Of a DNA stretch of 64,000 bases, positions 1 to 64,000 are shown piece after piece. The stretch spans positions 2,273,416 through 2,337,415 of the forward strand of contig CM060064.1 in assembly GCA_030533445.1 (NCBI GenBank), written 5' to 3'. This stretch comes from Cyprinodon diabolis. Its lineage: Eukaryota; Chordata; Actinopteri; Cyprinodontiformes; Cyprinodontidae. The position numbers were made by a program, and so were the translations under genes. Position 1 is the first letter of the stretch, and each line of letters starts with the position of its first letter. The notes below the pieces were generated by a model that was not told the origin of the DNA, ran no database searches, and worked only from the letters and a program-made list of their open reading frames with translations.

Positions 1-388
1 GGAAGGTGGAGGATGCTGAACTCACGGGGCTTGAGGTAGTTTTGAGCTTAGAAGGATGTTTCCTGGGTCCAGGAGCAACTGACTCGCTACCTTTCAGGTA
101 ATGGTTTGTAGGAGGGTGGACAGGCAGGTGGGCTCCTGGAGGAGGGCTGCGGCAAACTGGCTTGGTTGGTGGCTAGGAGGGAAAAAACAGAGACACGGGA
201 TTAGATCTGGTTTGAATACGAATCTAGGAGAAAACTGGTCGGTTATATACCACGCTGGTAGCGAGAAAGAACTGACGCCCTCCTCCTGGTCCCAGCTCCT
301 TAAGTAGGCTCCAAAATTAACAGAGATTAGCTGCACCTGCCCATCACACCCTGCAGAGAAGAGAGAGAGACAGACACCAGACCAGCAG
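1..388. other. Unassigned non-coding flank
   Basis: Nothing recognisable was found here. Short open frames exist on both strands but show no domain, splice context or family resemblance. The right boundary is where similarity to the THAP-element copies begins. Confidence 0.4.
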
Positions 389-913
389 TATGACAGCTAT
401 TATCCAAGTCATCTTGAAAACATTCTTCTTCCAAATGTTGGCTACATATTACGGGTTTTTTCTCTGGCCAGAAGTTCGATGGCAAATCCTCCCTCTTCAA
501 GTTGGCGATCCAACGACCAACCCGTCCGTGGAGGATCAGGAATCAGAAAGGTGGAATAACTCTTTTTTTCACTTTTACCCGATGTATTCCAGCATCCAGC
601 TGCCATGCACGTGGGCATTGTCAGTTTCACTATAGCTCTGGTGAATTTCAATGGTGAAGTCCTCTGGAAATCTTCAATAATTGTTGTTGATTGCAGATGT
701 GTCTAGTAGTTCCCATTGATTTAGCTTGTAAAGCGGGGAGAATGGCGCTAGGCTTACCGCACCGTGACGTCACTGCTGGAAGATGGCAGGAGGTAGGGAA
801 ACTATTGTTTTAATTTTTTACTGATTGACGCTAAATTCATTAAATCATCTCAAACGTATTAGTTTAGGTATAAATAATGATCCATTGGTTATTCCTGGCT
901 GACCAGATTTTTC
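389..913 (-). mobile_element. THAP-domain DNA transposon fragment (copy 1)
   Basis: The stretch is an inverted relative of the sequence at about 49258-50015 and, in part, of 3674-3967. All three share the terminal motif resembling AAAAGTCTGGTCAGC, the segment with the GTGACGTCAC palindrome, and the block reading (on the opposite strand) GATAATAGCGCG or a close variant. Minus-strand coding potential resembles a THAP zinc-finger N-terminus, so this looks like the 5' part of a P-element-like or Kolobok-like transposon with the rest of the transposase missing. Family assignment is inference. The repeated structure is seen directly. Confidence 0.6.
442..651 (-). pseudogene. THAP zinc-finger domain remnant of a transposase
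   Basis: The 69-residue minus-strand frame begins in a leader and then shows MPTCMAAGCWN, a THAP-like Cys-x4-Cys start. It continues with an FLIPDP segment and W-x-L-x-R residues, in the order expected of the C2CH THAP fold that lets P-type and Kolobok transposases bind DNA. The frame stops just before the second metal-binding half. That half (ICSQHLEEECF) is visible immediately downstream in another frame, so one indel in or near the A-run, or a lost intron, separates the two halves. The copy at 49.8-50.0 kb has the same arrangement, so the shift predates the copies. There is no catalytic domain here. It is not a functional gene. Confidence 0.55.
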
Positions 914-3055
914 TTTTAAGTTTAAATTCCATTACAATATTAATGTTTTAGAAAAACAATAAAGAAATTATTTTTATTTTGAGTATTTGGGGAGAAAAAT
1001 AGAAAAAGTTCCCATCCCTGCATCAGAGCACTACCTGTTGGATCTATGAACGGTTTTCCATCCTTGCAACCAAACTAGCAGCAGTAGTGGAGTTGGGAGA
1101 TGCAATCCATAAATCTATCTTTGCTCTCCTCTAATTTATCCAGACGTTCTGCAATCACACTTTTTCTCTCCCTCCCAGCTTGGTGGTGGGCTGCAGATTT
1201 AGCCTTCCCTAGAAATGCCTGTCCTGATGACTCTTTTTATTATTTGACAGTTTTTTATTAAAAGCAAACATGCAGCCCATTGGAAATGAAAGCAAATGAT
1301 TTGCTCCATTTCTTCCTTTTATTCCCTTTAGAATCCATGGTCAGAGACACACTTGCAGCTTTGTTTACAGCAGCCACCTGCCTGGCGCCGCACCGCGCTG
1401 AAACGTGCGCTTCAGGCTGTGACGCAAATCTTCATTGACAGAAATGGTAAAATGTATTGATTACATTCATTTATTATACCCATTTTTACCGCAATAGAAC
1501 TTATAATGAAGGTTTGCTGATCTCCTGCAGACCATATTAAAACAAAAACATCCATCTGTTTCCATTTTCATACATTTTGGGAAAAGCTCCTGGGAGCCCC
1601 AAGGGGGCGCTAAAGAGCCGCAGGTCGTTTACCCTCTAACTGAAACTTAAGCTAGTAGCAAAAACAACTTCCGGCTAATAAAGCCGCAGATGGCAGTTTT
1701 TAAAAGTTTGCAGTCATTTAATGTGTTCAACATTTTGTAGTCTGTTGTACGTTTGTGCATTTGCAGTGTGTTTGCACCTCTGGTCCAGTGTCCCCTGGTC
1801 CTCAGAACAGGATGCTAACAGCGTTAGCGTTTGTTGCTACAAAACTAGGTCCAATCTAAATGCCTCAGTTCTATTTTTGCATCATCTGTTACTGGATTTG
1901 TAAAGCTGTTTCTTCCTGTCTGGTTGCCTGGCTGTCTGTCACTCCGCTCTGAGGCCAGTTGGTGGCCAACAGCAGCTGAGGACCATAAATCAGCAGCAGG
2001 GGCAGAATTCCTTGTGCCACGTTGGGATTCATTTTGTCAGCCATGAAATAAAGATGTGGCGGAGCAAGAGGTCAAAGACTCCAGAATGCACCCCCCTCCC
2101 AGCACCACTAACAACATGAGATTCCTCTCTTACAATCTTTATCCTTCCCCAGTGAGTTTGGCTCCACAGGTAGATGCTCTCATTACCTCCCGGTTTGTGT
2201 GGTCCCCTCCACTGCCCAGAATTTATGATTCCTGCTGATGTTTCTGGGTTTCTGACGGGGAGAACTCTGAGCTCTGAAGATCAGAGACAACCACTGTAAT
2301 CTGACATGGAGATGATTGAGATTAAATTAGTGTGAGATTGTTGTGGACTTTTTTATCATCCATGGTTCTGAGACCAATGCCCTAAATTCTACCCGGACTA
2401 AATTCATCCAGTCTTAAGGTCACCTCTGAAAATGCGTTGGGGACATCAGGGAGTCAGACGCTCCCTGACTGAGATCATTGGTTAAACTGTTCAGTAACAA
2501 CCAATTAGGGAGCGGAAGCTGACGGACGTAGCAGCGTCTCCATTAACCATCAGTCTTCTCCGTGCTTTAGTCACTGAAGCGCTGCTGCTTTGCTGCAAGA
2601 AGGTTTTGGGTTTGTTCTCCCTGTGCATGTGAGGCTTCTCTCAGGGTATTCCAGCTTCCTCCAATAGTCTGAAAACAGAATGTTTACATTAACTGGTATC
2701 TCTAAACGGCTCTCAGGTGTGACTGCATGTCTGACTGTCGCCCTGCGATAGTTTCAGATAAATTCTGCCTTTGCGTGTTGACTGCTGTAGATTCACTATG
2801 ACCCCCATAGATACACAGCAGAGGATGGCTTTATGATTTATTACATGTTGAGCACTTTTGTCTTCCATATTTACCACCCAAATACATTTAAAACATTTTT
2901 TTTCCTATCAATGTACTATTTTAAAATTATTATATGTCCTGTTCATTTTCCAAGCATTAATGTATTTCTCATCCCTACAGTATTTTCTTGCAAACAGATT
3001 TTCCGTAGCCCATTTATATCCACCTCTCTTTTCTCCATCCTTTATGGAGAACCCA
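914..3055. other. Intergenic, nothing recognised
   Basis: This is about 2.1 kb of AT-rich sequence. Short frames (for example 1721-1903 and 2056-2238) have no recognisable domain. I saw no tRNA, array or paired terminal repeats. Confidence 0.4.
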
Positions 3056-3142
3056 TCCTGCCATAATTAAGACTGCATAAAGAAATAATTGCTGATTATT
3101 GATGAAAACATATTTCTTTAGGTATTCTTAATTATGGCAGGA
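3056..3142. repeat. 87-bp hairpin with 17-bp perfect arms
   Basis: TCCTGCCATAATTAAGA at 3056-3072 is exactly complementary to 3126-3142. Inside are further AAAGAAAT and ATTTCTTT pairings. The structure resembles a very small palindromic MITE or the ends of a deleted element. No TSD was resolved. Confidence 0.6.
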
Positions 3143-3184
3143 CTGGTCCTAAACACATGTATAAATAAATAAATCTTGCTTTTT

Positions 3185-3640
3185 ACTTTTTTGTCAACTT
3201 AAGCTTTTTACTCAAGTAAAAGTGTAAAAGTACCATTTTTACTGCTCTACTCTATTAAAGGAACATTTTTCTACCATTCTGGATGATAACTTCCTTAGAC
3301 TTCATTTTCTTGGTTTTATAACTAATGGTAACAGTGTCACATTTAATTTTGCATCATCTTGTTAAACTATTTATTTTGGTATGTGGTGAGCAACAAGTTG
3401 GGGCAGCACCGAGTCCAACCCCAAAGAAATTAATTGTCTGGATGAAACTCATTATTTTGATGGTTTCAATTTTTTTTAAACACCAACAGGCCATAAATGA
3501 AAATGAGCTTAAATGAAATAAATCAAACAAGTCTATTTTTAAAATGTAAGGATTCAAAAGTAAAAAAATTGTCTAAGAAATAAGTATAGATAAACAACAT
3601 TTCTACTTAACTAATGAAGTATTTGTACTTTGTGACTGAA
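3185..3640. repeat. Decayed ACTCAAGTAAAAGTA-type interspersed repeat
   Basis: Both ends carry the pattern of short ACTCAAGTAAAAGT and AAGTACAAATAC-like words that also occurs at 11540-11990, 16010-16160 and 61119-62140. At 61.1-63.6 kb the better-preserved copy is bounded by an 8-bp TSD, so this is probably a relic of the same hAT-like group. Boundaries are approximate. Confidence 0.4.
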
Positions 3641-3673
3641 ACAAGCCTTATAACCCAGAAGAAAAAGAAAAAG

Positions 3674-3967
3674 TCTGGTCAGCAAGAAATAATCAATGGA
3701 TCAATATTTATACCTAAAACTAATATGTTTACGGTGATTTAATGAATTTAGATTTAAACAGTAAAAAAAAAAAAAAAAACTATAATTCTGGTCGTGATCA
3801 GTGAGTCTGGGAGCGGCCATTTTTTGCCCAAATATAGTGTTCAAGATGACTTGGATAATAGCGCGTTGTGATAAACACCAGATACAGCACTGGGACTTGA
3901 TCAACAGCCGATACCGCACCGTGACGTCACTAACCAGTAGGTGGCAGTAGTGTTCTTTGACAAACAT
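3674..3967 (+). mobile_element. Short deletion derivative of the THAP element (copy 2)
   Basis: It starts AAAAGTCTGGTCAGC like copies 1 and 3 and has an A-rich stretch. The shared block GAGCGGCCATTTTTTGCCC runs directly into the other end (GATAATAGCGCGTTGTGA), skipping the THAP-coding part. The GTGACGTCAC palindrome follows at about 3920. This is the arrangement expected of an internally deleted, non-autonomous copy. Confidence 0.5.
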
Positions 3968-4041
3968 GGATGCCTCCAGTAAAGCACATTCACATCAAAT
4001 TACTCTGAATTAAAAACACTTATTATTTATTGAACAGGATG

Positions 4042-4332
4042 CACTGCAAAAAATGTTAATCTTAATAAGTCAATTTTTCTTAAAATAAGTGTATTTTTTC
4101 TTGAACTGAGGAGGTAAGTGAGACACTTTGCCAATGGAACAAGACAATTTACATTTAAAATAAGAAAAAAACAATAGCATTGTCTTATTTCAAGTGAGTT
4201 TTATCTAATTATCTTATTTTAAGAATAAAAATACTGATTCCATTGGCAAATCCTCTTACTTACCAACTCAAATTAAGAGTAAAAACACTTAATTTAAGAA
4301 ATCTTTACCTATTTCTAGATTGGTTTTGCAGT
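4042..4332. mobile_element. CACTGCAAAA-type palindromic MITE
   Basis: The left end CACTGCAAAAAATG and the right end GGTTTTGCAGT are inverted repeats. The interior is a run of AT-rich words (CTTATTTTAAG, TCCATTGGCAAA) repeated in both orientations. Related copies lie at 10711-10960 and 11300-11530. No transposase is encoded and no clear TSD was resolved. Confidence 0.55.
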
Positions 4333-5195
4333 TTGGAATAATTTCAGATTTAAAAGACTTTCAGAAGTTTGAATTCTTTGTTAAAATTATGAAACTCAAT
4401 GTGTTTCTCTGAGATTTGGTCAAACTGGCTACATGGGGGGGGGCACAAGTGTGGATGTAACACAGAGAAAAACAGGCACCAGCCTAACTTTAACAGTAGA
4501 AAGACCTCATTGTTGGAGCACACCTGTCTCCATCGCAGGGAACATAATGGAATCCATGCAGGATTTGGTCCTAATCCAGGCTCCCCCGGCTGCATGTCAT
4601 GCTAACGTTTAGCCTGGCCTCCGTGTTAAACCATGAACATGTCAACGTGAATACCACATGCACGCCATGCGGGAGCGAGGGTGAGGTGACAATATGAGGT
4701 GATGTGAGAGGATGCAGAGGGCAAAGGTCAACTATATCCCGTTACAGTGCTCTCAGTTTCAAGTGAAAGTTTTTGGGACAACAACAAAAAAAAAAGGTTG
4801 CCTAATTTCTAGATCTTAAAATTGGTCTGTGAGTTGAACCTCAGATGATCAACAATAAATCAACCATCATGCTATGTTTTCAGCTACAGTGACCTTTCTG
4901 ACAGCGATGTAGAGGACTTCAGCCCCAACATGACTTTCCTCTTTCCCTCATGCCGTAGGATCGGTGCTGACCGTTAGGTTGGTTCTACTGCAGTCCTTAA
5001 TGGAGGCTCATCAAAATGCTGAGCAGAACAAGTCCAAATCATCAACCCTGGGTTTGTATTTGCTAGTTTTTGCTAGCATGATGACATCCCTACTTTGGCC
5101 CAACCAGCCTGATTCATGTTAAATTAACTCTGCAGTACATTTATACTTTTTCATGGTGTTTTTAACCTTTGCATTTATGTTTCATGGAGGGATCT
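4333..5195. other. Intergenic, nothing recognised
   Basis: No family was identified. Short open frames at 4350-4605 on both strands show no domain. Confidence 0.35.
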
Positions 5196-5400
5196 CCTAA
5201 CAGAGCACTTCCTAGAATTTCTAAAAGTAGAATGGGAGGCAGATCTTTTAGTTATCAGGCTCCTCTCCTGTGGAACCAACTACCAGTTTTAGTCCGTGAG
5301 GCAGACACCCTGTCTACTTTTAAGGCTAGGCTTAAAACGTTCCTTTTTGATAAAGCTTATAGTTAGAGTGTCTCAGTTATCCTGAGCTATCTCTAGATTA
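5169..5400 (+). pseudogene. L2 LINE reverse-transcriptase C-terminal fragment
   Basis: From about 5195 the translation matches the last roughly 55 residues of the L2 ORF at 34668-37475 ([20 protein letters not shown]). It ends with the same FLFDKAYS stop and then continues into the L2 3' UTR. A short segment just after the AACAGAGCACTTC start of the match is missing relative to the intact copy. At 5400 the UTR is cut by the TTA-flanked element that follows. This is a dead, 5'-truncated insertion. Confidence 0.8.
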
Positions 5401-6190
5401 AGCCGGGTGTACACTTTTCTGGCCGCTTCTCCGGTCATGCAAGAATTTTTCGATTGGTCCGACTTTCAGCCTGATGGTGCGTGGCGTAGTGTACAGGGGG
5501 TAACGAGGGGCGATCAGCCTCCACATCAGGAATCGTAAGGTTGGGAGATATGAGAGAATTATCCTGCCATAATGCAAGAGCACATAATTTCAATTTGAGA
5601 AAAGAATTTCATCTTCTTGCACTCAAAACTTATAATGCTCACACTCCAAACATGCGCTCTCTCTCAAATATTTTCTCTTCTCTCTCAAATCTTTGTTTCT
5701 TCTCTCAGATTGAATGCTTCTTGCACAGATATTTACTCCTCTCGCTTGTTATACTAACAAAGTATTTCAAGATAATAATTTAATATGTCGGTTCTTTGCT
5801 TTTGTACATAACAAACCACCAATTGTTTAAAATTACTTAATTCAGAATTGTTTGGGTTATCCATAAGTACTGAACTTTGCTGAATCGAGCCACTAAACTA
5901 CTGTAAATAGCAGTTTCAGCGATGCTCTTATAAGTGGCGTAGGAGCACAGGCACACTCAGTAGGGTTAAACAAGCGCACCCTTTCCGAGGCTGTCGTTCT
6001 ATTGGCTGGAAAGGTTGCTAGGCGACGATCCAACTGCAATCCGATAGAGAGCAAAAAAAAAAAAGCAGAGCCTAGGTTTGTGAGCGTATTTGAGACTTGC
6101 ACAGTGTGAGAACAAACATGGTGAGCTGGGAACTCACACTGTACGACCAAACCCTGCGGAGGGCAAACATAAAACTCAAAAGACTAGATT
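5401..6190. mobile_element. Harbinger-like non-autonomous element, right end degraded
   Basis: It begins AGCCGGGTGTACAC directly after TTA (5398-5400). It shares its first about 140 bp, and an internal segment around 6105-6140 (GTGAGAACAAACATGGTGAG), with the element at 50339-51052. That copy has TTA on both sides and AGCCGG ends. A 3-bp TTA target duplication is a hallmark of PIF/Harbinger. The matching right terminus is not visible, so the end is approximate. No transposase is encoded. Confidence 0.5.
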
Positions 6191-7157
6191 TATGTTTAAA
6201 TCCAAAGCTAAAAGTTAGCACCTGGAAGTAGCGTAGGATCCCATTTCCTGTACTGATCGGGAAAAGAGTGATAAAACAGAGAGGATTTTAATGCATTTAT
6301 TTTCTCAGGAAATGCTTCATTAACCTTTAAAATGTTATAGTGTAGAACACTTACTGTTTTTAGGGATTCAAATTTTAATTTAGGTCTTTTTTACAAAGTA
6401 AACTGGGGGGGCGACCCGGACGTATATCTGGTTGATGATGAGCTGATGGTACAGATGGTGCTTCCTGAACGGACCTGATAGTAACAAAGCGCTCAAAATT
6501 GATTTTGCTGTTTTTGGTGAAACACTCTCATATACACACTGTTTCCCGTCTTTTATAGACTTTGCACACATTAGCTTCTACAACTAGTATCCATGTAAAA
6601 ATGGCCTCCAGCTGAGCAGCTCCGTCTGAACGCCTCAGCAGCTTCAGCACTGATTCACTAAACAGTCAGCATGTTTTTCCAGCGCCGTTCCGCTCCAATT
6701 CTTCATAGAATCAATTATTATTTTCCGTTTTTTCCACACCGGATCTTGGACTTTTCCTTATAATTTCCCCTCTTTGCTGGGAGGTGCTAATGGCTACTTC
6801 CTTGTTCGCTTCATGCTTAGCATCACACAGAGGGATTCATTTACTAACAAAGTGAACTAAAGGATAAAACACAAAATTCTGAAAAACAAGCCCGGAGGAT
6901 ACGATGATGTTAACTTTAGATAAAATCAGAGCAGGGTGGCAAGATGTCCGGCTTTGAGTCAGACATTTTTTTTTTTTTTTTTGAACAATTTCTTTTGTTG
7001 TTTAATTAAAAGATTAGGCTTTTTTTATTGTCTATGTTCCCTGTTAAAGATTTTCTTAACATTTAAGTCCAAACAAGCTTTGTGGCATTCTGCGATTTAA
7101 AAGATTCATCTCAGCGGTCACATTTTTAACACCATAATGTACTGAATAAATATAAAT
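6191..7157. other. Intergenic, nothing recognised
   Basis: A poly-T run lies at about 6967-6982. Short frames lack domains and no paired repeats were found. Confidence 0.35.
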
Positions 7158-7165
7158 ACTGGGAA

Positions 7166-7513
7166 ATAGAGCTGCAACTAACAATTATTTTACAAATCAA
7201 TTAATCTGTTCAGTATTGTTCAATTAATTGATTAATATCCAAAGGTTCCTTAAAGAAGATTTTTTACAAAATGAAACAGGAGAAACTAAAACTCTTCCCC
7301 TTGAGGAGTTCTGGATAGAACATATTAACAGACAAAAACGTTCTTTTTATGTTAAATATTTTTTTACAATCTTGGTATAATAATGGCTCTGTCAGCTGGA
7401 GGCACATTTAGAGCCTCTAAACTCCAGCTAACGATGAATCGATTCCTAAATTAGTTGGTGCTTATTTCATCCATCAATTAATCACAATTAATCTGATTAA
7501 TTGTTTCAGCCCT
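7166..7513. mobile_element. hAT-like MITE (GGGCTGCAAC family), 8-bp TSD
   Basis: The 348-bp element is flanked on both sides by ACTGGGAA (7158-7165 and 7514-7521). Its ends, ATAGAGCTGCAAC and GTTTCAGCCCT, are imperfect inverted repeats. The same terminal motif bounds the larger element at 62151-63569. An 8-bp TSD plus these ends fits hAT. It has no coding capacity. Confidence 0.75.
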
Positions 7514-7529
7514 ACTGGGAACCAATACT

Positions 7530-7690
7530 TTTTTTTACTTTTCATTAATATTTCCTATTCAGCTACACAAGCATCTTTTTTTTTTTTTACAATGTCTGCA
7601 ATGTGGCAATAAGAATAATTGTCTTGATGCCAAAAAGAGCCCAACAGATTTTCCAACCATCCTTTTTAAGCCCCTCAAACTTGTAATATA
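7530..7690. repeat. Interspersed repeat, paralogue and empty site of 41.3-42.0 kb
   Basis: The T-run followed by ACAATGTCTGCAATGTGGCA and then AATAAGAATAATTGTCTTGATGCC matches 41341-41404. Here the text runs uninterrupted through AAAAAGAGCCCAACAGATTTT, whereas the 41-kb copy is split by a 529-bp insertion at this point. Confidence 0.7.
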
Positions 7691-8895
7691 AATGCCAGTA
7701 AACCAGATTATTATTTCCACCTTAGTAATTTAGTGATATGATGCATAATGTCCTCCTGTTTGCTGCTATGGCCACCTTAAACCAGAGTGAGCTACTGGCG
7801 TATAAATGATGTCATCAAATAATGTGACCAATAGGAGAAAATGGCTGATTGTTTTAAATATATATTTTTTTCATCTACCAAAATGATTTCTGTAAGAAAC
7901 AAAATCTAAATATTTTTCTCTCACGTGTTGCTGAGATAAAAAAGTTAAAAAGTCATATGAGCTCAGAAAGGTGTTGACTTGAATGAAAGCGCTGCTGCTG
8001 TGGATGATTTTAAAAAGTCAAAGTAGATTTAAAGCACCTGACCCGCCCCTACCCTGCTGGGGGCTGGGAAGGGGTCAAAGGTTAAAAGGATAGGGCCGTG
8101 TTTGTTTACTTGTACCATTGTGGCCTTGGTCTGTCTGACCTCCAGTGAGCTGTTTTCACACAGAATGGCTGCAATAAAGGATCCTTCATGTGGATCTGTG
8201 TCACAGAGGAATCAGCCGCTGATGGTCTGTGGTTCCTGCTCCCTGGAGGAGCACCAGTCAGTTCCTGCTGAAGGTCGACTCTGGGCGGTGGGATAAGGTG
8301 GATCCTTCCCTTTCCAGATTCCTTTGAAGAGGAACAAAAGGCTGTGACTGATGTGGAGCCGATCCTGTTAAACCGTGGAAGCCTTGCCCACCCAGGACGG
8401 CCGCTGACTGTACAGGAGGATGGTCTGCAGACCACATCCTCCCCCGCTTCATCTGCTCATGGTATCAGATCGCATCTCTGTGGAGCTTATAAAACAAAGG
8501 AACAACTACTGCCAGTAATTCATCCGTTAACACTTTATAACTGCTTATTATGCAATAATTAAAGCCGAGCAGGAGACACACAGTCCACCTAATCCATTCA
8601 GCTGTGTGTCTTATCAAGTGTTGCTTATGTTCAACATTTCAGACCTTATAAGCACAGAAATCATAATAAAAAGCAACAAGAATCTTTACAGATCAAATAA
8701 TATATTTATAGACTATTTATTAGCTGTGAATAAGGGGGAAACCTTTCTGTAAAATAAAGATATAAAACAAACAGATGTTTTCTATACTTCCAACCATTTC
8801 AAAACCTTATGATTTTGTTTCCAACTCCTGGTTTAATTTGGGCGTTGAGTGAATTTGGACTTTTGTGTAAGATAAACAAAGATGTTGTTTCTTGT

Positions 8896-8896
<1 letters not shown>
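7691..8896. other. Intergenic, nothing recognised
   Basis: Open frames at 8102-8452 on both strands have no recognisable domain. Confidence 0.3.

Positions 8897-8926
<30 letters not shown>
8897..8926. repeat. (TA)n microsatellite
   Basis: About 15 uninterrupted TA units. Confidence 0.9.
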
Positions 8927-8929
<3 letters not shown>

Positions 8930-8983
8930 AACCCCAGTTTGATGATGGGGTGTAAACAGTTGTTTTTTATCAGAGGGAACATA

Positions 8984-9476
8984 CACTGATCTCTATTCAT
9001 TCACTGGATTGCTGATTACCTGCAAAAAGTGAAACCACTGTCCGCCATGCTGGTACTCCCCCACTCCCACAGAGACACGCAGTTAAAATACCTCCATGTG
9101 CAGCATTTGGCTGCAAAAATCAGCAGTTTTCTGGCTGCAGGAAAACGTTCCTCAGGTAATTTCCCAGTCAGTGGATGAACTAACCAATAAATCCATCTAT
9201 AGCCAATGGATCCTATAGTTTAGTCTGCAGACTAACATTAGTCTGGCTATCTCAGACTGACTGGAAGACATTGACTGAGTTAGACGCTGACATTGGGTCT
9301 AACGTTAGAAAATAGAAAGTAGAGGAAATAGAAAGTAATTCACTGGGAAATGTTAATGTAGTAATTCTTTATTAAGTGGATGATGCTGTAATTCCTGTAG
9401 TGTTTGTTGTATTTCTCATTTGAAAAACTTATGTGCTGATATATTACATGTTATTTTGAGAAAAAAAAATCTAACA

Positions 9477-9542
<66 letters not shown>

Positions 9543-9991
9543 GATATATATATATATCTTTAAATATATATATATATATAAAATTACATGTACACCATCA
9601 GTTTAGCACATTTGGCACATTTGTATTATTATGCTCCATTAACACATTAATTCTATTGTGATGGATTTTGTATAATATGTTATATTCCATGATTTATAGA
9701 CTTCATTGACTTCATAATGACTATGCGATGTGATGGGCCTATTTTTTTAATTTAAGTTAATGTAATCCACTGATGCTCTGCATCAGCCAGTCTGTGTCAA
9801 TGACTGTGAATTTATCTTTCTTTTAAAAGTTATAAGTCCTGCTGAAAAATGAGAATATCTTCGTTGTTCGATGCTGTGGTACACCTATTGTTTACATTGC
9901 AACTGGTCTAACTAGGGAGTACCAATATGGCGGATGGTGGCTTCCCTTTTTGTGGGCAATCAGCAATCCAGTGAATAAATAGAGATCATTG
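8984..9991. mobile_element. hAT-like 1-kb element 'M', copy 1
   Basis: The inverted ends are CACTGATCTCTATTCATTCA on the left and AATCCAGTGAATAAATAGAG followed by ATCATTG on the right. Proposed 8-bp TSDs GGAACATA (8976-8983) and GGAACAGC (9992-9999) agree at six of eight bases. The reverse complement aligns through its length with the split element at 32905-39566. The interior holds a (GATA/TA)n array and no long ORF, so it is non-autonomous. The hAT label rests on TSD length only. Confidence 0.65.
9477..9583. repeat. (ATCT)n and (TA)n microsatellites
   Basis: About 16 ATCT units at 9477-9541 are followed by interrupted TA runs to about 9583, inside element M. Confidence 0.9.
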
Positions 9992-9999
9992 GGAACAGC

Positions 10000-10480
10000 C
10001 CGTGGTGCAGACATGGCCGACATGGACGGGAATAATCCCAGTTCAAGGTCAGAGGTCGTTAGAGGGATGAGAGCTCAGAGGAATTCCCTCTGGGATCTGG
10101 AACATTCATGACACATTTTCAATCCCTGTCTTCACACACCTGGACAGTTTCTGCTGCCTTTGTTTGGTGCACATCCAAAGTCTACTTCATACTTTCCTGA
10201 AATTAATTTAATGTGAAACTTGAAGAACTTCACTAAAAAAAAAAATCCTGAAATCTTTTAGGAGAGAAAAACAGTGTCATGGCGGGGTCCAAACCCGACC
10301 AGCGAATCATTTTCCCCAAAACAAAAACCTTCATTTTGCTCTTCTTTTCCCACTTTTCTAACATTTGAATATAAGAAACTTTGATTTTTTTCTGTCTGTT
10401 CCAGAGATGCTGGGCAGAGGTCAGACCCACCTGTTCAAGTCTTATTATAAATCATTCTGATTATAAATTACTACTATCCT
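10000..10480. other. Intergenic, nothing recognised
   Basis: No family, array or domain was recognised. The 65-codon minus-strand frame at 10233-10430 is unsupported. Confidence 0.3.
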
Positions 10481-10660
10481 GTGGGGGAGTGGGGTCCTAG
10501 TGGTTGGGGCTTATAGTTTGGAGTCCTGAGGTTCTGAGTTCGAGCCCCGCTCCCACAGACTGCCACTTGCTCCGGGCACTGCACAATGGCAGCCCTCTGC
10601 TCCCCAAGGGGATGGGTTAAATGCAGAGGTAAATTCCTTCAATAAAGTCCAGTATTATCC
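10481..10660 (+). mobile_element. tRNA-derived SINE (family A, copy 1)
   Basis: The head has an A-box-like GTCCTAGTGGTTGGGGC and a B-box GTTCGAGCC about 35 bp apart, the internal pol III promoter layout of a tRNA. Body words GGGCACTGCACAATGGCAG and GGGGATGGGTTAAATGCAGA recur at 49278-49490 (minus) and 54629-54860. Those two also carry a TGACAATAAA tail, which is less clear here. Confidence 0.7.
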
Positions 10661-10710
10661 AATAAGGCTCTCTTCATATTTAAACTGAAATGACAAAAAC
10701 TGTTCCTCTG

Positions 10711-10960
10711 CACTGCAAAAACGATCTAGAAATAAATAACTCAACATTTCTAAAATTAAGTATATTTACCCTTAATTTGAGGAGCTAAATGAGATGATCT
10801 GCCAATGGAAAGGGTATTTTTTTACTCTTAGAATAAGATAATAAGATACAAATGTTTTTTTTCTTATTTTAAATGGGAATTGTCTTGTTCCAGTGTCTCA
10901 ATGACCTCATCTTTTCTTAAAAAGCACTTATTTTAAGAAAAGACTTGTTTAGATTTCAGT
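10711..10960. mobile_element. CACTGCAAAA-type MITE
   Basis: It begins CACTGCAAAAACGATCTAG and carries the GCCAATGGAAAG and CTTATTTTAAG words in mirrored positions, like 4042-4332. The right end is decayed. Confidence 0.45.
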
Positions 10961-11299
10961 TATTATCAGTTTTCTATGATTCATAAAGTTTATGATTGAT
11001 GATAAGTAATTTATTGCCCTTGCAGTAAATGGGGTAATGTGTCTGCCTGGGTGTTCAGGCCCTCCTGGTCTTCTCGGCGCGCGCAGAGCGCTGATGGAAA
11101 CAAGCTGGAGGCAGGAGGCTCTGACTGAAAGCGCCTTCATCTTTCTGATGAAGGAAATTTAAGATGTGTGAAAATGAAATTTGCTGAGGATGAAATGTCT
11201 GTGACGGTTTTACTGTGATCGGGTCGCATCAGTCAGTCCTGCCTGGACAGCTTCTCACAGCTGCTGCCGTTTGGAAGGCCGCCTCACTGCCGCACTGCA

Positions 11300-11990
11300 C
11301 ACATTATCTAGGAATAATAAACATTCCTTAAATTAAGTGTATTTACCCTTAATTTGAATAGGTAAATAAGATGATCTGCCAATTGTTTTACTCTTAAAAT
11401 CAGATAATTGAATAATCTGTGCTTGTAATAAGAAGAAGCAATTGTTTTTCTCTTTCTCTACATGTACATTTTCTTGTTCCATTGGCAAAGTGTCTCACTT
11501 ACCTGCTTAATTCAAGAAAAAGGGACTTTTATTTTCAGAGGTTTAAAGTAACAAAGTACATATACTTTGTTACTTCAGTAAAAATGTTGGCTATCAATAC
11601 TTTACTGGAGTAATTATTTATTTTTAAACTTTTTACTTCTTACATTTTAAAAATAGACTTGTTATTTTAGTTTTATTTAAGCCCATTTTCATTATGGCCT
11701 GTTGGTATTTTAAAAACATTAAAAAGCATCAAAAAATTACTTTCATCCAGACATTTAATTTCTTTGTTGTTGGACTAGAAAAATGTTCCTTTAGTAGGGT
11801 AGTGCAGTAAAGCTTCTCTTTTCCTGCATTACTTTTATTTTCATACTTTAAGTAGTTTTAAAAATGTTATTTTTACACTTTTACTGCAGTAAAAAGCTGA
11901 AGTTGATCATCTGACTTCTACAGAAATGTTTTTAAGCAGTAGGATTTATACTTCTACTGGAGTAAAAAATATTAATAATTAAGACACCTC
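11300..11990. repeat. Mixed MITE and AAGTAAAAGTA-type repeat relics
   Basis: 11300-11530 repeats the AATTAAGTGTATTTACCC and TCCATTGGCAAAGTGTC words of the CACTGCAAAA MITEs. 11540-11990 carries GTACTTTGTTACTTCAGT-like words in both orientations and resembles 3185-3640. Boundaries are not resolvable by eye. Confidence 0.4.
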
Positions 11991-12016
11991 TGCTTATTTT
12001 AAGAAAAAATGACTGT

Positions 12017-12155
12017 GGGGAGTCGATGCAATCATCTGGTTTTCCTAAGATTGAAAACTTTGAACCAATTTGATTTGATGATCTAGTTGAATTATTTCTG
12101 TGCCCTGAGATGACATGTGATGTAAATTGGCGCTATAGAAATAAACTGGGTTAAA
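12017..12155 (+). mobile_element. L2-type LINE 3' tail fragment
   Basis: GTCGATGCAATCATCTGGTT through GGCGCTATAGAAATAAACTG matches the last 140 bp of the L2 3' UTR found at 28115-28250 and 38060-38190. It is a 5'-truncated insertion with no coding part. Confidence 0.75.
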
Positions 12156-12282
12156 TTTAATTACAGCTCTCATGACATTTCCATTTGTTAAAGTGAAGCA
12201 GTGATCTAATGTAAACACTGGGAGAAAAAAACATGGAGGTTTTTTTCAACATTCAGCTTTTTATTCTTCTTTTTCAGTTTTC

Positions 12283-12590
12283 TCAACAGTTCATCAGTGT
12301 GATGACGGTGGGGAAGAAGCTGTTGCAGAACCTGCCTGACCTGCATTGAATGCCGTGAAGCCTCTTCCCAGAGGGCAGCAGGGAGAACAGCCCATGGTGG
12401 GGGGGTGAGGGGTCATTGATGATGTCACGGGCTCGGGACACGCAGTGCTGGGATGAAATGTCTTTAATGGAGGGAAGAGGAGCCCCCATGATCCTCTCTG
12501 CGGTTCTCACCTTCTTCCAGTCTGAGGCGCTGCAGCCTCCACACCACACAGTGAGACAGCTGCTCAGAACGCTCTCCGTGGTGCTAACGG
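12283..12590 (-). pseudogene. C-terminus of a second LINE family (CR1/Rex/RTE-like)
   Basis: The minus-strand frame reads through a W-C-G-G-C segment, RTAERIMGAPLPSI and SRARDIINDPSPPHHGLF. It then continues SLLPSGKRLHGIQ and ends near SFFPTVITLMN. This is the C-terminal tail seen in a widespread teleost non-LTR retrotransposon, downstream of the polymerase active site. No catalytic motifs are present. The exact clade is uncertain and the family is recognised by the motif order from memory. Confidence 0.65.
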
Positions 12591-12599
12591 TAAATACCC

Positions 12600-14211
12600 T
12601 TAATCATTATTTAATCATTAATTTTTACTTATTTCTAGATTGTTTTTCTAGTGTAAACACTAAATATATCGTCTTCCTGCAGAGTTAAAGCTGAATTTAG
12701 GTTGAGAATTTGACTAGGCCTGACTTTTATATTTATATTTAATGTTTTGCTTCATTAATCCTTGCAAAACTTAATTTCTCTTGGAGACAAAAAGGCTCCT
12801 GAAGCCTGGCAATAAATTAACAAGAAGGAAAGACAGGAGACTAGAGACTTCCAGTAAGGTTGATCCAGCTATACCAAATATAAGAACTGCAGCTAAACTT
12901 CATGGAGCTACATCCATGGACAGCTTTAGCTCCGATAACTCTAACCGCTCTAAGGTGATGGAGAACATTTAGGTTCTCTTTGCTCTTTTAACTTTCAGAC
13001 TTGCAATGGCCTCCAATCATTTCTTAGCATTCTAAATCATTTGCATCGCTTCCAAATGTTCTCTGCGTTCTGAATAATGTTAATCCTGCAAAAGGAAAGT
13101 GTGACATTCTCTGCATGTCAGAGTCGTTTCTGTGGAGAACTCCAGGCATCTTACGAGTTCGTCCAAAACACGCCTGCTGAAGAAGAAAAAAACTCAGCTC
13201 TGATACAATGACAGATGGCTAAGAGTCTGACAGAGCAGGAGACATGCAATCTCAACGACCCTAGAATAGACGCAGAGTGGCACTAAATTACTGCCTCCTT
13301 TCTCCCCCTGACCATCCACACACCACACGTGTCAATCTCCTCACCATCCGGCATCTCCTGCTTTCTGGTAACCTAAGGCCTGGAGGAGACAAGCCGTCCT
13401 GAAGGTGAGATATCAGCTTACGCTTCTCAACCCGACGAGACAAAAACGACAACCAGAAATACATTCGCCTCTCGGTATTCCAATTCATCAGAAACTGAAG
13501 CTGAGGCTGCAGCCTAGATTCGGTGAGCGTGAGAAAACTGAAGAGGACGGAGACTGAAGAACGTTGAAAGGGAAAGTGAGCAGAGCCAGAGCACAGAGTG
13601 ATTAATAGAGTTGAGGCTGGTTCAGCCAGACATGCTGCCACTGAGAGAAAACCAGTCCAGACCAACCTGTTCTGCAAAGGGCTGTGTAAACTCCTGCAGC
13701 AGTGTGTTGCAGGTAGCTTGTCGCAGAAATGACGGAGCCACAACGCAAGACGGAACGAGCTAGGATTGTGGGTGTCTGTGTGTCGGTTTGACCACGCTTG
13801 TTCACCGTCTACAACTCCTCATCCAATGGCGGACGACACGCAGTTCACCTGTGAGTGTTCCCCAAACACTGGCTGTGGCGCTGCGTGTTTTGGCTTTGGT
13901 TGCAAACCAACAGACCGTCGCACAGAACTACAAACTAGCGTCCTGCTAGGATTGTGTCCAAGGTGTGCCAGGTGTTGTGGACGGCACTACAGCCAGAGTT
14001 TCTGCCATTAGGTACCAAACAGGAAATATACATTGTGTACAGTGGATGCAGAAATGACCAATCAGAGGCCTCCTGTCTGCGGCACTGTCTGCTGTCACCT
14101 ACAGTTTTGGAGAGGTGCAGCAGAGTGTCTGCGGAAGAGGGGTATATCTGCGTTAACTGCGACACACGCGCAGACGACCTGGTTTCTGTGTATAAATCAG
14201 CCTTTAGTATC
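12600..14211. other. Intergenic; unidentified frames
   Basis: This holds a 63-codon plus frame at 12781-12972 and a 151-codon minus frame at 13288-13743. The first is rich in Lys, Arg and Ser. Neither shows a domain I recognise, and both could be transposon debris. No paired terminal repeats were found. Confidence 0.35.
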
Positions 14212-14215
14212 TTAA

Positions 14216-15086
14216 AGGAATAGTACACCCAAAACATGATGAGCCTTCATTTTCTACTCACCCCCATGCTGAACAACACTCTGGAGTACTTTTTTGATAT
14301 CTCAAATGCATCTGGAGATCTGGGAGGCTTCTTGCTGTCTGCTGACATTCAAATAATGGAGGTCTATGGCGCCCGAGGCAGAAAGGTCCATAAAAGTCCA
14401 CAAAAAACGTGTCAATATTCCTCCATACTGCTCGTCCAATGTAATCCAAGTGTCCTGAGTGGGTAGCGTCCATAATTTACTCGAAACGAAGTCATTTAGA
14501 ATGTTTTTAGAGCATAAACAGTAGTGTATAGGATTTCCTAAAAGCGCCTTCACGAGTCTACGGAAACCGCGGCAGACCAAACCAGACGAAAGTGCGCATT
14601 CAGCTCGGCAAAGAACTCATGCTCTTCCTCAACACTGAAGTCCTCAGACATTTTTCTTTCGTTGTTTCTTTCTTTGCACAGGTAAACAGCACATTTCTTC
14701 TTCTACGCTTGCATTATCGGCAGAGCAGACGCTGAATGCGCACTTTCATCTGGTTTGGTCTGCCGTGGTTTCCGTAGACTCGTGAACGCGCTTTTAGGAA
14801 ATCCTATACACTTCGTTTCGAGTAAATTATGGACGCTACCCACTCAGGACACTTGGAATACATTGGACGGGCAGTATGGAGGAATATTGACACGTTTTTT
14901 GTGGACTTTTATGGACCTTTGTGCCTCGGGCGCCATAGACCTCCATTATTTGAATGTCAGCAGACAGCAAGAAGCCTCCCAGATCTCCAGATGCATTTGA
15001 GATATCAAAAAAGTACTCCAGAGTGTTGTTCAGCATGGGGGTGAGTAGAAAATGAAGGCTAATCATGTTTTGGGTGTACTATTCCT
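14216..15086. mobile_element. 871-bp foldback element with TTAA target duplication
   Basis: A left arm at 14216-14603 and a right arm at 14732-15086 are long inverted repeats separated by a 128-bp loop. The outer ends are AGGAATAG and CTATTCCT, with TTAA at 14212-14215 and 15087-15090. The left arm carries about 33 extra bases near 14488-14520. Translations on opposite strands of the two arms are nearly identical (for example 14258-14473 minus and 14829-15044 plus), but these are mirror images and not genes. TTAA duplications are used by piggyBac and Kolobok. The AGG start favours Kolobok, by inference. No transposase is present. Confidence 0.8.
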
Positions 15087-15099
15087 TTAAAGTCGTAGG

Positions 15100-15639
15100 G
15101 AAGCGGCTGTTCCAACCGTTGCATTTCAGAATTCTCCCGAGTGGTGCATGACTTTACCAGAGTGAATAAAGTGAATCAGATTGGTCGTTTATCAAGGGGG
15201 CGGGACTGTTGTCGCAAAAGGTTCAAAAGCAAGTTTGGTTGTGGCCGGTTTGTTGGAAGCATCTTGCTAACCAGTTAGCAACTTAGTGCTAGCAGGTTCC
15301 CAATGTGTTGGGAGCCTACTATCGTAGGTTCCCAGTGCTACTTGGTCCAAATAGGAAATTCCATTGGGACCAAGTAGCTCTAAATTGGTGACTTAGAAAC
15401 GACACTGTCAAGGAACGCTATGGACAGAGGAAACATGCAAGAGGAGGAGAGTTTAGTGTCGGAGGTCATGGATGAATCTCCTCCGTCATCCATTTTTATG
15501 TAGAGGAGGAAAGTGGGGACAAAGATGTTGTGGAAGAGGATGCCAAAACTGATGGAAGGTGTAAGGTATGATGGAAGACCAAGAGCTGCAACATGGAGTA
15601 TTTTCATCTGCACTGGGCTTAAGAATTTCAACAAGTGGG
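15100..15639. other. Intergenic, nothing recognised
   Basis: CTACTATCGTAGGTTCCCAG and nearby words are locally repeated. Otherwise no element was identified. Confidence 0.3.
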
Positions 15640-15695
15640 TGTGCAGGTGGTGCAGTGGTTAGTGCGCACGACCCATGTACGGAGGCCTAGGTACT
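15640..15695 (+). mobile_element. tRNA-type SINE head fragment (family B)
   Basis: GTGTGCAGGTGGTGCAGTGG followed by TTAGTGCGCACGACCCAT matches the head of the complete minus-strand SINE at 39141-39294. Only the 5' end is present. Confidence 0.6.
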
Positions 15696-15854
15696 ATGTT
15701 AAAAAAGAAGAAGGGATAAAGAAGGTTGAAAACCATCATTTCTAAAATGATGCTTGATGGTTTCACAGTTCAGCCTGGATGTTATGACTGACAACCGAAG
15801 TTTATCTGAGAGATTTGGGAATGAAGTCAACTCATTTAGAGCAATTGAAATATA

Positions 15855-16001
15855 CAGAAGAGGATTAAGCCCACTGGGAAAAAAAGTTAACATATTTTTT
15901 TTTGTTTTAGTTTAATATGAGAAAATTTTCCCATATTAAACTAAACTGAAATGAATAATCAGTAAACCTTTTTTTTCTCTAGTGGCTCTAATCCTCTTCT
16001 G
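15855..16001. mobile_element. 147-bp palindromic MITE with TA duplication
   Basis: The ends CAGAAGAGGATTAAGCCCAC and its near-complement at 15982-16001 flank a central palindrome (TTTAGTTTAATATG and CATATTAAACTAAA). TA lies on each side (15853-15854 and 16002-16003), the target duplication of Tc1/mariner-type elements. It would fold into one near-continuous hairpin. Confidence 0.7.
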
Positions 16002-16004
16002 TAG

Positions 16005-16445
16005 AAACGTGTTCAAACCAATTCATAATAGAAATCTACTCAGAGTAAAAGTAAAATTACGCGTCTCAAAATTTACTCAAGTAAAAGTACAAAATTACTT
16101 CATTAAAAATGTAATTTGAGTAAAAGTTACTTAGTTACTTTGAGTTATTTAATGCAAAAAGGATGAGTCATGAATTGAATTGAGCACAAGGTGTTTTAAT
16201 CGGTTTCAGGGTGTATTTCAGTGGACATCCACACTTGCAAAAGATCAGCTGGGCTAAAGAACATACTTCCTCACAGCAAAAGGACAGTTACAACATGTAC
16301 CATGAAGTGCAAACAATTTTCAATACTACTGTCCAACAATAAAGAAATTTAAACTACATTTTAAAGTATTCAAAATGCACACAAAATTAATTGCCCAAAA
16401 GATACCAGAAATCAAACTAAATTTGCAACAGGATCCCACTGTTCC
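16005..16445. repeat. Relic of the ACTCAAGTAAAAGTA hAT-like repeat
   Basis: TTTACTCAAGTAAAAGTAC and GAGTAAAAGTTACTTAGTTA words match 61145-61280. No ends are preserved. Confidence 0.45.
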
Positions 16446-16586
16446 GTAAAAGTTCAAAAAAATCCCCTAGACTTGGTTTCCAAGATTTGAAGACGTTTCG
16501 CCACCTCTCCAGGAAGCTTTCTCAATTCAAACGTCTTCAAATCTTGGAAACCAAGTCCAGTAGATTTTTTTGAACTTTTACGGAAT
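16446..16586. repeat. Inverted repeat with about 55-bp arms
   Basis: CCGTAAAAGTTCAAAAAAAT through CAAGATTTGAAGACGTTT is mirrored by AAACGTCTTCAAATCTTGG through TTTTTTTGAACTTTTACGG. Parts of one arm recur around 33220-33320, 41150-41215 and 46590-46640, so the unit belongs to a dispersed repeat. Confidence 0.7.
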
Positions 16587-16965
16587 GACTATGACCTGGA
16601 TGACTGAAAATCTTCATTAGCATACATCCCACTGTTATTAAATAAAATGCGACAGGATCCCACTGTTCACAATAAAACAAAATTCTCACAGGATCCAACA
16701 ATTATCGCCACATTAAGAAAACATCAATACCTGTAATGCTTGCATTCCCAACTCAATCATACTTTTGATACTCCGAACTAGCTAATTCTAAGCAACTGCT
16801 AACAAGCCAAGAGCTTGCTTATACATAAATAATAAATCTAAGGTCTTTGTGCATGGAGTTTGCATGTTCTCCCTGAGCATGTGTGGGATATTTCTGGGTA
16901 CCCCAGCTTCCTCCCATAGTCCAAAAACAAGACTGCTAGGTTCACTAACTTCTCTAAGTTCTCCA
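16587..16965. other. Intergenic with short dispersed repeats
   Basis: The GACAGGATCCCACTGTT word occurs several times between 16430 and 16670. Nothing else was recognised. Confidence 0.3.
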
Positions 16966-17216
16966 TAGGCTTCTTTTGTTAGCCTGCAATGCCCCGTACC
17001 TGTCTAAGTGTCTGGAAGGGGGGTCGTTAAAGGGAATTGTTACCTCAGTCAATTGAGTTAGTCCTTTCCCACCATCATCGTAGCCCCAGCCCCTGTACAG
17101 GAGAGCAGAGGACTTCACCTATTCAGCCAGGCCAACAATTCCCTTTAACGACCCCCCTTTCAGAGACATAGACAGGTGTGGGGCATTGCAGGCTAACAAA
17201 GAAACCAAACGACCGC
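16966..17216. repeat. Inverted repeat with about 75-bp arms
   Basis: The left arm at about 16970-17050 (TTAGCCTGCAATGCCCCGTA followed later by GTCGTTAAAGGGAATTG) is the reverse complement of 17128-17205. The left-arm sequence also occurs alone at about 46745-46800. Confidence 0.7.
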
Positions 17217-17339
17217 CATTCCAAAGGGGGGGGGCCCGTTCATCCGTTTCAATTTGCATGTTTTCTAAACTAAAACCAGGCTTTGTTTTTGGACCACTCT
17301 ATAAAGCCTGGAAATAAACTCTATTTCTGACATTTGAAT

Positions 17340-17559
17340 TGAAAAAGATTGGGAAGAGAAACTTCTTCAGACTTGGAAACAAAGTCCAGTGGATTGATTG
17401 TTTTTTTTTTACTTTTTTTGGAATGACTATGACCTGGATGATTGAGAATCTTCACCAGCTGGTTGTTTGTCCTGTTTGTCTCCGTGTTGCCCTGCAATGG
17501 ACTGGTGACCTGTGCAGGACCCCGCCTCTCGCCCAGCTGGGATAAGCATGACAGAACAT
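17340..17559 (+). mobile_element. Retroposon 3' end that feeds the GGAT array
   Basis: GTGTTGCCCTGCAATGGACT followed by GGTGACCTGTGCAGGACC and CCCGCCTCTCGCCC is a motif that in fish commonly precedes a GGATGGAT tail. Here it abuts the satellite directly. I infer that the array grew from the tail repeat of this insertion. Confidence 0.5.
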
Positions 17560-20500
17560 GGATGGATGGATGGATGGATGGATGGATGGATGGATACTGG
17601 ATGGATGGATGGATACTGGATGGATGGATGGATGGATGGATGATGGATGGATGGATGGATGGATGGATGGATGGATGGATGGATGGATGGATGGATGGAT
17701 AGATGATGGATAGATGGATGGATGGATACTGGATGGATGGATGGATACTGGATAGATGGATGGATGGATGGATGGATGGATGGATGGATACTGGACGGAT
17801 GGATGGATACTGGATGGATGGATGATAGATGGATGGATGGATGGATGGATGGATGGATGGATGATGGATGGATGGATGGATGGATGGATGATGGATGGAT
17901 GGATGGATGGATAGATGATGGATGATGGATGGATGGATGGATGGATGGATGAATGGTGGATGGATGGATGGATACTGGATGGATGGATGGATACTGGATG
18001 GATGGATGGATGGATGGATGATGGATGGATGGATGGATGGATGGATGGATGGATGGATGGATGGATAGATGATGGATAGATGGATGGATGGATACTGGAT
18101 GGATGGATGGATACTGGATAGATGGATGGATGGATGGATGGATGGATGGATGGATGGATGGATGGATACTGGACGGATGGATGGATACTGGATGGATGGA
18201 TGATAGATGGATGGATGGATGGATGGATGGATGGATGGATGATGGATGGATGGATGGATGGATGGATGATGGATGGATGGATGGATGGATAGATGATGGA
18301 TGATGGATGGATGGATGGATGGATGGATGGATGAATGGTGGATGGATGGATGGATGGATGGATGATGGATAGATGGATGGATGGATGATGGATGGATGGA
18401 TGGATGGATGATGGATGGATGGATGGATGGATGGATGGATGGATGGATACTGGATGGATGGATGGATGGATGGATGGATACTGGATGGATGGATGGATGG
18501 ATGGATGGATAGATGATGGATGGATGGATGGATGGATGGATGGATGGATGGATAGATGATGGATGGATGGATGGATGGATGATGGATGGATGGATGGATG
18601 ATGGATGGATGGATGATGGATGGATGGATGGATGATGGATGGATGGATGGATGGATGGATGGATGATGGATGGATGGATGGATGGATGGATGGATGATGG
18701 ATGGATGGATGGATGGATGGATGGATGGATGGATGATGGATGGATGGATGGATGGATGGATGGATGGATGGATGGATAGATGATGGATAGATGGATGGAT
18801 GGATACTGGATGGATGGATGGATGGATGGATGGATGGATGGATGGATGGATGGATGGATACTGGACGGATGGATCGATACTGGATGGATGGATGATAGAT
18901 GGATGGATGGATGGATAGATGGATGGATGATGGATGGATGGATGGATGGATGGATGGATGGATGATGGATGGATGGATGGATGGATGGATGGATAGATGA
19001 TGGATGATGGATGGATGGATGGATGGATGGATGAATGGTGGATGGATGGATGGATGGATGGATGGATGGATGGATGGATGGATGGATGGATGGATGGATG
19101 ATGGATAGATGGATGGATGGATGATGGATGGATGGATGGATGGATGGATGGATGGATGGATGGATGATGGATGGATACTGGATGGATGGATGGATGGATG
19201 GATGGATGGATGGATGGATAGATGATGGATGGATGGATGGATGGATGGATGGATGGATAGATGATGGATGGATGGATGGATGGATGGATGATGGATGGAT
19301 GGATGGATGATGGATGGATGGATGATGGATGGATGGATGGATGGATGGATGGATGGATGGATACTGGACGGATGGATGGATACTGGATGGATGGATGATA
19401 GATGGATGGATGGATGGATAGATGGATGGATGATGGATGGATGGATGGATGGATGGATGGATGATGGATGGATGGATGGATGGATGGATGGATAGATGAT
19501 GGATGATGGATGGATGGATGGATGGATGGATGAATGGTGGATGGATGGATGGATGGATGGATGGATGGATGGATGATGGATAGATGGATGGATGGATGAT
19601 GGATGGATGGATGGATGGATGGATGATGGATGGATACTGGATGGATGGATGGATGGATGGATGGATGGATGGATGGATGGATAGATGATGGATGGATGGA
19701 TGGATGGATGGATGGATAGATGATGGATGAATGGATGGATGGATGGATGGATGGATGATGGATGGATGGATGATGGATGGATGGATGGATGGATGGATGG
19801 ATGGATGGATGATGGATGGATGGATGGATGGATGGATGGATGGATGGATGGATGGATGGATGATGGATGGATGGATGGATGGATGATGGATGGATGGATG
19901 GATGATGGATGGATGGATGGATGGATGGATACTGGATGGATGGATGATAGATGGATGGATGGATGGATGGATGATGGATGGATGATGGATGGATGGATGG
20001 ATGGATGGATGGATGGCTGATGGATGGATGGATGGATGGATGGATGATGGATGGATGGATGGATGGATGATGGATGGATGGATGGATGCTGGATGGATGG
20101 ATGGATGGATGGATGGATGGATGGATGGATGGATGGATGGATGATGGATGGATGGATGGATGGATGATGGATGGATGGATGGATGGATGGATGGATGGAT
20201 GGATGGATGGATGATGGATGATGGATGGATGGATAGATGATGGATGGATGGATGATGGATGGATGGATGATGGATGGATGGATGGATGATGGATGGATGA
20301 TGGATGGATGGATGATGGATGGATGGATAGATGATGGATGATGGATGATGGATGGATGGATGATGGATGGATGGATGGATGATGGATGATGGATGGATGG
20401 ATGATGGATGGATGATGGATGGATGGATGGATGGATGGATGATGGATGGATGGATGGATGGATGATGGATGGATAGATGATGGATGATGGATGGATGGAT

Positions 20501-21087
20501 GATGGATGGATGATGGATGGATGGATGGATGATGGATGGATAGATGATGGATGATGGATGGATGGATGATGGATGGATGGATGGATGATGGATGGATGGA
20601 TGGATGATGGATGATGGATGGATGATGGATGGATGGATGGATGATGGATGGATAGATGATGGATGATGGATGGATGGATGATGGATGGATGGATGGATGA
20701 TGGATGGATGGATGGATGGATGGATGATGGATGGATGGATGATGGATGGATGGATAGATGATGGATGATGGATGGATGGATGATGGATGGATGGATGGAT
20801 GATGGATGGATGGATGGATGATGGATGGATGGATGATGGATGGATGGATAGATGATGGATGATGGATGGATGGATGGATGATGGATGGATGAATGGATGG
20901 ATGATGGATGGATGATGGATGGATGGATGGATGGATGGATGATGGATGGATAGATGATGGATGATTGATGGATGGATGATGGATGGATGGATAGATGATG
21001 GATGATTGATGGATGGATGATGGATGGATGATGGATGGATAGATGATGGATGATTGATGGATGGATGATGGATGATGGATGGATGAA
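17560..21087. repeat. 3.5-kb GGAT satellite with higher-order structure
   Basis: The tract is built of ATGG/GGAT tetramers interrupted by recurrent variants (GATGATGG, GATAGATGG, GATACTGG, GAATGGTGG). The variants recur in blocks. The segment from 17722 is repeated almost unchanged from 18088 (366 bp apart), and related blocks lie near 18780 and 19330. Toward the right, from about 20200, the pattern shifts to short GATGATGGATGG units. Repetitive open frames (MDGWMDG) are by-products of the 12-nt periodicity and are not genes. Confidence 0.95.
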
Positions 21088-23146
21088 TTTACCTAATCAG
21101 AAATCAATAACCTTTTTCGTTAAATGAATCAAAACCTTCTGTGATTTTTCCTGAGGGAATAGTTAAGGAGACATTATGTAAGTTTTTACTGAAAAATATC
21201 TTTAAAATAGCCTTTTTATAACTAAAACATTGTTTGATGAGCAGACATAATATCATTAGGCCCTTAACTAGTTATAATTTTTCCAAGTTGACTATTTGAC
21301 AATGAAAGTCGAAGTCGAGTTGATGCGAGCTCTAACAGGATGTCACATTTAGTCTGGGAGGGGGCGCAGCCAAAAATGACTTACAATACGTCTTAAAATG
21401 ACTTACAATACGTCTTGCTGCAGCGATGGATTATTTGGTTACATCAGGTACGTCTAATCTAGCTTTTCCTGCTGTCTGCAGTGTGAGCTCTACTTAGCCC
21501 ATGCACGCTGCACTCACACTGCCATGCAGGCACCTGCACATCTCCTAATTATTATTATTCTTACTATTGGTATTATTTTTCCCTCCACAGATAAATCCTG
21601 ATAGGTTGCAGTTAAAATGGGATCAAGATTCCTGCCTTACGATGACAGATTAGATGGATCAGTTCCAAACCCTCCGTCTGGCTGTACGTCAGATTTTCTA
21701 AACAACATGAGACTTATATCTGGGTGTGAATAGCTTTACTACTGAGGAGATGATAAAGCAAAGGTTTATAATCTAACCTAATTAGGTAGTTACTGGTGAC
21801 TATAAACCCATCCAATCATTGGAATATATCTGCATTAAAATTTCATTTTTCATCAATGTCTGTTGTAATTTCAAAACCCTGATGGTTGCTAATAGTGTTG
21901 AGAAGCCAATGAGGAGTAAAGACAGGATACTGATTGTTGAAGAGCATATTCAGCGTTTATCAAGCTCGATATGTGAGGAGTCAACGATAGAGTGACGTCT
22001 CAATCTGTTGCCAAGAATTTGTCAAGTTCATCACCCAAAAAAAGGACGGCGGCATGTGAGGCTTACGTTTCAGATTTAGCACCTGCATGCACAGATTCTC
22101 CACATAGTCATTTATAAATGGCCAACAGATAGGCAGCGACTATTGAAGTCTGTCAGCCTGTTTCCTCCACTTCTTCTTCATTCAGATTTGAACATTTCTG
22201 TTCTAATATTTTGTGACCGCCTGAGCTGTTTGCACTGTTCCTTGCATGTTTGAATGTGTTTGCTATGAAAATGAAGCAGGTTAACAAATTTGACCTTGCA
22301 AATGTGTGTGTTAGTGCATGTCTAGGGGTCAGTCCAAATGAATCCTGGCTTCTGACCCCTCCATCCTCCCAGTAATGCCGACATGCAGTCTAGGCCGTGT
22401 CAGGGGCCAGATACTCGTCATGCCCTTTTTAACACCTCCAGGACCCCAGAAGCATCCGACCAGAAGTCGCTGCATACTGTGACTCTCACTGATAAAGTAC
22501 TAGAAGTAATCTGAGGTATTCTGAAGCAAATGTTTATTATTTAGGAGCAGTGGGGGCCCCTGTAGAACCGCCTGTTATTGGCACTGTACTAACAACATAA
22601 AACAGAATACATCTGTTATGATTATTTCAAAAACAAACTTCCACTAATAGGACATTTTTTTTAATTTTTTTATTTTTATTTTAACAATTACTAAAAAAAA
22701 CTAATTGTTGAACTTTCTCTTTTTTTACTCTTTTGTTTGATCCCCTGATTAAAGAAAGAAAACACTTAACTTCACAGGTTCCTTTAGGTTCAACAGCTTC
22801 TGGCAGTTTAACCATTTTCCAACTTTAGAAAGTCCAATTTGAAATAATTGAGAAACAAGTTTATTCTGACAGTCTATCAACCCTCTGGAAAGATCCTCGC
22901 CTGTAACCATTCATAGTGGGCTATCACTTGCATGCTCCTTCAAATGGAGAAAGAGTCAAGAAAAAAAAGGCCTAATAATATAACTAATTAGTCTAGCTAA
23001 CAATTACATTTAGGCTTATAAACTAAAAAATATAATTGCCAATATCAGATTTAATGCCTCTAAGGTTATGTTGGACCAAAAAAAATGTGTTTCTTTCACT
23101 CTCAGAGTGTTTTTCATGAATTTCTTATAGAAGCACCATTGTTAAT
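21088..23146. other. Intergenic, nothing recognised
   Basis: It contains a short direct repeat (AATGACTTACAATACGTCTT twice near 21375-21415). No ORF or element was recognised. Confidence 0.35.
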
Positions 23147-23433
23147 GATTCTATAGGGTATTTGGTCCTTCAGGTCTCTAATAGGGTGATAGAATGATTC
23201 TATAGGGTATCTGGTCCTTCAGGTCTCTAATAGGGTGATAGAATGATTCTATAGGGTATCTGGTCCTTCAGGTCTCTAATAGGGTGATAGAATGATTCTA
23301 TAGGGTATCTGGTCCTTCAGGTCTCTAATAGGGTGATAGAATGGTTCTATAGGGTATCTGGTCCTTCAGGTCTCTAATAGGGTGATAGAATGGTTCTATA
23401 GGGTATCTGGTCCTTCAGGTCTCTAATAGGGTG
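23147..23433. repeat. 49-bp tandem repeat, about 6 copies
   Basis: Each unit reads GATTCTATAGGGTATCTGGT and continues through CCTTCAGGTCTCTAATAGGG. Starts at 23147 and 23196 show the 49-bp period. Copies differ at one or two bases, so the array is young or homogenised. Confidence 0.9.
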
Positions 23434-24794
23434 TGTAACATTGGTTGGGCTGAAAATGGCATATTAGCTGTTCTATGAGCCCTAATGCAGCCTGGTTAAA
23501 AGCCCTAGAATGAAACCACAGGTTTTCTTCCTTTTATGGTTTGATCATGAATATTTAGATGAGCTGTGCTCTGATTGGTTGGTTTACAACGAGCGAAGCT
23601 ACTGAGCAAAGACGCATCATAGCAACCAGCACTCACTCACTGAAACATCACATTGTTGATATGGTAGGGTGATCAAACGTCCTCTTTTTCCTGGACATGT
23701 CATACTTTTCATACCTAAAAAAAATGTCCGGGGGGAATTTCAAAATTATCCGGGTTTTTGGTCGACTACAGTGCAGCAGAACTGAGCCATCGGCTCTGGG
23801 GCTGGTCCGGGAACACCGGCGGACAGGGGGCAGGGTGCCAGCAGGGGAAGGAGCGCCCGAAACCAGACCCGGTGATGGTAGCCTGGAAAACAGCGGTACC
23901 GAGCACGGTAGGGCAGGCGGGGGGAAGCATACCATCACCGGGTCGGGTTCGGACCAGTCCTGGAGTTGATGGCTCGGTTTGAAAGCCCGGTCCGGTCCAG
24001 TCAGCAGCCCAGCAGTCGCCCGTGGTTCTGGCTCATTTTCAATAGAGAAACTGCCTGCTTTGTAATTCTTGTAGAAGTAAACCCAACTGTAGCTAAACAG
24101 CTAAACTGCTGTCTTCCATCTTCCTCTATTCATGTTCTTGGGCCGTGAACCAGTGGGCTGGTCTGACGTCAACTCAGGGCTTCGTTAGGATTCGCTTTTT
24201 TTATGGTGGAAGTTTAGAATTGTGAGATTTGCAGACAGAGGACGTGTCAATGGAGTTTGAACTTGTGTGTACGTCTATTTCACCCACTGAACTATCGTTA
24301 TTCATCTATGAAAATGGAAAATAGGTTTTGCATTCTATGACCCCTTTAATATTCGGGCAAGTTGGCGTTTCCTATTACATGACATTCATTTTCGCCATCA
24401 AAATATCCCTATTTTTTTATGTTACAAAGGTACTAAGGTCTTGTCCTGGATTCCAATAACACTATTGGCTGGAAATTTTTATTCTTACTGTAAAGTACTT
24501 CACTGAGTGCCCTATGAAGAGCTAAGGAAAAAAAAGTCCATCTCTTCCTTTCCAAAGCCCAGGAAGCATTGCCACAAACATTAACAGGGATAATTTGACT
24601 TTTGCCAGGCCACTTTTCAGGGTTTTGGTTCCCTAATCAGAAAGCAGTGAGGTTTTGTTCAGCAAGATATCCTGCAGTGCTTTGTACCACCAGCAGGGGC
24701 AATAAGTGAAGATAGGCAATTCAAAAATTTGTTTTTTTGTCATAAAAAAAGTGACAGATGTTTTGAAGCTACAAACTAGACCTTAAAACATTTA
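23434..24794. other. Intergenic with unidentified repeat-like sequence
   Basis: 23660-23970 is GC-richer and has short frames on both strands, none with a recognisable domain. CATTCTATGACCCCTTT at about 24333 resembles an element end. No matching partner was found. Confidence 0.3.
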
Positions 24795-25504
24795 CCCCAT
24801 TTACACTACCCTTGAAAAACCGTGCCGAGACCGGTCCGAGCTCAGTAACTGAGATAACTTATCGTGTGTAAATGGAAAGCAAACTGAACTGAACCGAGCT
24901 AGACACAACCGAACCGCGCTAACCGCAGACCAGTTCCAGAGGCGGGCTCGGCTCGGTTCTTCCCTGGCTCGGTTCTCTGATAACAAGAGCGCATGAGCAG
25001 AATGCGTCATCTCCGTCTGGCTGCACATCGCGATTCACACTCCATTCCAGTAGTTGGCGGTATTGCCCCTCCAGAAACAGAAGAAGAAGAACAACTTCTT
25101 CTTAAACTATAAACAACAATCGAAATCTTCTCCACGCAACATTTTAAATAAAGGCATTTTAAATAATAACACCGAAGTACAGCATTAATAATCAAGCATA
25201 ACTTTCTGAATGTGACGGGCGCCGCCATTTTGATTTGCTTGATTCCCTCCTTCTTCGTCTTCTTCTTCTTGTGTTTTATGGTGGTTGTCAAACAACTTTT
25301 GGTGCATTACTGCCACCAACTGCTTGATTTCCTCCTTCAATACTGGCAGTAATACCGCAGATCGTCACTAGGAGGCGAGGAGTCGAGGAACCGAGATAGG
25401 CTGACGTGTAAACGGTCGTCAGAACCGAGCTCGGCCTGGTTAACTGATCCGAGCTCGGACCGGTCTCGGCATGGATCAGTTTTTCAAGGGTAGTGTAAAT
25501 GGGG
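24795..25504. mobile_element. 710-bp TIR element (CCCCATTTACACTACCC ends)
   Basis: CCCCATTTACACTACCCTTG on the left is exactly mirrored by CAAGGGTAGTGTAAATGGGG on the right. The subterminal GCCGAGACCGGTCCGAGCTC is also mirrored. Inside, about 25045-25325, a second pair of weaker inverted ends (AGTTGGCGGTATTGC and CATTACTGCCACCAACTG) with GAAGAAGAAGAA words suggests a nested relic. The TSD was not resolved, so the superfamily is open. It has no coding capacity. Confidence 0.75.
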
Positions 25505-25806
25505 CTATAGTTTGTGTAGTAAGTTTTTCAAAAATGAGCCTACTTTACCTTACTCTGTGCTGTAAATTAAACCAGGCACAGTGTTGGCAGCATCATGTTA
25601 TGAGAATACTTTATTTTTTTGGAAGCAGAAACTTTCAGATGGGTCAGAATAGAGGGGAAGATAATTCCAGCAAAGTACAGAGACATCCTGGATGGAAACC
25701 TGCTCCAGAATCTCTGGACCTGCTACTATTGAGATGTCAGTTAAACAGATGATAACTTACAGAGTGTTCGTCTGTATGTTATTGACATTGTGTCTGATTT
25801 CAGACA
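25505..25806. other. Intergenic, nothing recognised
   Basis: This is a short spacer between two elements. The 93-codon frame at 25471-25752 overlaps the element end and is unsupported. Confidence 0.3.
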
Positions 25807-25814
25807 GCAAACAT

Positions 25815-26607
25815 TAGAGGTGTCCCGATACAATGTTTTCATTTCTGATACGATGTGAGAATTGGCCGATACTGATATTGACCCGATACGATATTACTTT
25901 GAATTATAACAGCTTTTATGGCTACGTTCACACTGCAGCCTGAAGTGACCCAAATTCGATTTTTTTACACATATACGACCTGGAACTGATGTTTTCATAA
26001 TTGAACAATGCAGATCTGATTTTTTTCCAATGCGACCCAGGCAGCTTGGCTCTGTGGTCCTGAATCCGATACGAATCTGATCTTTTAAAATGCGACCTGT
26101 GTGTGAACGGCCAGGTCGCATTCATCCGACCTGAATGTCAATAATACCCGAAAAAGGTCGCTATTCTGCTTCTTGCTACACAGAAGCAGGAAGAACAACA
26201 ACAACCATGGCGAATGACGATGCGGAGAGTAGAATTTATATTGAAGATTGTGTTTTTAAGGTTGGGAAAGATCGCTAGATGCGCCCCAGCGCTACCATCC
26301 ATGTTTACTTCCGTAAACACAGAGCATGCTGGCTTGTGATGTCATAACTTCCTTTACTGCGCATGTGGGACATTTAAACTGTATGCACAAAAAAATCAGC
26401 ATTGAGCATTAAGGCCTGCAGTGAGAACTTAGCCTATGACTTATTTTATACTGTATAATGTAAGAAAGGGTTAAATAAAGTAATATCACTGAAACAAAGT
26501 GTTTCTTTTGCCTAAATGTTTCAGATATTTTAGATGCTAACCAATAATAATTTTTTGGCGAATATTGTACTGATATCCGATATTAATATCAGATCAGGAC
26601 ATCCCTA
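25815..26607. mobile_element. hAT-like element (TGTCCCGAT ends), interrupted
   Basis: The ends TAGAGGTGTCC and GGACATCCCTA are inverted repeats. Flanks GCAAACAT (25807-25814) and GTTAACAT (26608-26615) match at six of eight positions, as a decayed 8-bp TSD. The subterminal regions hold ATATCGG/CCGATAT-type words in both orientations. The element is split by 25920-26434. Confidence 0.6.
25920..26434. mobile_element. TIR element nested in the hAT-like copy
   Basis: GGCTACGTTCACACTGCAG on the left and its near-complement CTGCAGTGAGAACTTAGCC on the right bound 515 bp, with TAT on both sides (25917-25919 and 26435-26437). It contains no ORF above about 75 codons with a domain. The superfamily is not assigned. 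Confidence 0.7.
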
Positions 26608-26615
26608 GTTAACAT

Positions 26616-27635
26616 ATTAGCTTTGGTTTTATTGAAGATGGTAGAACTGTATTGTAAAAATGAAAAAATAAAAATATGGAAAAAACTCGTCCCATCATGT
26701 TTGTGACGAATCCAGGATGAATAATCTGGAATTTTCTTCTAACTCTGAGCTGAAAAAAAGTGAGACTGTCAAAGACTGAGTCTCAAGATTCGGCTTTGAA
26801 TTCACCAAAAAGGGGAAAGGTAAATAAAAAGCAGTGTGAGTGAGCGTGTGTATTCACACACACTGCTGTAAGTTGTGCAAAGGTTATGTCCAGGGAGTTG
26901 CTGCAGGCCTTGTTAGTACAATAGGCCACATTCAGGGACAGTGTTTGTGCAGGTGGAAGGCCGCCGCCATAAATCTGCCACAGGAGCTAGGACATGTGTA
27001 ACCTCCTCCTCTACTCAAGCAGACATATTTACTGCCAAATAACAGCAATGACACCAAACACACAGTGGCTGGGAGCTCATTTACCTGGAAGCTCATAAAT
27101 CAAAGCTGCTAGTTAGATCGAAACCTTTAGAAATGTAAAAACAGACGTATAGAAAGAAATTACATCAAAATGGAAGCCATCATTTTTATTTCATTGCAAT
27201 TTATTTTTCAATAAGGGCCTATTTATTTAAATGGACAAGTATCAACTATATTTTAAACAAGGAATTTGATTTCAGTTCTTTTTTCTCAGTTAAGACAATT
27301 TAACAATAAACATAAGAACTTTTATTGTAAACATGTATGAATGCAGTTTATTTACAAAGCACTAAAATACCGAGGCTGTGATTTGGATGCATAACATTTA
27401 ATAGGCATGATAGGAATATTACCAAACTCTTAAGGTATTAAAAGTCCCACACTTCCAATCAGCCTTAAAAGGCATTGTTCTGCTGAGAGTAATCACATGT
27501 CGAAAAAAAATTTTAATCTAATCCTCCATTTCCTGGCAAATTCATGCAGAAAAATATCAAAAGCTATTGAGTCCCATTCAGCATCTCTGTTTCTGATCCA
27601 TGGAATGCAGCTTTTAGCAGAAACATCTCAGGTTA
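26616..27635. other. Intergenic, nothing recognised
   Basis: AT-rich sequence with no repeats or domains recognised. Confidence 0.35.
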
Positions 27636-28255
27636 AATCTGTTCAATCTCTAACGTTCTGCTCTCTCTGCTTTTTCTCATAGTAGCTTCATCTGGTCTGT
27701 TCCTGTTTGGCTGTGACTCCATCCTGGAGAGAAATATCAGCTGGGCTGCTGCCATCAACACCTTTGTTTCTAGATGTTGGAGCTTGGCCTGTTTTCCAGT
27801 GTAGTCCTGTTTCTCTGACTGTGACTAATTGGATGTGCTCTCTTCATCCTCTGACATGGGAGCTGGCTCGGAGCTCATCTGCCTGGCTGTGTGTTTCCTG
27901 GACGGGGCCGCCTGTGGAGCTGGTTGACAGTTGCCTTTTGTATCTATGCTTCTTTTTCTATGTCTGCTTCTGTCTCCTTGAACCCCAGTGGGCCTCAGCA
28001 GATGGCCGCTCACACTGAGCCTGGTTCTGCTGGAGGTTTCTTCCTGTTCAAAGGGAGTTTTTCCTCTCCACTGTCGCTACAAGCATGCTTAGTGTGAGGG
28101 ATTGCTGAAGAGTCAATGAGTCGATGCAATCAGCTGGTTTTCCTTAGATAGAAAACTTTGAATCAATCTGACTGGATGATCTGGTGAACTGGAAAGTGAC
28201 CTGAGATGACATGATGTGAATTGACGCTATAGAAATAAACTGAGTTGAATTGAAT
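27636..28255 (+). mobile_element. L2 LINE 3'-UTR copy
   Basis: The sequence runs from CAATCTCTAACGTTCTGCTC to the GAATTGAATGAAATG tail and matches the 3' UTR of the nearly complete L2 (37600-38200). Words include GGTTCTGCTGGAGGTTTCTT and GGGAGTTTTTCCTCTCCACT. It is 5'-truncated just after the ORF end. Open frames within it, such as 27707-28018, are UTR read-through and recur in other copies. Confidence 0.85.
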
Positions 28256-29399
28256 GAAATGAAAATATCTGAATGTGTTTAAAAGTTGATAATTCATTCA
28301 TAGCGACTAAGGACACCCTCTTCTGGTTTTAGGGTTTTACAAAACGATCTGATGTGCAGGAGCTGCACTCATGATTCAAATGTAAACCACTGTGGGAAAA
28401 TGAAACAGCTTTTAGTCTCTGAGCAAAATTAATTCAATTTGATTGATTGAATTAGCTTAAAGTTTTTAAGCTTTTGCTCTACCACTCTACTTTTTAACTT
28501 CTTATCTAGGTTTTCTTTAAACTCTCCCTTCAAGCTAAACCTTTTCAAAGTCACAAAGGAAATAATTACAACAACGTATGATTAATCTGTCAGTCGGTAA
28601 GTATTTTAAAGCTGCAAGAAGTTTAACAATTAACTGTGTTTTACTGCCATGTTTTATTCAGGCTCACGCAGCGTTTCTGTTAATTAAATGACCTTAAGGG
28701 GAAATCTGCAGCAGCTTTGTTTGGGATTCTTTCCCATTAAAGAAGCAGATTGAGTTTGGCAGTTCTCAGTTATTATAACGACCTTCTGATGTACAGTAGA
28801 TCTGATAAACAAGAGGCAGCTTGACTTCATCAGGGGTCCATAGAAAAAAAATCACTACACTCCTAAATGACAGAGAGATTATTAATAACAGAAACGGAAA
28901 AGCATCTTTTGCTGCCTGAATCCAAAACGTTAGAGAATATAAAAGTCTAATTCATGAGGAATGAACAGAGACAGCGTGGAAAGGACAGAACTCAGCGATT
29001 TAATAGTCATAATCTAACATACATGGATGACTTGCACAGATTATTGTTCTAATTCAATTTGAAAAATATAACCAAGAAAAGAAACACATGTTGTTCTATG
29101 TAAAAAGTGAACAGTCATTATAACCAAAGCTTTATACACGGACGGGTGATTGATTTTAGTTCAATCTGAAAAACTCACACGTAAAGTAAAGACAACTAGA
29201 AGAATTTTATTGATACAATTACTTTAGTCCTTGCCGCTCAAACCTCAGCAGGAAACATTAGCGCTGAATTTGCTTATTCTGCATGAACAGAAGTAAAGAA
29301 CAGGGCTGTTTCCCCCCCAGGCCTGAAACTGGTGGTGGAGTGCAGATAGATGAAGTTGGTCAGTCTGTAGACTGCTGGTTAGTGAGACGGTCTGCCGAG
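28256..29399. other. Intergenic, nothing recognised
   Basis: No element, RNA or domain was recognised. Confidence 0.35.
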
Positions 29400-29745
29400 C
29401 TTTATGGGGAGATCCAGTGGACTGCGTGAGCTGATACTAGAGCTGCACTCAGGGACCTGGAAGATGGAAGTCCAGTTTGGATAACACAGGTTGCATGAGC
29501 CTGTCCATGATGAGCAAGCATGAAGCGACAGTGGAGAGGAAAAACTCCCCTTTGGGAAGAAACCTCTGGCAGAACAATGCTCAACATGGCGGTCTTCTGC
29601 CGGACTGGTTGAGCTGAGGCAGGTAACGCAGTAAGAGTCCAGGAGGAATGACGCTCTGTTGAAGCTTTAGCTACGATGGTGGAGGAGAAGCTGGAGGGGG
29701 TTATCTGAATAGGAGTCAGATATAGTGCAACCACTGCCTGCACTT
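29400..29745 (-). mobile_element. LINE-tail-like repeat, minus strand
   Basis: GACAGTGGAGAGGAAAAACT and GAAGAAACCTCTGGCAGAAC are the reverse complement of the conserved L2 tail core. The surrounding sequence diverges from the local L2 family, so this is an older or related subfamily. The 113-codon minus frame here is not a gene. Confidence 0.5.
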
Positions 29746-32700
29746 ATGCACCTTCTATGAGATGTGGATTGGAGTCCCTTTTAAGATGAACTATGGATGC
29801 TGATTGGCCCGTGATGGAGAATAGTAATTGTTTCTTCAGTTGAACTTCAGTCTAGGCTCCATTTATGGCTGCAGGAGCTGCTCAGGTGATGATTGTTGTG
29901 CTCGGCAGGAAAATATGAGGCACCATTTGTAAAGTTAGGCAATCAAAAATGATAAACACTGCCTTTGTTCTTATGGCTGCCGAGGGCCCCAACCCGTAGG
30001 CGGTTCCCTACAGCACGGCCTTTATTATGTGGAAAGATAGGAGCCACATTGGGAAGGGAGAGGGGGAAAAAAGCATATTTCACACTTTATCCCTGACAGG
30101 AAACAGTTTAAATTATATATAATTATTTAATTTTTTTTTTAACTCAGCACAAGAAAAGCACATGTAACACGAGACAAACATTTGAGCAGAAGGAAAACAT
30201 TGGAGGCTGGAGCCTCATGAAAGCCAATCCAACATTTGAGACATTAGTTGTGTATGTATGATGAGTGTGTTCAGTTTGTCCATGAACGCTGTCCACAGGC
30301 CATTGTCCTTGATGACATGGAAGTTTATCAGCTAGCATCACAGTTCTGGATGAATCCACAGATGTTCGCGGGTAGGGGAGGGGGGAGCAGTTCTTCTGGG
30401 CCCTTTCGCCATAACATCCAGGGGAGTTTTTATAAGGGGAATGCCGAATCTAGAATAACACTCATTGTTTTGAGACCAGGCTGCACAGGAATTTTCAGCC
30501 TTAAATATTTTCTTGTTGGCTCTACATGGCAAATCCATTATTCCAAACTTGCGTTTGGAATTTGGAGCGTGCACATCCAAGATATTATCCCATCTCACCT
30601 TTAAGTTCAACCCCCGCAGCCAGCCTGCGTTCAGTCATAGCCAGCATACGGCTCATCTACCAGTCCTACTCATTCACAGCCTTCTGAGGGCGTCAACCGC
30701 TGCCGGCAGCCTGATCATCGCCCAAATTGTAATTGTAGATACATCAGGTATCCTTCAAATCCAAACAGGAGAAATCAAAGTATCATAAATCTGAAAATCC
30801 ATACATCTTCAATATTCTTCACTGACAACATTGTAAAACACACCATCCTCCAAGCCTTCCAGGAGTCCATGGTGTATCCCATGAAGTATGTCCCGGCAGG
30901 ACAGAACTGTTTTACAGTTGAGAAAATGTGATCAATTGCATTGCGAGACCAGCTGACCAGATCCATTGTTTGAGTTCGGGTGGTATGAAGAGAGAGCTCA
31001 GAAAAGACAAGGCACAGCAAAGCGGGGACAGATCAGGGAGGTGCAGAGCAGCAGGAAAATGCGACCCCGTCGATCCCCCGTCGACCAGCTCCCGCTCTAA
31101 GCTCAGTTATATCGATTTATTTTTAGATTCTTTCTTGTGAGGCAGTGAAGCTTCAAGTCATGAATTACCATTAAATCAATCAAATCACAAATCAAAAAAC
31201 ACCTGCCCAACTGCATGAAAAATCATGCACATAAAAAGATGAGGTATGATGATGAGGTAATTAAATAATTCACTATACATAAATAAAAATTAAAAGTGAA
31301 GTTTGAGATCCTTCCCAAAATTTAACGGATAAAAACTACAGTGATCAAACCTGTTTACAAAAAAAGCCTAGAAGCTCCATTAACAAGTTAGGCTGACATT
31401 CTTTCTACTGTTTCTGGCAAAGGCAACTAGGAACAGTTAAAATATGCAAAATATGTTTGAATTCTGCGTCACTTTTCCGTTACTTTATATTAGTGCAATA
31501 GCTCTGATTATGGAGAAATACAACAGCTCTTACCGTCTGTATGATGACGACCCACAACTTTACACCTCTGTGTGACTGGATAAAATCTCTTTAGGTCTTG
31601 CTTTATTTTAGATTCAGTTTATGCTTTTATTTTGATTTGTTTTCTAGTCTTTACATTTGTTTACCTCTCTGTTACATTCCTCTTTTGGTTGGATATATCT
31701 GTGCATTGTTCTTCAGCTTTAGTACATGTTTCCCATCTGCAGGCGTGTTCATTCAGCCAACCTGTGCCTTCCAATGAGGCTCATGCCGCTCACCTGTTTC
31801 ACATGCTATTTATTCTCTCGGTACTGGATTCTTCTTTGTTATGTTTTGATGTCTGCGCCATGCCTGTACGATTCCTGTTTTCTTTCTTTAATTATCACTA
31901 AATCCTTGTTTCCAGCTCAAAATATCCACTTCATGACAGAAGAACCCAGAATCTGAAGCTAGGAATGTGTGCCTTCCAGGATGTCTTTTAAAAGCTTTCA
32001 GAGGTTAGACCAGTGCGGTGAATCTTTGGTATATATCCAAATAGTTTGACCAAGGTTCTCAAGATGAATTCCACTGAATCTCAAGGAGATATGTAAAAAA
32101 ATAATAATAATGAAAGGAAATTCTTATGATAAGCCTAAAGGATAAACAGTAACCTACTTCCGATATACTGTGATAAAGTAAGGATAAATAAGGTTTTTAG
32201 TTTTTGTAGAGTTCATGTAAAATGTCCATTAACATACATACATATTATTGGAACATACTCTACATTTTATGTATGGTTTCCTTACCGAGCTGCATTTCTG
32301 TATTGACCTGGATGGTATAGTTTGGGTGTGACGCAGTGGCGGCTGGTGGAGTTTTCTCCAAGGGGAGGGCTACAGCTTCAAAATATATGTTTACCAAAAA
32401 ATTAATGAATGCCAACAACAAAAAATAACCTTCTAAAGTGTTCTGCAAAGTGCTTTAAATCAGTCATAACTGTCTTTATCCATGCTGGGTCAGATCTTAC
32501 AATTTGATAAAGGAGGCAGGGAAAGTAGAATAAAGCATTAGCCTCGCTGCATGCAGTTAGCCTAGCCTTGTAGCTAAACAATTCTATAAACCTGTTAATC
32601 ATTCGCACTTTCTAACAGACGACTCTGACGTCAACGCTGTGGAGGGAGGTGGTGAGCAAATAAAGCTGCGTTCAGCTCTGGGTGCAGGAGAGCTGCTACC

Positions 32701-32896
32701 CAGGATTCTCCTATCTGACTGCGCTGGACAACTTTAACCATTAAATATTTATTTGGTACATCTAAAAATTATATTAAAGTATTTTTTGAAATATTTTAAT
32801 TTAGTAATTTAATTTTTGTTTGTTTTTTATGTCTTAATCAAGGTCATTGGGTGAGTGGGGCGGTGCTCCAGCGCCCTCTATTGGCCAGCAGCCACT
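29746..32896. other. Intergenic; short unidentified frames
   Basis: About 3.1 kb without a recognised element. A plus-strand frame at 30248-30604 begins MCMYDECVQFVHERCPQAIV, which reads like protein-coding sequence but matches no domain I can name. Frames at 31632-31956 are hydrophobic and low in information. No splice context stands out. Confidence 0.3.
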
Positions 32897-33194
32897 GGTG
32901 TGACCACTGATCTCTATTTATTCACTGGATTGCTTATAGCCCGTTGGTAGTACGGGGTGGAGTGAAGTCACCCACCGCCATATTGGTACTCCCTAGTCAA
33001 TGTAAACAATCAGTGCGCATCAAAAAACAATGATGTTCATTTTCAGGGGGACTTAAGACTTTTTAAATAAAGATAAATTCATCTCTTTGACACAGACTGG
33101 CTGTTTCATAGCAACATTAGATTACGGTAAAAAACAGGCACATCACATTGCATAGTTTGAAGTCTATGAAGTCTATAAATCATGTAATATAACT

Positions 33195-33340
33195 TTCCAA
33201 AAAAAAAGTTTTTTTTAAATCTACAGGACTTTGTCTCCAAGTTTGAAGTAGTTTTGCTTCCGTCTTCAAACTTGGAAAGTCATTTTTTTAAACTTTATTG
33301 GAATGACCTGGATGACTTAGAATCCTCACCAGCACATTTA
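33195..33340. repeat. Small insertion with TTTGAAG inverted words
   Basis: CCAAGTTTGAAGTAGTTTTG and GTCTTCAAACTTGG pair. The block GGAATGACCTGGATGACTTA recurs at 16585 and 46600. It is absent from element M copy 1 and so is a later insertion. Confidence 0.5.
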
Positions 33341-34019
33341 ACATAACATGTTATACAAATCCATCACAATAAAATGAATGTGTAAATGGAGCATAATACT
33401 ACTGATGTGCCAAAACTGCTAAATCAAGACTGAATTAAAAGCACATGTCTGTTAATGGTGAAGTATTTTTCTATTTGCAGATTGTACCGTGACTAACTGG
33501 ATGTGCTCTCTTCATCCTCTGACATGGGAGCTCGTCTGCCTGGCTGTGTGTTTCCTGGACGGGGCCGTCTGTGGAGCTGTTTGACAGTTGCCTTTTGTAT
33601 CTATGCTTCTTTTTCTATGTCTGCTTCTGTCTCCTTGAACCCCAGTGGGCCTCAGCAGATGGCCGCTCACACTGAGCCTGGTTCTGCTGGAGGTTTCTTT
33701 CTGTTCAAAGGGAGTTTTTCCTCTCCACTGTCGCTACAAGCATGCTTAGGGCCGGATCTATCAAAGGTTTGCGTGTATAAAAACGTGAGCTATTTCACTG
33801 CGCACGCTAAAAAATGTACAAACTGATCTATCAACAGCGTGCTAAAAGGATTTGGTCTTTAAAACGTGCTAAATAGAGCCTCTTATCCATTTAGTACTTT
33901 TTCTGCAATGAATATGCAATATGGGGCGTTTACACGCAAAAGTGCGTCTTGTGGGAGGAGAACATGTAAATATATTAATTTAGCCCTCGCAAAGTGATTT
34001 ATTAAACCTGAAAGCAATT

Positions 34020-34265
34020 TTGCTAACGATATCTGACTCTATATTTAACATGTTTCAAAAGAAGGTGCAAATGGTCTGTATGCGTAATTGCGCACACATG
34101 GCAGCGGTTATTGTCGCAAGAAGGAGACATCGAAATGAAGCCAGGAGACGCAGAGAACGCATTTTTTCACTCCGTGAGAATATTTTTGGAATGAAGGAGG
34201 AAACGATCATCAAAACGTATCGTTTATCCAGCATTGCCATTTTGGAGCTGTTGGGGGAACTCTGA
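34020..34265 (+). pseudogene. Harbinger transposase N-terminal remnant
   Basis: The 81-residue frame contains a basic block (RRRHRNEARRRRERIFSLRE) and then a segment ending TYRLSSIAILELLGEL. That order, an Arg-rich stretch followed by R-F/L-S...I-L-E-L, is what I associate with the start of PIF/Harbinger (HARBI1-like) transposases, upstream of the DDE catalytic domain. No catalytic residues are present because the frame stops after 81 residues. The position inside a TTA-flanked element supports the call. It cannot be active. Whether the start codon is original is unknown. Confidence 0.55.
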
Positions 34266-34344
34266 ATGGATGGAGCCAGCCACAAGGAGGACCCACGCAA
34301 TACCAGATATCACTAAACTCCTTGCAACATTGGATCTCCTAATC

Positions 34345-34349
<5 letters not shown>

Positions 34350-34381
<32 letters not shown>
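34350..34381. repeat. (TA)n tract at the L2 insertion point
   Basis: About 16 TA units are directly followed by the L2 5' part. A shorter ATATATATAT remains at 38203-38213 on the other side, so the LINE probably entered, or duplicated, a TA run. Confidence 0.8.
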
Positions 34382-34385
<4 letters not shown>

Positions 34386-37300
34386 CCCTGACCACCCAGG
34401 GTGCAGACCAGGGTGCAGACCAGGAAGCAGAGTTGTAGTTTAACACACATCTCTGCAGCTTCTCTACTGTTACCCACTCTTTACTCCATCCAGACAGTGT
34501 CTTGCCCACGACCAAAATCTAATTAATTAGCAAAGATTCCCAAAGGAGTAAATCATGATAATCTAATTAAAATCAAAATAACTCCAATTGGGGAAAAAGT
34601 TAAAACAATTAAATGCGGTCTGTTTAACATAAGATCTCTTTCCTCTAAAAGTCTGCTAGTTAATGACTTGATTTGTGATAATCACATTGACTTGTTTTGC
34701 CTTACAGAAACCTGGCTGCAGCAAGAGGATTATGTGAGCATAAACGAGGCAACTCCTTCAAGCTATTCAAATTTTCACATACCCAGAAGTTCTGGGCGAG
34801 GAGGAGGAGTAGCAACATTCTTCCAGTCTGACTTACTGATTACTCCCAAAACAGTTAATACCTACAACTCTTTTGAACATTTAACCCTTAATTTCCCTCA
34901 TCCAAATTTCAAGGCAAGAAAACCTCTTCTTTTTGTAACTTTGTATCGTCCGCCAGGTCCTTACTCTGAATTTTTAGATGAGTTTTCAGAGTTCCTTTCT
35001 GATTTGGTATTAAATACTGACAGGGTCATCATAGTGGGAGATTTTAACATCCATGCTGACATTGAAGGCGATAGCTTAAGAGCAGCCTTTAATGTTATCT
35101 TAGACACTATTGGCTTTGTTCAAAATGTGAATAGTCCCACACATTCTCATCTTCATACTTTGGATCTTGTGCTGACATACGGCATAGAATGTGAAGAAAT
35201 AACAGTATTTCCTCACAACCCTGTCCTCTCTGACCACTTTCTAATAACCTTCAGGATTACTTTAACAGAGTTCTCCTCCCCCAAAAGAAGGTTCAATTTT
35301 AGTAGATCTTTATCAGATGGTGCAGTTATAAATTTTAAAGAATCTGCTTCACTTTCTCTCTCCTCTGTGTCGCTGAGCAGTGCTGCAGAGTGCAAAAGCA
35401 TAGCTTATTCCCCTTCACAGGTTGATGATTTTGTTGATGGGGTTGCTAGTTCTCTGCGTACTGCCTTAGACAACGCAGCTCCCTTGAAAATGAAAACCGT
35501 TGAAAATAGAAAGCTTGCTCCTTGGTTTAATGCAGAGCTGCGTACTTTGAAGCAAAATGCTAGGAAACTGGAGAGAAAATATCGCTCCACAGGCCTGCGG
35601 GAGTCCTTCCTAGTCTGGAAAAATGGTTTACTGCTGTATAAGAGGACCCTTTGTAAAGCAAGAGCAGCATACTTCTCCTCATTAATAGAGGAGAATAAGA
35701 ATAATCCTAGATTTCTTTTTAATACAGTTGCCAAACTCACCCAGAGCCATAGCTCTGTTGAACCGTCCATTCCACCTGCTCTTAGCAGCAATGATTTTAT
35801 GGGATTCTTTATAAATAAGATTGATCTTATTAAAAATAAGATCATGAGCACTCCTCTATCCACGATTGTACCTGAGGTAGTCATGGAATCTGAACCGGGT
35901 TTAGACTGCTTTGATCCAGTTGAACTTTCTGAATTAGCAAAATTATTGTCTTCATCTAAGCCTTCAACTTGTATGTTAGATCCAGTTCCAACCAGGTTAT
36001 TTAAGGAGGTATTCCCTTTGATCTCCTCCTCCATTTTAGATATGATTAATCTATCTCTGTTACAGGGATATGTACCTAAAGCTTTTAAGGTTGCTGTAAT
36101 TAAACCTCTGCTTAAGAAACCGTCTCTTGACCCAGATGACTTGGTTAATTATAGACCTATATCCAATCTTCCTTTCTTATCCAAAATTCTTGAGAAAGTA
36201 GTTGCCAAACAAGTTTGCGACCACTTACACCATAATGAACTTTTTGAAGAGTTTCAGTCTGGCTTTAGAGCTCATCATAGCACTGAAACAGCTCTGGTGA
36301 AAGTCACTAATGATATTCTCATGGCCTCAGATAATGGACTCGTATCTGTGCTCGTCCTGTTGGATCTTAGTGCTGCATTTGATACAGTTGACCATAATAT
36401 TCTTTTAGAAATACTTGAATATTTTGTTGGAATTAAAGGAACAGCACTAGACTGGTTTAAATCTTATCTATCTGATCGAATTCAGTTTGTTTATGTTAAT
36501 GATAGATCTTCAACACGCTCAAAGGTTACCTGTGGAGTACCACAGGGATCAGTGCTAGGACCAATTCTCTTTACTTTATACATGCTCCCAATTGGTAGAG
36601 TTATTAGACAGCATGGGATTAATTTCCACTGTTATGCTGATGATACCCAGCTATATCTGTCTATAAATCCAGATGAAGCTAACCCATTACATAGATTACA
36701 GGCATGTCTTGAAGACATAAAAACCTGGATGACTCTTAACTTTCTGCTTCTGAATGCAGACAAAACAGAAGTTATAGTCTTTGGACCAGAGTCTCTGAAA
36801 AAGAAGCTGATTAGCCAGTCACTTCATTTGGATGGGATTAAACTGATTTCAGATAATAAAGTAAAAAATCTTGGTGTTATTTTTGATCAGGACCTGTCAT
36901 TTAAATCCCAGATCAAAGAGGTTTCTAGAATTTCCTTCTTTCATCTGAGGAATATTGCAAAAATTAGAAATCTCCTGTCCAGGGGTGATGCTGAGAAACT
37001 AGTCCATGTATTTGTTACTTCAAGGCTGGACTATTGTAATTCTTTACTATCAGGAAGTCCACAAACTGTAGTTAAAAGCCTTCAGCTGATCCAAAATGCT
37101 GCAGCCAGAGTTCTGATGAAAATGAAAAAGAGAGATCATATCTCTCCTATCCTGGCTTCTCTTCATTGGCTTCCTGTTAAATCCAGAATAGAATTTAAAA
37201 TCCTCCTTCTCACATATAAAGCCTTAAATGGCCAAGCTCCATCTTATATCAGAGATCTGATTGTTCCTTATGTTCCTAACAGAGCACTTCGCTCTCAATC

Positions 37301-38203
37301 TGCAGGTTTACTAGTGGTTCCTAGAATTTCTAAAAGTAGAATGGGAGGCAGATCTTTTAGTTATCAGGCTCCTCTCCTGTGGAACCAACTACCAGTTTTA
37401 GTCCGTGAGGCAGACACTCTGTCTACTTTTAAGACTAGGCTTAAAACTTTCCTTTTTGATAAAGCTTATAGTTAGGGTGGCTCAGGTTATCCTGAGCTAT
37501 CTCTATAGTTCTGCTGCTATAGGCTTAGACTGCTGGAGGACATAGGGACCCCCATTTCATCATTCTGCTTCATTCTCTCTCTGTTCTCCTATTCTGCAGA
37601 ATCTGTTAGTTCAATCTCTAACGTTCTGCTCTCTCTGCTTTTCCTCAGAGTAGCTTTGCCTCGTCTGTTCCTGTTTGGCTGTGACGTCATCCAGGAAAGA
37701 AACATCAGCTGTGCTGCTTCCATCAACACCCTTGTTTGTAGATGTTGGAGATTGGCCTGTTTTCCAGTGTGGTCCTGTTTCTCTGGCCGTGGCTGGGTGG
37801 ATGTGCTCTCTTCATCCTCTGGCATGGGAGCTGCCTTGGAGCTCGTCTGCCTGGCTGTGTGTTTCCTGGACGGGGCCGCCTTTTACAGCTGCTTTTTGTA
37901 TCTCTGCTTCTGTCTCCTTGAACCCCAGTCGGCCTCGGCAGATGGCCGCTCACACTGAGCCTGGTTCTGCTGGAGGTTTCTTCCTGTTAAAAGGGAGTTT
38001 TTCCTCTCCACTGTCGCTGCAAGCATGCTTAGTGTGAGGGATTGTATTTGAGTCAATGAGTCAATGCAATCAACTGGTTTTCCTTAGATAGAAAACTTTG
38101 TATCAATTTGACTGTATGATCTGGTTGAACTGTAAAGTGCCTTGAGATGACGTGTTGTGAATTTGGCGCTATATAAATAAACTGAATTGAAAATTGAATT
38201 GAA
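34382..38203 (+). mobile_element. Near-complete L2-clade LINE retrotransposon
   Basis: The 3.8-kb element has a short 5' segment with a GGGTGCAGACCA direct repeat, the endonuclease/RT ORF, and an about 730-bp 3' UTR. It ends in the AATTGAATTGAA tail typical of L2. At least seven other local copies share its 3' end. No ORF1 was recognised, so it is either 5'-truncated or of the single-ORF type. Conservation of the coding frame makes it the youngest layer of the nest. Confidence 0.85.
34668..37475 (+). CDS. L2 LINE ORF2: AP-type endonuclease plus reverse transcriptase
   Basis: The 935-residue uninterrupted ORF belongs to a retrotransposon that nicks target DNA and reverse-transcribes its own RNA at the nick. 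Endonuclease motifs are TETWL (13-17), YRPP (93-96), GDFNIH (124-129) and SDHF (188-191). Reverse-transcriptase motifs are [11 protein letters not shown] (near 568), PQGSVLGP (near 625) and the catalytic YADD at 656-659. The C-terminal region ends FLFDKAYS. The open frame extends upstream of the first Met to about 34525 and includes [10 protein letters not shown], the expected first endonuclease strand, so translation may start earlier or this copy may have lost its original ATG. No frameshift or stop is seen. Clade assignment by motif pattern is L2. Whether it is still mobile is unknown. Confidence 0.9.
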
Positions 38204-38215
38204 TATATATATTAT

Positions 38216-38255
38216 TTTTTTATTATTATTTTTTTTTTTGGGGCGGGGGGTTCAC
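38216..38255. repeat. T-rich and G-rich low-complexity tract
   Basis: Runs of T and GGGGCGGGGGG follow the L2 tail, where Harbinger sequence resumes. Confidence 0.5.
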
Positions 38256-38604
38256 TGTAAGATTTAAATTTCTTAATGCATTAGTTTGTACAAACTACTT
38301 TGCCGCAAACCACAAAACGCGCAAAACCCTCATTTAAATAGGGCGTCTCCAACAGTTTTGCACCTGCCACCAGTTACGCAATCGCTCTTGTTAAATCACC
38401 CGCAAACCATGGTTCAGCCCCTCGCGCAAAATTCCAGTTTGCGAGCGCAAATTACTGCACCCAAAATTGGATCTTAGTGTGAAGGATTGCTGAAGAGTCA
38501 ATGAGTCGATGCAATCAACTGGTTTTCCTTGGATAGAAAACCTTGAATTGAAAATTGAATACATGCATGATGCCATATACTTTTATGCTGTGTCTTAGAT
38601 TAAA

Positions 38605-38710
38605 TTTCAATTCAATTTCAATTCAGTTTATTTATATAGCACCAAATTCACAACACAAGTCATCTCAAGGCACTTTACAGTTCAACCAGATCATACAGTC
38701 AATTTACAAT
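38605..38710 (-). mobile_element. L2 tail fragment, minus strand
   Basis: CAATTCAGTTTATTTATATA followed by GCACCAAATTCACAAC and CAAGGCACTTTACAGTTC is the reverse complement of the L2 3' terminus. It lies just right of the split L2 copy, in opposite orientation. Confidence 0.8.
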
Positions 38711-39140
38711 ACAGCTAAATTAATTAATCAATTTAATAACTCCTCAGAACTTCAGTTTCTACACTAGAAAAATCACATAAATTGGCAAAATAACAGGCAA
38801 CCTTAAATTCATGTTTTGCATTTTGTTCATAGAACCTGATCATTTGCATATACTATAAATACAAGTAAGCACACAAGAGAACAAGCACACACACACCATC
38901 CAGTCATTGAACATCTTTAATAATATAACTTACGCATGAAGTGTGAATTCACATATCTTTTTTCGTCAATATAACATGTAATATATTTCAGCAAACAACT
39001 TTTTCAAATGAGAAATACACCAAACACTGCAAAAATGACAGCATCATCCACTAAATAAAGAATTACTACATTTCTATTTCACAGTGAATTCCTTTCTGTC
39101 TACTCTACTTTCTTTTATTTTTTGCTGCAGAAGTATCACT

Positions 39141-39294
39141 AGCGACAATAGGCTGACAGGAAAGGGGGGATGATAGAAGGGGAGATACATGCAGCAAAGG
39201 ACCACAGGTCGGATTCGAACCCGGGTCGGCTGTGTAGAGGACTAAGGCCTCAGCACAATGGGTCGTGCGCAATAACCACTGCTACACCTGCACA
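39141..39294 (-). mobile_element. tRNA-type SINE (family B)
   Basis: On the minus strand it starts GTGTGCAGGTGTAGCAGTGG, an A-box-like start, and has the B-box GGTTCGAATCC. The body ends CCCCTTTCCTGTCAGCC. It interrupts element M copy 2, because flanking sequence on both sides aligns continuously to copy 1. A head fragment of the same family is at 15640-15695. Confidence 0.7.
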
Positions 39295-39574
39295 CCATAC
39301 TTTCTATTTTCTAACCTTAGGCACAATGTCAGTGGCTAACTCAGTCAATGTCTTCCAGTCAGTCCGAGATAGCCAGACTAATGTTATAGGATATTTACAT
39401 TATATGTATATAGATTTTCTTGGTTAGTTCTTCCACTGACTGGGAAATTACATAGGGAGGCATTTTTGTGGCGCGCCTCTGTGACAGTGGGGAGTACCAA
39501 GATGGTGGCCGGTGACTTCACTTTTTTCAGGCTATCAGCAATCCAGTGAATGAATAGAGATCAGGGGATATGAC

Positions 39575-41340
39575 GCATAGCAAAGAGCTGGAGTCCCTCT
39601 TTGACTTGACCAATCAGAACCAGTTTCAGCTGATGTTTAAATCTACTAGATTAACTGAGAAGATGGAGCAGAGCTGCCATCAGTGCATCATCTTTAGCTG
39701 ACTCACATGAAAAAATATTGCAAATATTGAGTTTCCCAGTAACCTTCAGGGTTTGTGGTGCAGGAAAGCCCGTTTCGCTCGGACATTAAGTTGGAGGCAC
39801 ATTTGGGATCCTTCACCAGCAATCTGCTCCCGGCTAAATGATGGGTACATGTTACTTTCAGCATAGAGTATGTGGTCTTCTCCCTTTGTTCATTGTTATC
39901 TCCTTAAACACACAGCTTGCTGCTCCGCTGCTGTTCCCCTCTATGTTTCCAAGCAGCCAACAGATGGTCACCGTCCACGCAGGGTTAAATCCTTCACAAG
40001 ATCAATTACTTTTTCCTTCACTATTATGTAAATCAAAGCACAACAACTGTTTATAGGGCGAGTTACTGTTTTTGATCACCTACAAATGGAGTCCCCCCCC
40101 CCCCCCCCCCCCCCCTCAGTGAGGTCTAGAAGCACAAGATCTATATTCAGCAAATTTACTGCTACATGGCTGCACATCTTATTTTGGGATTTGATCAATT
40201 AGATGAGCCCTTAAATAAAAATGACCTGTTGTAAATTAAGTTGAAAAAAGTAAAGTTTAAAAGAAAATAAGGTAAAAAGCTTAATGAAAAGTTAAAAATT
40301 AAACTGAAATAGTTAATAAGCTAATTTTAAATAGTAAAAAATGTAAGTACCTTTATCAGCGTTAACATTTTATGTTCTAATAAACAAATAGTATGAGAAA
40401 AAGTATTTCTTTCACTCTCAGTGTTTTTCTTGAATTTCTCATAGAAGCTCTTTTGCTATTAATTCTTAATATATTAGGTTAATTGGCCATTTCTACTTAT
40501 TACCTTGACCTTAATTTTTGGTATCAAAATATCCATATATTTTTTTAGTCCTACAAAACTAATAAGGTCTTGTCTTGTCTGATTTTCTAGGCATTTCACT
40601 GAGTGTCCTTTAAAGGGATAAACGTAAAGATGTTTTTTTTATTTCCGTTCAGTAATGACGGACATCAGGAGTGAAACTTAAAAGCTCTTTGTTTTTAAAA
40701 AACATGAACAATATCAATTTTTTTGTGTGTCTTCTTTTTTGTTGTTTTAAATATCAATTTAATTTTGAAAAACACATTTTAATATGTTCTTTAGCTAAAA
40801 TGAGGTTTCCTGTGGTTTTAATAAAATTTATTTGGTGAGATTTTTGGCTCTCTTTGAAGTTTATTGTCAGGACAAAATGAGTCCAATGTGATGTTTGATC
40901 CACACATAAACAGTTTTTATAAATCTTCATTTTTGTTAGAGACACATGTAAACCTGAGATGCCAAGAACACAGAAAGTCAGCAGATCTATATGTTCAACA
41001 CACTTTGACTCCATCCGACATGCATATAGAGCTGTCACAATCAGAAAACAAGGCTTCTTCCTTCAGACAAGCTTCGTTCTAGAAATGTATCTGCTAAGAC
41101 TCAGTCTTTCAGGTCATAGTTATTCCAAAATGTAAAAACAACAACCCACTGGATTTAGTTTCCAAGTTTGAAGACGTTTCTCTTCCCATCCAGGAAGGTT
41201 TTTCAAATTCAAAATGTCTGAATTATCGTTGAGTTCCAGGTTTTATAGAGTTGACCAACAAAGCCTTATTATGGCTTAGAAAACATGCAAATGGAACCAG
41301 AAGAACAGGTCCACCACTTAGGAATGAGGAGTTGTTGAAG
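39575..41340. other. Intergenic; poly-C tract
   Basis: No gene was recognised. A run of about 30 C lies at 40087-40116. 41140-41215 repeats the TTTCCAAGTTTGAAGACGTT words seen at 16.5 and 33.2 kb. Confidence 0.4.
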
Positions 41341-41413
41341 TCTTTTTTTTTTTTTTACAGTGTCCGTTCTTCAATGTGGCAATAAGAATAATTGTTTTGA
41401 TGCCAGAAAGAGC

Positions 41414-41942
41414 TAGCCTGGGTGCCATTCCGAACTTAGTCCCGCCCACAACGTTTGAGGTCGGGAAGTTCGGTCTGGCATTGCTCAATAGTAGCGCGAG
41501 TATGCTCGCACAATATCTGGCGGGCCAATCAAATTGTCAGGGCGGGCTTTATACGATGATGGACAGATGATCAACAGTAACGTAATCAACCACGTCACCA
41601 AAGCGCGCTTGGGTGACAACAACAATGGCTGCCGCCGGAGAGTTGAGGTGAGTAGATTCTGCTACAGCAAATTAATTTTAAAAGAGGAACAGAGAAACGC
41701 GATCAAGGCTCATCTTCTTATTCTAGGCGTGCAACTGCACGCTTTGATTTTTGTTGACAACAACTATGCGTGGCTTAACATACGTCACGCACTCCGTTGC
41801 TCTTATTGGTTGTAGGTCTATCCAATTGAGTGCAGAGGCATTTTTTTCCTGGTTCGTTCGAAACACGCCCCATAATCACAGCTCTATGGAGCAGCATCAG
41901 ACTCATATTCTGACTAGAATTGAGTCGGACTACGTCAGGCTA
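41414..41942. mobile_element. 529-bp element with 9-bp target duplication
   Basis: AGAAAGAGC lies on both sides (41405-41413 and 41943-41951). The ends TAGCCTGGGTG and its partial complement CTACGTCAGGCTA are short inverted repeats. The flanks join to give the uninterrupted sequence seen at 7640-7665. A 9-bp duplication is typical of Mutator-like elements, so that assignment is inference. Internal frames have no recognisable domain. Confidence 0.75.
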
Positions 41943-41951
41943 AGAAAGAGC

Positions 41952-42280
41952 CCAACAGATTTTACTTTCACAAGTGGAGCAGTACGGCTATCGCCATAGT
42001 GTTCCGCTGTTTCATGCATATAAAATGCTTTATAATAATTATGCAGGGAATTTTACAGATTATATGGACACTGCAATGTAGGTAGAATGAAAGAAAGAGG
42101 AGATAAAAAGGGAGATAATGATAAAACATCTTCAGTCTGCTTCATCACCTGCAAAGAGATGGAAAAAGAACAGCACAACCAGCGGACATGGTATAAGAGA
42201 TAGAATAAAGTAACACCTTGATACTATCGCTGCAATATAAGTAGTATTATTTAATCTGACATTTATTCTGTGTTACCTCT
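41952..42280. other. Intergenic, nothing recognised
   Basis: AT-rich spacer ending in a short (TA)n/(TATG)n tract at about 42280-42314. Confidence 0.35.
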
Positions 42281-42300
42281 AAATATATATATATGTATGT

Positions 42301-42760
42301 ATGTATATATATATGGAGTGCCATAACCAAATGGCTGTAACAGTATATAACATCTGTGCAGAGTATGGGCTGGGGACCCCAATGTCAAAGTGGGAAACAC
42401 CTCCGAAGATGGTAGACAATGGCCGAGCCAAGATCCTGTGGGACTTCCAGCTACAGACGGACCAAATGGTGATGGCAAACCAACCAGACATTGTGGTGGT
42501 GGACAAAAAGCAGAGGAAAGCCTGCTTTCAGTAGTACCCGTGGTCATTGGGGCCCTTGGGGCAGTGACCCCCAAACTGGAGGAGTTACAGCAGATACATC
42601 CCCTGGAAATACATCAGACACCTCGGTCCAGAAGAGTGCAGTTCTAGGAACAGCAAAGATCCTGGCAGAACCCTCAAGCTCCCATGGCTGTGGTAGAGGA
42701 CCCGAGTCAAATCAAGCCAGATGTGTATTAAAAATTCATTACAGAAGAACGGCAGATTGA
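42301..42760 (+). pseudogene. R4/Dong (Rex6-like) LINE C-terminal endonuclease fragment
   Basis: The frame from 42301 contains KILWDFQLQTDQMVMANQPD followed by IVVVDKKQRKA. This resembles the PD-(D/E)xK restriction-enzyme-like endonuclease core that R4/Dong-clade LINEs carry after the reverse transcriptase. The downstream conserved tail continues in other frames: VVPVVIGALGAVTPKLEEL appears in the frame from 42390 and KSAVLGTAKILAEPS in the frame from 42491. At least two frameshifts are therefore present. The RT part is missing, so this is a 5'-truncated decayed insertion. The family was recognised from motif order. Confidence 0.6.
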
Positions 42761-42769
42761 CGTTAGTTT

Positions 42770-43834
42770 AGAATTCCCGCATTACAAACATATATGTGGT
42801 GTTTATTACTTTACACTGAGAACTATTTATGACTCTGAACATCAGCAAAGTATAATCTGACACCACTGGAGTCCCCTTCCTGTTGACCATCTTAACATTG
42901 GAGCCAAAAGTTAGTGTGCCTTCAAACCTGGCGCTCAGGACCTCATAAAGTTCTGTCACACATGACACACATCTTCTGCCTGTAGCCTGACTTTGGAGAG
43001 CAGAAATGGAGGAGAAGTTTTCCTTGCCTTTGGAGAAAACAGAGAAGCCCACCGATCGGGGGGTAGGAGAAGGCGAGGGATAGCATTTCAGGATTCACAG
43101 GAATTAGTGGTGAAAGGTTGTGAAAATAACACCAAAGCCCAAGCTGTGCGTGAAATTGCGAACAGAGGGATTAATGCGACTGTAAAAAGAGCATTAGCGG
43201 CCACCCCCTCCCTAAAAAAACCACTTCACAGAGGCATGTCTGTGTGGGACAGCAGTTTTGTTGAAGAAGTGTTTGTGTGCATCTGTGTGTGGTGCCGGGG
43301 AGGGGGAGTGAGTAAGATGGATAGAGACCATCTCATCTTACAACCTTAATGAGAAAACCAGAGCGATTAAGCACGATGACGTGTTGGACGTAGTGACGGA
43401 TGTGCTGCTATCTTATATACTTATTTTAAATGATAATTGAAGAAGAAAAATGCAACAATGGAAAACAAGACTTGTTTTTAAAACAAAATTAAAGGGTATT
43501 AGTTAAAATGCAAACCAAATGACCAAAAACAGAACAGAAAAATAATCTAGTTCTAAGTCCTACATGAAATAAAACCAATCTATAAATGAAAACCCAGCTT
43601 TTTTTAGCCAATGGGAGGGGAGGCTTGAGATAAACCTGGTTGCCCTGTGTTCCTGTGCTGGAAGAAACCACCATTTGATTATAATAAACCACTTTGATAA
43701 GTCTGGTCTCCTTGGTGGTTCTGCATGTGAGTCAGATCTCTGAAACCAAACATAACAATGTAGCCCCTTTGAAAAAGAATAACTTTAATGATAGAGGTTG
43801 GTTACTTTATTTACTAAAGAGCTGTACACTTTGA
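42770..43834. other. Intergenic; unidentified frame
   Basis: A 118-codon plus frame at 42993-43349 starts MESRNGGEVFLAFGENREAH and has no domain I can name. No element was recognised. Confidence 0.3.
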
Positions 43835-44785
43835 AGCCTAATGTTAGCAAACGGTAGAGAAAATGGTGTTGTACATGCCTAAGGGAATCTCACCTAGTCT
43901 GGAAAAAAGTTTATTGTTGCATAAGATGACCCTTCATAAAACAAGAGCAACATTTCTCTCACTGATAAGGAGAATAAAAATAATCCTAGATATCTTTTTA
44001 ATACAGTTGCCAAAATGACCTAGAGCCATAATTGTTTTGATCTCTATAGTTCTGCTGCTATAGGCGTAGACTGCTGGAGGACATAGGGACCCCTTTTTCA
44101 TCATTCTGCTTCATTCTATCTCTATTTTCCCACTCTGCAGAATCTATTAGTTCAATCTCTACGTTCTGCTCTCTCTGCTTTTTCTCATAGTAGCTTCATC
44201 TGGTCTGTTCCTGTTTGGCATCCTGGAGAGAAATATCAGCTGTGCTGCTGCCATCAACACCTTACATTATAGATAATAGAGCTAGGCCTGGTTTTCTGTG
44301 TTTTGTCCTGGTTTTCTGCTAGACATAAATATGGGCTCAACTTTTACTCCGACTAACTGGGGGAGCTCTCTTTTATCCCTTTGACATGAAAACTGGCTCA
44401 GAGGAGCTCGTTTGTTTAACTATTTCTTTCCCAGACAGAGCCTCCCGTGGAGGTAATTTACTTTTACCTTTTCTATCATAAAATGTATGTATTGATCAGA
44501 TCTTCTTGTCTGTTTAGTCTGTCTGCTTCTGTCTCCTTGAACCCCATTCAGCCTCGCCAGAAGGCCACTTACACTGAGCCTTGTTTTACTGGAGGTATTT
44601 CCTGTTTAAAGGGGGTTTTTCCTCTCTACTGTCACTGCATGCATGCTCGGTGTGAAGGTGGTAGAATTAAAGAAAATTCAAAGCGAATATCGGCTGTCGT
44701 TAAAAGCTCATCTAGGAGGAGCATGTCCTGTGAGTCATTGTTTTGAATTGAAGCCATAGAAATTAATTGAAATAAATTGAAATTA
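43835..44785 (+). pseudogene. Decayed L2 copy with internal deletion
   Basis: 43835-44040 matches L2 positions about 35525-35765 (TACTTTGAAG, AATACAGTTGCCAAA). It then jumps directly to TCTCTATAGTTCTGCTGCTA, which in the intact copy lies at about 37499, after the stop codon. Roughly 1.7 kb, including the whole RT catalytic core, is lost. The 3' UTR follows in degraded form to a GAAATAAATTGAAAT tail. Confidence 0.7.
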
Positions 44786-45062
44786 TAGCATAGAATTTTA
44801 AAGTGAAACTTTTAAAGCTTTTATTTCTTATCATTTTGATGGTTAGGGCCAAATGTACATTATCAAAATTATTTTTAAAACATCAAACCACCAGTTTGTT
44901 TTTCTTGAGGGGGCGAGTTTATTCATAGCTTAGAAAAAGAACAAACAAGCCTTCTCAACCAAAGTGATAAATCCCAGTTTCAATTCATGTCTCCACTTCT
45001 TCATTTGCCTCTTCGGAAGTAAAGTCTGTAATAATCAGACCATCAAACATCATAGTTTTGAT

Positions 45063-45800
45063 GTATAGGTGGTTCCCAAAAGTCCTGAAAGTAGAATAGC
45101 AGGCAGACATTTAGTATTCAGGCTCCTCTCCTGTAGAACAACCTTCCAGTTTTAGCCTTTGAGGCAGACAGCAGGTTTACTTTGAAGACCAGGCTTAAAT
45201 ATTTACTTTTTAGAAAAAGTTTAAAGTGGTTCTGGTTGCTCTATCTGGCTTTGACCTATTTTTAGCATTGATACGGTCCAGGATGCAGGCATTGGCTGCT
45301 AATGCCTGCATCCTGGAAGATGACTTTCCAGGAGACTTTAATATTGATGCCGTGTTTCTCTAGATAAAGCCACTACGACCTTTAACCTTTACCTTTATTT
45401 GTCACCTAGAAAGTAGCCCTAGAACAATACTTCTGTGTTCTTTATGTGAAGATGCTCCGTGTGCTCACACTGCGGCTCACTTTTGGCAGATACAAGTCAA
45501 CATGGTGAAGAACATGTTTCTGCTGGAGGTTTCCTCCTGTTAAAGGGCAGTATTTCCTCTCCACTGTCGCTTTGTGCATTGTCATATGAGTGACTGCTGT
45601 CAAGTCAACGACACGATGGAAGTGGTTTTCTATGTTGCTACTGGCTCATCCAGGAGGAGTCAGTTCTACAATATCCTGGCTTTCCTTGCATTGGAAACCT
45701 TTTAAAAGTATGAAATGGAGGAATTTCCTCTTTAAATTGGCTTGAAGTGACAAGTTGTGATTTGGCACAATATAAAGAAACACCAATGGGATTAAATGAT
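45063..45800 (+). pseudogene. Old L2 3' end
   Basis: CTCCTCTCCTGTAGAACAAC and GACCAGGCTTAAATATTTAC align to the end of the L2 ORF. GTTTCCTCCTGTTAAAGGGC and GTGATTTGGCACAATATAAAG align to its 3' UTR. Divergence is much greater than in the neighbouring copies. Confidence 0.65.
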
Positions 45801-46995
45801 GAAGCTCACCTTAGGAAAAACTATAAAGAAAACAGGACACTTTAATTTCCCTCATAAAATATCAGAGGAAGGAAAAACAGTGTTTATTATGTCCAATTTT
45901 CTGGTCTGCTTCACTAAAATGGATAATTTAGGAGAGAAAGCACATTTTTCTATTCCAGTCACAAGCTGCGTTCAGCAAACAAGCAATGCTGCGTCTTTTT
46001 TTTATCAGATGTATACAATTTAATTTCCTGTTGATGTCTAGCAGATTTAAATCGGTTCTCCCTCACACTACATGAGATGTGGAAACCCAAAATGGGTGGC
46101 CAGGCATGCGGGGATTGGGTGTTCTCTGGGCTTTCGGTCAGAGTTTAAACCTTCTTTGTGTCTTTTCATACCTAAGCCGTGGAAAAGGCATCATGACTGC
46201 AGTATTGATCCCTGAGAAACAGACTTCAGTGTTAGTTTTTGGGATTATCTGGACGCCTGTTCCAGGCTCTGTGTTACCGTCCCATTTTAGATGCATTGCC
46301 ATATGCTTAAATGTCAGAAAATGTCATTGCTTCCAATACTGTCGAGCTCAGTGTTAAACAACACAAACACAGAGTTGTTGAAAAAGGCTGTAGTATGGTA
46401 GAAGATGTGGTGCACACACAGTGAGTCTGCAGGTTAAAGTCCTGTTGTTTTACCAATATATACATAAAGTCAATTCATAACACACATCGCCCTTTGAGAT
46501 AAAAACAGACCCATTCAGAACACATTACAGTCACCATCTTTGGAGAACCAGGTTTTGTTTGATACTGTGTGTTAGTGGTGGAGATTCTCAGCCATCCAGG
46601 TCATAGTCATTCCAGAAAAGTAAAAAAAAAATCCAGGTTCCAGGTTTTATCCAGCAGCCCAACAAAGCCTTGTTTTTGTTTAGAAAACATGCAAATAGAA
46701 ACGGATGAACGGGTCCCCCCCCCTTTGGAATGGGGGTCGTTTGGCTTCTTTGTTAGCCTGCAATGCCCCATACCTGTCTATGTCTCTGAAAGGGGGGTGG
46801 ACATTGGGGGGCAGAATCCCCTCCAATGTCCAGCCACTGGAGTGACCCCCTCTTGCATATTTTTTTTACTCTACCTCCAGCTTTTCATTGAATTACAGGG
46901 TTTGACCAGGAGATGGCGCTTTAGATCTTAATGTCCACAAATCATGACTGAAAAAATATTTTAGTACAAAGATTGATGTATAAAAAGGAATTGTA
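45801..46995. other. Intergenic with one dispersed repeat
   Basis: 46590-46800 carries the TCATAGTCATTCCAGAAAAG and TTAGCCTGCAATGCCCCATA words of the 16.5-17.2 kb inverted repeats. The rest is unrecognised. Confidence 0.4.
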
Positions 46996-47560
46996 GGGGG
47001 CCAGTGAAGGACCGCCAAGGGCCAGCCAAGGACCAGCCAAGGGCCAGCCAAGGACCGCCAAGGGCCAGCCAAGGACCGCCAAGGGCCAACCAAGGACCAG
47101 CCAAGGGCCAGCCAAGGACCAGCCAAGGGCCAGCCAAGGACCGCCAAGGGCCAACCAAGGACCAGCCAAGGGCCAGCCAAGGACCGCCAAGGGCCAACCA
47201 AGGACCAGCCAAGGGCCAGCCAAGGACCAGCCAAGGGCCAGCCAAGGACCGCCAAGGGCCAACAAAGGACCGCCAAGGGCCAACCAAGGACCGCCAAGGG
47301 CCAACCAAGGACCAGCCAAGGGCCAGCCAAGGACCAGCCAAGGGCCAGCCAAGGACCAGCCAAGGGCCAACCAAGGACCACCAAGGGCCAACCAAGGGCC
47401 AGCCAAGGACCGCCAAGGACCAGCCAAGGGCCAGCCAAGGACCGCCAAGGGCCAGCCAAGGACCGCCAAGGGCCAGCCAAGGACCAGCCAAGGGCCAGCC
47501 AAGGACCGCCAAGGGCCAACCAAGGACCAGCCAAGGGCCAGCCTAGGACCAGCCAAGGAA
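46996..47560. repeat. CCAAGGGCCAG/CCAAGGACCAG minisatellite
   Basis: About 565 bp of 11-bp units, with 10-bp variants (CCAAGGACCG), alternate as GGCCAGCCAAG and GACCAGCCAAG. Because the unit lacks stop codons, all three minus frames and one plus frame stay open for 180-213 codons, giving repetitive Gly-Pro-Trp-Leu or Gln-Gly-Pro-Arg peptides. I see no sign of a real gene around it. Confidence 0.9.
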
Positions 47561-47602
47561 AGTGGGGAAATTTTGAATGGATACTACTGTAGCTTCATTT
47601 AA

Positions 47603-48478
47603 CTCAATTCAGTTAATTTCTATAGCTCCAATTCGCAACACATTTCACCTCATGGTACTTTACAGAGACAATTCAACCAGATTGTACAGTCAGATTGGTT
47701 CAAAGTTTTCGAGTTGATTGCATCGACTCATTGACTCTTCAGCAATCCCTCACACTAAGCATGCTGCCGCTACGACAGTGGAGAGGAAAAACTCCTTTTG
47801 AACAAGAAGAAACCTCCAGCAGAACCAGGCTCAGTGTGAGCGGCCATCTGCTGAGGCCCACTGGGGTTCAAGGAGACAGAAGCAGACATAGAAAAAGAAG
47901 CATAGATACAAAAGGCAACTGTCAACCAGCTCCACAGGCGGCCCCGTCCAGGAAACACACAGCCAGGCAGACGAGCTCCGAGCCAGCTCCCATGTCAGAG
48001 GATGAAGAGAGCACATCCAGTTAGTCACAGTCAGAGAAACAGGACTACACTGGAAAACAGGCCAAGCTCCTACATCTAGAAACAAAGGTGTTGATGGCAG
48101 CAGCACAGCTGATATTTCTCTCCAGGATGGAGTCACAGCCAAACAGGAACAGACCAGATGAAGCTACAGAGAGAGCAGAACGTTAGAGATTGAACTAACA
48201 GATTCTGCAGAGTGGGAGAATAGAGATAGAATGAAGCAGAATGATGAAAAAGGGGTCCCTATGTCCTCCAGCAGTCTAAGCCTATAGCAGCAGAACTATA
48301 GAGATAGCTCAGGATAACCTGAGCCACTCTAACTATAAGCTTTATTAAAAAGGAAAGTTTTAAGCCTAGCCTTAAAAGTAGACAGGGTGTCTGCCTCACG
48401 GACTAAAACTGGTAGTTGGTTCCACAGGAGAGGAGCCTGATAACTAAAAGATCTGCCTCCCATTCTACTTTTAGAATT
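47603..48478 (-). mobile_element. L2 LINE 3' portion, minus strand
   Basis: From the tail (CAATTCAGTTAATTTCTATA) through the 3' UTR to the codons for the last residues of the ORF (up to about 48478), this mirrors 37320-38190. It is 5'-truncated. Open frames such as 47695-48024 are UTR. Confidence 0.85.
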
Positions 48479-49257
48479 CCAAGAACCATTGCCAGAATGT
48501 CATGAAGTATTTTATCATCCTTTTTGTCGGGAAATTCTATTTTGAATCTGGTATCTCACAGGTGGGAGATGTGGAGTCATTAAGTCGTATTAAGTCGTGT
48601 ATTCGTTCTGTTCAGCCACTGAACGGGGTGAGTCCAGTCTGCACAGTTTAATTCACTGAGGCATAGGCACAACCACATGGCATAGAGATGACTGGATGGC
48701 TCCACATCTGCCACCTCTGCTGTATTTGGAACATATATTTTCATTATTTTCAAACATCAATACTTTATCTAATAATACCAAAGAAAATAAAGGCAGGAAA
48801 TACTAAAGGAAGCAATCTTGTTGTTGCAGTATGTAATCAGGATCTCCTGGCTGCTGTCCCAGTTGCCTAGAGACAGAAACAGCGATCCATCTCAGTCTTT
48901 ACAGAATGTCTAATGCTCCACCGCGTCAACAGAATTAAATGTATGGTTTGTGAGGTTGAGTTTGACCGAACCTTTATTCAGAAGCACAAACTGATATAAT
49001 TACAAAACACAGTTAAAAAAAATAAATTGTGCAGGTAGATAAACACTGAATAGATTAATTATAGGCGATTGTTGAAACACTGAATAAACTAATTTACTAA
49101 AAGTTCTAGAGCTTTCTGTGTGTTTATTTGTCACAATGTTGATATTTCTGATAAATACATTGTTCTAGGTCTCTTTTTACCAGTTTGGTTTAACTGTTTG
49201 TGTGACAAGACATCCTTTTAAACCGTAAGACACGCAGCAGATAAAAACCTTTTAAAG
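48479..49257. other. Intergenic, nothing recognised
   Basis: No feature was recognised. Confidence 0.35.
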
Positions 49258-50015
49258 GAAAAGTCCAGTCAGCAATAATAATAATTCAATTTATTGTCAT
49301 TACACTGTCTCAAGTACAGGGCAGCAAAATGAATTCTCTGCATTTAACCCATCCCCTTGCGGAGCAGTGTGGGGATGTGGGGTTAAGGGTCTTGCTCAGG
49401 GACCCAGAGTGGCAGTCTGTGAGAGTGGGGGATCAAACTCACAACCTCAGGATTCAAAGCCCTATGCCCTAACCACTAGGTCACCACTCACATTTAATGA
49501 ATTAAGTGTTAATAACTAAAAAATTAAAACAATAATTTTCATTGTGATCACGGAGTCTGGGAGCGGCCATTTTTGCCCAAATATAGTAACCCCTCCCTCG
49601 TGCCATCTTCCAGCAGTGACGTCACGGTGCGGTAAGCCTAGCGCCATTCTCCCCGCTTTACAAGCTAAATCAATGGGAACTACTAGACACATCTGCAATC
49701 AACAACAATTATTGAAGATTTACAGAGGACTTCACCATTGAAATTCACCAGAGCTATAGTGAAACTGACAATGCCCACCAGCATGGCAGCTGGATGCTGG
49801 AATACATCGGGTAAAAGTGAAAAAAAAGAGTTATTCCACCTTTCCGATTCCTGATCCTCCATGGACGGGTTGGTCGTTGGATCGCCAACTTGAAGAGGGA
49901 GGATTTGCCATCGAACTTCTGGCCAGAGAAAAAACACGTAATATGTAGCCAACATTTGGAAGAAGAATGTTTTCAATATGACTTCGATAATAGCGCGTTG
50001 TGACAAACACACAAC
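49258..50015 (+). mobile_element. THAP-domain DNA transposon fragment (copy 3), split by a SINE
   Basis: It begins AAAAGTCCAGTCAGCAATAA, is interrupted by the SINE at 49278-49490, then continues TTAAAACAATAATTTTC, GAGCGGCCATTTTTGCCC and GTGACGTCAC. The THAP-coding region follows at about 49770-49980, ending GATAATAGCGCGTTGTGAC. The coding part shows ATGGCAGCTGGATGCTGGAA (Met-Ala-Ala-Gly-Cys-Trp) and later TGTAGCCAACATTTGG (Cys-Ser-Gln-His-Leu) in a different frame, as in copy 1. Confidence 0.6.
49278..49490 (-). mobile_element. tRNA-derived SINE (family A, copy 2)
   Basis: On the minus strand it has a CTAGTGGTTAGGGC A-box, a GAGTTTGATCCCC B-box region, and the body GGGGATGGGTTAAATGCAGA. The tail TAATGACAATAAATTGAATT is followed by ATT repeats. 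It interrupts the THAP element. Confidence 0.75.
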
Positions 50016-50039
50016 TCACCGGCAATAAGAAAACTGTAG

Positions 50040-50335
50040 GGGGTCCTGATAGCTGCTGGTCTGCTTGCTGAGGTGAACCAGCAGAAGTCTCTCTAGGACC
50101 TTCATGATGTGGTTGTCAGGTCAACAGGTCTATAGTCACTGAGGACTGCTGGCGAGTCTTCTTTGGTCCTGGATCAAGGCAGGAGGTCTTCCACATCACT
50201 GGAAGTGTCTCCAGGCTCAGACTAAGGGGCAACAGGTGCTGTAGAATCCCACAGAGCCTCTCTGCTCAGGCCTTCAGGACTCTGACACCATCAGAACCTG
50301 CTGACTGATTACCATTCAGTTCTCCAGTTGCCTCT
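50040..50335 (-). pseudogene. Non-LTR reverse-transcriptase fragment
   Basis: On the minus strand a short window reads SDYRPVDLT and, after a break, sequence reminiscent of HIMKVLERLLL. This is the RT-domain motif that precedes the palm in the teleost LINE family whose C-terminus lies at 12283-12590. Stops and frameshifts interrupt it, and the TTA-flanked element inserts at its edge. Recognition rests on a short motif. Confidence 0.5.
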
Positions 50336-50338
50336 TTA

Positions 50339-51052
50339 AGCCGGTCATATACTGTACGATTTTTTGCCCTTTTAGGAACGATTCTCCAATTGTGTGAGAA
50401 TTTTTCAGTCAGGCAAACTTACAGCCTGATGTTGCATGGTGTAGTGTACAAGGGGTAAAGAGGGGTGATCAGCCTCTAACGACCACCTCCCCATCAGAAA
50501 TAGTAAGGTTGGGAGAAATTCAAACATCTTTGAAATTCAGTCGGCCGTCATAAGGTGGTCGTGCGCAAATCGCTCAGTGCGCAAACAAAGATTCTTCTTC
50601 TTCTTCTCAGATGTAAACCCAGCAGCATGGCGGGGGTGCAATGAGTGAAATGGAGTTCTTTCTGTCAAACTGACAGACCGTAGTAGCCACGTTAGCTCAG
50701 CCATGTCTTTGTCCAAATACGTCGTCTCCTTTTCTTTTTAGGGCTTTCAGCACTAAATTGCATAAAAATATCCAAGGCAGCGCGTTTCACTCTAGTGAGC
50801 TTCATGTTCCTCTGCTACTGGTTTGGCTTCGAGATAGACGAGTCTGAGTAGCGCCATCTCACTGCGGAGCTGAGTCCCACCTGGTTTTTAGACTCACAGT
50901 GTGAGCAGGTAGATCGCATCAGAGCGTCGAGTCGCACAGTGTGAGAACAAACATGGTGAGCTGCGAACTTTTAAACCCTGTGGTTTCATCATACAGTGTG
51001 AGCTGTAGCTGTGTGTGACGATTTTAAAAAATCGTATACTATATGCCCGGCT
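50339..51052. mobile_element. Harbinger-like element, 714 bp, TTA duplication
   Basis: TTA at 50336-50338 and 51053-51055 flanks the inverted ends AGCCGGTCATATACTGTACG and CGTATACTATATGCCCGGCT. No transposase is present. A related, right-truncated copy begins at 5401. Confidence 0.75.
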
Positions 51053-51055
51053 TTA

Positions 51056-51435
51056 CTGGACTCCTAGAGACAGACAGGTGGAAAGTGGAAGTAGCAGCAC
51101 CATCTTCTGACTGATAACAAACTCATAGACACAGAAAAGCCAAAGTCAGATGAGGAGAGGCAGGAGAGAAGGACCTATACAATAATTGTGTTGAGATAAT
51201 TTTATCTGTCCAGACTTACATCTGTCTGATTGTCCATCTGCTTGAACCCTGGGATCTTCATCCTGACCACACATCTCTATAGAACTACATTACATTTTTC
51301 AAGATGAATGAAGATGTGATCTACATGGTCTGCTTTCCAGGTCTGTTTATACCAGCTTGACAGGAGATAAAAGGATTCTTATTGTTTAAGACAGTCAGAG
51401 GACAATCCTCTAAGTGACTGTATAAAGTAAAAATC
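51056..51435. other. Intergenic, possibly continued LINE fragment
   Basis: CTGGACTCCTAGAGACAGAC and the following bases may be the continuation of the LINE fragment left of the inserted element. Otherwise nothing was recognised. Confidence 0.3.
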
Positions 51436-51725
51436 TCTGCTTCTGTCTCCTTGAACCCCAGTGGGCCTCAGCAGATGGCCGCTCACACTGAGCCTGGTTC
51501 TGCTGGAGGTTTCTTCCTGTTCAAAGGGAGTTTTTCCTCTCCACTGTCGCTACAAGCATGCTTAGTGTGAGGGATTGCTGAAGAGTCAATGAGTCGATGC
51601 AATCAGCTGGTTTTCCTTAGATAGAAAACTTTGAATCAATCTGACTGGATGATCTGGTGAACTGGAAAGTGACCTGAGATGACATGATGTGAATTGGAGC
51701 TATAGAAATAAACTGAATTGAATTG
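51436..51725 (+). mobile_element. L2 3'-UTR end, first unit of a duplication
   Basis: CTGCTTCTGTCTCCTTGAAC to the AACTGAATTGAATTGAAA tail. Both this and the next 160 bp (to about 51886) are repeated at 52987-53430. Confidence 0.85.
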
Positions 51726-51873
51726 AAACAGAAGAAAACAGGCAAATCTTTGGTATAGAACAATCTAGTTAAAACTTGGTTACGTTTGCAGTGGAGAAAA
51801 TGTTTTAGACTTTAAGGACCATATATCATTTGTTGAATATTGTAGACTGCTGAAATAAAACTCTTCAGCTTTT

Positions 51874-52548
51874 ATGATTGATCCTAAGTTGTCACTTCAT
51901 TTGGATGGGATTAAACTGATTTCAGATAATAAAGTAAAAAATCTTGGTGTTGTTTTTGATCAGGACCTGTCATTTAAATCCCAGATCAAAGAGGTTTCTA
52001 GAATTTCCTTCTTTCATCTGAGGAATATTGCAAAAATGAGAAATCTCCTGTCCAGGGGTGATGCTGAGAAACTAGTCCATGCATTTGTTACTTCAAGGCT
52101 GGACTATTGTAATTCTTTACTATCAGGAAGTCCACAAACTGTAGTTAAAAGCCTTCAGCTGATCCAAAATGCTGCAGCCAGAGTTCTGATGAAAATTAAA
52201 AAGAGAGATCACATCTCTCCTATCCTGGCTTCTCTTCATTGGCTTCCTGTTAAATCCAGAATAGAATTTAAAATCCTCCTTCTCACATATAAAGCCTTAA
52301 ATGGCCAAGCTCCATCTGATATCAGAGATCTGATTGTTCCTTATGTTCCTAACAGAGCACTTCGCTCTCAATCTGCAGGTTTACTAGTGGTTCCTAGAAC
52401 TTCTAAAAGTAGAATGGGAGGCAGATCTTTTAGTTATCAGGCTCCTCTCCTGTGGAACCAACTACCAGTTTTAGTCCGTGAGGCAGACACTCTGTATACT
52501 TTTAAGGCTAGGCTTAAAACTTTCCTTTTTAATAAAGCTTATAGTTAG
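51874..52548 (+). pseudogene. L2 reverse-transcriptase C-terminal 220 residues
   Basis: From codon 7 the frame matches the last about 218 residues of the intact ORF at 34668-37475 with only scattered substitutions (for example NIAKMRNLL instead of NIAKIRNLL). It ends at the homologous stop. The first codons (MIDPKL) belong to the neighbouring non-L2 flank, so the frame is a junction artefact. The RT active site is absent. The copy's near identity to the intact element indicates recent activity of the family. Confidence 0.85.
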
Positions 52549-53275
52549 AGTGGCTCAGGTTATCCTGAGCTGTCTTTAAAGTTCTGCTGCTATAGGCTTA
52601 GACTGCTGGAGGACATAGGGACCCCTTTTTCATCATTCTATTCTCCCACTCTGCAGAATCTGTTAGTTCAATCTCTAACGTTCTGCTCTCTCTGCTTTTT
52701 CTCATAGTAGCTTCATCTGGTCTGTTCCTGTTTGGCTGTGACTCCATCCTGGAGAGAAATATCAGCTGTGCTGCTGCCATCAACACCTTTGTTTCTAGAT
52801 GTTGGAGCTTGGCCTGTTTTCTAGTGTAGTCCTGTTTCTCTGACTGTGACTAACTGGATGTGCTCTCTTCATCCTCTGACATGGGAGCTGGCTCGGAGCT
52901 CGTCTGCCTGGCTGTGTTTCCTGGACGGGGCCGCCTGTGGAGCTGGTTGACAGTTGCCTTTTGTATCTATGCTTCTTTTTCTATGTCTGCTTCTGTCTCC
53001 TTGAACCCCAGTGGGCCTCAGCAGATGGCCGCTCACACTGAGCCTGGTTCTGCTGGAGGTTTTTTCCTGTTCAAAGGGAGTTTTTCCTCTCCACTGTCGC
53101 TACAAGCATGCTTAGTGTGACGGATTGCTGAAGAGTCAATGAGTCGATGCAATCAGCTGGTTTTCCTTAGATAGAAAACTTTGAATCAATCTGACTTGAT
53201 GATCTGGTGAACTGGAAAGTGACCTGAGATGATGTGTTGAATCGGTGCTATAGAAATAAACTGAATTGAATTGAA
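52549..53275 (+). mobile_element. L2 3' UTR, second unit
   Basis: It continues from the ORF end through CTATAGGCTTAGACTGCTGG and the tail core to AACTGAATTGAATTGAAA. The flank at 53276-53430 then repeats 51726-51886 nearly base for base. Confidence 0.85.
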
Positions 53276-53430
53276 ACAGAAGAAAACAGGCAAATCTTTG
53301 GTATAGAACAATCTAGTTAAAACTTGGTTACGTTTGCAGTGAAGAAAATGTTTTAGACTTTAAGGACCATATATCATTTGTTGAATATTGTAGACTGCTG
53401 AAATAAAACTCTTCAGCTGTTATGATTGAT

Positions 53431-54628
53431 CCTCATTAGTAATTTGATCTTTTTTCGTAGGGGGCTTGCAAGGGACTTACACTGATGATGCGTTAGAAAA
53501 TTGGAGATGGTCTCACAGCGGAAGAGAATATTTTCTCTTAATGACTCAATTTCAGGGAGAAACAAATGTCTCATTATGAACGTCCCATTTTCTGACTTAT
53601 AGTCAAAACAGAAACAGTTTTTTTTCCTCCTCCTCTTGATTAATTGTTATATATGGAAATCTGAGCTCATGTTTGTGTCTAAGAAAAGTGCAATATGTGG
53701 AAGTGGAGCTGAAAAGGTTGCACCGTTAATCTGCTGTTTGTGTTCACTGATCTAAAAGCTACACAGACTTTCTTTGCTACATTTATTTTAAAGGTGTTTT
53801 TAGGTTTTCAGTGATCATTTATGGCTAATGAATTGATTTTCATGGTGTTACACACTTAGGTGGCTTTGTTAGGATCTGCTTATAGCATTTTGAGGCTCAC
53901 TGGCTACCTATCAAGAATTCATCAGTGACTAAATCATCTTTGTAATCTGGTGTGTGTCACTGATGAAATAAATCTAAACAGCTCTGGCAGGGAACTCAAT
54001 TCCCCTTCCATTTGGAGAGCCTGTGCTCATTTCAGCATGCTTCCTGAGCACTGGCGGCTGCTGCATGCTTATTAGGTGTACGTGTTGAGCTAAAAAGCAT
54101 CTGTAAATGATTTGTCAGTGAGAGAGAGAAGATGTGTGGACATGAAGCACAGAGAAGTGCTTCCAAAACAAATGAGTGTAGAAGTTAACCTCAGGGAGCC
54201 TCCATTAGACATGCTCTGCTACCTCTAACTGCAGGCAGGCTGGAACGGACGAGCTGGAGGTGGAGGGGTCAGAGGTAACAAATACACAGAACCTCTGGAA
54301 GGAAACCCAGACATGTTAATCCACTTAGAACATCCATGCTTGGGTTAAATGCAGCAGCCCCAGGTAAAAGAGTTACACCTGTTCTTTGGTGGTTTTACAT
54401 GCCAGAACGGCAAACATAATTAGCTGTTCTGCATTAATGAGGTAAATAATTACCTGGATCTTCTTATCTTCATCTGTGCTGCTAAAAGCGTCACATTCAG
54501 ACTGGGATTAGGATTTAAACAGACATTTTAACATCCAGGAACAATGCTTCAAAGCCTAATAATCACTGGAACGAAATGGTTTTGGTTTTAATGATGATCA
54601 AGCAAGGAGAAGTTGGAAGAGAATACAA
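53431..54628. other. Intergenic, low repeat content
   Basis: This is one of the few stretches without recognised transposon sequence. TAATTAGCTG and TAATTACCTGG words occur near 54417-54455. No ORF with a domain was found. Confidence 0.35.
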
Positions 54629-54860
54629 GGGGGGGGGGGTCTCGTGGTTAGAGCATAGAGCTTGGAATCCAGAGGATCTGAGTTCAAGCCCCACTCCCAC
54701 AGAATGCCACATTGGGTCCCTGAGCAAAGATCCTCAAATCCCCACCCTGCTCCCTGGGCGCCACACAATGGCAGCCCACTGCTCACCAAGGGGATGGGTT
54801 AAATGAAGAGTTAATTTCATTGCTCTGCACTTGTGACAGTGGAATGACAATAAAAAAACA
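54629..54860 (+). mobile_element. tRNA-derived SINE (family A, copy 3)
   Basis: It begins at a G-run, then GGTCTCGTGGTTAGAGCATA (A-box), GAGTTCAAGCCCC (B-box) and CACACAATGGCAGCCCACTG. GGGGATGGGTTAAATGAAG and the GTGGAATGACAATAAAAA tail follow. It is a full-length copy. Confidence 0.8.
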
Positions 54861-55418
54861 GGAAAAAAAGAAAAACAAGCCCTATGTTAATTTTCAGTGT
54901 TACAGAGAAGCTAATGTTCAATAAACACACCTGATGTTTAATCATTTTTAGGAGATATAAATGAAATAGAGCTCATTTGGACTTGGGAGTCCATGTGGAT
55001 GTAGCATTAGCAACATCCGCAGTTAGCCATGGTTGGTTTACCATTGCTCCTAACTTCTTACACAATAGGTAAAAGTAACACAAATGGCTAACGTGGCTCC
55101 CACAGGGCCTCAGGAGCCCCAAGTCTCAATGGGTGAAATAAACAAGCATTGCCTCTAACTCAGTGAGGCCCCAAACAGAGTCCGCTGGTTATTAGGAAGT
55201 TAAGTCTGGTTTCTGAGGAGGATCTTAATCTGCAACACGCGTGAAGTTGAAACCTTCTAGTGCTGCCACACCTTTTCTGCTCCCGCTTCTCACCTCTATT
55301 GATTTTAAAAGAAGAAAGTTCTAACCAGCTTATAAAGTGATATAAACATAACCTGAAGTGTTCTTTAGAGACACAGTGCACACTTGGGGTGGGCTCTGGG
55401 CTACATTTGTGAGGCTCA
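54861..55418. other. Intergenic, nothing recognised
   Basis: No feature was recognised. Confidence 0.35.
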
Positions 55419-55540
55419 TCAATTCAATTCAGTTTATTTCTATAGCACCAATTCACAACATGTCATTTCAAAGCACTTTACAGTTCACCAGATCATCCAG
55501 TCAAATTGATTCAGTTTTCTATAACCAGCTGATTGCATCA
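55419..55540 (-). mobile_element. L2 tail fragment, minus strand
   Basis: CAATTCAATTCAGTTTATTT, GCACCAATTCACAACATGTC and GCACTTTACAGTTCACCAG are the reverse complement of the L2 3' end. Confidence 0.8.
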
Positions 55541-55969
55541 CATACCATCACAGCACACCCAGTACAAAGAAATTGGTTCAAGTGCAGTTTTCGATCCAAA
55601 AGGCCAATGGGCCGCTGACCATGACCGGCTGTATCTGTTTAGCTTCATAGTCTTATTTCAACTCCACAGTAGAGAAAAAACCTTCTAAGGCCTGGTTCTC
55701 AGAGCAGAGATTCCTAACTATAGGATTCACCCCAGAAAGGTTTACCTCTTGCTCCTCCTCTGATAATCAAGGACCTTTAATGCTAACCCCTTAAGTAAAA
55801 TCAGAAGTGTGTTGTAACTATTTAAATTTGCAAGGTCATATTTATTTAAGTACGACTGAAAAAAAGGAAAGTCACTCCCAGGAGTAGATATACTGCATTA
55901 AACTTTGTACCTTTAGTTGACTGAGAGTATCTCAAAGTGATGCTATTCTTATGGGCCTTTCAGACAGGC

Positions 55970-56635
55970 TGCTCTAGAAGGCAAGTTTATTTTTAGAGCA
56001 GAATTCAGTACAAAGACAATTCAAAGTGCTTTACATGAATTAAACAGTCTTCTAGGAGTTTGTTCCAGATCAGTGGAGGATAGATGTTGCTTCTCCATGT
56101 TTCATTCTAGTTCTGAGTAGACAGAGTAGGCTGGAACTAGAAGACCTGAGTGGTCTGGGATCAGCTGCAGCTGTCTGATCTACTTTCTTAGTTCTAGTGA
56201 GGACGCAGGCAGCAGCGTCTGGATCAGCTGCAGCTGTCTGATCTACTGTCTTAGTTCTAGTGAGGACGCAGGCAGCAGCGTTTTGGATCAGCTGCAGCTG
56301 TCTGATCTACTATCTATAGTTCTAGTGAGGACGCAGGCAGCAGCGTTTTGGATCAGCTGCAGCTGTCAGTTGGACTTTTTAGGAAAACCTATGAAGACAC
56401 TGTTGCAGTGATCAATTCTACTAAACATCAATGCATTAATTAGTTTTTCTAGATCCTGCTGGACATTATTACTTTAATCCTGGAGATGTTTTCAGGTGAT
56501 AAAAGGCTGAGTCAGTAACTGCCTCTATGAGCCTCTGAAGGTTTAGGTCTGAGTCCATCATGACATGAGATTTCAGCCATAAACAGTGGTTTCTAACTGT
56601 AGTAGATGGAGCTGGGAGACAGCTTTTTGTAAATC
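55970..56635 (-). repeat. Dispersed repeat with an amplified 63-65-bp unit
   Basis: GGATCAGCTGCAGCTGTCTG recurs at 56158, 56221, 56285 and 56350, each followed by ATCTACT...TTCTAGTGAGGACGC (last copy partial). The surrounding text (GTGATCAATTCTACTAAACA, TTAATCCTGGAGATGTTTTC) resembles a common fish interspersed repeat read on the minus strand. Confidence 0.65.
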
Positions 56636-56755
56636 CCTTTATTGTCCAACAATGGGGATATTCATTCTCTACAATTCGACCCATTTTGAGCAGTGGGCTG
56701 CCATTGTGCTGTGCCCGGGGAGCAGTGTTGGATTAAGGGTTTTGCTCTGATGGGT
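56636..56755 (-). mobile_element. SINE family A tail fragment
   Basis: TTTATTGTCCAACAATGGGG followed by GAGCAGTGGGCTGCCATTGT and CCCGGGGAGCAG is the reverse complement of the SINE-A body and tail. The tRNA head is missing. Confidence 0.55.
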
Positions 56756-56769
56756 TCATAGTCACCTGA

Positions 56770-57207
56770 GGTCCGTTTCACAATACAGGTTTAACAAACT
56801 CAGATTAAACTCCGCGTCTCTATATTGATCTAGCTTAAAGTTGGGAACTCTGAGTTTTTGGTTTCACAAAATCAAGTAATTCAATCAATTCCAAGTAGAA
56901 CCACTCAGCGTTTAACATGTGCATGACAAGTATGAAAAGGCATTATCAGTGGAGCTCCAATTCGACAAGTCACCATGACAACAGTAACAGGAAGTGCCTA
57001 TTTCACCCCACTGGAGCTAGAGATTTTAATGAAGAAAAGGATAATGAGTTTAAAAGACAGAGAAACAGAGCAACAGCTGCTAAGGAGAGGAAGATGGAGA
57101 AGAAGAAGATTCTTGCTGGAGTTATTGCGTAAGTTCATATGAAGAGGACTATGGCAGGCAGTCTTTACATTTATTAAAAGCACTCCTCTCTGTTCTTCAA
57201 TTTGTAG
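56770..57207 (+). pseudogene. Transposon relic with Myb/SANT-like frame
   Basis: GGTCCGTTTCACAATACAGG and AACTCTGAGTTTTTGGTTTC look like subterminal sequence of a fish DNA transposon. The frame at 56917-57132 ends FKRQRNRATAAKERKMEKKK followed by ILAGVIA. It resembles the first helix of the Myb/SANT-like DNA-binding proteins encoded by Harbinger-type elements, by general pattern only. The provirus is inserted just after it. Confidence 0.35.
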
Positions 57208-57212
57208 ATCAC

Positions 57213-57565
57213 TGTTACGTTCAAAATATTGTAGGTTTATGATAAAAAAGAAACTGAGTCCACACAGAATAGGGTTCTTTGGCTCCTGCAAGAGGAGAGT
57301 CACATTCAGCTACATCTGCCCTCTCTCTGTGGTGCATCGGCCAGGAATTGAACCTGGGGCACCCACATGGCAAGCAAGAATTCTACCACTGAACCACCAA
57401 TGCTCCTCTTGATTGAATCACAGCATGATGCAACCGTGTGACTTTGCCTCATGACCTAATGATTGAATCACAGGATAGCAGGATGCAGGTCACAAAAGTC
57501 TACGACCCTCTTGATTGAATCACAGTACACAACTGTAGCATAATTTTATAATCATAACTCTAACA
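57213..57565 (-). repeat. 3' LTR of the provirus
   Basis: The 353-bp sequence is nearly identical to 60516-60870, with small differences such as an extra AG in the right copy's GAGAGAG. It contains a twice-repeated GTGATTCAATCAAGAGG motif in U3, a tRNA-Gly-like segment at 57330-57403, and a T6 run downstream of it. No canonical AATAAA was seen. Confidence 0.9.
57330..57403 (-). ncRNA. tRNA-Gly(GCC)-like sequence with CCA inside the 3' LTR
   Basis: Read on the minus strand, the 74 nt begin GCATTGGTGGTTCAGTGG and fold as a tRNA. The acceptor GCATTGG pairs with CCGATGC (one G-T), the D stem is GTTC/GAAT, and the anticodon loop TTGCCAT holds GCC. The T stem CCAGG/CCTGG is perfect. A discriminator A is followed by CCA. 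The A box matches and the B box (GGTTCAATTCC) has one change from the usual. Vertebrate tRNA genes do not encode CCA, so this looks like a copy of a mature tRNA. Function as a tRNA or promoter is unknown. Confidence 0.75.
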
Positions 57566-57576
57566 TTTCCCCCCTG
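57566..57576 (-). other. Polypurine tract
   Basis: On the minus strand AGGGGGGAAA lies immediately before the 3' LTR start TGTTAGAG. This is the expected plus-strand primer position. Confidence 0.8.
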
Positions 57577-57607
57577 TTAAACATAAAAAACATCAGCATC
57601 TTTCAAT

Positions 57608-57874
57608 TCATATTGTATTCATAGAAGTAGGAATATGAGTATAAACATAACAGTCTGTTTTGTTCAAATCTTCAGCAACATGTTTTGCATGTTGCCACCA
57701 CATATTGGCACCGTATGGATGATTTTCGGTGGATCCATCAAAAATCAATCTGCTCTTCCTTTGTTTCAGACAGTCAGTTTGAGTCCCTAGGAACAGTAGT
57801 CCAAAGGTCACCCCCAGGCAGCAGAACGTCATTAGTTTTCCCATCTTAACCAGCTCTTCCAATGAAACAACCAT
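57608..57874 (-). pseudogene. Env N-terminal remnant
   Basis: The 88-residue minus-strand frame begins with a Met, followed by a hydrophobic stretch (about 12-31, LMTFCCLGVTFGLLFLG) acceptable as a signal peptide. A luminal segment follows with one N-K-T glycosylation site and Cys residues. It ends about 40 bp before the polypurine tract, so the receptor-binding remainder and the whole transmembrane subunit are deleted. Its position between integrase and the 3' LTR supports env. It is non-functional. Confidence 0.65.
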
Positions 57875-58024
57875 TAACTAGGACTCTAAAGGACTGGGTT
57901 AGGTTGTTTTCTTCACCAGCGTTGAGACGAATGGTCCTAAAAAACCAAACCCCTTTGAAGCTGGACTTCACCACAGATCTGTACCTTAGTTATGGGGTTC
58001 CTGTGAAGGTGACTGGACTTTCTG

Positions 58025-58373
58025 TTGGGGAAAATCTTTAATCAGCTTACAATGACTCTGGTGGATCCAAGTGTTTCTTTCCTGAATTTTCACGGCGGTG
58101 GGGGTTGTTAGTTGCACTATGTAGGGTCCTTCCCACCTCGGAGCTTTCCAAGTTTTCCTTTTGATGATCTTTAATTAGCACTCGGTCTTCAGGCTTCAGG
58201 CCTTCCTGTGGGGAAACAAAAGGAGCACTAGGCAGATTACATGTTTTCCGAACAGTTTTGTCACTGAAAAGCTTCAGCATCCACTTAGTTAGCGGGTCAA
58301 TGTCATCTTGTTCTTTTTCTACCCATGGCTGTCCTTCCCATAGAGGTAGAACAAAAGGTCTCCCATTCACTAT
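58025..58373 (-). pseudogene. Integrase C-terminal remnant of pol
   Basis: The frame at 58047-58370 carries on from the integrase core fragment to its right, after an 8-bp tandem duplication (58366-58373 and 58374-58381) that changes frame and introduces a stop. It contains the linker and the beginning of the C-terminal DNA-binding region. Another frame change follows, since the W-E-G-P-Y-style motif of the GPY/F module is readable only in a neighbouring frame. The catalytic DDE residues are not present. It is non-functional. Confidence 0.7.
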
Positions 58374-58675
58374 TTCACTATTTCAAAAGGGGTCAAACCA
58401 TCAGATGTTGGAATAATCCTCATGAGTATTTTTACCAAGTGCAAACACTCTGGCCATGGCTTTCCTGTTTCTGCCATGAATTTTCTCAATCTATTTTTAA
58501 CATCCTCGGACCATTTAACTGGGTTCTGTCTGGCTGGAGTTAAAACTTGACAGGCAGTCTGCATCTCTGCATCTGTCCTTGGCCTACACACAAGAATAGT
58601 GGGTCTGTGATCTAGTGGGTCATTATCTTGGGGTCCGGTGCGTTGACCATAACGAGGGTTGGCCACCTCTAACAT
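58374..58675 (-). pseudogene. Gag-to-integrase deletion junction
   Basis: The first about 55 residues read as capsid-region gag (ILVCRPRTDAEMQTAC). They pass directly, without a stop, into integrase sequence (KFMAETGKPWPECL, then TSDGLTPFEIV, typical of gamma-like integrases). The rest of capsid, nucleocapsid, protease, RT, RNase H and the front of integrase are missing, a deletion that probably arose between short similar sequences or during reverse transcription. The upstream frame change falls in a homopolymer at 58692-58700. Confidence 0.7.
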
Positions 58676-59438
58676 TGGAAAAGCACATGCACCCCCCCCC
58701 AGGATCTTGGTCCTGTTCTTGTTTTTTTAATTCAGCCAATCTTGGATAAATAGGGGCAGATGGGCCTTTTTTACAAGCCTCTACTTGATAATCATTATTG
58801 TAATACTTTGAATTAAGCTTCACATCCCTTTTTGATTTTCTTAATTCATGCTCACAAGGGTCAGGGGCACTGAGTTCCATACCATCCACAGAGGACGATA
58901 TGGACAGGGGGCTTGCTCCTGCTCCTCCAATATCATTATACGATGGTGGGGCTACTGGAGGAGGAACAGTGGCATGGCTGTGTTCATATTCACCGTGATG
59001 GGGTTTATGTCCACCTTCCTGTGCAGCTGATGCCACTGCTTGAACCCCATCACCCCCTTGAATTTGATTAGCATCAGGATATTGAGGAAGCATACGGGAT
59101 ACAACAGTTTCTTCATCAGCTTTAACTTTTACAGCAGCAATTGTAGCTTTCTTTCTATCCTTCTTCTGTTGTATTTGGCTTTCCCTATTTTTTGCTTGCA
59201 TAATCCACTTATTTAACTCTTCTAATTCTTTTCTGTATTTAGCTTGTTTTCTTTTTGATTTATACACCAACTTCATCTCCACCTTCTGCTGAATCTTCGT
59301 CAGCGGCTCAACTCTCAACTTTCCATCCCAGTCCTCCTTCTCAATCCACTTTCTGGCAAACTCTGGGTCACCACCACAACACGCAACCATCCATCTAACA
59401 TCACCTGGCATTTCCTTCTTACTACTACTTTGTCCCAT
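58623..59438 (-). pseudogene. Gag N-terminal (matrix/p12-like) ORF
   Basis: The 271-residue minus-strand frame opens MGQSSSKKE, a classic N-myristoylation signal (Gly2, Ser5-6) followed by basic residues, for membrane targeting of Gag. Residues 46-100 are highly charged and probably helical or coiled. PPSY at 164-167 and PSAP at 226-229 are late-domain motifs that recruit NEDD4-type ligases and TSG101 for budding. After residue about 246 a run of nine G (C9 at 58692-58700 on the plus strand) shifts the frame, and the last about 20 residues are off-frame. The start is well supported as the first Met with the myristoylation context. Confidence 0.75.
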
Positions 59439-59760
59439 TTTTAAAGAATTTAGTCCAGTACAAACACCTAGGGTATTCTACGCACTGGATGTTTATTCAG
59501 CAGGACAACACCCAAACACTGTTGTGGTAATTTCTGCTTCTACCTTTTCAGGTGAGAAATTCTTGCCTCTGCATCCACAAGAGTTATACTGTATTAATTC
59601 CTGCTGTTTTAGTATGAAACAACAGAACACAACGGTTCGATTGTTTCCTCACACACTTTCACACAGTCACACACACCTATTCTAAGGCCTAATATTTTTA
59701 TTTTATTTTAACCAACATAGACAAAAAACATTTATCGTGTACACTTTGGAGTCTCCAGCT
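59439..59760. other. Proviral leader between gag and the repeat array
   Basis: No ORF. This is the presumed 5' untranslated leader. A splice donor and packaging signal would lie here or in the repeats, but none can be fixed by eye. Confidence 0.4.
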
Positions 59761-59774
59761 CCAGAACCTCGCAC

Positions 59775-60310
59775 GCACCGGATACCCAGATCCCAGATCT
59801 GTCAACAAAACTTGGTTTCGTCAAATATCCCTGCTGCAACTGAAAACCTTACTTTCTCGATAACAACACAGAGTCCCAGGCTCAAATGCACAGAATACTC
59901 AGATCCCAGATGTGTCAACAAAACTTGGTTTCGTCAAATATTCCTGCTGCAGCTGCAAACCTTACTATCTCGAGAACAACACAGAGTCCCAGACTCAAAT
60001 GCACAGAATACCCAGATCCCAGATCTGTCAACAAAACTTGGTTTCGTCAAATATTCTTGCAACTACAACCAGTTATAGCTTGAACACAGAGGGTCCCAGA
60101 CCCAAATGCGCAGAATACTCAGATCCCAGATCTGTCAACAAAACTTGGTTTCGTCAAATATTCTTGCAACTACAACCAGTTATAGCTTGAACACAGAGGG
60201 TCCCAGACCCAAACGCACAGAATACCGATCCCAGATCTATCACAACAAACCCTGTTTGTCAAATATTCTTGCGACTACAACTAGTTACAGCTTTCACATG
60301 GTCCCAGACC
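59775..60310 (-). repeat. Five-copy tandem repeat in the retroviral leader
   Basis: Each about 105-120-bp unit carries CAGATCCCAGATCTGTCAAC and AAAACTTGGTTTCGTCAAAT on the plus strand, starting near 59787, 59907, 60015, 60118 and 60227. Units 3 and 4 share a spacer (AACTACAACCAGTTATAGCT) different from that of units 1 and 2 (AACCTTACT-TCTCGA). Unit 5 is the most diverged. Plus-strand open frames across it are artefacts. Confidence 0.85.
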
Positions 60311-60493
60311 AAGCTTTGATCAAAAGCTTTAGGCCTACCCTTTCTGAGCAGATCAGTCCTCAGCTTGAGTCGTCACCAGGATGTCCAGGGCAGGGCTGGA
60401 CCAACCTATTGGATCCGTCCGGCAAAGGGTGGACGGCTGTCAACAGTTTCTTTGCCTTGGTCCCGCACGGTCCTGGACAATTGGATCTTGACT

Positions 60494-60511
60494 CCCGTAG
60501 TTTCGGCACCA
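60494..60511 (-). other. Primer-binding site, tRNA-Phe-like
   Basis: On the minus strand, TGGTGCCGAAAC followed by TACGGG starts four bases after the 5' LTR end. The first 12 nt are complementary to the 3' end of vertebrate tRNA-Phe (...GTTTCGGCACCA, from memory). The remainder has small changes. Confidence 0.7.
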
Positions 60512-60515
60512 AAAA

Positions 60516-60870
60516 TGTTACGTTCAAAATATTGTAGGTTTATGACAAAAAAGAAACTGAGTCCACACAGAATAGGGTTCTTTGGCTCCTGCAAGAGGAG
60601 AGAGTCATGTTCAGCTACATCTGCCCTCTCTCTGTGGTGTATTGGCCAAGAATTGAACCTGGGGCACCCACATGGCAAGCGAGAATTCTACCACTGAACC
60701 ACCAATGCTCCTCTTGATTGAATCACAGCAGGATGCAACCGTGTGACTTTGCCTCATGACCTAATGATTGCATCACAGGATAGCAGAATGCAGGTCACAA
60801 AAGTCTACGACCCTCTTGATTGAATCACAGTACACAAATGTAGCATAATTTTATAATCATAACTCTAACA
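60516..60870 (-). repeat. 5' LTR of the provirus
   Basis: The 355-bp sequence runs from TGTTAGAG to CGTAACA on the minus strand. TATAAAA occurs very near the start of U3. The tRNA-Gly-like segment occupies 60635-60708, roughly LTR positions 163-236. A T6 run conserved with the other LTR follows about 85-90 nt downstream and could stop a pol III transcript. Confidence 0.9.
60635..60708 (-). ncRNA. tRNA-Gly(GCC)-like sequence with CCA inside the 5' LTR
   Basis: The same 74-nt cloverleaf as in the 3' LTR, here with CTCGC in the anticodon stem and CCAATAC closing the acceptor. It retains the GCC anticodon, discriminator A and terminal CCA. The two LTR copies differ at about four positions. The first 29 nt equal the canonical vertebrate tRNA-Gly(GCC) as I remember it, and most later differences are transitions. 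Confidence 0.75.
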
Positions 60871-61118
60871 ATCACTGAAATAAGATTCTTCCTGATCAAA
60901 ATCACACTCCTAGACTGAACTGTAATAATATGTTTTTCTAAAATACATTTTTGCTGCAGAAAATGAATTTAAGAAGGTAAAAAAACAAAATTATACGACT
61001 AAGAATTAAGTTTTATATATATCTAGAAACATTTTAAGTGGCCGTTTTGACATTTATCAGCTTGACTGAAAATGTATTTATATCTGAAGTACATTTTGTT
61101 CATAGTTGAAATAATACA

Positions 61119-63589
61119 CAGAGGTGGAAAAAGTACTAAAATATCATACTCAAGTAAAAGTACCAATACTTGGATGAAATATTACTCAAGTACAAGTAAA
61201 ATTACCCATCAGAAAAATGACTCAAGTAAAAGTACTAAGTAGCTAATTTAAAATGTATTTTAAGTAAAAGTTACTTAGTTACATTTAAAAAAAAATAAAA
61301 ACTGTTGAACAGGGCAGGGGATCTCTCCCATGTAATGAAAATAGGACAAGGAGTCATAAATCTAAAACTATTTAGTTTTTAATTAAAGAAAAATCTATAC
61401 AAATGTGAACACATGTAATGACAAGATAACACATGTCACACATGACATTTAAGACCCTTAGAAAGGTATAATGTGCCATTTTAGTTCAGACCATCCCATA
61501 AAACTTTTTCAAACAATCAATTGAAGGTAAAAGTGCCATAAATTGTTGGTTCTGAGGGCCGTCCTTCTTTTCTTCAAACATTAACAACAGTTATTAATAA
61601 GCACTATACAAATGCCATAACAACATAAAACACGCCACACATGACACAGTTATTGAATGCTGCCAGTTCAGACACCTTTGGCAGACACATCTGGCATTGC
61701 ATGATGATACTGTTGGCCCTCTTGAATTTAAATGAAAAGCAGTCTTTGAAATGTGGCCAAGGATTTTCGTCGTTTTTGGGCAGCAGAATTCGATGTTTCA
61801 GCTAGCATTTCTAGTGAAAAGTTCTCTGAACCGTCGTCGCTCTCCTGATCCACCTCCATCTCGTTCCCAATCTTCTACAGAAAGACTTGGCGCCTGGTAG
61901 CCTAGATCTACATGCTGATCACCTCACTCACTGTAGTGCTTCCGGGCCCGATTTTTTGTCTTCCTTTCGGTTTTCCAACGTTTTTTTTTTACTCTGTAAC
62001 GGATGGGATTTGTAATGTAACGAAATACAATACTTAACTCAAAACGTAATCAAGTAAAATTTAAATGATCGATTTTAAAAACTTCCTGAAAAAATACAAA
62101 ATACATAAAAAACCTACTCAATACAGTAACTTGAGTAAATGTATTTCATTTAGGGCTGCAACTAACGATTATTTTAAAAATCGATGAATCGGCCAATTAT
62201 TTATTCGATGAATCGATGAATCGGACAAAAAATATTTTCTATATTAACCTCTTTATTCCAAAATAAACATTTTAGACAGAACAAACAAGCACACAAGTAC
62301 AGGTTGCTCATTAACTGTACTGGTGCAATATGAAAAATAAATGTTTGTGTTAAAACTACGTAAACTTACATGAGAAATGTAGCTGTACATCCACAAAATA
62401 TAGGCTACTTTGTTTCATAAAGCGCAAACAAAGACATTTTTGTTTTTTAAAGCCCCTAAGGGCTTCAAACAATAGGCCCCCCCATTTCAACAAATTAGTT
62501 TTTTTTAGACTAGAAGAGTTCTGCCTTTTAAGACAGGAAAGTATAGCAGTTAAAGTTGCTACTTGAGAAAATACTGAACCATAGAGATAAAAATAGCCTG
62601 TGATTCAGATTATAAATTGTATTTGGAATAAAAATGAGAGAACTAGGGGTGTTAAAAAACACATCCTCCAAAGACAGATATTTACATGGGAATGTGGCAT
62701 ATAATTGACATATTACTGATCTTGCTGGATTTTATTCTGCTTTACTTCCATAAATTGCAGGATCTTCTTTACTTTATCTTTGCCAGAAGATTTAAACTTT
62801 AAAAGCCTTGCCCTCATAATTTGCAAGTTAATTTATTTATAAAGAAAATATAAACGCTGCTTAACTAATTCAAATGAAATTAAAAGTAAAATAAGTAGCC
62901 AACCTTATCACTGTCTGTAACCTACTAACACGGTAAGGAAAGCATCAGATGAGCTACCTGAGAAACTAACGTTACGTTTCCCAACTTTAAAACCAAACAA
63001 ACATGGTGGTTCCGTGCCATGTTCATTTGTTTTTACAAAAGTTGCCTGTTACGACTTTTTTCACTTTACAAAGCGCAGGCTATTTTAATTATTGTGATCA
63101 ATTTGCGACGTCAATCCTGGCGCATGCGAGCTTCATTTGCAGTCTGGACGCTGAGGGTAAACTTACTGTGGCTCTGACTGCAGCGCTGAGAGGGACTCCT
63201 GTGGGAGTAGGAGAACGGGGTTGGGATGGGGGAGGCGCCCCACGGCAGAGTAGGAACGATGCATGCTTTCACTAAGAGTCTCCAAAAGCCGCCAGTGACA
63301 TCGTAAAAAGTCGCCAGATTTGTCGCTAGTCGCTTTTTTGAAAAATGAGGGGTCTGAAAAGTCGCTGAGTTGGCAACACTGCGCCCTGCAGCGCTGGCTC
63401 GCTCTAGCATATTTTTTTTTCTTCCCCCGTTTCAGTCAAGTTGATGTGATGACGGCGGCCGCGGATGACGCATTAATCGCGCGACACAACTAATCGATGA
63501 TAAAATTCGTTGCCAACGCTTTTAAAAATCGATTTTTATCGATTTTATCGATTCGTTGTTGCAGCCCTAATTTCATTACTTTCCACACG
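61119..63589. mobile_element. hAT-like element (CAGAGGTGGAAA ends), interrupted
   Basis: ATAATACA flanks it exactly on both sides (61111-61118 and 63590-63597). The left end CAGAGGTGGAAAAAGTAC is complementary in part to the right end TTACTTTCCACACG. Subterminal ACTCAAGTAAAAGTAC and TAACTTGAGTAAATGTATTT words are inverted. It is interrupted by 62151-63569, leaving an original length near 1.04 kb. It has no transposase. Confidence 0.8.
62151..63569. mobile_element. hAT-like element (TAGGGCTGCAAC ends), 1.4 kb
   Basis: A perfect 8-bp TSD ATTTCATT lies at 62143-62150 and 63570-63577. The ends TAGGGCTGCAAC and GTTGCAGCCCTA are inverted, with ATCGATGAATCG-type subterminal words. The 90-100-codon frames inside (63003-63275 and 63111-63410) show no transposase motif. 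A short relative is at 7166-7513. Confidence 0.85.
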
Positions 63590-63597
63590 ATAATACA

Positions 63598-63883
63598 AAT
63601 GATGACCAGTAATAGTAGGAATATGGAGATCTGAAATGAATTTATAGACATCAAGAATGTTTATTCTAGATGTGGAAAATTACATTTTGTTTGAAATGGT
63701 CATTAAGACAAAGTAAAAGGTTTGAGATATCAGGAGAGCATATTCAGTAAAACTAATCAAACGGCTTGCCATAGCCTGTCGATCATTCTTTAATAAGATC
63801 CTCATCAAATGGACATGCAATTTGCTTTTAAAACCTAATGTGTGTAATGGAGCTAGTGAATGATTTTTTGTCTCTTTTTTTAG
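63598..63883. other. Intergenic or intronic spacer
   Basis: Nothing recognised until the pyrimidine-rich tract TTTTTTGTCTCTTTTTTTAG at 63864-63883, which would serve as a splice acceptor. Confidence 0.35.
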
Positions 63884-64000
63884 GGAAATAATTTAAAGGT
63901 CCTGATTGCCAGCTACCGTTATCTTTCTTTTCATGCGGAGGAGATAGAGCAGGTGGTGAGGGAGATTTTTAGGTATTATTTGGCTGCAGAGAGGTGGTAA
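63884..64000 (+). CDS. Candidate terminal coding exon of an unidentified gene
   Basis: After a strong polypyrimidine-AG at 63864-63883, the phase-0 frame is open for 38 codons and ends in TAA at the last base of the window. It begins GNNLKVLIASYRYLSF and continues HAEEIEQVVREIFRYYLAAERW. The sequence is balanced in composition, amphipathic, and overlaps no recognised repeat. I do not recognise the protein. It could equally be a chance frame or a transposon piece. There is no upstream exon in the window to confirm splicing. Confidence 0.3.
   Translation, partial: GNNLKVLIASYRYLSFHAEEIEQVVREIFRYYLAAERW

What the first reader, a model, noticed from the sequence alone, without database searches (positions are those of the whole stretch)
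60516..60870. A mature-looking tRNA-Gly(GCC), CCA included, embedded in both LTRs of a retrovirus
Both LTRs contain, in proviral orientation, a 74-nt segment that folds as a complete tRNA with a GCC anticodon, A- and B-box matches, discriminator A and then CCA. Nuclear vertebrate tRNA genes lack CCA, so the simplest origin is copying of a processed tRNA into the viral genome during reverse transcription. It is retained as part of the LTR at about positions 163-236, with a conserved T6 run downstream that could end a pol III transcript. It is not the primer tRNA, since the PBS resembles tRNA-Phe. Possible roles, all inferred, are a pol III promoter, a tRNA-like RNA structure affecting translation or packaging, or a passive passenger.
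Basis: partly seen in the sequence, partly recalled or inferred. Interest (0 to 1): 0.88.

Follow-up and report, generated by a model that had tools for sequence, protein, structure and literature searches.

The report
Captured tRNA scar in a provirus
A cellular glycine tRNA, apparently with the tail that cells add after transcription, was copied into one retrovirus-derived element of what looks like a fish genome, in place of part of its control region, leaving an unusually clear record of a copying mistake.

Summary
Both LTRs of a minus-strand provirus (5' LTR 60870-60516, 3' LTR 57565-57213) contain a 74-nt sense-strand tRNA-Gly(GCC) ending in CCA. Its picture of a tRNA kept by the LTR family is not. 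I read 28 other LTRs of the family in the host assembly (1.22 Gb), and none has the tRNA. All 28 carry a native ~100-nt segment there, with AATAAA in 26 of 28. Seven further LTRs show the native spacing. Genome scans for each tRNA-LTR junction find only this provirus. The 5' junction shares GCATT between LTR and tRNA. The 3' junction supplies CC(A), absent from 28 of 28 host tRNA-Gly genes whose flanks I read (all GTG). Outside the replaced block, the LTR inferred at insertion equals a tRNA-less relative, so the capture happened in, or very near, the reverse-transcription cycle that made this provirus. The T6 run is ordinary family LTR. Best reading: a one-off template switch onto tRNA-Gly that replaced the poly(A)-signal segment, probably a dead end. 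It resembles tRNA-mediated recombination reported for HIV and MLV, here inherited inside both LTRs.

The parts
60516..60870 (-). 5' LTR of the provirus (355 bp)
   Evidence: 96.3% identical to 57213-57565; flanked by target duplication and PBS
57213..57565 (-). 3' LTR of the provirus (353 bp)
60635..60708 (-). captured tRNA-Gly(GCC) with CCA in the 5' LTR, in place of ~100 nt of native LTR
   Evidence: ARAGORN; Rfam 46.8 bits; replacement seen
57330..57403 (-). captured tRNA-Gly(GCC) with CCA in the 3' LTR
   Evidence: ARAGORN; Rfam 51.3 bits
60704..60708 (-). 5' junction: GCATT shared by the native LTR (AGCATT|TTG) and the tRNA 5' end (GCATT|GG); same in 3' LTR at 57399-57403
   Evidence: alignment; junction only here in the genome with up to 2 mismatches
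60635..60637 (-). 3' junction: CCA of the mature tRNA joined to CAGAGAGAGGG of the LTR; same in 3' LTR at 57330-57332
   Evidence: junction only here in the genome at 0 mismatches
60871..60875 (.). target-site duplication ATCAC, beside the 5' LTR
   Evidence: read directly
57208..57212 (.). target-site duplication ATCAC, beside the 3' LTR
   Evidence: read directly
60500..60511 (-). primer binding site TGGTGCCGAAAC (tRNA-Phe-like, recalled)
   Evidence: read directly
57566..57575 (-). polypurine tract AGGGGGGAAA
   Evidence: read directly
59775..60293 (-). leader tandem repeat, ~113 bp x 4.8
   Evidence: TRF
58623..59477 (-). gag-like reading frame (MGQSSSKKE...); matches P0001 of Cyprinodon tularosa at 85%
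57989..58174 (-). MLV-type integrase C-terminal domain remnant (MLVIN_C)
   Evidence: Pfam PF18697 E 9.8e-12

Best explanation
This is a scar of tRNA capture. While the minus-strand cDNA of a non-autonomous class I endogenous retrovirus was being made, the reverse transcriptase left the viral RNA in the LTR. It switched to the CCA 3' end of a mature cellular tRNA-Gly(GCC) and copied the tRNA towards its 5' end. It then returned to the LTR template through the shared GCATT, skipping ~100 nt of native LTR that held the AATAAA signal. Both LTRs come from one cDNA, so both received it. Shown here: the replacement, the junctions, the CC(A) absent from the host genes examined, junctions found only in this provirus, and flanks unchanged from a tRNA-less relative. 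Inferred: the order of the jumps, minus-strand timing, and that the provirus is impaired because it lost the poly(A) signal. Most likely the tRNA has no function there.
For: 28 of 28 other LTRs read carry the native segment and none the tRNA. Thirty LTRs with both arms located give gaps of 74, 74 (window) and 102-110 in 28 others. Whole-genome pattern scans find the 3' junction (0 mismatches) and the 5' junction (up to 2 mismatches) only in this provirus; a junction-spanning DNA query agrees (40 of 433 candidates scored). Host tRNA-Gly genes have GTG after the discriminator in 28 of 28 read. The LTR-LTR differences outside the tRNA are each private to one LTR, and relative L010 has the inferred insertion-time state at every one. 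Sense orientation and presence in both LTRs are what minus-strand capture predicts. Precedents are described in PMC12220202.
Against: Two positions shared by both LTR copies (tRNA 43 T and 45 C) match no host gene listed. The exact 22-nt core occurs only in the provirus, and of 130 matches to a looser core pattern 100 were listed, none with this core except the provirus. So either the source gene is missing from the assembly or lost, or the copying introduced changes, or there was an earlier cycle. A58 is kept, with no sign of misincorporation at an expected m1A58 (modification recalled). With GCATT shared, the 5' end of the tRNA is not a sharp boundary. The A of CCA is also ambiguous, so only CC is firmly non-LTR. 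Flanks of the few human-like tRNA-Gly genes on C14 and C24 were not read. The 3' junction scan allowing 2 mismatches did not complete.
Confidence: 0.86

Rival explanations
1. The tRNA was captured in an earlier cycle and this provirus is the surviving descendant of a small tRNA-bearing lineage.
For: Two or three tRNA positions shared by both LTRs differ from the host genes listed.
Against: No other tRNA-LTR junction found in 1.22 Gb; LTR flanks at insertion equal a tRNA-less relative; no AATAAA left in the LTR, which would hinder further cycles (inference).
Confidence: 0.1
2. DNA-level event: a SINE or a tRNA gene inserted into an LTR, which was then mobilised or spread by gene conversion to both LTRs.
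For: Kojima 2024 (PMC10886601) proposes SINE insertion for tRNA-bearing TRIM LTRs; a SINE-like tRNA relative exists in this window (49421-49490).
Against: Native LTR is replaced rather than interrupted; no duplication around the tRNA seen; no SINE body, tail or tRNA-gene flank seen; CC(A) present where the host genes read have GTG.
Confidence: 0.03
3. A functional pol III promoter or tRNA-like RNA element of the LTR, as suggested for Helenus/TRIMp3 elements.
For: By reading, both copies match A-box TRGYNNARNNG and B-box GWTCRANNC (consensus recalled); a T6 run lies ~80 nt downstream.
Against: Found in one provirus only; the T-run belongs to tRNA-less LTRs as well; no sign of post-insertion constraint; one of 20 stem pairs is broken in the 5' LTR copy.
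Confidence: 0.02

Closest known systems
[quoted passage not shown] known here only through passages in PMC12220202)
   Same: A tRNA-derived stretch takes the place of a deleted viral segment during reverse transcription.
   Different: There a selected laboratory variant (63 nt of tRNA-Asp or 65 nt of tRNA-Glu in place of an artificial hairpin in nef). Here a natural germline provirus, tRNA-Gly through CCA, inside both LTRs.
tRNA-Gly between the LTRs of circular MMLV DNA (Colicelli and Goff 1986, as described in PMC12220202)
   Same: tRNA-Gly copied by a retroviral reverse transcriptase and joined to LTR sequence.
   Different: There at the LTR-LTR circle junction, with four 5' bases missing; here within each LTR and replacing native LTR.
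tRNA-Gly with CCA beside an HIV 3' LTR (Gurgo and Franchini 2025, PMC12220202; abstract, part 1 of 2 of the Discussion and passages seen)
   Same: Mature tRNA-Gly signature CCA abutting retroviral DNA, replacing other sequence.
   Different: There outside the provirus, replacing an equal number of host nucleotides in a cell line; here inside the LTR and duplicated with it. Those authors also propose integration of the tRNA copy independently of the provirus.
Helenus / TRIMp3 (Kojima 2024, PMC10886601)
   Same: tRNA-derived sequence inside the LTRs of a non-autonomous element.
   Different: Helenus is a family trait of TRIMs (311-1263 bp, animal TSD 4 bp, mostly not predicted to encode a functional tRNA). 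Here a single 3.66-kb provirus, TSD 5 bp, and a tRNA-less family.
Neurospora retroplasmids that incorporated tRNAs (Akins 1989, Chiang and Lambowitz 1997; seen only as cited in passages of PMC9925561 and PMC12220202)
   Same: Reverse transcriptase starts at the 3' end of a tRNA, and plasmids with tRNA copies arise.
   Different: Mitochondrial plasmid, not an LTR element.

Membership tests
tRNA capture by retroviral reverse transcription | Mature-tRNA mark (CCA) absent from the genes | tested here: met
   CC(A) in both copies; GTG in 28 of 28 host genes with flanks read; genes on C14 and C24 not read
tRNA capture by retroviral reverse transcription | Relatives without the tRNA show an undisturbed native segment | tested here: met
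   28 of 28 held; spacing in 7 more not held
HITME-type recombination | Junction caused by a stable hairpin in the template | tested here: inconclusive
   3' junction lies inside a predicted stem-loop of the native LTR (81 nt, z -2.6); the replaced 99 nt alone (z -0.13) and a 141-nt stretch around it (z 0.19) are not unusual
Helenus / TRIMp3 | tRNA-derived sequence is a trait of the LTR family | tested here: not met
Helenus / TRIMp3 | Short element (311-1263 bp), animal TSD 4 bp | tested here: not met
   3.66 kb, 5-bp TSD; limits from PMC10886601
Helenus / TRIMp3 | Pol III transcription | not testable with these tools
   no transcript or occupancy data
Class I (gamma/epsilon) endogenous retrovirus, non-autonomous | MLV-type integrase C-terminus, PBS, PPT, LTRs with TSD | tested here: met
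   PF18697; PBS, PPT, TSD read
Class I (gamma/epsilon) endogenous retrovirus, non-autonomous | Position in a reverse-transcriptase tree | not tested
   no reverse-transcriptase region was recognised in this copy; no autonomous parent was sought
SINE or tRNA retropseudogene insertion | Own target duplication or tail around the tRNA | tested here: not met
   none seen by reading; native segment is replaced

The most novel reading that the evidence does not exclude
The tRNA was the bridge of the first strand transfer itself. The 3' junction lies ~18-20 nt after the native AATAAA, where an LTR's R boundary is expected. Strong-stop cDNA may have run to an RNA end there and jumped end to end onto the CCA of tRNA-Gly. 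It may then have used the tRNA's own GCATT, not R homology, to land on the viral 3' end. Reports of tRNA-Gly in MMLV and HIV would make this a recurrent, tRNA-Gly-favouring bypass of normal strand transfer.
Probability: 0.3. Interest if true: 0.7.

Novelty: new variant of a known kind. Interest (0 to 1): 0.5.

Why it matters
The retroviral cases of tRNA capture that I found come from laboratory infections (as described in PMC12220202). Here a germline genome preserves one event with tRNA-less relatives alongside, so both junctions can be read to within a few bases and the capture placed at or near the insertion. It shows how a complete tRNA can enter an LTR in one step, without a SINE, and so offers another possible route to tRNA-bearing LTR families such as Helenus. 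It also suggests a screen: CCA-ending tRNAs inside LTRs whose relatives lack them would log strand-transfer errors and show whether tRNA-Gly is favoured.

Tried and rejected
(2) Pol III terminator: the T-run is in tRNA-less LTRs too. (3) SINE insertion: no duplication or tail seen. (4) 49421-49490 as a third copy: it scores below the Rfam threshold, its surroundings look like a SINE (by eye), and LTR BLAST does not find it. (5) Cloverleaf in the LTR RNA: ViennaRNA does not predict the whole cloverleaf in the LTR context, nor for the LTR tRNAs, the recalled human tRNA or a host tRNA alone, so it is uninformative.

Led nowhere: protein searches with two LTR-crossing reading frames found nothing; one viral contigs protein scan, one viral contigs pattern scan and one genome contigs pattern scan found nothing relevant. 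Searches looked for tRNA in LTRs or tRNA capture; going by titles, starts of abstracts and the passages opened, I saw no germline LTR with a complete tRNA plus CCA. The library is open-access only. Passages of PMC11996679, PMC4977317 and PMC3532108 were seen and not used.

Full report
What is there. The window holds a provirus on the minus strand: 5' LTR 60870-60516 (355 bp) and 3' LTR 57565-57213 (353 bp), 96.3% identical. It has a 5-bp duplication ATCAC on both sides, a PBS TGGTGCCGAAAC and a purine tract before the 3' LTR (read). ARAGORN finds two tRNAs in 64 kb, both tRNA-Gly(GCC), one in each LTR. Rfam agrees at 51.3 and 46.8 bits, and none of 5000 dinucleotide shuffles of the 3' LTR gives a tRNA. 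Both copies end in CCA and are in sense orientation.

The element. The internal part is ~2.95 kb: a leader with a 113-bp tandem repeat, a gag-like frame, an MLV-type integrase C-terminus (PF18697) and an env-like start (by eye). Most of gag and pol appears to be missing (by eye and size). A protein of Cyprinodon tularosa has the same gag-to-integrase arrangement (439 aa, 85% identity over 92% of the query; the only hit at E 0.001 among 907 candidates). In the host genome, 10 of the 28 other held loci carry matching internal sequence. Among the 40 scored matches, five other LTR pairs, not counting the C17 array, lie 3.25-4.26 kb apart. This looks like a non-autonomous family.

The decisive comparison. 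The host assembly has 1.22 Gb in 936 contigs. I searched it with the LTR part on the U5 side of the tRNA, so that copies were chosen without regard to the tRNA (40 of 181 candidates scored, 30 loci held, two of them the window's own; 141 candidates not scored). The 28 others are LTRs of 378-388 bp, and none has the tRNA. They carry a native segment of ~100 nt, with AATAAA in 26 of 28. A search with the other LTR arm (40 of 200 candidates scored) let me measure the gap between the arms in 30 LTRs: 74 and 74 in the window, 102-110 in the 28 others, seven of which were not among the held loci.

Junctions. On the 5' side the native LTR reads CAAGAGGAGCATT|TTGTCC and the provirus CAAGAGGAGCATT|GGTGG; GCATT is also the start of the tRNA. 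On the 3' side the provirus reads ...GCACCA|CAGAGAGAGGG (5' LTR ...ACACCA), where native LTRs read ...GGAGACAGAGAGAGAGGG and variants; the last A can be either partner's. So the tRNA replaced native sequence and did not simply insert. A junction-spanning DNA query matched in full only the two window LTRs, the other 38 scored matches covering the tRNA part only (40 of 433 candidates scored). A whole-genome scan for the 3' junction without mismatches found two places, both here, and one for the 5' junction with up to two mismatches found the same two LTRs. A 3' junction scan with two mismatches did not complete.

Source of the tRNA. The host has large arrays of a tRNA-Gly(GCC) variant. A core pattern has 130 matches genome-wide, 100 of them listed, with 1,864-bp spacing in several stretches. 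Of the 38 tRNA-gene matches, 28 were held, and all 28 have GTG after the discriminator base, not CCA. The flanks of the other genes, including the few human-like ones on C14 and C24, were not read. The captured tRNA shares the array-type bases. Both LTR copies differ from the commonest gene at positions 43, 45 and 49; A49 occurs in some array genes, while T43 and C45 were seen in none listed, and the exact 22-nt core exists only in the provirus. The donor gene may be lost or unassembled, or these may be copying changes. This remains open.

When. At the seven flank sites where the two LTRs differ, and at a 2-nt deletion, one LTR is private and the family state is seen in 26-28 of 28 others. Relative L010 has that state at every one, and differences shared by both window LTRs against L010 are confined to the replaced block and the adjoining GA run. 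So the template before capture was an ordinary family member, and the capture happened in, or very close to, the cycle that made this provirus. After insertion the tRNA changed at 4 of 74 sites and the flanks at 7 of 276 (Fisher p 0.25): no sign of constraint.

How. The sense orientation, the CCA end joined to downstream LTR, the microhomology at the tRNA 5' end and the presence in both LTRs all fit a switch during minus-strand synthesis. The reverse transcriptase moves from viral RNA to the 3' end of a tRNA, copies it, and returns through GCATT. The 3' junction lies ~18-20 nt after the native AATAAA, where an R boundary is expected. It may therefore coincide with an RNA end, and the tRNA may have bridged the first strand transfer (inference; transcript ends unknown). 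It also lies in a predicted stem-loop of the native LTR (z -2.6; two other stretches covering the replaced segment are unremarkable), which recalls hairpin-induced tRNA-mediated recombination in HIV. The provirus's LTRs lack AATAAA, so poor 3'-end formation is predicted and would explain why no daughters are seen (inference). A 3'-CCA is known to resist RNase Z (PMC11649783, passages), so even if the tRNA were transcribed, normal 3' trimming is not expected (inference).

Against known systems. PMC12220202 (abstract, part 1 of 2 of the Discussion and passages seen) reports tRNA-Gly with CCA beside an HIV LTR. It also describes two earlier cases: tRNA-Gly between MMLV LTRs, and tRNA-Asp or tRNA-Glu replacing a hairpin in HIV. 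Helenus (PMC10886601; abstract, Methods, part 1 of 2 of the Results, Discussion, legends and tables read, except 21 and 22) is the family-level analogue of a tRNA in an LTR, but the defining features tested here are not met. The present case is a natural, germline, LTR-internal variant of tRNA capture. I saw no paper describing one in my ten searches, but the library is limited.

Noticed in passing
G000 C21, C26, C710, C711, C712, C936 (loci L003-L008, L041-L068): Large arrays of a variant tRNA-Gly(GCC) gene, often 1,864 bp apart; 130 core-pattern matches genome-wide, two of them in the provirus. High dosage could favour tRNA-Gly as the captured tRNA.
   Followed up: partly
G000 C17:2768126-2781990 (L027-L032): Six LTRs of this family in a tandem array with an exact 2,750-bp period and no match to the window's internal region in the held flanks.
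   Followed up: no
59775-60293: Leader of the provirus carries a ~113-bp tandem repeat, 4.8 copies.
   Followed up: no
58623-59477 and 57989-58174: Gag start joined to the integrase end, the same arrangement as a 439-aa Cyprinodon tularosa protein.
   Followed up: partly
LTR positions 41-161 (5' LTR 60830-60710): TGTGATTCAATCA-like motif three times at ~51-bp spacing upstream of the capture site, also in tRNA-less LTRs.
   Followed up: no
LTR after the tRNA, about 60580-60620: CTCTCTCCTCTTGCAG|G looks like a 3' splice site inside the LTR (by eye; present, with small changes, in the 11 LTRs aligned).
   Followed up: no
49421-49490: SINE-like tRNA relative just below the Rfam threshold (28.5 versus 29 bits).
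   Followed up: no
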